Assembly: GCA_003224175.1 (NCBI GenBank)
Contig: QHYQ01000199.1
Location: 1 to 36,441 of the forward strand
Reading direction: 5' to 3'
Source of the DNA: Acidobacteriota bacterium
Lineage (GTDB): Bacteria; Acidobacteriota; Terriglobia; Acidiferrales; UBA7541
Length of the DNA: 36,441 nt
Both the position numbers and the translations under genes were made by a program. Of this stretch, positions 1-36,441 are shown in pieces (position 1 is the first letter of the stretch; every line of letters begins with the position of its first letter). Below the pieces are notes generated by a model. It searched no databases. It was not told where the DNA came from and was given only the letters and a program-made list of their open reading frames with translations.

Positions 1-1506
1 AATCCCATGGAGTTGGCGATTCAGGGAAACAGGACCGTGGGACTCACCGCGAACTGCACCCTGATTCGACGAGACGGACATGAATGCGCAATCGAAGATT
101 GCGCCGCTCCCATCCACGACCGCGATGGTCAGCTCACCGGGGCGGTGATCGTGTTTCATGACGTGAGCATGGCTCGGGCGATGTCAGTCGAAATGTCCCA
201 TCTAGCCCAACATGACGTGCTTACCGATTTACCCAACCGATTGCTGCTGAACGACCGGCTTACCCAGGCAATTTCGCTGGCCCGCCGCAACCAGAACCAA
301 GTTGCAGTGCTGTTCTTGGATTTGGATGGTTTCAAGCACATCAACGACTCCCTCGGACATTCCATTGGCGACAAACTCCTCCAATCAGTAGCAGCACGCT
401 TATCGGCCTGCGTCCGCAAATCAGACACGGTAAGCCGCCTGGGTGGCGATGAATTTGTGATCCTGCTTTCAGAAGTCTGGCACGCAGCGGACGCTGCCAT
501 TAGTGCCGCAAAAACTATCACGGAGGTTAAGGGGGTCCACAGCATTGGCGAACATCGTCTTCACGTTACCGCGAGCATTGGCATAAGCACATACCCCGAA
601 AACGGTGAAGATGCCGACACGCTAATCAAGAATGCCGATACGGCGATGTATCACGCCAAGGAAAATGGGCGCGACAATTACCAGTTCTTCCAGAAGGAAA
701 TGAGCCTCCAAGCCGTCGAGCATCACACCCTCGAAGGCCAATTGCGATATGTTCTTGAGCGCGAGGAACTCTTGTTGCACTATCAGCCGAAGATAAATCT
801 CAAGACGGGAGCCATCACGAGTGTCGAGGCGCTCGTACGATGGCGACATCCGGAGCGTGACGTTCTTCTTCCGGGGCAATTCTTGGCCATCGCCGAAGAA
901 AGCGGCCTCATCCTGGGGATCGGCCGATGGGTACTACACGAGGCGTGCAGGCAGGCGCGAGTGTGGCTGGATGCTGGCTTACCGGTCGTCCCTGTGGCGG
1001 TCAATGTCTCATCGCTGGAATTTCGGAGCGAGCACTTTCTCGAAGGCGTTCGGGCTGCCCTAAAGAAGACCGACCTCGATCCCCGATATCTAGAACTCGA
1101 ATTAACCGAAACCGTTCTCATGCGACATGCCGAGTCCACTGTTTCCGCGCTCGAACAACTCAAAGCCATCGGTGTGCGGCTTGCCATCGATGACTTCGGC
1201 ACTGGCTATTCCAGCTTAAGCTATCTAACTCGATTTCCCATTAACGCCCTGAAGCTCGACCAGTCGTTCGTACACCATATTATGGCCAATGCAAGCGATG
1301 CTATCGTCGCTCGCACGGTCATCCGGATGGCCAAGAGTCTCAAGCACAGGGTTATCGCTGAAGGCGTAGAAACACAAGAGCAGTTGGCATTTCTTCGAGC
1401 CGCGGGCTGCGACGAGGGGCAAGGGTACTATTTCAGTCGGCCCGTGGCTTCACATCAGTTTGCGAAGTTACTTCAGGCGCGTATAGCAGCAACCGTTTCG
1501 AAATGA
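1..1506 (+). CDS. PAS(partial)-GGDEF-EAL diguanylate cyclase/phosphodiesterase, 5' end probably outside window
   Basis: ORF 7..1506 open to the window edge; motifs SRLGGDEFVILL and SVEALVRW, DDFGTGYSSLSYL. Confidence 0.95.
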   Translation, partial: NPMELAIQGNRTVGLTANCTLIRRDGHECAIEDCAAPIHDRDGQLTGAVIVFHDVSMARAMSVEMSHLAQHDVLTDLPNRLLLNDRLTQAISLARRNQNQVAVLFLDLDGFKHINDSLGHSIGDKLLQSVAARLSACVRKSDTVSRLGGDEFVILLSEVWHAADAAISAAKTITEVKGVHSIGEHRLHVTASIGISTYPENGEDADTLIKNADTAMYHAKENGRDNYQFFQKEMSLQAVEHHTLEGQLRYVLEREELLLHYQPKINLKTGAITSVEALVRWRHPERDVLLPGQFLAIAEESGLILGIGRWVLHEACRQARVWLDAGLPVVPVAVNVSSLEFRSEHFLEGVRAALKKTDLDPRYLELELTETVLMRHAESTVSALEQLKAIGVRLAIDDFGTGYSSLSYLTRFPINALKLDQSFVHHIMANASDAIVARTVIRMAKSLKHRVIAEGVETQEQLAFLRAAGCDEGQGYYFSRPVASHQFAKLLQARIAATVSK

Positions 1507-1636
1507 TGGAGGTTTCTTTTCTCGCCTGAGCCGCGTGGAGGTTTCTTCCAGTTCGCGTCGGAGGCTGCATTCCGTGGGCAAGGCAAGTCAAATCAAATGG
1601 TTGAGTCACAGATGCTCCACGGTCAGAGGTTCGTAT

Positions 1637-1807
1637 CTATTCAGCTGAGGCGGCGGCGTTGTGGCCGAACTCTTCATCGAAAGCGATGACGCCGAACGCC
1701 ACAGTGTCCAACGTACAGTTATGGATTTCGGCTTGAAGCGTATCGAGGGTAATCTCCGCACGGCCGTAAGCTTTCGCCAGTGCCACAACGTATTCGATGT
1801 CGCGCAT
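1637..1807 (-). CDS. small hypothetical protein (56 aa), below the ORF-track length cutoff
   Basis: My translation: MRDIEYVVALAKAYGRAEITLDTLQAEIHNCTLDTVAFGVIAFDEEFGHNAAASAE; ATG at 1807, TAG at 1637-1639. Confidence 0.45.
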   Translation of the reverse strand: MRDIEYVVALAKAYGRAEITLDTLQAEIHNCTLDTVAFGVIAFDEEFGHNAAASAE

Positions 1808-1886
1808 GCCCAAGGTAGGAAGGGGCCTCCGTTGGCGCAGATTCTACCATGCAGTCTTATGTAATAGCGGTACCTGGACGGCGGTG

Positions 1887-2528
1887 TCACTGGCTGTTCA
1901 GGACTGTGGAGGCGGGCTCGGTCTTGGTCCTGAAGTTCTCAAAGATTTCTTGGCGACCACGCTTTTGCGTATACAAAGGATTCAAGATTTTTACCCATGA
2001 AGTCGGCGCAGTCGTGTAGGTGCCTCGTTTGTATTTGCCAACGATTCCTTCACAGTCCTGCTGGCATATCGCCTGGAACAATCTGACGCCGTGCCTCTCC
2101 ATGTGGCTTGCATATAGCAGGCTCCGGTTTCGACTCGCTCGAATTAATTGCCGTAACCTGAGTTTGCGCTCGATCAGTGGCAGGCTTCGAAGGTCTTCGT
2201 TATTTAGCCACAGCAAATCGAAGCAATATAGGATCGCGTTGGCTTTACGTCTTCGCATCAGGTCCAGGAATACGCTCTTGCCCTCAGCGTCCAAGCAAAC
2301 GACTTCCCCATCGATGATGGCATTCTGGACCGCGAGCTTCGCCAAAGCTGTGCTCAAGGGTCCGAAGCTCTTGTACTGATTCTGTTTTCTCGATATTAGG
2401 CGGCAGACTCCGTTTTCGATATAGGCTAGGCAGCGCCAGCCATCCATTTTGACTTCGTACACAAAGTCGTCGTGGTCAAACGGAGCTTGTATCCGTTTCG
2501 GCGCGATGGGTTGGATGCGCGGCAGCAT
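1887..2528 (-). CDS. ATP-dependent DNA ligase, adenylation domain only (LigD-ligase-like)
   Basis: Nucleotidyltransferase motifs KMDGWR, DGEVVCLD, FDLLW, EGIVGK, WVKI; 213 aa with no room for a full OB-fold domain. Confidence 0.85.
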   Translation of the reverse strand: MLPRIQPIAPKRIQAPFDHDDFVYEVKMDGWRCLAYIENGVCRLISRKQNQYKSFGPLSTALAKLAVQNAIIDGEVVCLDAEGKSVFLDLMRRRKANAILYCFDLLWLNNEDLRSLPLIERKLRLRQLIRASRNRSLLYASHMERHGVRLFQAICQQDCEGIVGKYKRGTYTTAPTSWVKILNPLYTQKRGRQEIFENFRTKTEPASTVLNSQ

Positions 2529-2534
2529 GCCTAA

Positions 2535-2765
2535 TTATCGCGGTTCGTCTGGACTGCGGCAAATTTCGCTCGTTCCCGGAAATAGCCGATCAATCAAGCT
2601 CGGCAACACGTGATCGGCGAGATGGTCGAGAAACTGTGACATCGTATTGATGCGCTTTCGGCATGCAGGGCATCCTGGAATCACGACGCCTCCGCCGCCC
2701 TCCGCCATGCTGCGCTTTTCATCAAGAAAGGTGTCGAGGCTGTGCCGGCGAATTTCAGTTTGCAA
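2535..2765 (-). CDS. small hypothetical protein with CPAC motif, 6 nt upstream of the ligase
   Basis: 76-aa ORF, same strand and tightly spaced with ligase; GCPACRKRI. Confidence 0.45.
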   Translation of the reverse strand: MQTEIRRHSLDTFLDEKRSMAEGGGGVVIPGCPACRKRINTMSQFLDHLADHVLPSLIDRLFPGTSEICRSPDEPR

Positions 2766-2954
2766 CGCTTTACTGCTGAAGCAGTTGCGATTTTTTCATC
2801 CACCTATCTTAACTGGCGTTCGGCCAGCCCCGCTTGTGCAGTCATAGCCATTTGAATTTTTCCTCCCGTCCTCATCGTTGTTACAGCTTGGAAAGACTCG
2901 GTTTATGACTAGTTAGGGCGGTATACTGTGCCCATTTCAAGTTAGCAGGAGCCT

Positions 2955-3164
2955 ATGGCGATTCTCAGCGGCAAGCGCCTCGGGCCCTACGAAATCCTCT
3001 CTGCAATAGGCGCAGGTGGGATGGGCGAGGTGTACCGCGCCAAAGATACTCGTCTCGACCGCGTCGTGGCCATCAAAGTCCTGCCGACGCATCTTGCGAA
3101 AAGGCCCGAGTTGCGCGAGCACTTCAAACGGGAAGCACGAACGATTTCCAGCGTGTCTGGATGA
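2955..3164 (+). pseudogene. Ser/Thr protein kinase N-terminal fragment
   Basis: LGPYEILSAIGAGGMGEVYRAKDTRLDRVVAIKVLP glycine-rich loop and VAIK lysine, then stop after 69 aa. Confidence 0.8.
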
Positions 3165-3175
3165 AAGGAAATTAT

Positions 3176-4010
3176 ATGTCTCACCGGCACACCGCGTTTC
3201 TACTTGCTGGATCATTGTGGCTGGCTGCCGCCTGCCTAGCCCAGGGAACTCTTCAAGTCAAACAATCCGCCGAACCAAACCTAACGGAAGAGCAACAGAA
3301 AGAATTCCTGCTGAATGCCAAGGTGGTGGGCAGCAAGCAGTCCAGCAAAGGCATCACTCACCCTTCGGATTTGACGCTAAGTGAGGGCGAGCTGACCCAC
3401 CTTGCCTCCTTTAATACCGTTGACGAACATAAGGAGGAAATGCATTTCGACGACGGGCACACCGAATTAAACTTCGTCGACTCCTACCATTACAACATCG
3501 CCGCATATGAGTTGGCTAAGTTGGTGGGCATGAGTGACGTGATTCCGGTGTATGTGGAACGTCAGTGGAACGGCAAAAAAGGTTTCTCTGTCCTGGTACA
3601 TACCCAAGAAGTGGGATGAGGGGATGCGCCGGCAGCAGAAGCTAGAGGCCCCCGATGGCGACGCTTGGAACAAGCAGATGTACAAGGTCAGGGTGTTCGA
3701 TCAACTCGTCTATGACACCGACCCGAACCTCACCAACGTTCTGATCACAGAGGATTGGAAGATCTGGAGAATCGATTTCACTCGTGCCTTTAGGCTGTGT
3801 CATGACTTGCAGGCCCCCAAGGATCTGGTCAAGTGCGACCGGCAGCTACTGCAGAACTTAAGGATCTTGGACGGGAATGAAGTCCTGGAAAGAACCAAGC
3901 CACACCTTAACAAAAACGAAGTCGCGGCGCTCATGGCCCGGCGCGACAAAATCGTAGCTTATTTCCAACAGCTCACCGCCCAAAAAGGCGAGGCTGCCGT
4001 ACTGTACTGA
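3176..4010 (+). pseudogene. secreted hypothetical protein split by a single frameshift near 3583
   Basis: ORFs 3161..3619 and 3552..4010 join as ...QWNGKKG/SLSWYIPKKWDEG... if one T of ggttt is removed; signal peptide MSHRHTAFLLAGSLWLAAACLAQG. Confidence 0.7.
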
Positions 4011-4084
4011 ACTGGCTTGAGCTGAGGAGAATTATTGCTTCGGGCGTTCTACTACGCCGATTCTAGTTAAAAGGGAAATAACGC

Positions 4085-6772
4085 GTGGCGCTCCTACCCA
4101 GCCAACGTCTCGGCCCTTACGAAATCCTCTCAGCCATCGGTGCGGGCGGGATGGGAGAAGTGTATCAGGCACACGACACCAAGCTCGGGCGCGACGTGGC
4201 GATCAAAGTCCTACCGGAAGCTTTTGCGCACGATCCCGAACGGTTGTCCCGCTTTCAGCGCGAAGCAAAGATGCTGGCTTCACTGAATCACCCCAACATC
4301 GCGACGATCTACGGGCTGGAGCAGTCCAACGGCACACATTATCTGTTGATGGAGTTGGTTTCCGGCGAGACATTGGCCGAGCGCGCCAAGCGAGAAGGGC
4401 CGGTACCCATTGAAGAAGCACTGAAAATCTCCGTCCAGATTGCGGAGGCGCTGGAAGCGGCGCACGAGAAAGGCATCATTCACCGCGACCTGAAACCCGC
4501 CAACGTAAAGGTCACGCCAGAGGGCAAGGTCAAGGTGTTGGACTTCGGCTTGGCGAAGGCGTTCGAAGGTGACGCAGCAAGCGACGATCCTTCAAATTCA
4601 CCTACGCTGAGTCTGGCGGCGACGATGCACGGCGTGATCTTGGGGACAGCAGCGTACATGAGCCCGGAGCAGGCACGTGGCAAAGCAGTCGATAAGCGGA
4701 CCGACATTTGGGCCTTTGGTTGTGTGCTGTACGAGTTGTTGACAGGCAAGCAGGCATTCGATGGCGAAAACATAACCGACATTCTGGCAGCAGTGGTGAA
4801 AACGGAGCCCGACTGGCAGGCTCTGCCCGCAGCAACTCCAATGCAGGTACGCGCGCTGCTGCGGCGCTGCTTGCAAAAAGACAAGACGCTGCGCCTTCAA
4901 GCCGCGGGCGATGCCCGCATCGAAATTCACGAGGCTCTGGTCGCTCCTGCGGCGGAACCGGCTGCCGCAGCGAAAGGCATCCGCGCACTCGGGCGGCGAC
5001 CGCTAATCCTCAGCTCGGGCAGCTTGCTAATAGGTCTGGCGATCGCGAGCCTAGCCACTTGGAGTCTGAAGCCCACGCCTGCGCTTGTGGCACGGCCTCT
5101 AACGCGCACGGTGATAAACCTGCCTCCCGGCGACCGGCTCGCCGGCTTCGACCAGCCAGCCGTGGCCATATCGTCCGACGGGAGCCATCTGGCTTATGTC
5201 GCTATTCGGGGCAGCACCCAGCAGCTTTATCTGCGAGGAATGGACAGTTTGGAGGCGAAGCCGATTCCTGGCACGGAGGATGCCGCGAATCCCTTCTTCT
5301 CCCCCGACAGCCGATGGCTGGGCTTTTTCGCAGGGGGAAAGCTGAAGAAGGTCGCTGTAGCGGGAGGTGCAGCGGTTACGCTGGCAGATGTTTCATTCGC
5401 TCGTGGAGCCGCCTGGAGTAGCCTGAGCGCGATCATTTTCGCACCCGCAACAGTTTCCGTGCTGCAGCAAATACCCGATGCCGGAGGCACCTCGCGGCCG
5501 GTGACTCATTTCGATAAAGCGGAGCCCACTCATCGTTGGCTGGAGTTTTTACCTGACGGAAAATCGGTATTCTTTGCCGGAGGTCCTTCTACTGGCAACT
5601 GGGCGACGGCAAAAATCGCAGTTCAATCGCTCAGGACCGGCGAACGGCGGGAACTCATTCAAGGCGGAACCAATCCCCGGTATGCACTTTCCGGGCACCT
5701 GCTCTACGCCCAGGCCGGAACGGTGATGGCGGCGCCCTTCGATGCCCAGCGGCTACAACTGACGGGCGCTGCGGTTCCCGTAGTGGAAGATGTTCTGCAA
5801 AGCTCCGGCACCGGCGCCGCCCAATACAGCATTTCCACGACGGGATCGCTGGTCTACGTTCCGGGAGGTGTTCGTGCACTTTTTCGCAAGCTGGTATGGG
5901 TGAGCCGCAACGGAGTCGAGCAGCCGATCGCAGCTCCTCCTCACGTTTATTACTATCCGCGACTTTCGCCCGACGGTCGCCGGATTGCGGTTACGGTAGT
6001 GGAGGAGGAACAGCAACTTTGGCTCTACGACCTCGCCCGGGACGCACTAAGCCGATTCTCGTTTGGGGTCCATCTGAACCAAAATGCGGCCCGGACGCCG
6101 GATGGCAAGCGGATAGCGCTTGCAGCGAGCAAGGAAGGACCGATTCAAGTTTTCTGGCAACCATCGGATGGCAGTGGCGGGCTCGAGCAGCTTACCACCA
6201 GCGAGAATGTTCGGTTTCCGATGTCGTTTTCTCCAGACGGACAATTGCTGGCCTTCAGTGAAGTCAATCCCAACACCGGCATGGACATCGGGATTCTACG
6301 GCTCAATGACCGCAAGGCCGAACCGTTCATCCAGGCGCCGGGTAATCAAACCGCAGCCGCCTTTTCGCCGAACGGACGCTGGCTGGCCTACAGCTCGGAT
6401 GAATCGGGCCGCCCGGAAATTTACGTCCAACCTTATCCCGGCCCCGGCGGAAAATGGCAAATCTCGACCGAAGTTGGTCAAGAGCCGGTTTGGAATCCCA
6501 ACGGCCGGGAGTTGTTCTACGGCAGCAGAGACAAAATGATGGCTGTGGACGTAGCGACACAGCCAAGTTTTTCGGCTGGGAAACCAAGGATGCTGTTCTC
6601 CTCGGGACTCTATCTGCCGAGTTCCAATGGGTTCCAATTCTACGATGTATCTCCCGACGGCCAGCGATTTTTGATGATCAAGCAAAGCGAAGAAGCTGCG
6701 GCGCTGACGCAAATCGTAGTGGTGCAGAACTGGTTCGAAGAATTGAAGCGTCGCGTGCCCACCGGCAAGTAA
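4085..6772 (+). CDS. Ser/Thr protein kinase with C-terminal WD40-like (PD40/TolB-type) beta-propeller
   Basis: 895 aa; HRDLKPANVKV, DFGLAK, AYMSPEQARG; TM segment; repeated FSPDGxxLAF/SPDGRRIA motifs. Confidence 0.95.
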   Translation: MALLPSQRLGPYEILSAIGAGGMGEVYQAHDTKLGRDVAIKVLPEAFAHDPERLSRFQREAKMLASLNHPNIATIYGLEQSNGTHYLLMELVSGETLAERAKREGPVPIEEALKISVQIAEALEAAHEKGIIHRDLKPANVKVTPEGKVKVLDFGLAKAFEGDAASDDPSNSPTLSLAATMHGVILGTAAYMSPEQARGKAVDKRTDIWAFGCVLYELLTGKQAFDGENITDILAAVVKTEPDWQALPAATPMQVRALLRRCLQKDKTLRLQAAGDARIEIHEALVAPAAEPAAAAKGIRALGRRPLILSSGSLLIGLAIASLATWSLKPTPALVARPLTRTVINLPPGDRLAGFDQPAVAISSDGSHLAYVAIRGSTQQLYLRGMDSLEAKPIPGTEDAANPFFSPDSRWLGFFAGGKLKKVAVAGGAAVTLADVSFARGAAWSSLSAIIFAPATVSVLQQIPDAGGTSRPVTHFDKAEPTHRWLEFLPDGKSVFFAGGPSTGNWATAKIAVQSLRTGERRELIQGGTNPRYALSGHLLYAQAGTVMAAPFDAQRLQLTGAAVPVVEDVLQSSGTGAAQYSISTTGSLVYVPGGVRALFRKLVWVSRNGVEQPIAAPPHVYYYPRLSPDGRRIAVTVVEEEQQLWLYDLARDALSRFSFGVHLNQNAARTPDGKRIALAASKEGPIQVFWQPSDGSGGLEQLTTSENVRFPMSFSPDGQLLAFSEVNPNTGMDIGILRLNDRKAEPFIQAPGNQTAAAFSPNGRWLAYSSDESGRPEIYVQPYPGPGGKWQISTEVGQEPVWNPNGRELFYGSRDKMMAVDVATQPSFSAGKPRMLFSSGLYLPSSNGFQFYDVSPDGQRFLMIKQSEEAAALTQIVVVQNWFEELKRRVPTGK

Positions 6773-6775
6773 GCG

Positions 6776-7027
6776 ATGATCGGCCAGACCATCTCGCACT
6801 ATCGCATCCTAGAAAAGCTCGGTGGCGGCGGCATGGGTGTGGTCTACGAAGGTGAAGACCCTCAGTCGGTCGCCACATTGCGCTAAAGTTTCTCCCCGAC
6901 GAACTGGCCCGCGATCTGCAGGCACTATCTGCACGATTCATGAGATTGACGAAGCGGATGTCCGACCCTTCATCGCCAAGGAGTTGCTGGAAGGGGAAAC
7001 GCTCAAGCACCTGATTCGCGGAGAAAC
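6776..7027 (+). pseudogene. decayed Ser/Thr kinase N-terminal region
   Basis: [28 protein letters not shown] (stop 6884-6886), then [13 protein letters not shown] and TICTIHEIDEADVRPFIAKELLEGETLKHLIRGE in shifted frames with an apparent internal deletion. Confidence 0.8.
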
Positions 7028-7062
7028 GTCAACCAGAACATCAATCGGAAAGGATAACGCCA

Positions 7063-8061
7063 ATGAAACGTCAAGGACTGTTGTTGGGAGGGTTGGCCGC
7101 GATGGCGGTTATTCCCGCGATCGTTTGGGCACAGGCACCGTCACCACAGAGGCCGGGACAGGGGCGCTCGTTCGCACAATGGGACAAGATCGAGATTTCG
7201 GTGACGGCCAAGCTGGCGCCGAACCTTTACATTCTGCAGGGTTCGCCCGATCTTGACATGAACCACCCTGATGCGGCCGGCGGCAGGGTCGCCGTGCTCT
7301 TCGGTCCTGACGGCATCCTGATGGTCGACTCCCAGGACGAGGAGTTGCACGAAAAGGTTCTGAAGACGATCAGAACGTTCAGCTCCGCGCCCATTCGTAT
7401 TCTGGTCAACTCGCACATCCACTCTGACCACACGGGCGGCAATCCCTTCTTCGCGAAGCAGGGCGCATTGATCTTCTCGCGTGAGGAACTGCGCGATGAA
7501 ATGCTGCACCCGCCCCGCCAGGGCAACGGTACCCCGGCTCCCGCGCCCGATCCGGCCGGCGTTCCCGTCATGACCTATCCGTTGGGCACCCCGGGCGCTC
7601 CCGCTGTAACGATCCATCTAGACGGAGAAGTGGTCGATTTTATTCCGGTTCCGGCATCTCATACCGGGGGAGACACGGTCATCCGGTTCCAGCATGCAAA
7701 CGCGATCTATATCGGCGATTTCTACCGCAATTTCGGTTATCCCTTTGCCGATCAGGCCAATGGTGGCTCGATCAGGGGCATGATCACCGCGATCGACATG
7801 ATCGCGAAGACTGCCGGTCCCGACACGACGCTCATCACTGGTCACGGCACGCTGGTCAAGAAGGCTGACCTGCTCCCCTATCGCGCAATGGTCGTCGACA
7901 TCCTGGCAAAGACGAAGAAGTTGGTCGATCAGGGCAAATCGCTGGACGATATTCTAGCTGCGAACCTGACCGCTCCGTATGACGCGACGACGAAGGGTGA
8001 CACGCCAGCGAGCAAAAACCGGTTCATCACCGAAGCGTATAACGAGGTAAAGGACAAATGA
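7063..8061 (+). CDS. MBL-fold metallo-hydrolase, secreted
   Basis: 332 aa; signal peptide; NSHIHSDHTGGN (HxHxDH), later VPASHTGGDTV and TGHG. Confidence 0.93.
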   Translation: MKRQGLLLGGLAAMAVIPAIVWAQAPSPQRPGQGRSFAQWDKIEISVTAKLAPNLYILQGSPDLDMNHPDAAGGRVAVLFGPDGILMVDSQDEELHEKVLKTIRTFSSAPIRILVNSHIHSDHTGGNPFFAKQGALIFSREELRDEMLHPPRQGNGTPAPAPDPAGVPVMTYPLGTPGAPAVTIHLDGEVVDFIPVPASHTGGDTVIRFQHANAIYIGDFYRNFGYPFADQANGGSIRGMITAIDMIAKTAGPDTTLITGHGTLVKKADLLPYRAMVVDILAKTKKLVDQGKSLDDILAANLTAPYDATTKGDTPASKNRFITEAYNEVKDK

Positions 8062-8124
8062 ATAACCAATTCCTGTTGACATGGCGGGAGTCCATCGGAA
8101 TTGTGCTCTGTCTGCAAGAATCAA

Positions 8125-8193
8125 CTGTTTGATCCGCTGCGCTCGGACCCGCGCTTCCAAGACCTGCTGCGGCGCATGAATCTGCAGCCGTAA
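8125..8193 (+). pseudogene. C-terminal tail of a kinase/TPR-type protein
   Basis: Frame reads QLFDPLRSDPRFQDLLRRMNLQP-stop, a typical tail of Acidobacteriota kinase/TPR proteins. Confidence 0.65.
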
Positions 8194-8201
8194 CATTGCC
8201 C

Positions 8202-8549
8202 TCAAGCGGCTGACTGCTCGCGCTCCTTGCAGTCACGGCACAGACGTGTCCACGGCACAGCTTCCAGTCGTGCCTTGGAGATGGGGGAACCGCACGTCTC
8301 GCACACGCCAAACCGGTCATGAGTGATCCGGGCTAATGCGTCTTCAATCGCCCGCAAGAGATGAGAGTCGCTTTGGTGCAGACGGATATGAAGGTCTGCT
8401 TCGGCGTCGGCGTTCGCTTGGTCGATAACATCCCCTTGCAAATCGCCCGCTCCGGGAGCCAACGAAGCAGCCGCGGTGCGCTTGCTGGACAACTCGTCGA
8501 GCCTCGCAATCAGCAACCGCTTGTATCGTTGTAGGTCCGCAGGATTCAC
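8202..8549 (-). CDS. TraR/DksA-family zinc-finger protein
   Basis: 115 aa; CETCGSPISKARLEAVPWTRLCRDC. Confidence 0.92.
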   Translation of the reverse strand: MNPADLQRYKRLLIARLDELSSKRTAAASLAPGAGDLQGDVIDQANADAEADLHIRLHQSDSHLLRAIEDALARITHDRFGVCETCGSPISKARLEAVPWTRLCRDCKEREQSAA

Positions 8550-8770
8550 GAGGCACCCCCGAGTGTCTTCGGCATTGCATTTTACATCTGCGCGAACGCC
8601 GTGTCCGCTTTGTGCAACGCCACTAGGCTATTTACCCGACAGCGCGCCCCGGACGAGATGCTGTTCAAGAACCACCCCATTTCCGAATGCGAAAACACGC
8701 CAATTTCGAAACTGTAGATTCAGTCAGTTGCGGGTGGCTGCGAAGAGGGGTTTTCGGAACCCGGAGAGGT

Positions 8771-8799
8771 TTGACACGTAGAAGCCCAGGCGGTATAAG
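8771..8799 (+). promoter_or_regulatory. sigma70-type promoter
   Basis: TTGACA (8771-8776), 17-bp spacer, TATAAG (8794-8799). Confidence 0.65.
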
Positions 8800-8839
8800 C
8801 GTGTCGATGCGATCTCTTGCTTCTTATGGAGGTGTTTCC

Positions 8840-9223
8840 GTGCGTAAGGTGTGTGCTGCATTGACCGTTGCTGTATTTGTGTTGGCTTTGGGCGCCGTGG
8901 CATTTGCGGCGACGCAAACAATTTCTGGTCAGCTCATCGACCAGACCTGTTACAAGATGAACAGCTCGAACAGCGGCGTTGACCATAAAATGCCTAGTGG
9001 CGATGTTAAGGACTGTGCGATAACTTGTGCGAAGATGGGTCGGCCTCTAGCACTCCTTACCGCCGATGGCAAGGTTTACACCGTGACGGGCGACCTCGCT
9101 GCGAATAACAATGCGAAGCTCGTGCCTCACATGAGCCACAAAGTTGAGCTCACCGGCGACGTTACCGAAACGGGTGGCACGATGACGATTGCCGCCACCA
9201 GTCTGAAGATGATTAGCAAGTAG
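8840..9223 (+). CDS. secreted hypothetical protein
   Basis: GTG start at 8840 preceded by GGAGG; signal peptide MRKVCAALTVAVFVLALGAVAFA; mature TQTISGQLIDQTCYKM. Confidence 0.8.
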   Translation: MRKVCAALTVAVFVLALGAVAFAATQTISGQLIDQTCYKMNSSNSGVDHKMPSGDVKDCAITCAKMGRPLALLTADGKVYTVTGDLAANNNAKLVPHMSHKVELTGDVTETGGTMTIAATSLKMISK

Positions 9224-9809
9224 GCTTGTTCGCCGGAGCGACGCGGTAGAGAGTTCCGACTCCAAGCCCCATTGCCTTTGCAATTTTCTTCCAACTAAGC
9301 CCCTGAGCACGCAACTGGGCAATCTGCCCGGCGTCCACGTTCGCTCGTGGTCTGCCGATGCGGGTTCCCTTGGCTTTCGCGTTCCGCATGCCAGCTTTGA
9401 CACGCTCGCGGATTAGCTCGCGCTCAAACTCAGCTATCGCACCAATGATATTGAACATCAGCCGTCCGCTGGCCGTGCTCAGGTCCAAGTTATCGCTCAG
9501 GGACACGAACGCAATTCCCAGCGACTCAAACTCGGCCAGCGCGTTCACAAGATGCCGCAGAGAGCGGGCAAAACGGTCCAGCTTCCAGACCAATACCACG
9601 TCAAACTTTCTCCGCTTAGCGTCAGCCATGAGACGGTCTAGCTCGGGACGCTTGTCTTTAGCTCCCGAAATACCGATGTCCAGGTAGGAATCTACGAGAA
9701 GCCATCCGCGAGCCTGAGCGAATTGCTCAAGATCGCGAGTCTGTAGGTTCACATCTTGGCCGTGGTTGGTTGTTGAGACTCTGGCATAGATCGCCACTCT
9801 CGGGCTCAT
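9213..9809 (-). CDS. serine recombinase/resolvase
   Basis: 198 aa; YARVSTTNHGQDVNLQTRDL, VWKLDRFARSLRHLV, C-terminal HTH (SWKKIAKAMGLGVGTLYRV). Confidence 0.95.
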   Translation of the reverse strand: MSPRVAIYARVSTTNHGQDVNLQTRDLEQFAQARGWLLVDSYLDIGISGAKDKRPELDRLMADAKRRKFDVVLVWKLDRFARSLRHLVNALAEFESLGIAFVSLSDNLDLSTASGRLMFNIIGAIAEFERELIRERVKAGMRNAKAKGTRIGRPRANVDAGQIAQLRAQGLSWKKIAKAMGLGVGTLYRVAPANKPTC

Positions 9810-10033
9810 CGTCGGCCTGCCCTCGGCTTTGGTCCGGGATGCTGCGCGGCCTTCACCCTACGACCTTTGGCGATATCGGCCTGAATCCAAAGCCAGAGCG
9901 TCCGGCCATTCGGCATCTTGATGGCTTTCGACGCCTTGATCTTGCCATCCGCTAGCCAGCGGTTCAGCGTCCTGAAAGATACGCGCATTTTCGCGGCAGC
10001 CGTGCGGGTGCTGTACGTTCTTTTCGTCTTCAT
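9806..10033 (-). CDS. small HTH DNA-binding protein coupled to the recombinase
   Basis: MKTKRTYSTRTAAAKMRVSFRTLNRWLADGKIKASKAIKMPNGRTLWLW; ATGA overlap with recombinase start. Confidence 0.7.
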   Translation of the reverse strand: MKTKRTYSTRTAAAKMRVSFRTLNRWLADGKIKASKAIKMPNGRTLWLWIQADIAKGRRVKAAQHPGPKPRAGRR

Positions 10034-10082
10034 CTTCCGTAGCCTCGCTAGATTGAGCATCAGCAATACACACATAGCGGCC

Positions 10083-10605
10083 TCAGACGGCCAGTAGCTC
10101 GACTTCGAGTTTCATCAGTGCATCGCGGACGTTGTTCCGCGAGTCTTTCGCAAGCCGCGCTAGGTCTAGCTAGGCCATCGGTGGAGTTACAGGTAAAGAT
10201 AAACACGGTATTCGGCGGGAATGCGGTCGCGTCCAGTTTACTCAGTAGAGCTAACTGTGCGGCGGGTGTCATCCGGTCGGCTTCGTCACAAAGCACGACG
10301 TGGAATCCGCCGGGAGCGAACGGCAGATAGTGGCAATCGTGGCAGGCTTTTTCGATTGCTTCCACGGTGCACTTTTGACTTGGGATATGGTGCAATTCTC
10401 CGCGAATCTGGATGCAGAGCGCTTGCGCCATGCTGGTTTTGCCGACACCTGATGGCCCGACAAAAAGCCATGCTGACGGGTATGGCTGAGCCGCAAACCT
10501 ACCGAGAATGCGCTTCGGCTTTTCCAGTCCTACAAATTCAGCAATCGTTCGCGGCCTGTACTTCTCCGCGAGCGACTGTGGGAATGGCAGAGTAGGCGCG
10601 CTCAT
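10083..10605 (-). pseudogene. clamp-loader (RFC/DnaX)-like AAA+ ATPase with internal deletion
   Basis: LAEKYRPRTIAEFVG, GPSGVGKTSMAQAL, VVLCDEADRM; frame breaks after STDGL and an RFC-like C-terminus (LDLARLAKDSRNNVRDALMKLEVELLAV-stop) continues in another frame. Confidence 0.8.
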
Positions 10606-11459
10606 CGCGCGCCCCCCTGAATGTAGTCGGCGGCCTTTTGCGCTTGAGACGCCGCGAAGACAACCATGCGCGAATCAGACTTGAGCACGTCTATCCACGA
10701 CTTGAGATAAGCCGCGGAGTTAGCCAGTGTTCTGCGCTCGATGCCCGCAACACCCGCGAGCATCGCGGCTCCCATTTCCGCGATTAGTTCCTCTTTGGAG
10801 TAGGACTCAGAGCCGAATGTGTTTAGCTTCTCTATGCCTTCGCGCCCGATGCGGGACGGATGGCCTGTAGAATGTGTCAATTCATGGAACAGCGTCGAAT
10901 AGTATTCCTCGGCTAATGTGAACGCATTGCGCGACGGCATCCCTACCGTGTCAGTGGATGGTCGATACCATGCGCGCGCGTCTTGCTCGATTGCGGGCGG
11001 ATTCGGCATTCCAGCAACAATGCGCTCGCATTCCTCGATGGGATTGATAACGCGCTCTGAGCCTGGAACCTTGATACCCTCGCATTGCTCAACATTGAAA
11101 ACAGTGTAATAGCGCAAGATGGCCGAAGTCTTGGCGACGCTCTGGCCGTCCGCGTCTTCAGTTTCGTACTTGTCTATTTTCCAGAAGACGACCTTGGAGC
11201 CGTGCTCGCCACGTCGGACGTTTCCGCCCTGTTCGGTAGCTTGCTTATAGGTGAGCCAATACGGTGAGCCGTACCCTCGGGACGCGAGCAGGAATACGTT
11301 AATGCCGCGATATTCCCGCTTGCTGACCAGATTCCTCGGAATCTGCGTAGTCCAGGGCCGATGCCACGGCGCTACACCTGATTCCAATTGCTTGATGATC
11401 TGTTCGGTTACGATCTGATAGACGGAAGAGTGTTGCGGTATGCTGGATGCAGCTTGCAT
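10602..11459 (-). CDS. ArdC-like antirestriction protein (ssDNA-binding domain plus zincin-like metallopeptidase)
   Basis: Start chosen at MQAASSIPQHSSVYQIVTEQII; APWHRPWT, RGINVFLLASRGYGSPYWLTYKQA, LFHELTHSTGH. Confidence 0.9.
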   Translation of the reverse strand: MQAASSIPQHSSVYQIVTEQIIKQLESGVAPWHRPWTTQIPRNLVSKREYRGINVFLLASRGYGSPYWLTYKQATEQGGNVRRGEHGSKVVFWKIDKYETEDADGQSVAKTSAILRYYTVFNVEQCEGIKVPGSERVINPIEECERIVAGMPNPPAIEQDARAWYRPSTDTVGMPSRNAFTLAEEYYSTLFHELTHSTGHPSRIGREGIEKLNTFGSESYSKEELIAEMGAAMLAGVAGIERRTLANSAAYLKSWIDVLKSDSRMVVFAASQAQKAADYIQGGAR

Positions 11460-11531
11460 AGGAGCTAGTCCTCCAATGTGAGTTAGGCTCTGTCGGATGT
11501 TGCAAGCATTCGGCGGAGCCGTTTTTACTTC

Positions 11532-11569
11532 TGTCACATCATATGACACAATAGCCCGAAGCGTGTCAA
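11532..11569 (-). promoter_or_regulatory. promoter with overlapping inverted repeat upstream of the ArdC-like gene
   Basis: Minus strand TTGACA (11569-11564), 17-bp spacer, weak -10 TCATAT; TGTCA-N7-TGACA at 11532-11548. Confidence 0.4.
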
Positions 11570-11771
11570 GAGAAATCCGCAACGCCAGCAAAATAATTTG
11601 ATTTGCTGCCGATTTGCGGAGGATTTTACGCGGACTTTGCAGAGCTTCCGACGAGCGACGCTGAATCCGAAAATGTCGCTGAGTTTAGGCTTCCGCCAGC
11701 CGGGTGGCCTTTCTATAGCTGACGCGGGGATGTTTGCTAGTAGTGCAGTTTGAAATTTATGGCGTCGAAGA

Positions 11772-12947
11772 TCAGCGATCGGCCGGTGCAAGGAGTGGCG
11801 CCAAGGTGTGGGTGGTGGAGTCCGCCGCATGCCCCACATAGGGCAGGCCAAAGGCGGCTTCAATCGTCTTCAACAGCGAAAAATGGGAATGGAAGCGCGT
11901 ATCTTGCACGCCACGCACTCCGTAGTTCGTGATGGCGATGAACACCACGCGATCGTTGAAGTTGGCCGGGGCGTAGCAATTAGCGGCCGGCAACAGTGAG
12001 CCGGGGGCAGTGTCCACCCGGGCATCGGGATCGTAGTTGCAGGTCAGCGGACCGTTCCCCTCGTCGAACACAACGAAGAGAGCGTTGCGGCCGCGCTCCC
12101 ACAGGGGGCTGCCGGTGATGGCGTTGACGAGCCACCCAGTCTCGTCGTCGCCGCGCTTGACGTCATTGTCGTTTGTGTCAGACGCGCCGCCGCAGGGCGC
12201 AAGCGGGTTACCGAGCCCGTGCATGTCGCGGCATTGGTCGGGCACGATGTACGAGAACGCGGGCACCTGCTCGCTGCCGAGGTCGCTGAACAGCTGCTCG
12301 ATTGGGACCTGCTTGGCGAATTGCTTTGGATCGTCCTGGACCTCAGCGACGTAAGGAAATGGGTTGTGCTTCACCGCATACAGCTTGGCCGTGTTGTTGT
12401 CTCCAGGCCAATTGGCGAGATGCGTGCCTGATTCAGGGATGTTCTGCAGGTACGTCCGCCAGTCCTTGCCGACCTTAACCAACTGGCCCGCAAGCGACGG
12501 CAGGTTGACGCGCCAGCGATGCACCGAGGGGTTGGCCGGCGGTCCGTAGTCGATGGCGATCGACGGTGAGTCGTCATCGCTGATGCCCACCGTGCTCCCC
12601 ACCGGATACGTGTGCCCGGCCCCCGAGACGTCAGTCCCAATCCAATCGCCCGTGATCATCGCGAGATAATTCGGGAGGCTTGGGTGCCAGACCCCATGGT
12701 AGTTCGGCGCGACGTTGTATTTCTGCGCGAGCGCTGTGATCTTCGGCGCCTGCGGGTTGTCAAGAATGCCGATGCTGCCGAAGCTTGTAAAGCTGTTGTG
12801 ATTCTCGAGCACGATCACGAACACGTGATCGAGCTGCGGTACGCCGTCCTGCTCGCGCGCATTGTTATCCTGATCCTGGGCCTGCGCAGCAGGCATACCT
12901 ACCGCGAGAGCCAGAGTGACTGCTAAGCCGAAAAGAAAAGTTCTCAT
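11772..12947 (-). CDS. phosphoesterase-family protein (acid phosphatase/phospholipase C-like)
   Basis: Start chosen at MRTFLFGLAVTLALAVGMPAAQAQ; VFVIVLENHNSF, PSLPNYLAMITGD, FVVFDEG. Confidence 0.88.
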   Translation of the reverse strand: MRTFLFGLAVTLALAVGMPAAQAQDQDNNAREQDGVPQLDHVFVIVLENHNSFTSFGSIGILDNPQAPKITALAQKYNVAPNYHGVWHPSLPNYLAMITGDWIGTDVSGAGHTYPVGSTVGISDDDSPSIAIDYGPPANPSVHRWRVNLPSLAGQLVKVGKDWRTYLQNIPESGTHLANWPGDNNTAKLYAVKHNPFPYVAEVQDDPKQFAKQVPIEQLFSDLGSEQVPAFSYIVPDQCRDMHGLGNPLAPCGGASDTNDNDVKRGDDETGWLVNAITGSPLWERGRNALFVVFDEGNGPLTCNYDPDARVDTAPGSLLPAANCYAPANFNDRVVFIAITNYGVRGVQDTRFHSHFSLLKTIEAAFGLPYVGHAADSTTHTLAPLLAPADR

Positions 12948-13199
12948 CGAAGCACCTTTCTTATCGTGCGTGCGCTTTTCCGTACGCAGTTGCGGAACAC
13001 AAATTGTGTCGGATCCTGCCCACTGCAAATGACACAACATACGTACGACTTCTGAATGATAGGGAGATGTCAGAAATATGAAGAGTCGGTGAAATGCTTC
13101 CCCTGCGTGCGATGATTTTAAGCCCACTTGCCTGGTAAGTTTGAATGCATAGGTCGAAGGAGGAGCGAAGTGATCCCTGTCTATCCAAACCGGATAGGT

Positions 13200-13269
13200 C
13201 CTGAGAAACGGCATTTTCGGTAACTGCGAATCTGGCCAGACGCACATTCCGAAAAGCCGACTTGTCAGG
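13200..13269. repeat. dispersed repeat copy A, arranged as imperfect inverted repeat
   Basis: cctgagaaacggcattttcggtaa (13200-13223) versus reverse complement of 13246-13269 (cctgacaagtcggcttttcggaat). Confidence 0.6.
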
Positions 13270-13324
13270 ACTTGGCAAGGGACGAGCTCGCTGACACACG
13301 ACAGCCCACGGGATTCAAAGTGAT

Positions 13325-14335
13325 TCAGTTCGCAATACGGTCGGCAAGTAACGCAACGCTGAGTGCATAAGCATGAGCACAATTGTAGGCCAGCAGGGCA
13401 TCGTAATTGTCGTAGAGAAGGAAACTCCGGCTCGAACCCGAAAAGAGAGAGGCACGGAAATTGGCCTGTGAGAGGGGGCGACCCCGGGGCAGCCTAACAC
13501 CTAGGCGCTGCCATTCGCTGAGGGGCAGCGCGACCGTCATGTCACGTGTGGCTTGGCAGGCCCCGTCGCGTCGTGGGACGCCTATGTCTCGGCCGCGCTG
13601 CACGATTACCTCGCGCCCCCAGCGCCGGCCCCTCACCCAACCGTGTTTATTAAGATAATTAGCGATCGAGGCAAAGATGTCTGCAGGCGACTCCCAGATG
13701 TCACGGCGGCCGTCCTTGTCGAAGTCCACGGCATACTCGAGATAACTCGAAGGCATGAACTGCAGCTGCCCCATTGCACCGGCCCAGGAGCCACGCATCT
13801 GCTTGAGCTCGATGTCCCCTCGATTGAGGATATCGAGTGCGTCGAAAAGTTCCTGACGGAAGAAATCTGCGCGGCGCGGGTCCCAGGCTAGCGTGGTCAA
13901 GACCGGGACCGTGGGCTCCGCTCCTGTAAGACGACCGAAATTCGATTCGATGCCCCAGAGTGCCACAATGACGGGCGCCGGCACGCCGTAGGTCTTTGAC
14001 ACGCGCTCGAGCAGTGCTCGGTGGCGCTGAAGCATTTTCCGTCCAGTCCTGACGGTGGACGCTCTCACACGGCTAGTGATGTACGCTTCGAGCGACAGGA
14101 CCGTTTCCGGCTGCTCTCGGTCGCGCTCGATGGATTCCACGATAGGCTTGTCGATCTGTCCGAGCGCTTCTTCAAGGACCTCCTGACGGATGCCGCGCGC
14201 GAGCGCTTCGGCGCGAACGCCGTCGAGCCATTCTGAAAACGACGACCGTTCGTTTTGAGCGACCGCCTTCTGTGGGAACACTTGGAAAGAGAACAGCGCC
14301 GCGACGATAAGAAAGATGTGGCTGCGCACGCACAC
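13325..14335 (-). CDS. lytic murein transglycosylase, MltB-like
   Basis: 336 aa; VIVALWGIESNFGRLTG, GSWAGAMGQLQFMPSSYLEYAVDFDKDGRRDIW. Confidence 0.93.
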   Translation of the reverse strand: MCVRSHIFLIVAALFSFQVFPQKAVAQNERSSFSEWLDGVRAEALARGIRQEVLEEALGQIDKPIVESIERDREQPETVLSLEAYITSRVRASTVRTGRKMLQRHRALLERVSKTYGVPAPVIVALWGIESNFGRLTGAEPTVPVLTTLAWDPRRADFFRQELFDALDILNRGDIELKQMRGSWAGAMGQLQFMPSSYLEYAVDFDKDGRRDIWESPADIFASIANYLNKHGWVRGRRWGREVIVQRGRDIGVPRRDGACQATRDMTVALPLSEWQRLGVRLPRGRPLSQANFRASLFSGSSRSFLLYDNYDALLAYNCAHAYALSVALLADRIAN

Positions 14336-14338
14336 ACT

Positions 14339-15329
14339 CTACAAGACCTTGATCAAATCCACCCTGTAAGTCTTTGCTTCGTTGCTACTGGGTAATGCCC
14401 GATAAACGGCATTTTCTGAAACTGGGAATCGGCGGGAAAGCCACTCCAGCATCGTTCTCAGGTACACATCTCCCTCTTTGCTGATGTGTAGCTGTGGCTG
14501 ACTCATACCCGAGTTCCGGCGACCCGGGCGCAATCCCACAAAGCACCCCGCATCCCGGCTCCGGCGAAACCGGTATGGGTCGTCCACCGTGAGAACGTAG
14601 GCCAACGCAATGAGTGTTCCTACTCCCTTCACCTGCTTGAGCAGGGCCACCTGGGGATAGACTTCCTTGGCGATTTGCTCGATCTTCCGGTCGTATTCCG
14701 CGATCCGCTCGTTTAACGATTCGATTTCTGCGAACAGCGGATCTAAGGCATCCCGCAACTCCTGGCTCAGTCCTTGGGCCACTTCCCGATTCATTTTCTG
14801 GGTGCCACATTTCGGCAGCCGCTCCCCATACGATTTCGTTAATCCGCGTACCGTGTTCACCAACGCCGTGCGCGCCCACCGACCAGTCCTGCTCGAGCGC
14901 GGATGACCGTCAGGTCGATTTGTGCTTTGGCACTACGATGTGCGCCGGACCCAACAAGCCCGGGTCGATTCGGGCGAGCCGCGCCAGTGTCCGAGCATCG
15001 AATTGATCATCTTTCCGACTACTGTCCCCGATCAGTCGCACGTTGCGCGCGTGAGCGACGATCACTTCGTGCCCCAACCGGCCCAACTGCCGGCTTACCC
15101 AAGGCGAATGGGTTCCCGTTTCTAGCGCGATCCGACTGCGCGGGATCCTGCCGAAGACTTCCTCGATTCCTTTCGGTGTCGTCGGTAGGTTGTGCTCCCC
15201 AATCACTTCGCCCGATTCATTCAAAATGCAGTAATGGCTGAAGCGGTCTCCCAGATCCAATCCGATGGTTAGCTGCTGATCTTTGAAATTCTCGATTCTG
15301 TCCATCGCGACAGTGCTAATCTTCTTCAT
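14339..15329 (-). pseudogene. IS110-like transposase with frameshifts and replaced C-terminus
   Basis: N-part LTIGLDLGDRFSHYCIL...ALETGTHSPWVSRQL (14910..15329); C-part LVNTVRGLTKSYG...CFVGLRPGRRNSGMSQPQLHISKEGDVYLRTM (14339..14863); linking RARAGLV segment in a third frame. Confidence 0.9.
14401..14430. repeat. dispersed repeat copy B
   Basis: gataaacggcattttctgaaactgggaatc. Confidence 0.5.
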
Positions 15330-15330
15330 A

Positions 15331-15402
15331 GCCGGTCTCCTTTATCTTGCGCCTTGAGCGCGTCGATCATTGGGAGCGTATCGCATCCCGCCGGAGACCG
15401 GC
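15331..15402 (-). other. inverted repeat in IS110-like 5' leader covering the RBS
   Basis: GCCGGTCTCC (15331-15340) and GGAGACCGGC (15393-15402), perfect 10-bp arms; the minus-strand arm next to the ATG contains GGAGA. Confidence 0.65.
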
Positions 15403-15413
15403 CTTCTCATCCC

Positions 15414-15448
15414 ATCTGAGAAACGGGATTTTCGGTAACTGGCTTTTC
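15414..15448. repeat. dispersed repeat copy C
   Basis: atctgagaaacgggattttcggtaactggctttt. Confidence 0.6.
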
Positions 15449-15475
15449 ACCCTTAGGTTCCTGCTGCCGTGGTTT

Positions 15476-15784
15476 TCAAGCGGCGCACTCAGCCAGCCAA
15501 CCTTCCAAAACTTCCTCGTGACCGGACGGGATTGACCGGAAAGCAAGGCCCATGCCCTTGTCCGGTAACGCATAAACCACCTCACCGTCCGCGGAGAATT
15601 CCCTTCCATCGTACGTGATTCTCAAGCTCACCGTTGCTCGTGCAGGAAGAGGGGTCGGTGTCCTCACAAAGCACCCAAAGCGACTAAGCTGTCCGGTTCC
15701 GGCCAAGAGGCGTTGGCCTGATGTATCGGTCAGCTCAGCTATGCCCCCAACAAAGGAATAGCGCGGCGTGCGGCGACGTTCCAT
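15476..15784 (-). CDS. PilZ-domain protein
   Basis: ERRRTPRYSF start motif, LSRFGCFVRTPTPLPARATVSLRI, GMGLAFRSIP. Confidence 0.85.
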   Translation of the reverse strand: MERRRTPRYSFVGGIAELTDTSGQRLLAGTGQLSRFGCFVRTPTPLPARATVSLRITYDGREFSADGEVVYALPDKGMGLAFRSIPSGHEEVLEGWLAECAA

Positions 15785-16358
15785 CGTTGGCTAACCGAAG
15801 GCCCCCAACGAATTCTCGGCGACGTCGTTAGGGTATTGCTACACAGGTTTCGCCACAGCGTGTTCAATCAGGACTCATTTACGACATAGCGCGATTGAGA
15901 AGCTGATGATTCGGGGCATGCTTTTCGGCGGGTTCAAAAAATGCCTCTAACACAAGCGCGGGTTGAAGGTCCTGCACTCTTCGGGTCTACTCGAGCGCCT
16001 TGGGCTGGATCGATTCCATTTCAGGCCTCACCTTGGGGACGGTGCCAAGAAAAATAAGTGCTCGAGTCTTTGCAGCTCCCTCGCCAACTCGCCCGCCTTG
16101 AAAGGCCAGGACTTACGCAAGCCCCTGCTGCACAAATGGCCACCTAATTCGCCTTTTTTGGCAGCGGCTTAGCTGCTTAATTCATGAGGGCTGAGATTTT
16201 AGTTGGAGAGACAGTTGGTCGGGAGAGATTGCGCGATCAGAGGTCGAGCAGGGCGAGAGTATGCGAGCCAAGAGCGGGCAGGCGACGAGCTGAGAGGTTT
16301 TGGGCGCGGCTCCGCAGGGACAGTCTGTGGAAAGCTGAGTTCGGGGCAAGCGGTCAGG

Positions 16359-17385
16359 TCAACTGCTGTTGACGGCGAAGGCGACGGAGCGGAAGAAGTT
16401 CTGGAAGGGCCAGCCGCTGGCGAGGTGAAAGCGAACACAGCGGGCAGTCTGTCGAACGCGAGCGCCGATTTTGAAGAGTTGGGCACGCAGCGTTTCGATC
16501 TGGGCCGAGCGCCAGGGCTGGGGCAACTGCAAGCGGAACAGGTTGACCAGGTTGTAGGCGAAGCCGTGCAGGAGCAGGCGGAAGGCGTTGGCCAGGAAGC
16601 GGTGACAGCTCAAGCGGTCGGCGCGGAAACCGTTCTTGAACTCCTCGATGCGGTTCTCACATTCGCCGCGATCGTTGTAGAAAGCGAAGACCTTCGAGGC
16701 ACGACCCGGGCAGTTGGTAATCACGAAGCGCAGGTTGGTTCCGACGGCGGTGTGTTCGGCCTTGTAGCAGATGCGGCGCTGGCGCGGCCAACTGCGGGCG
16801 CGATGGCGGAAGCTGGAAAAGCCGCGCTGTGGGAGTTGCGTACGACGATAGCGCCGCTTCAACTGTTTCTGCCGAGATTCGGCGCGCTGTTGGAAAACGC
16901 AGTTAGCGGGGATGCCGAAGGCGTATTGCATGCCGAAGAACTCGCAAAACTCGTACAGGAGCGGCAGAGCGAAACCGGCATCGCCGCGGAGCTTGATCAG
17001 CACGCCAGGAAAAGCGGCCTCGAGTCGCGGCACCAGCCGCAGCAGCATCGGGACAATGCGGGCATGACTGGAGGCATTGCCAGGTCGCAACCGCGCGGCC
17101 AGCAGACATCCGGTGTGACGCTCGAAGATCAGCATGGGGTGGTACATATGCTGGCCGTAGGCGCCGTTGAAGATGCTGAGTTGCTGCTGGCCATGCGTGG
17201 GATCGTCGGTGGAGTCGATATCGAGCAGGATCTCGCCGCGCTGGCGAACCTGCTCGCCACAGAGGCGAATGAACTGATCGAGTAGGGCGTCGTTCAACCG
17301 CACCAGGTCGCGGGCGGAAGGCGCATTCTCCCAGCGGCTGAGGGTGGGCTGGGAGCCGAGTATGTAATTCCAGAATCGCGAGCCC
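16359..17385 (-). pseudogene. IS1380-like transposase with disrupted N-terminus
   Basis: LDIDSTDDPTHGQQQLSIFNGAYGQHMYHPMLIFERHTG...LIKLRGDAGFALPLLYEF...YNDRGECENRIEEFKNGF; ILGSQPTLSRWENAPSARDLVRL readable upstream of the annotated Met, with a further frame change. Confidence 0.85.
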
Positions 17386-17726
17386 GCTTGAGGTCATGGC
17401 TCGCGCAGCCAGGAGCCTGCCGGTCTCATTCGGGCATTCGGTCAAGTTATTTGCTGGTCGGCAAAGAGGATTTCCAATCTGGTTATACCGTGGGGACATG
17501 AACCACTCGGGCTGCCTGAATTGCGGAATTCCTAGCCGCACGCAATTTTGCGACTGTTGCCAGAGTCTCTTGGATGCTGTCAGCCGTCCCTTTTTCGTCG
17601 CAGCGCACAGGAAGTGGGAAAAAATTATGAAAAAGTATGAAAAAAGTCTTGACACCGCCGACGCCGTTATACACGGGACTTGACCGCATTTCGGACTTCA
17701 TTAAAACCCGTACTAGACTTTCCGAC

Positions 17727-17820
17727 ATGTTCTGCCCTCTTTGCCGAGCGGAATATCGAGACGGATTTACCCAGTGTAGCGATTGTCACGTTGGTCTCGT
17801 CCGCTCAGCGGAAGAAGCAC
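17727..17820 (+). pseudogene. zinc-ribbon protein N-terminal fragment
   Basis: MFCPLCRAEYRDGFTQCSDCHVGLV, then frame runs out of phase over the permease gene. Confidence 0.6.
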
Positions 17821-17907
17821 GATCGGCTTCAGCGAGGGACCAGGTGTCGTCGGGCGACCTGAGCTACAAAATCTCCGAGGCAGTTCCGTTCGTGGTACAA
17901 CGCCGGT

Positions 17908-19236
17908 GTGACTCAGGGCGAACGATCGGGCCTGGTACGCGCCATCGGAAGATGGAGTCTGACCGGGCTGGTGGTGAACTCCGTGATCGGCAGTGTGATT
18001 TTTGGACTGCCCTCGGTCGTCGCGGCCCTCCTGGGTGCAGCGAGCCCGTTTGCTGTCCTGCTCGCCGGGGCGGCCATCGCAGTGATCATCGCCTGTTACG
18101 CGGAAGTTGCGTCCCAGTTTGCGCGGACCGGAGGAACCTACTTATATGCTCGCGAGGCCTTCGGACGTTTCGCCGGCGTTCAAGTTGGCTGGTTCGCGCT
18201 GCTCGTTCGTGTTGCCGGATCGGCGGCCGCCGCAAATTTGCTGGTCATCTACCTCGGGGAATTCTGGCCGGATGTGACGCGCGCCTTCCCGAAATTCCTG
18301 ACCCTCACCCTGTTCGTAGCCCTATTGGCGACGTTAAATTATCGCGGGGTGCGAACGGGGACACTGGTGAGCAATGTCTTTGTAATCGGCAAACTCTTGC
18401 CGCTCAGTTTGATTATTCTCGTAGGATCGTTCTACCTAATGCTCAGCAACCGGGGCGTGCATCTGGCGCTTCCTCGAGCCGGCGCGGAGACCTGGCTGCA
18501 AGCCACCCTGCTGTTCTCTGCGGCTTATGGCGGCTTCGAAACCGCTTTGATCCCCATGAGCGAGGCCAAGGAGCCACGTCGGGATGTGGCCTTCGCGCTG
18601 TTCGCAAGCCTCATTACCGTCACGATTATCTATACAGCCGTGCAATGGGTCGTCGTTCGTGTACTGCCGGACCCCGCACATAGCGCTCGTCCGATCGCCG
18701 ACGCTGCCAGGATACTCATGGGACAGAGCGGTGCCGCACTCATGGCCGTGGGCGCGCTCTTTTCGGTTTTCGGATTACTCAGCGCAAACATGCTTGCTGT
18801 TCCCCGAGCTTTAGTCGCTCTGGCGGAAGGGGGGCATTTCCCGTTGCTGTTTGCCGCCGTGCATCGAAAATTTCGAACTCCTCATGTGTCGATTGTTGTC
18901 TTCGCCATACTGACCTGGCTGCTGGCCCTGTTTGGCAGCTTCGCTTGGAATGTAACGCTCTCCGCCGTCGCCAGGCTCTTCTACTACGGCCTGGTATGTG
19001 CGGCCGTACCGGTCTTACGGAGAAAGCAGCCTGAGGCGGCATGTTTTCGGCTTCCCGGCGGGAAGTTTTTCGCTGCAGTCGGCGTAGCGATTTGCGTCGT
19101 GCTGGCTACGGGCGTGGATTTCAGCAAGTCGCTGATTCTTGCGGCAACTTTCTCCATCGCGATGGTGAATTGGCTATTCGTGCGCCGAGGAACGGTGGGT
19201 GCCTCGCTGGCACCACCCGAGGCGGGCTCGGAGTGA
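17908..19236 (+). CDS. APC-family amino acid permease
   Basis: 442 aa, multiple hydrophobic helices; GRWSLTGLVVNSVIGSVIFGLPS, YAEVASQFARTGGTYLYAREAFG. Confidence 0.93.
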   Translation: MTQGERSGLVRAIGRWSLTGLVVNSVIGSVIFGLPSVVAALLGAASPFAVLLAGAAIAVIIACYAEVASQFARTGGTYLYAREAFGRFAGVQVGWFALLVRVAGSAAAANLLVIYLGEFWPDVTRAFPKFLTLTLFVALLATLNYRGVRTGTLVSNVFVIGKLLPLSLIILVGSFYLMLSNRGVHLALPRAGAETWLQATLLFSAAYGGFETALIPMSEAKEPRRDVAFALFASLITVTIIYTAVQWVVVRVLPDPAHSARPIADAARILMGQSGAALMAVGALFSVFGLLSANMLAVPRALVALAEGGHFPLLFAAVHRKFRTPHVSIVVFAILTWLLALFGSFAWNVTLSAVARLFYYGLVCAAVPVLRRKQPEAACFRLPGGKFFAAVGVAICVVLATGVDFSKSLILAATFSIAMVNWLFVRRGTVGASLAPPEAGSE

Positions 19237-19537
19237 CCGGATCGCGCTTTGGGGGCAGCGTTAGTAAGCGCTATGGAGCGGCGACGGTCCAGTCTTCTTC
19301 GGTTATTTCAGTTCCACGACCACGTGGAGACTACATGGGCGGTAAAGACGGCGCAGAGAAAATTGCTGCTGCTCCACAGGTTCATGTGATACCGCAAAAC
19401 CAAACTCGCTCCTACTGGAATGGAGAGATGCGGGTGGCGGAAGCTGTGGCGGTGCATCCCTCCAGCTCCGAGACGCTCCAAACTAGGGCATTTCGTGCTC
19501 AAAGACTCGCCTTTCAAGTAGCAGCGGGTGCCCAACT

Positions 19538-19573
19538 CCTGACAAACGGCGTTTTCGGTAACTGGCTTTTCGG
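19538..19573. repeat. dispersed repeat copy D
   Basis: cctgacaaacggcgttttcggtaactggcttttcgg. Confidence 0.6.
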
Positions 19574-19745
19574 GGCCACATTTCCAGGAGTGGGCGCCCG
19601 ACGGCGTTCAGCTGGAGGCGCTCGATTTGGGGCGGATTACAACCTGGAGTAGACCGTCTCAATCCCAGTTGCTAAGCCAAAGTTATTTCTGGCATTCCTT
19701 TCTCAGTCGCAGGAACATGTAGGTATTCATGAGAACGATTTCCCA

Positions 19746-20873
19746 ATGAGCGACTCCTTTAAACGCTGGGCTCAATTTGCTTTGGGACAACCGTTTTCGC
19801 CAGTTCTGCTGAACATCCTGGTGACTTCGGTGTGTAATATGCGCTGCACCCATTGTTTCTTCACCGATGAGCTCGACGACGGTCCGCGCAAGAAGTTGCA
19901 GATGACGACGCGGGATATTGAAAGGATCTCTGAAACGCTGGGTAGCAACCTGGGCGTCTTGATTCTCGCGGGTGGCGAGCCGTTCACGCGCACGGATCTG
20001 CCGGAGATCGCGCGAGCGTTCTGGGCCAACAACAAGCTTGGATCGCTCTACATCACATCCAACGGCCAGATTCGGAAACGAATCATTCCGGATGTCACCA
20101 GGATTTTGCAGGAATGTCCCCAGTTGAATGTGACCATGGCTCTCGGTATAGACGGACCGAAGGAGCAGCACGACAAGATTCGTCAGCAACCGGGATCGTG
20201 GGACATCGTCATCGACACTGTGCGCCAGCTCCAGGCCATGAAAAAGGAATATCCGCGACTCGATGTACAGACCTGCACCTGTTTCATGAACTCAAACCAG
20301 GACGTGATGTTTGAATGGTATGACTTTCTGAAGCAGGAGTTGAAGCCCGACAAAGTGAATTTCAACTACATCCGTCCTCCCGCTCGGGATCCCAAAGAGT
20401 TGGAAATTGATCGCGCCAGCTACGCCAGACTGGCCCACAGAATCGAGGAAGATTCACGCCATGGGGCCATCAAGAATCACTATGCCGGCGACACTGGATT
20501 CTTCCGCGCCGCCATTGACATCTATATGCACGGCTTGATTGCCAAGACGGAAGAGACGCGAAAGGCCCAACTGAGGTGCTATGCAGGGACTGCCGGCGGG
20601 GTGATCTACGACGAGGGAACGGTTTCTTCTTGCGAAATCCTCGAACCGGTCGGGAATTTGCGGGATTATGACTGGAACTTCCGGAAGCTCTGGTTCTCTC
20701 CTGCCATGCAAGCGCGTCGCAGGAAGGTTGCTGACGGATGCTTCTGCACTCACGAATCCAACTGTTATTATCCGTCCCTACCGTTTAACCCGAAACACCT
20801 GATCCAGATCAAGAAGTTGGAAAGAGAGATGGCCAAAGGCTGGAAGGGATCGCGCCAGAACGCGATGGGATAG
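19746..20873 (+). CDS. radical SAM protein with SPASM-like C-terminus
   Basis: CNMRCTHC (CxxxCxxC), ILAGGEPF, and CYAGTAGGVIYDEGTVSSC (Cx12Gx4C) followed by GCFCTHESNC. Confidence 0.92.
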   Translation: MSDSFKRWAQFALGQPFSPVLLNILVTSVCNMRCTHCFFTDELDDGPRKKLQMTTRDIERISETLGSNLGVLILAGGEPFTRTDLPEIARAFWANNKLGSLYITSNGQIRKRIIPDVTRILQECPQLNVTMALGIDGPKEQHDKIRQQPGSWDIVIDTVRQLQAMKKEYPRLDVQTCTCFMNSNQDVMFEWYDFLKQELKPDKVNFNYIRPPARDPKELEIDRASYARLAHRIEEDSRHGAIKNHYAGDTGFFRAAIDIYMHGLIAKTEETRKAQLRCYAGTAGGVIYDEGTVSSCEILEPVGNLRDYDWNFRKLWFSPAMQARRRKVADGCFCTHESNCYYPSLPFNPKHLIQIKKLEREMAKGWKGSRQNAMG

Positions 20874-21135
20874 CGTATCCCGCTTTATTCTGAAATGTGC
20901 CGGGTTGTCGAATCCTTGCGGGTCGGTTTGCCCCGGTCTGCTGTTCAGGCTTGAGTGAACCATTGCTGATGGAGGGCAACTCCCGATAGACGGGCTTCCG
21001 GAATCTGTGACCAGTTTCCGGAAAGCAACTGACTGACCTTCGCTCGGACAGGGACGGAAGGAACTTAGCGCGAGATGCCTGGATATCGCCTACCGAACGA
21101 TCTGAGAAAACAGCTTCCGCGAGGGTTAGAAGCGT

Positions 21136-23022
21136 ATGAATTGTCCCACCTGCGGCGGTCTGATACCACGTGGAGGAAGAATCTGTGTGCGCTGCGCGGT
21201 CTGATACCACGTGGAGGAAGAATCTGTGTGCGCTGCGGCCGTTTAATGGAGCAACCGAGTACAGATAGGAAATCCTATTTACGCGCGATTCTCGCCTTGC
21301 TTATGACGACCGCTTGGTCCTGGTTTTTCCGTTATGCGTTATGGAACGCTATGGCGGTTTTCGCTCAACACTTTACGATCGTTCAGTCGCAGGGCTACTT
21401 GAAAGGCGTGGAAGTTGCTCAGTCTTCGACAGAGATACAGCACGTCTTGGGAAGCCCCGTACGGTCCTATGGATTCACCGTGGGAGAGGTTCGGCGGGGC
21501 TTCGGAACTGAGTTTACCGAGTGGTCCGTTCCGCTCAAGGGCCCTAATGGCCGAGGCCATCTTTACGGGGTCGCAAATCGCCTGGGTGACTCGTGGGATT
21601 ATTCGCGTCTGGCGTTCCTCTCGGGCGATGGGCAAACCACAGTCGACCTCACCCCGCCGCCACGACGAGATTCCCTCAAGCGTGCCGACCAGGTCAGCCG
21701 CGTTTACCTGGTGCCCATGGATTCGGCTGCGGCCAAGATGATCGATTGGGCTCCGCGATACTACCAGCAGAAGCTCGGTTTAGACGTCATTATCCTTCCT
21801 CCGATCTCGATGGATTCATCCGTTATCGATCAAAAGCGTAAGCAGGTCGTCGCTGAACAAGCGATAGATGCCATGCGCAAAGCCAGGCCCGATATATCCA
21901 GCGATCCTTCTGCCGTGCTTATCGGCATCATGTCGCAGGATATGTATATCCGGGGCTACGACTGGGACTATGCGACCAATCTACGTTTGCGGCGCTTTGC
22001 AGTGATTTCGACAGCTAGACTCCAGCCTTTTGCCGATCTCGGTAGGTGGAACCGACGACTACTGTTTCTCTTGTTGGTGGAAAAGTGGAACCCCGAGCTT
22101 ATCCGTTCACGCATTCAGAAATTGTTGAGCAAGAACGTCTACGCCCTTTCGTTCGATCTGCCGCTCAGTAACGATTGGACAAGCCTTCTGGGCTCGGGCG
22201 TTCGGACTGGAGCGGATGTGGATTGGATGGGTAGCGAGATAATCGGCGCAGAAAAACGTTGGGATTCGTTCGTCGCCTATGGCGATCCGGACGTTAGTGT
22301 CGTGACCGAAGAGGGGAACCCCCCCGTTTGGAGATTTGACACCGCCGGCGATCCTCCAGACACATCTTCGGAGTCGTTTATCACAGATCTTAAAATCGGC
22401 CTTTTCACAGAACGCAAGACCGATTTCATCTTCAAAGATGATTTCCCGCTGACCTTCTCCCGCGCCTATCGAAATCTGGACGATCACATCCGCCCGTTTG
22501 GAATCGGAACCAACGACACTTTGGATATCTTCCTCATAGGCGTTATGGGTTCTTACATCGACTTGATCTTGGACGATGGAGCGCGCCTTCACTATGAGCG
22601 AGACCGCTCGGCAAAATTTGCAGGGCAGCAGGTATATCGTCTTTCAGGTGGGTCGGATGCTTCGACTTTGATTTACGAAGACTCTTGATTACCAATACGA
22701 CCCGCGCGGAAGACTAAGTCGAGTCAGCGATTCAGACGGCCACAGTGAATCTTATCAATACAATGAACGGAACGAACTGATCAGCGTGTTCGATTCCAAC
22801 GGTCAGCCTATCATCACTAACATCTTTTCGCCTGATGGCTTCGTTATTCGGCAAACTTTAAGTGACCGACGCTCTTTTATGTATTCCTACGAGGGCAGTG
22901 GCAGGCCTCGCACTCGGAGTGTGGTGACGGACCCTGAAGGCTATGTAACGCATTTCGTTTTCACTCCAGATGGGTACCACCGATCATTGCCCGAACGCCC
23001 CGCCCTTGCCGTAAAGCGGTAG
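21136..23022 (+). pseudogene. RHS/YD-repeat protein with zinc-ribbon, TM and metzincin-like N-terminal region; frame-broken
   Basis: MNCPTCGGLIPRGGRICVRCGRLMEQP zinc ribbon; DPSAVLIGIMSQDMYIRGYDWDYATNLRLRRFAVISTARL archaemetzincin-like; DFIFKDDFPLTFSRAYRNLDD; after 22688 another frame reads DYQYDPRGRLSRVSDSDGHSESYQYNERNEL. Confidence 0.75.
21155..21236 (+). repeat. 41-bp tandem duplication (2 copies)
   Basis: gcggtctgataccacgtggaggaagaatctgtgtgcgctgc at 21155-21195 and 21196-21236. Confidence 0.97.
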
Positions 23023-23109
23023 GGTCCTCAATGGACACCCCGGAAAAATTGGAGGGCGCATCGGGTACCCCAGCCCGAAAGCAATTGGTGCAGCGCGACC
23101 CTAGCGACA

Positions 23110-23700
23110 TTGGGCCAACCGCACGATTTCACTTTCGCTAAGTGGCCGAGGGGCAGTTTCCGAAATCGCGACTTACCAGGAGTTATCCGGCCGCCCGCCG
23201 AGCAGGACGCATTTGATTCCTACATTTCTGATCCGGCAAACCCAGTGCCGTACCGCAAGCGACCCATTACGCCGACTTATCCCGCGCCAGCCTGGACCAC
23301 TTGGCTGGTCCAGGATCAGCGCTTCGTAGAGCATCGTCCTGACGTGCTGTCTTGGCGGACCGATCCGCTCGTAGAGGATGTTACCGTCACCGGAGACATC
23401 ATTGCCGACCTGTTCGCTTCCACCACAGGGAGCGACAGCGATTGGATAGTGAAGCTGATTGACGTCTATCCAGAGGACTACCAGAAGATAACGGAAGAAG
23501 ACGCCACCAAGGGTACGGGGCCCGTACTGAACGGCTACCAGTTGATGATTGCCGATGAGATTCTGCGCGGGCGATATCGTAACAGCCTAGAAACGCCTGC
23601 GCCCATCACGCCCAACCAGGTTACGGAGTACAGGATCGACCTGCACCCCAACGACCACGTCTTTCTCAAGGGCCACCGCGACAGTAATCCACCTGGATGA
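23110..23700 (+). pseudogene. CocE/NonD-type (X-Pro dipeptidyl-peptidase-like) hydrolase C-terminal fragment
   Basis: FDSYISDPANPVPYRKRPI, QDQRFVEHRPDVLSWRTDPLVEDVTVTGDIIADLFASTTGSDSDWIVKLIDVYP; catalytic domain absent. Confidence 0.75.
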
Positions 23701-23868
23701 AAAACGCGCTATGCGAACGTGGCGGCGGTTTTGCACGCCGGTTAGGCAACGACTTGCAGAAAGGCTATTCGACATGATCTATACGAATTTGACTCCACTT
23801 GGCTCCACTTGAAACTGAAGGGGGCGGCAACGCCGCCAAAACACAAGACTTGTGGATTGGGGATACAA

Positions 23869-23891
23869 TTCGATTCCCATCGCCCGCTCCA
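23869..23891 (+). other. tRNA 3'-end-like att core remnant
   Basis: TTCGATT (T-loop) CCCAT CGCCCGC T CCA in canonical spacing, but no 5' tRNA half upstream. Confidence 0.55.
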
Positions 23892-23950
23892 GAAATCACG
23901 ATGTTTCAATTGCCCTTACACGGCTAGCCTACTTGAATCCAGCTTGAAAA

Positions 23951-24000
23951 TGGACCGTTTTGGACCCCAGATGGACCCCGCTGGATTCAATTGGACCCCA
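23951..24000 (+). repeat. five TGGACC-type direct repeats at 10-11 bp period
   Basis: TGGACC at 23951, 23961, 23972, 23992 and TGGATT at 23982. Confidence 0.75.
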
Positions 24001-24048
24001 GCGATTTGTAGGGGAAACCGGCCAGTCGTTGAATGGCCTGCTCTGGGA

Positions 24049-24369
24049 CTAGACCAGCGCGACCTCGCGGTCGAAATTGGGCTTTTTCTCCGCATGAAGC
24101 TTGAGGGCAATGCCGCAGACCGCAGCGATGCGTTCCAGCATCGTGAGCGAATGGCCCGTGTATTCGGCGTCCTCCAGGCGAGCAATCACGGACTGTGTCG
24201 TGCCCACCTTCTTCGCTAGTTCGGTCTGAGTCAACCCCGCATCCTCCCTCATCTCGCGCACCAGTAAGGCTAGGTCAATCTGGTGCAAGGTCCGCGTCAA
24301 GGCCTTACGGTACGTTGCGCTCTTGCGCGCACGCTGTTCAACAATTTCACTGTGCTTGTCGCGCTTCAT
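24049..24369 (-). CDS. XRE-family HTH antitoxin, HigA-type
   Basis: LVREMREDAGLTQTELAKKVGTTQSVIARLEDAEYTGHSLTMLERIAAVCG; 4-nt overlap with toxin. Confidence 0.92.
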   Translation of the reverse strand: MKRDKHSEIVEQRARKSATYRKALTRTLHQIDLALLVREMREDAGLTQTELAKKVGTTQSVIARLEDAEYTGHSLTMLERIAAVCGIALKLHAEKKPNFDREVALV

Positions 24370-24773
24370 AGTCCCAACTCCTTAAGGATAGCTTCCCGTT
24401 CTTTCTGCGATCCCACGTAATGGTTCCGGTATTTCATCCAGAGCTTCCTGAGCTGTTCTGCCTTGGTAATCTCGCCCGGTGGAGTCTGTTGTGTCTTCTT
24501 CTGAAATCCTGACGTAATCACGATCAGCATTCCCGGCTGATAGAAGAAGAGGACCCGGAAAATCCGGTCGAATTGTTTGACTCTTAGCTCGAATATGTCA
24601 TTCGCGAGCTTGTTGACGAATTTTCCCTGCATTCGGTTGCCGCAGACGCGGAGGCGTTCGATAAACGCGTCTATGCGGGCGGCAGCCTTATCATCCAGCG
24701 AATCCACGAAGTCTCGGGCCGGTGCCCGCCCGTTCGGTAGCTCCACGTACTCAATCGTGAATTCGCCTCTCAA
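24366..24773 (-). CDS. RelE/HigB-type toxin
   Basis: ELPNGRAPARDFVDSLDDKAAARIDAFIERL, ANDIFELRVKQFDRIFRVLFFY, TSGFQKKTQQTPPGEI; TTG start. Confidence 0.92.
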   Translation of the reverse strand: MRGEFTIEYVELPNGRAPARDFVDSLDDKAAARIDAFIERLRVCGNRMQGKFVNKLANDIFELRVKQFDRIFRVLFFYQPGMLIVITSGFQKKTQQTPPGEITKAEQLRKLWMKYRNHYVGSQKEREAILKELGL

Positions 24774-24779
24774 TTGTCA

Positions 24780-24809
24780 AATTATCGCATAATTGCTATA
24801 TATCGTCAA
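24780..24809 (-). promoter_or_regulatory. HigBA promoter with overlapping operator palindrome
   Basis: Minus strand TTGACG (24809-24804), 17-bp spacer, GATAAT (24786-24781); palindrome AATTAT-CGC-ATAATT at 24780-24794. Confidence 0.65.
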
Positions 24810-24920
24810 CGGCCTCGCGAATTTCGGTGCATCTTACCGTGGCACTCGGGACCACTTCCGGGGATGTGGGAATTGTGGCAGTCTAGGAACGACCGCACTA
24901 GTTTCCAATCGGAAGCCGAT

Positions 24921-25247
24921 ATGCCACGAAAACTTGTTAAGCGGACACAGTGGTCACTCGAACACGGTCCGGAGCGGGATTCTACTGGCAGCAGGACCGT
25001 CGCGATCTTCTTTGACGCCGACGATTCCGACCGCCGAGCAGAAGTCAGCATTGATACACGAACTTTAGGGCAATTCGGGGATCTGCCCTGTGCCTCCCGA
25101 AAATTCTGTGCAGCTCACGAGTCTCCAAACGAACCGCAAAGTCTCAAGCGGTTTGCAGCCCTTATTGAGTCAGGTGAACGAAATTCACACGATGCAAGCT
25201 TGTGCAACAGAGCAGAGTTCAGACGCAGATTGCAAAGGCCCGAGTAG
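24921..25247 (+). CDS. hypothetical protein
   Basis: MPRKLVKRTQWSLEHGPERDSTG...; 108 aa, no recognised domain. Confidence 0.3.
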   Translation: MPRKLVKRTQWSLEHGPERDSTGSRTVAIFFDADDSDRRAEVSIDTRTLGQFGDLPCASRKFCAAHESPNEPQSLKRFAALIESGERNSHDASLCNRAEFRRRLQRPE

Positions 25248-26310
25248 AGGCACGCGTAGCGTGGTGGATTCGGGCTTTTTCAGGCAGCCTGTCGTTCGTA
25301 GCGGTGGTGCAGGCCACCGACATGCGGCACGCCACGACGGATCCCATTTCCGGCGGCTGAATCGCTCGTGGCTCCGGTGAGTCCTTCCCCAAGGAAAGAT
25401 GTGTTCTCGACCGGTGATAGTAATCGAAATACGAACGAAGGGTTCGCCGTAGCGAGCTTTCGTGGAACACGACCACATGATCGAGACATTCGCGTCGAAT
25501 CGACCCAATCACTCGTTCCACATAGGCTCGCTGCCAAGGTGAGCGCGGTGCAGACAGAACTTCGCAGATGCCCATGTCTCGCACCCGTTCTCGGAATTCC
25601 ATGCCAAAGATAGCATCGCGGTCGCGCAGCAAGTAGCGCGGGAGCTGATCAAAGGGAAATGCCTCCCGCAGTTGCTGTGCGGTCCACTCCGCGGTCGGGT
25701 GGGCGGTCACATTGAAGTGCAGGATGCGACGCCGGTCATGGGCCAACACTAGAAACACGTAAAGGACCTGAAAACGGATCGTGGGCACGGTGAAGAAATT
25801 GATGGAGACCAGTTGCTGAGCGTGATTCTCCCGGAATGTGCGCCAGGTCTGAGACGGCGGTTTGCGGCAGCGCACCAGGTATTTGCTAACGCTGGTCTCA
25901 CCGATGTCGATGCCGAGCTTGAGCAGTTCGCCGTGGATGCGGGGTGCACCCCAACTGGGATTCTCCCGGCACATCTTGCGGATCAGATCTCGGACCTGGC
26001 GCGAAATGAGCGGTCGTCCGGGTTGGCCGTGCCGCACCTTCCACGTCCAGAAGAGCCGAAAGCCGGCACGATGCCAAGCAATGACCGTTTCTGGCTTGAC
26101 GATGGCCAGCGCCGAGCGCCAGTCGCGCCAGAGGCGGGACAGGCAGATCCACAACAGGCGGTCCACTGGAGTCAATTTCGGCCGTTTTACTGCGGACCTC
26201 TGAAGCACGCCGATTTGGTGGCGCAGAGCCAGGTTCTCGAGCTGAAGGGCAGCACGGGAACGGAAGATCCAGGACAGAGCTGCGAGGAATGTCGTGAGAG
26301 AAATGAGCAT
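25219..26310 (-). mobile_element. integrase-core (rve) DDE transposase, IS3/IS481-like
   Basis: LQLENLALRHQIGVLQRS, PSWGAPRIHGELLKLGI, VLAHDRRRILHFNVTAHPTAEWTAQQLREAFP, YVERVIGSIRRECLDHVVV. Confidence 0.92.
25238..25280 (+). terminator. Rho-independent-type terminator hairpin
   Basis: GCCCGAg...CACGC-gta-GCGTG...tTCGGGC followed by TTTTT. Confidence 0.55.
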
Positions 26311-26678
26311 AGGCGAGAATTATAGAATTATGAAGGGTATATAACCTCCATCCGCTCAGATATTTCGAGATTTTCGAGAGGCACAATGGCGCACTGCGGG
26401 GGCGGAGAAGGGCCCAATAGGTTCGATTCAACCGGCACGCTGGTTCAATGGGTGGATCGCGGCGAAGTACCCGATAGGATGATGGCATCGCACTTCACGA
26501 ATGGCGTGGTGGACCGCACCCGACCGCTTTGTCCCTACCCCCAGGTGGCCGCCTACAAGGGAGGCGGCAGCACGGATGATGTGGCGACCTTCGTTTGCAA
26601 AGCGCCGTAAGGCGTGTAATACAACTGCGGCGTTATCGCGTTTCGGCGATATAATCGCCCCGATATCAGGTGGACGCA

Positions 26679-26912
26679 ATGCGGACCGCATGCGTTATCG
26701 GCTTAATTCCCATTTCCCTCGTGCTTGCTCCCCTGAGTTATGCCCAACACGGCGGCGGGCACATGGGCGGCGGGTTCTCTGGCCGAGGTACTTTTTCTTC
26801 CGGACATTCTTCAGTTCGGGTTCGTACGGGCGTCGTTCGCCAAAAGTATGCTGGTCGCGCCTATTACCTGCAGGGCGTTGCTAACAGTTGCGTCTTAGGT
26901 CCTTACTCATGA
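26679..26912 (+). pseudogene. truncated small secreted Gly/Ser-rich protein
   Basis: MRTACVIGLIPISLVLAPLSYAQHGGGHMGGGFSGRGTFSSGHSSVR then short abrupt end. Confidence 0.45.
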
Positions 26913-29392
26913 ACACCGGCTGGTCTGGAAAGTGGAGCGGTGAGGTTAGAAGGATTCTCTTTCTCATACTTATAGTTCCAGCCGCGTATGGGCAGACGCG
27001 CGTCCCGGAGCAACCCTCAAACCCTTCCGGGCCGCCCGCCGCAACGGCGCGCGCAATCATTGATCAATATTGCATACCCTGCCACAACCAGAGGCTGAAA
27101 ACAGCGGGCTTGATGCTGGACAAACTGGATTCCAGCGAGGTTCGCAAGGACGCCGAGGTTTGGGAAAAAGTGGTGCGCAAACTTCGGGCCGGGATGATGC
27201 CTCCGTCGGGTTTGCCGCGTCCCACTCCGGCCATCTACGAGGCGCTGATCACATCGATCGAAAACGAACTCGACCGCGACACCGTAACCCGCCTGCCTCC
27301 CCCGGGTCTGCACCGCCTCAATCGCGCCGAATACGGGAATGCGATTCGTGATCTGCTAGCTCTGGAAATCGATCCAGCGAAGTTTCTGCCGTCGGACGAT
27401 TCGACGCGCGGGTTTGACAATATCGCAGGTGCCTTATCGTTGTCGCCGGCGCTGCTGGAAGGATTCACGTCGACTGCGGCGAAAATCAGCCGTTGGGCCA
27501 TTGGCGATGTTACAGAACCGTCGTTGTTCACCTACCGCGTGCCGTCGGACACCTCTCAGGACTACCATCTCGAGGGCCTGCCTTTCGGAACGCGCGGCGG
27601 ATTGATTGTGCAGCATGAGTTCCCAGCTGACGGTGACTACGTCTTCAAGCTATTCCCCATCAACCAGGGCCTCATGGACAACAATCGCGCATTTGGAGAA
27701 ATAACGGGGGAAAAACTGGAACTCTTGGTGGATGGCGAGAGGGTACACCTCTACGATTGGGATAAGGATCTGGCGCGCGGCTCCGCGGTGCACGCCGGCA
27801 CAGCCGACGTTCATTTTCATGTCAGCGCAGGCGTGCACGGGGTAGGCGTCACTTTCCTTGCCACTCAGTTAGCGCCGGGTAGCGACCTGAATCAGCACTT
27901 TCTCCGGAGCACGATTGAAACAGGTGGTCTGCCTGGATTTAAGTTCTATCCTCATGTAGGCAAGCTTGAGATCCTCGGCCCCTTCAATCCGGCCGGCGGC
28001 ACGGATTCGCCCAGCAGGCGGAAGATCTTCGTGTGTCATCCCGCCAGTACGACGGAAGAGACCGAGTGCGCGGAGGAGATCGTAAATACGCTGGCCCGCC
28101 GCGCCTTCCGCCGGCCAGTGACCGACCAAGATACAGAGTTGCTTATGGGGTTCTACCAGCAGGGTCGCAAGGAGGGGAATTTCGATACCGGGATCGAAAG
28201 GGCGCTGCAGCGCATCCTCGCCGACCCAGAATTTGTGTTCCGCAAGGAAGCCGAGCCTCCTGGCGTTCCCGTAGGCGGTACGTGGAGGATCAGTGACCTG
28301 GAGCTGGCGTCGCGTCTGTCTTTCTTTCTTTGGAGCAGCATCCCTGATGACGAGCTGATCACGCTGGCAAGCCAAAATAAACTACATGATTCTTTAGTGC
28401 TCGATCAACAGGTGCGGCGGATGCTTGCTGATCCGCGTTCGGACCAACTCGTGGTCAACTTCGCCGGGCAGTGGCTGAACTTGCGCGCGTTGCAGTCCTG
28501 GGCTCCGACGGCGGCGTTATATCCGGATTTCGACGACAATCTGCGACTGGCGATGCGAAGGGAGACCGAACTGTTCATAGGCAGTATCGTGCATGAGGAC
28601 CGCAGTGTAATCGATCTGCTCGACGCGAATTATACGTTCGTGAACGAGCGGTTGGCGAAACACTATGGAATGCCAAATATCTACGGGAGCAACTTCCGGC
28701 GAGTGGAACTTTCGCCGCAATTTGATATGCGCCGAGGACTCCTCGGTCAAGCGAGCCTTCAGACCATATCGTCGCAACCCCAGAGGACCTCTCCGGTGGG
28801 GCGCGGCAAGACCATCCTGCAGGTTTTCCTCGGTGTAAGCCCTCCCGATCCGCCTCCCAACGTGCCGGCGTTAAAGGAGCAAGCCAGCGCGGTCCACGCC
28901 GGCGGCAAGCCGACCATGCGCCAGCAGATGGAGATGCACCGCAAGGTGGAGCCTTGCGCCAGTTGTCACAAGATCATGGACCCAATCGGCTTTTCCATGG
29001 AGAACTTTGACGCCATCGGAAAGTGGCGCATCACGGATGATGGAAGCCCTATCGATGCCTCCGGCGTACTCGTAGACGGCTCCAAACTGAACGGGGTAAA
29101 GGGACTGCGGGAAGCGCTTCTGCGCTACTCGCCCCAGTTTGTCCGCGTCATCGTCGAGAAGCTGCTGATTTACGGTTTGGGCCGCGGAACGGATTATTAC
29201 GATATGCCTTTGATTCGCTCCATCGTGCACGAGGCGGAACCGAGCAACTACCGCTTCTCATCCCTGATCCTCGGCGTGGTAAAAAGCGACGCGTTCCAAA
29301 TGAATCAAAAGCTTCCGGCCGGTTCCCAGACCCAGGCTGTCTTGGATCTTCGGGCGGTCCATAATATGGGAAGGAGGAGAAAATGTTTGTAA
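26909..29392 (+). CDS. DUF1592/DUF1588/DUF1585-type cytochrome c domain protein
   Basis: Signal peptide; [18 protein letters not shown] and [26 protein letters not shown] (CxxCH); [17 protein letters not shown]; start 26909 or 26888. Confidence 0.93.
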
Positions 29393-30762
29393 CCAAGAAA
29401 CACCTATCCCGGCGCACCGTCCTCCGCGGAGCCGGAGCCGCGTTGGCGCTGCCACTGCTGGACTCGATGGTGCCGGCGCAGACGCCTCTAGTCAGGACGG
29501 CGGCCAATCCAAAGACGCGCTTCACCGGTATCTTTGTTCCGCATGGTGCGGCGCCAGGATGGTGGGTGCCGGAGGCGGGAGGTCCGGGCGAACCGAAGTC
29601 GCAGCCGGGCAGCAAGAATTTCAAGTATCCGATGATCTTGGAGCCGCTGGAACCGTTCCGGGATCGCACGGTGATTCTGAGCGGGCTGTGGTCGAAGTCG
29701 GCCGAGCCTCCTCCAGGACAGACTGGCGCCGACCATTGGGTCGCGGCGGCCTTTCTGTGCGCCAATAAACCGAAAAAAACCACCGGCGCCGACATCTACG
29801 ATGGCACAACCATCGATCAGATCATCGCCCAGAAGATCGGCCAGGAGACGCTGTTGCCCTCTCTTCAGCTGGCGCTGGAGGACCCCGGAGCCAACTCGAG
29901 CAATTGCGGGGAGGGTTATAGCTGTACTTACTCGAACACCATCTCGTGGGCCGCGCCCACGCAGCCGCTGCCCATGGAGCTGGATCCGCAAGCGGCCTTC
30001 GAGCGCTTATTTGGCGCCGGCGGCACGGCGACGGAGCGAGCGGCTCGCAGAGAGCAAGATCGCAGCATCCTGGATTCGGTCACCGAAAGCTTGGCTCGAT
30101 TCAAGAAGGACCTTGGTCCGAGCGATCGCTCCCGGCTCGATGAGTACGAGACGGACATTCGGGAGCTGGAACGGCGGCTGGAGATCGCCAAAAAGGCCGG
30201 TGGCGCCGTATCGACCGAAGGTGTAGTCGTCCCGGCCGGCGTGCCGGAGTCGTTCGACGACCATGTGAAGCTGCATTTTGATCTACAAACGCTGGCCTTC
30301 CAGGCCGACATTACACGGGTTTCCACAGTTCTGTATGCTCGCGACTTAACTGCCCGGTCTTATCCGGAGAGCGGCGTCAACGGCGGCTTTCATGGGATGT
30401 CGCATCACGCGGAGAATCCCGATACTATCGCGCAGTACGCGAAGATCAATCGGTACCACGTGAAGTGCCTGGCGTATTTCGTCGACAAGCTGAAGAGGGC
30501 GCAAGACGGAGACGGCAGCTTGCTGGACCATTCGCTGATTATATATGGCAGCAACATGGGAGACTCCAATCAACACTTGCACTACGATGTGCCTCACGTG
30601 CTGATTGGCGGAGCGTCTGGGCAACTCAAAGGGAATCGTCATGTGGCTTATCTGAGCAAGACCGTTACGACAGGGAATCTTCTGTTGAGCATTCTGGACC
30701 TGTACGGGGTTCACCAGGACAGCATCGGCGACAGCACCGGAGCGTTGCCGAATCTTGTGTAA
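29383..30762 (+). CDS. DUF1552 domain protein with Tat-type signal
   Basis: KKHLSRRTVLRGAGAALALPLLDSM; FVPHGAAPGWW; 10-nt overlap with upstream gene. Confidence 0.93.
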   Translation: MFVTKKHLSRRTVLRGAGAALALPLLDSMVPAQTPLVRTAANPKTRFTGIFVPHGAAPGWWVPEAGGPGEPKSQPGSKNFKYPMILEPLEPFRDRTVILSGLWSKSAEPPPGQTGADHWVAAAFLCANKPKKTTGADIYDGTTIDQIIAQKIGQETLLPSLQLALEDPGANSSNCGEGYSCTYSNTISWAAPTQPLPMELDPQAAFERLFGAGGTATERAARREQDRSILDSVTESLARFKKDLGPSDRSRLDEYETDIRELERRLEIAKKAGGAVSTEGVVVPAGVPESFDDHVKLHFDLQTLAFQADITRVSTVLYARDLTARSYPESGVNGGFHGMSHHAENPDTIAQYAKINRYHVKCLAYFVDKLKRAQDGDGSLLDHSLIIYGSNMGDSNQHLHYDVPHVLIGGASGQLKGNRHVAYLSKTVTTGNLLLSILDLYGVHQDSIGDSTGALPNLV

Positions 30763-30789
30763 CGGCTGACGGAGGAAGATTAAAGAAAC

Positions 30790-32544
30790 ATGCGTGTTCG
30801 CCTGCCAATCATGGCTTGTTGTGCAGCGCTGTTGATTTATCGGTTGGCATCTGGAGCTGCAAATAGCCCCGTGGCTGACGCCGCCATGAGAGGCGATAAG
30901 GCCGCGGTGCGATCTCTGCTCGCTCAAAAGTCGGACGTAAACACTCCCCAGGCCGACGGAGCCACCGCGATCCAGTGGGCTGCGTACAAAGACGACCAGG
31001 AGATGGCGGACCTGTTGATCACCGCGGGCGCAAATGTGAACACGCCGAATCGCGAAGGCGCCACTCCCCTTTACTTGGCCTGCATCAACGGTAGCGCAAC
31101 CATGATCGGCAGACTCTTGAAGGCTGGCGCCGATCCGAACGAGCGCGGGCCGCAGGGAGAAACTCCCCTTATGCTGGCTGCCCGAAACGGGAACGTGGAC
31201 GGGATCCAGGTATTGCTAGATCAGAAAGCGGATGTCAACGCAAAGGATACGCTCCGCGGAACCACAGCGCTGATGTGGGCGGCCGAGCAGGCGCATCCTG
31301 CCGCCGTTCAGCTACTGATCGAGCATGGAGCGGACGTTCTGGCTGCGTCGAACCCAGATACCAGGAATGCCAAGAATAATCTTGCCGACACGGTGACCAA
31401 ACGATTGAATTCCAAACTAGGCATTCTAGGCCAAGCCCGAGCGCGCGCAAACAACAAGAGTGCGCCGGGAGCTTCGCCCGTTCCGGCCGTCGCGGGTGCG
31501 CAAAATCCGCCGGAGCCGCTTGGAGAGGATGCTGAGGCTTTCCTTGCTCCCTCGGAAAAAACGGATGGCGGTGGTTTAACTCCTCTGGTGTACGCAGCCC
31601 GCGAAGATTGCCTGGAGTGCGCCAAGATTCTGGTACAGGCGCGCGCCGATGTGAATCAGCGAACCCATTACGGGTGGACTCCCCTGCTCGTGGCGACGCA
31701 AAACCGGCACTACAAACTGGCGGCGTATTTGTTGGATAACGGCGCGAATCCGAACAGCGCGAATAACGGCGGCTGGACGCCCCTGTATCTTGCGACTGAT
31801 AACCGCAATATTGAGAGCGGCGACTATCCGGTGCGCACGCCGGATATGGACCATTTGGACTACATCAAGTTGCTCTTGGCCAAGGGTGCGCAAGTGAACA
31901 CCCGAATCTGCGGAATGGAATCGACGCTGGCGAAATGCATTGGCGACAGCACCGAGACGCGAAATAATTTCACCATGCAATGGCTGTTCGAAGACGGCGC
32001 GACGCCCTTCCTGCGCGCAGCGCAATCCGGCGATGTCGCCTTGATGAAGCTATTGCTGGACCACGGTGCGAATCCAAAAATCTTTACGGCGCATAACGTA
32101 ACGCCCTTAGCCGTATCTTCGGGCATCGGATGGGTGGAGGGTGTTACCTTCGAATGGTCGGAGGCCGAGAGCCTGGATGCTGTGAAGATGTGTCTAACTC
32201 TGGGTATCGATCCGAACGTGGCCGACGACGAAGGACGCACCGCGTTGCACGGCGCGGCCCACAAAGGAAGGACCGAAGTGATTCAACTCCTAGTGGATCA
32301 TGGCGCTAAGTTGGACGCGCACGACGGCGGGAGCCGGGACAGCATAAATGGTGCGTTGCTCGGAAAAACATGGATTCCGCTGGATTGGGCGCGCGGCCTG
32401 GTCCGAGTCGGCGTGCAATCTGCCATCCCACACCCTGAGGCCGAAAGGCTTCTCATCAAATTGATGACCGAGCGGGGTCTTGCCATCCCACCTCCGCCCG
32501 CTTCCTCCATTTGCCTAACCAAAGGTTTCAACGGCTGCCAGTAA
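30790..32544 (+). CDS. secreted ankyrin-repeat protein
   Basis: Repeated motifs such as EGATPLYLACINGSATMIGRLLKAGADPNERGPQGETPLMLAARNG. Confidence 0.95.
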   Translation: MRVRLPIMACCAALLIYRLASGAANSPVADAAMRGDKAAVRSLLAQKSDVNTPQADGATAIQWAAYKDDQEMADLLITAGANVNTPNREGATPLYLACINGSATMIGRLLKAGADPNERGPQGETPLMLAARNGNVDGIQVLLDQKADVNAKDTLRGTTALMWAAEQAHPAAVQLLIEHGADVLAASNPDTRNAKNNLADTVTKRLNSKLGILGQARARANNKSAPGASPVPAVAGAQNPPEPLGEDAEAFLAPSEKTDGGGLTPLVYAAREDCLECAKILVQARADVNQRTHYGWTPLLVATQNRHYKLAAYLLDNGANPNSANNGGWTPLYLATDNRNIESGDYPVRTPDMDHLDYIKLLLAKGAQVNTRICGMESTLAKCIGDSTETRNNFTMQWLFEDGATPFLRAAQSGDVALMKLLLDHGANPKIFTAHNVTPLAVSSGIGWVEGVTFEWSEAESLDAVKMCLTLGIDPNVADDEGRTALHGAAHKGRTEVIQLLVDHGAKLDAHDGGSRDSINGALLGKTWIPLDWARGLVRVGVQSAIPHPEAERLLIKLMTERGLAIPPPPASSICLTKGFNGCQ

Positions 32545-32584
32545 TTCTTCACCTGCTATTTTTGTCGCCTACGGGTTGGCTGCG

Positions 32585-32779
32585 CTAAACACAACCGGAA
32601 CAGTCAACGGCGCGATCAGGAATGCTGCAACGGTTCGGCCGGGCTGGCCAGACGGTAGTCGCGGAACCGATCCCGGACGAAGTGGGTCTTCGGATTTCAC
32701 GATGCGCCAGCGCCCAGCCGAGTAGGCCGCCGCACAATGCGAAGCCCAGCGCGTTGGTCGTTCCGTGCAGCCACGCCAT
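32585..32779 (-). pseudogene. membrane protein C-terminal remnant (YndJ-like)
   Basis: HGTTNALGFALCGGLLGWALA only. Confidence 0.35.
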
Positions 32780-32854
32780 GCGCGGGATCAGCAGCCGGTA
32801 GCGCTCGGTAATCGCCGATAACGTAGGCTCCCGCTAAGGCCAGCCACCCGACGA

Positions 32855-33568
32855 TCAGCGATGCTGCGGAAAATGTGCAGCAGGATTCTCAACGTAATCT
32901 GAGCACTTGGTGCAACGCCAGGAGGTATGATCGCGATCAACGCGGTGGAATCGCTCGGTCACGTGCAATTGATCGCTGTGAGGAACACCAAGGCGGTCGA
33001 GCCAGGTCTTTTCGTTAAACCCCACAGTATCTACAACAAATGTGGCGTCTCCTTCCCAGTGACCCACGGAATATCCGAGCCAGAGCGGATCCGGGTCTTT
33101 TGGAAGCGGCCGGCCATCGGTGTATATGCGGCGCACCGTGTGGTCATATTCAAATATCATGAGCAAGTATTTGGGAGTCTGCACGAACTCGAACGGATAG
33201 GGATGGAAATAGACTCGCGGCACGCCGGGAGGATAGCACCTCGTGAGCACGGGATTCTTCGTTTGGTCCAGAGTATAAGCGCCACCGTTCGAATCCTTTG
33301 CCTCTTTGAATTTTTCCTGGCCCCAAGGTGTCATCTCCGGAAGGTCCTTTGTGTACGTGGCGCCGCTCCCGAAAGCCCCCTTGGGAGTGCGACGCATCCA
33401 CACACCCTGGAGATCGCGCGCCGGAGCCGGTGCCGTACTGGCATTGTTATTGTTCTGCGCTCGTTGGCCGCCAACGGCTGTTCCGGCGCCGTATTGCGCG
33501 TGCAGAGCGCAAGAGAAAATCAAAACAGCGGCCAAGGCCGCGCTGGAATCGCTCAACGCTCTAGCCAT
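32855..33568 (-). pseudogene. secreted hypothetical protein, probably C-terminally truncated
   Basis: Start chosen at MARALSDSS; LQGVWMRRTPKG, GYSVGHWEGDATFVVDTVGFNEKTWLDRLGVPHSDQLHVTERFHRVDRDH then apparent nonhomologous tail. Confidence 0.6.
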
Positions 33569-33714
33569 TGTTGCTCTCCTGTTAATGCGCTTCTGCTTGC
33601 TCCCATTACTGAGAACAACTTGCATTTGCTGGAAGCCCGTCACAATCCGCGCATCGGGCTAACATATTGGGCGATACGTCGAAACAGCCGTTCACGAGCA
33701 GGCTTGTAGAAAGC

Positions 33715-34218
33715 CTACGGATGCAGAGTAAGCTTCTGTACTCTCCAGTTAGCGATCTCCCCCACATACAGCTCGTTCTCGTTACGACAGTCGATAGCAT
33801 TGACGGTGCCGAATTCCTTCGGCACTTTTCCTGCCCTGCCGAACTTGCCTACAATTTGGCCCGTCAATTCCAACTTGTAGATCTCGCCGTTCGCATCGAT
33901 GTCTTCCGGCGGGTTTGAATTCGAACTGTAAAGGTATTGGTGTTCTCCAGGTGTAATACAAATCCCGGACGGGCTTCCCACATTTAAGATATACGTTTTG
34001 AAGTTCCCGTCACGGTCAAAGACTTGAATTCTCTTATTTCCACTGTCAGCCACATAAACATTGCCTTGCGCATCAACCGCTATGCCGTGAACCGTGTTGA
34101 ATTGACCCTGGGCGTCTCCTCTCGAACCCCAGGATTTGACGAACTTGCCGTCCTTGTCAAACTTGGCCACCCGGGCATTGCCATAGCCATCGGCGACATA
34201 GATAAGAGACCGGCCCCG
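33715..34218 (-). pseudogene. NHL-repeat beta-propeller protein, 5'-truncated
   Basis: YVADGYGNARVAKFDKDGKFVKSWGSRG...GIAVDAQGNVYVADSGNKRIQVFDRDG; propeller frame runs into unrelated sequence without a signal peptide. Confidence 0.7.
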
Positions 34219-34512
34219 TAATCGTTAGACTCCAGCCATCATTTATAAGGTCCACCCAAGGCGAAAGGACTTAAACATGAGGCGAATTTCGTCTCGCCGG
34301 AAACCCCGTTACGGCTCGAAAAGAAAGGGGAAAGTATAGTCCGCCGCAGAGTTGCAAGCGAAAAACGAAGAATGGCAGTTGATCTGCGCCAATGTATTCG
34401 GCCTTCGGTGGAGTCCGTGACTCCGGGCCATGATGGATATCCGCTCGCCCTCGTCCCTATAATGTAGACGGTTGGTAAGGACCTCTTCCGATATCAGGTT
34501 GATGGAGGAAAG

Positions 34513-35088
34513 ATGAACCGAGCACTTTCGATTTGCGCTTTCGCTTTGGCCGGTTGCCTGCTTGCCCTGCCGGCGGTTCCTCAAGAGGCTGCGAAGAAGG
34601 CGGATGCGCTCAAGGCGGCTCCGAGCCCTTCGCAGGCGATTTTGGAACAGTGGAACGAAATTGGCCGGAAACTCGTGGCTATCGCCGAAGATTTGCGGGA
34701 AGACAAGTACGACTACAAACCCCATCCTGATTCGCGGAGCTTTGTCGCCCAACTGTTGCACGCATCGGCTTCCATGTATTACTTCACGGACGTGGCGCAG
34801 AAGCAGAAAGTGCGTTACGGCGACGATCCAAAGCGTGATGAACTGAAGACGAAGGCGCAGGTCGTGGCGTTTGTGAAAAAGTGCGTGGAAGATGGAGCAA
34901 ATGTGATCAAGGCGAAGGGCGATGCAGGAATGGCGGCCATAATTCAGTACCCGGAGTCAAAGGAGCAGCATCGACTGTCCGACCTCGCTTACGACATGAT
35001 CGAACACTCGGGCGAGCACTACGGCCAGTTGGTCGTCTATTACCGAATCAATGGCTTGGTGCCGCCGGAATCCCGGCCAAAGAAGTAA
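34513..35088 (+). CDS. DinB-family protein
   Basis: 191 aa; signal peptide; YDYKPHPDSRSFVAQLLHASAS, DLAYDMIEHSGEHYGQLVVYYRINGLVPPESR. Confidence 0.88.
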   Translation: MNRALSICAFALAGCLLALPAVPQEAAKKADALKAAPSPSQAILEQWNEIGRKLVAIAEDLREDKYDYKPHPDSRSFVAQLLHASASMYYFTDVAQKQKVRYGDDPKRDELKTKAQVVAFVKKCVEDGANVIKAKGDAGMAAIIQYPESKEQHRLSDLAYDMIEHSGEHYGQLVVYYRINGLVPPESRPKK

Positions 35089-35396
35089 CCCCCAGCGAAA
35101 AATAACGGTGGCGCGCTTAAACCCGGGCATAGCATCGAGCCCGAGGGCATTTTCCGGAAAGCGCATTCATCGGGAGTTGTGCGATCGAGCGGCTCGTCTT
35201 CCTCCGCGATTAGTTTCGGTTAGCCGACAATCCGTAGGAGACTCGCTTGTCACGTTCCAGAATGCCTCGTCGGAGCTACTCGATACTTCTACACCGCGCT
35301 ATAGGCGATCCGTCCCCGTCGACGTTGAATCGTGGCCAAGAGTCGTGTATCAATATACCGCGAGAAACGAGAAGGGGCCACCTAGTGAGGGTAAAA

Positions 35397-36441
35397 ATGA
35401 GATATTCGCTCCGATTTTGGGTGTCGTTCTGCTTCATCTCGATTTTACTTCTGATTCTGCTGATTCTGCCGTGGAAGCCCATGGCCGCGGCGGGGAATCA
35501 TGTTGTTCTTCTCGTGGGAGGCGATGTGGAATGGGCGCTGAACTCCCGGCCCCCGACCGTTCGGTACCATATCGTCGACCCCAAGCCGTTTGGCCTGCTT
35601 GTCTTTGGTAAACGGGACGTACGTGACCAGGTAATCGACGACTGGCCTCCCATTCCATACGTGAATGAGGGTGAAAGCGGGACTTACTTGGAGAGCCTTG
35701 ATCTCAAAGGAGGTAGCGACGACTCATTCGGAGAAAGCTTAAGCTACCCGCTACAACGGGAGACCGAGGAATATGCCAAAGACTATTCCGCAAATGAGCA
35801 ACTCTTGAACTACCCGCTGCAGCGGCTGGCCCCCACTTTCCACGCGGCCGATCTAGTCTTTGTCAATTGCGAGGGCGCTCTGTCCGATCACGCCCGTCAG
35901 GTCGGCCTGAACCGCACGCCGGAGAAATTCGCACGGACCCTGCGGTCGGTGGGGGTCAGCCTCGTAAATGTCGCCAATAACCATACCTTTGACGCGGAAG
36001 AACGAGGGTTTCTGGATACACTTCACGCTCTTTCGTCCGCCGGCATTTCCTATGTTGGCGGCGGACACGATCTCGCCGAAGCTCGCAAGCCCGTCATCCT
36101 TGCGCGGAATGGTATTAAGCTCGGCTTCCTAGGCTATACGCAATTCAATAACATGGGCGAATCTGCATTCGCGGCTGATGGCCGTCCCGGAATCGCTCCA
36201 ATGGATCCATTCCTGATAAGAGAGGACATTCGCCGGTTGCGTCCTCAGGTTGATTACGTCTTGGTTGCGATACATTGGGCCACTTCAAAGTCGGCCAATG
36301 TCAGCCCGGAGAACCGCAAGTTTGCGCACGACCTGATCGATGCAGGAGCCGATATAATCCTGGGACATCACCCGCCTCATCCGAAAGGGATTGAGGTCTA
36401 TCACGGTAAGGTCATCATCTATGCCCCGAGCAATGTTTTGA
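35397..36441 (+). CDS. CapA-family (PGA_cap) metallophosphatase-like protein, 3' end outside window
   Basis: Open frame from MRYSLRFWVSFCFISILLLILL with no stop, so absent from ORF track; VLLVGGDVEWAL, FVNCEGALSD, LVNVANNHTFDAEERGFLDTL, AIHWATSKS, ADIILGHHPPHPKGIEVY. Confidence 0.92.
   Translation, partial: MRYSLRFWVSFCFISILLLILLILPWKPMAAAGNHVVLLVGGDVEWALNSRPPTVRYHIVDPKPFGLLVFGKRDVRDQVIDDWPPIPYVNEGESGTYLESLDLKGGSDDSFGESLSYPLQRETEEYAKDYSANEQLLNYPLQRLAPTFHAADLVFVNCEGALSDHARQVGLNRTPEKFARTLRSVGVSLVNVANNHTFDAEERGFLDTLHALSSAGISYVGGGHDLAEARKPVILARNGIKLGFLGYTQFNNMGESAFAADGRPGIAPMDPFLIREDIRRLRPQVDYVLVAIHWATSKSANVSPENRKFAHDLIDAGADIILGHHPPHPKGIEVYHGKVIIYAPSNVL

Follow-up and report, generated by a model that had tools for sequence, protein, structure and literature searches.

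Islands and decayed CIMEs are known to accrete in tandem at tRNA genes (PMC5704250; PMC4891358), and the arm-binding domains of tyrosine integrases are likewise established (PMC8138268). Divergent arm consensus sequences are also known among closely related phage integrases that share one attB (PMC3203893). Here, we analyzed a 36,441-nucleotide stretch of DNA from an Acidobacteriota bacterium (contig QHYQ01000199.1, hereafter called the window). Given these precedents, the site described here belongs to a known kind: it is a clear example of known island biology, with a notable scale and fixed geometry. All of the evidence is drawn from sequence, and the source genome is a fragmented metagenome-assembled genome (MAG). 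We consider it highly likely that a 23-bp core in the window is the attachment-site junction of two stacked tRNA-Gly(CCC) islands, here called elements A and B, and that the TGGACC words beside it are arm-type sites of the integrase of element B.

Results

The core matches the 3′ end of tRNA-Gly(CCC)

The feature on which the analysis centers is as follows.

23869 to 23891, plus strand: att core, T-loop to CCA of tRNA-Gly(CCC), an exact match to an aragorn-verified tRNA 3′ end in relatives

An earlier note on this DNA had recognized the layout of a tRNA 3′ end here, with no T-stem or 5′ half ahead of it, and would have abandoned the idea if no tRNA in the genome or in relatives ended in this sequence. 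In many relatives of the same family, an intact tRNA-Gly(CCC) ends in exactly the 23-mer TTCGATTCCCATCGCCCGCTCCA, for which shuffles gave a chance expectation of 0. Within the window, neither an intact tRNA nor an Rfam match was detected, no proper T-stem 5′ strand stands immediately ahead of the T-loop, and a T-arm-like fold spanning the junction was not significant (z = −1.05). The original description of the core therefore stands. In homologous elements (L054, L056, L161, and L175), the core is found as a direct repeat bounding the element.

The window constitutes contig C125 of a 5.6-Mb, 85%-complete MAG in 624 contigs. A search for further copies of TTCGATTCCCATCGCCCGCTCCA detected five exact copies in this genome, none of them within an assembled intact or recognized tRNA; an intact tRNA-Gly(CCC) gene is absent from the assembled 85%-complete MAG. 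Across the family, the first 22 bases of the core were present in 57 of 89 genomes, with a maximum of 14 copies, and the core was absent from 24 genomes sampled from the order and class outside this family. The exact tRNA-Gly(CCC) end occurs 14 times in G066 (8.8 Mb) and 9 times in G078 (8.1 Mb), and core copy number increases with genome size (Spearman’s ρ = 0.65, 50 near-complete genomes). Genome G078 also carries, at locus L170, two intact tRNA-Gly(CCC) genes with the same promoter-side flank, located 7.4 kb apart at 4473 and 11826.

Other sources of the core were considered and rejected. The two intact tmRNAs of the source genome end in CCCGCCTCCA and are thus not the source, and the ends of tRNA-Gly(GCC) and tRNA-Gly(TCC) contain three mismatches. 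The two tmRNA genes, on contigs G000:C130 and G000:C173 of the one MAG, differ from each other (tags ANTELALAA and ANNELALAA); possible readings are a mobile copy, a strain mix, or contamination. At L001/L050, L004/L052, and L005/L053, in the same genome, a longer portion of the tRNA 3′ half, starting near the anticodon loop, stands ahead of the core, which suggests elements that cross over at a more upstream position in the tRNA.

The left end of a HigBA-carrying element lies downstream of the core

The region to the right of the core contains the following features.

23919 to 23939, plus strand: CACGGCTAGCCTACTTGAATC, a subterminal inverted repeat that the L054 element carries at either end
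23951 to 23999, plus strand: left-arm array of element B, with TGGACC words at 23951, 23961, 23972, and 23992
24049 to 24369, minus strand: HigA-like HTH antitoxin, the first cargo of element B (Pfam HTH_31 and HTH_3)
24366 to 24773, minus strand: HigB-like toxin of the Gp49/DUF891 family (Pfam PF05973, 3.1e-20)
24774 to 24809, no strand assigned: last part of the element B block that can be detected; similarity to the complete element L054 ends here
25219 to 26310, minus strand: IS3/IS481-like transposase, located within element B or past its end (rve_3; IS3/IS481 models below curated cutoffs)

The block from 23869 to 24809, comprising core, array, and HigBA, is 86.8% identical by blastn to a region of locus L054 in genome G034, where it directly follows an intact tRNA-Gly(CCC). 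There it belongs to a complete 4.6-kb element that opens with the tRNA and its core and closes with a second core; between the two lie, in order, a TGGACC array, HigBA, some small genes, the gene for a tyrosine integrase, and a right arm that again carries TGGACC. The left and right (reverse complement) counterparts of CACGGCTAGCCTACTTGAATC in this element are CACGGCTAACCTACTTGAATC and CACGGCTAACCTATTGAATC, respectively. In a third genome (L168), the core-array-HigBA block is conserved at 90%. HigA is 95% identical and HigB 84 to 91% identical in L054 and L168, and in all three loci they lie ~341 bp and ~705 bp, respectively, from the core. The HigBA pair that the earlier note had placed beyond the repeats is accordingly present: a Gp49-like toxin gene followed by an HTH antitoxin gene, the arrangement of a putative type II HigBA system.

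The array itself is far denser than expected by chance. Four TGGACC words per 50 bp occurred in 0 of 300 simulated windows (maximum of 2), and any 6-mer reached four copies per 50 bp in only 1 of 200. The earlier note counted five repeats by including a TGGATT at 23982, which gives spacings of 10, 11, 10, and 10 bp. Spacing and nonrandomness hold, but the position of TGGATT is not conserved among related left arms, and the array is therefore best described as four words at +60, +70, +81, and +101 from the CCA rather than five equal repeats. When the array was searched for without the core in 89 genomes, six copies were found, each ~67 bp from a core; a reversed-array control search of the same 89 genomes returned 0 matches. 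The suggestion that the repeats are arm-type or accessory integrase sites, which was to be given up if TGGACC arrays never occurred beside integrases or att sites, is thus supported, given that the arrays adjoin both att cores and integrase-bearing elements.

Neither the remainder of element B nor the left end of element A was seen within the window. The end of element B is obscured by the IS-like gene at 25219 to 26310, which may have contributed to the loss of the remainder, and by a 6.15-kb block at 26411 to 32562 that encodes a PSD/DUF1587-1595 cytochrome gene, a DUF1552 gene, and an ankyrin gene. This block is 98% identical to G002:C133 9224 to 15365, and its flanks are unrelated on both sides, which suggests a recent transfer. 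A synteny search for an empty site led to the same G002 contig, which matches the 6.15-kb block only.

The right end of a different element lies upstream of the core

On the left, the sequence abutting the core contains two features.

23786 to 23868, plus strand: right, integrase-distal end of element A; its last bases, ...ACAAGACTTGTGGATTGGGGATACAA, abut the core
23791 to 23807, minus strand: the inverted arm-type words TGGAGCC and TGGAGTC of element A, 10 bp apart (detected by the word caller)

Positions 23786 to 23868 are 76 to 81% identical over ~80 to 84 bp to loci L033, L003, and L048, all three of which also adjoin a core; no similarity to these loci was detected further upstream than 23786. 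The TGGAGCC and TGGAGTC words recur in the right ends of L051, L063, L121, and L130. The best partner left arm for these words is that of L123, where the minus-strand integrase is truncated, and L051, whose right end is of the same type, has a related integrase start at the other end of its contig that is 53% identical to that of L123.

Because the downstream side is an L054-type left end and the upstream side is the right end of a different element, the core in the window joins two element ends. These two elements share one core and differ in arm words, the arrangement of tandem accretion. Comparable junctions, in which an A end, a core, and a B-type end follow one another, were found at L051 in the same genome and at L063. 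The earlier note had interpreted the site as the att scar of an element; it is a real att site, and the reading that we favor corrects the scar of one element to a junction of two element ends sharing one core.

Further upstream in the window, a serine resolvase, a small HTH gene, an AAA ATPase fragment, and an ArdC-type anti-restriction gene lie in a row at 9213 to 11591 and resemble a mobile-element module that belongs to element A or lies close to it. The interval from 14339 to 17303 contains an IS110-type transposase in two pieces (14339 to 14863 and 14910 to 15329) and a DDE_Tnp_1_4 transposase (16359 to 17303).

Arm words vary at a fixed distance from the core

Among 35 left arms, the second word starts 69 to 71 bp after the CCA in 34, in a search that allowed offsets of ~40 to 110 bp, and 11 different four-letter words are used; the compared sequences are related, and these counts are not independent events. 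The arm-word arrays in the set include TGGACCCC (four words, with an L054-type integrase), TGGACGCC, and TGGACGGT.

Repeated words were found on both sides within single elements. L054 carries TGGACC at both ends (the window shows the left arm of element B only), and 8 of 12 elements have an identical repeated word at their two ends, where 2.0 would be expected (P = 2e-4), with unrelated left-right arm pairs matching in 4.2% of cases. Three of the 12 adjacent-core intervals contain no shared word and one contains a weaker match only, and some intervals therefore hold decayed or composite elements. In elements with a right-end integrase, the right-arm words sit within the 3′ end of the integrase gene, such that the tail of the protein varies with the word (VDPSGPQ, LDAIGRQ, LDGIGRS, or LVPSGPN).

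Hand-called words were the same across 0 of 16 junctions (P = 0.04). An automated 6-mer test found the same word across 3 of 57, which is no lower than random (4.2%). Avoidance of equal words between neighboring elements is unsupported by the automated test and is not claimed here.

Integrases of the island family

No integrase was found in the window. The earlier note placed the integrase outside the window or regarded it as lost, and this can be refined: both ends that flank the core are integrase-distal, which accounts for the lack of an integrase near it, and the integrases of elements A and B would have been at their far ends, now off the contig or lost. A search for tyrosine integrases found one in the homologous complete element L054. 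Two layouts were observed across related loci. In one, the integrase lies at the right end, with its last codons ~23 to 50 bp before the core (L054, L056, L065, L069, and L175); in the other, it lies at the left end and is encoded on the minus strand (L052, with remnants in L056 and L123). At L123, a short minus-strand protein (4687 to 5070) directly inside the core has only the integrase-like N-terminal, arm-binding region and could be either a decayed integrase or a stand-alone arm-binding protein.

The L054 integrase contains PF00589 and a SAM-like domain, and the catalytic residues R222, K256, H323, R326, H349, and Y359 are invariant. Its best matches, in phage and plasmid records, are ~24 to 28% identical. 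An N-terminal beta-beta-beta-alpha domain is predicted with a pLDDT of about 80. Beyond the N-terminal half the full-length model is poor (pTM 0.38), and fold matches to the Tn1549 and lambda integrases are therefore taken as supporting only. Integrases paired with ACGC or ACGG words lack three to four residues near position 18 to 20 that those paired with ACCC words have, which we treat as a lead only.

Discussion

From sequence comparison, we read the identity of the core, two element ends, a homologous complete element with an integrase, a fixed core-to-arm geometry, and words that match at both ends of one element. In the model that we propose, two tyrosine-integrase islands would have inserted successively at the tRNA-Gly(CCC) 3′ end by tandem accretion, the 23-bp core, as the tRNA 3′ end, being duplicated on each insertion. 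The integrase-distal right end of element A would then lie left of the core and the integrase-distal left end of the HigBA-carrying element B right of it. The N-terminal domain of the B integrase may bind the distant TGGACC words, with the core-binding and catalytic domains binding and exchanging strands at the tRNA-derived core. Integration would restore an intact tRNA and leave a core at the far end, and HigBA, just inside the arm, may stabilize the element.

The presence of one core and no integrase in the window would also suit the att scar of a single element on the left, with original chromosome bearing incidental repeats and HigBA on the right. However, the right side is itself an element left end, which directly follows an intact tRNA in G034 and lies in arrays elsewhere, making a single scar highly improbable. 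An assembly chimera at the 23-bp repeat, falsely joining two element ends, might be suspected in a MAG of 624 contigs with five copies of the repeat; similar junctions recur in several genomes, and assembly k-mers usually exceed 23 bp, both of which leave this explanation scarcely credible.

A different question is whether the TGGACC array serves another protein, as an iteron or operator for an excisionase or for HigA autoregulation. The array and the 3′ end of higA are separated by ~50 bp, and the spacing of the array is iteron-like. Against this, the word changes between elements at a constant distance from the core, the word used in the left arm appears again in the right arm, within the integrase 3′ end and distant from HigBA, and most array-bearing elements among the fetched loci carry no relative of the HigBA in the window. 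We regard such a role as quite unlikely; judging by these sequence patterns, the TGGACC repeats are very probably docking (arm-type) sites of the integrase of one island.

The island family is an unusually large natural set for studying how integrases select the sites at which they dock. At least 35 left arms combine one core with a constant 70-bp spacing and use about 11 words, and several have a cognate integrase that is 45 to 96% identical to others, so that the arm-recognition code of an integrase family becomes directly testable. We tentatively raise the possibility, itself doubtful, of orthogonal docking codes, in which integrases share core and arm geometry and differ in arm words, each acting on its own element only; if so, islands at tRNA-Gly(CCC) could pile up without excising one another. 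tRNA-Gly(CCC) is also an island hotspot in Acidobacteriota, with core copy number rising with genome size.

As in tandemly accreted tRNA-targeted ICE/IME/CIME islands (PMC5704250), including the Klebsiella asn-tDNA islands (PMC4891358), a tRNA 3′-end core is repeated between successive elements, several elements occupy one gene, and decayed members lack an integrase; unlike those examples, the target here is tRNA-Gly(CCC) in an acidobacterial family, with up to 14 cores per genome. The integrases resemble lambda Int and Tn916/Tn1549 Int (surveyed in PMC8138268) in their catalytic residues, SAM-like core-binding domain, predicted N-terminal beta-beta-beta-alpha domain, and arm words flanking the core, whereas arm words here vary widely between elements sharing one core. 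A parallel to this variation is provided by the attP sites of Cluster K mycobacteriophages at a tmRNA attB (PMC3203893), where close integrases likewise use the same attB with different arm consensus sequences and candidate N-terminal residues. In contrast to those phages, the present system comprises stacked islands with 11 words in 35 left arms at a fixed core-to-arm distance.
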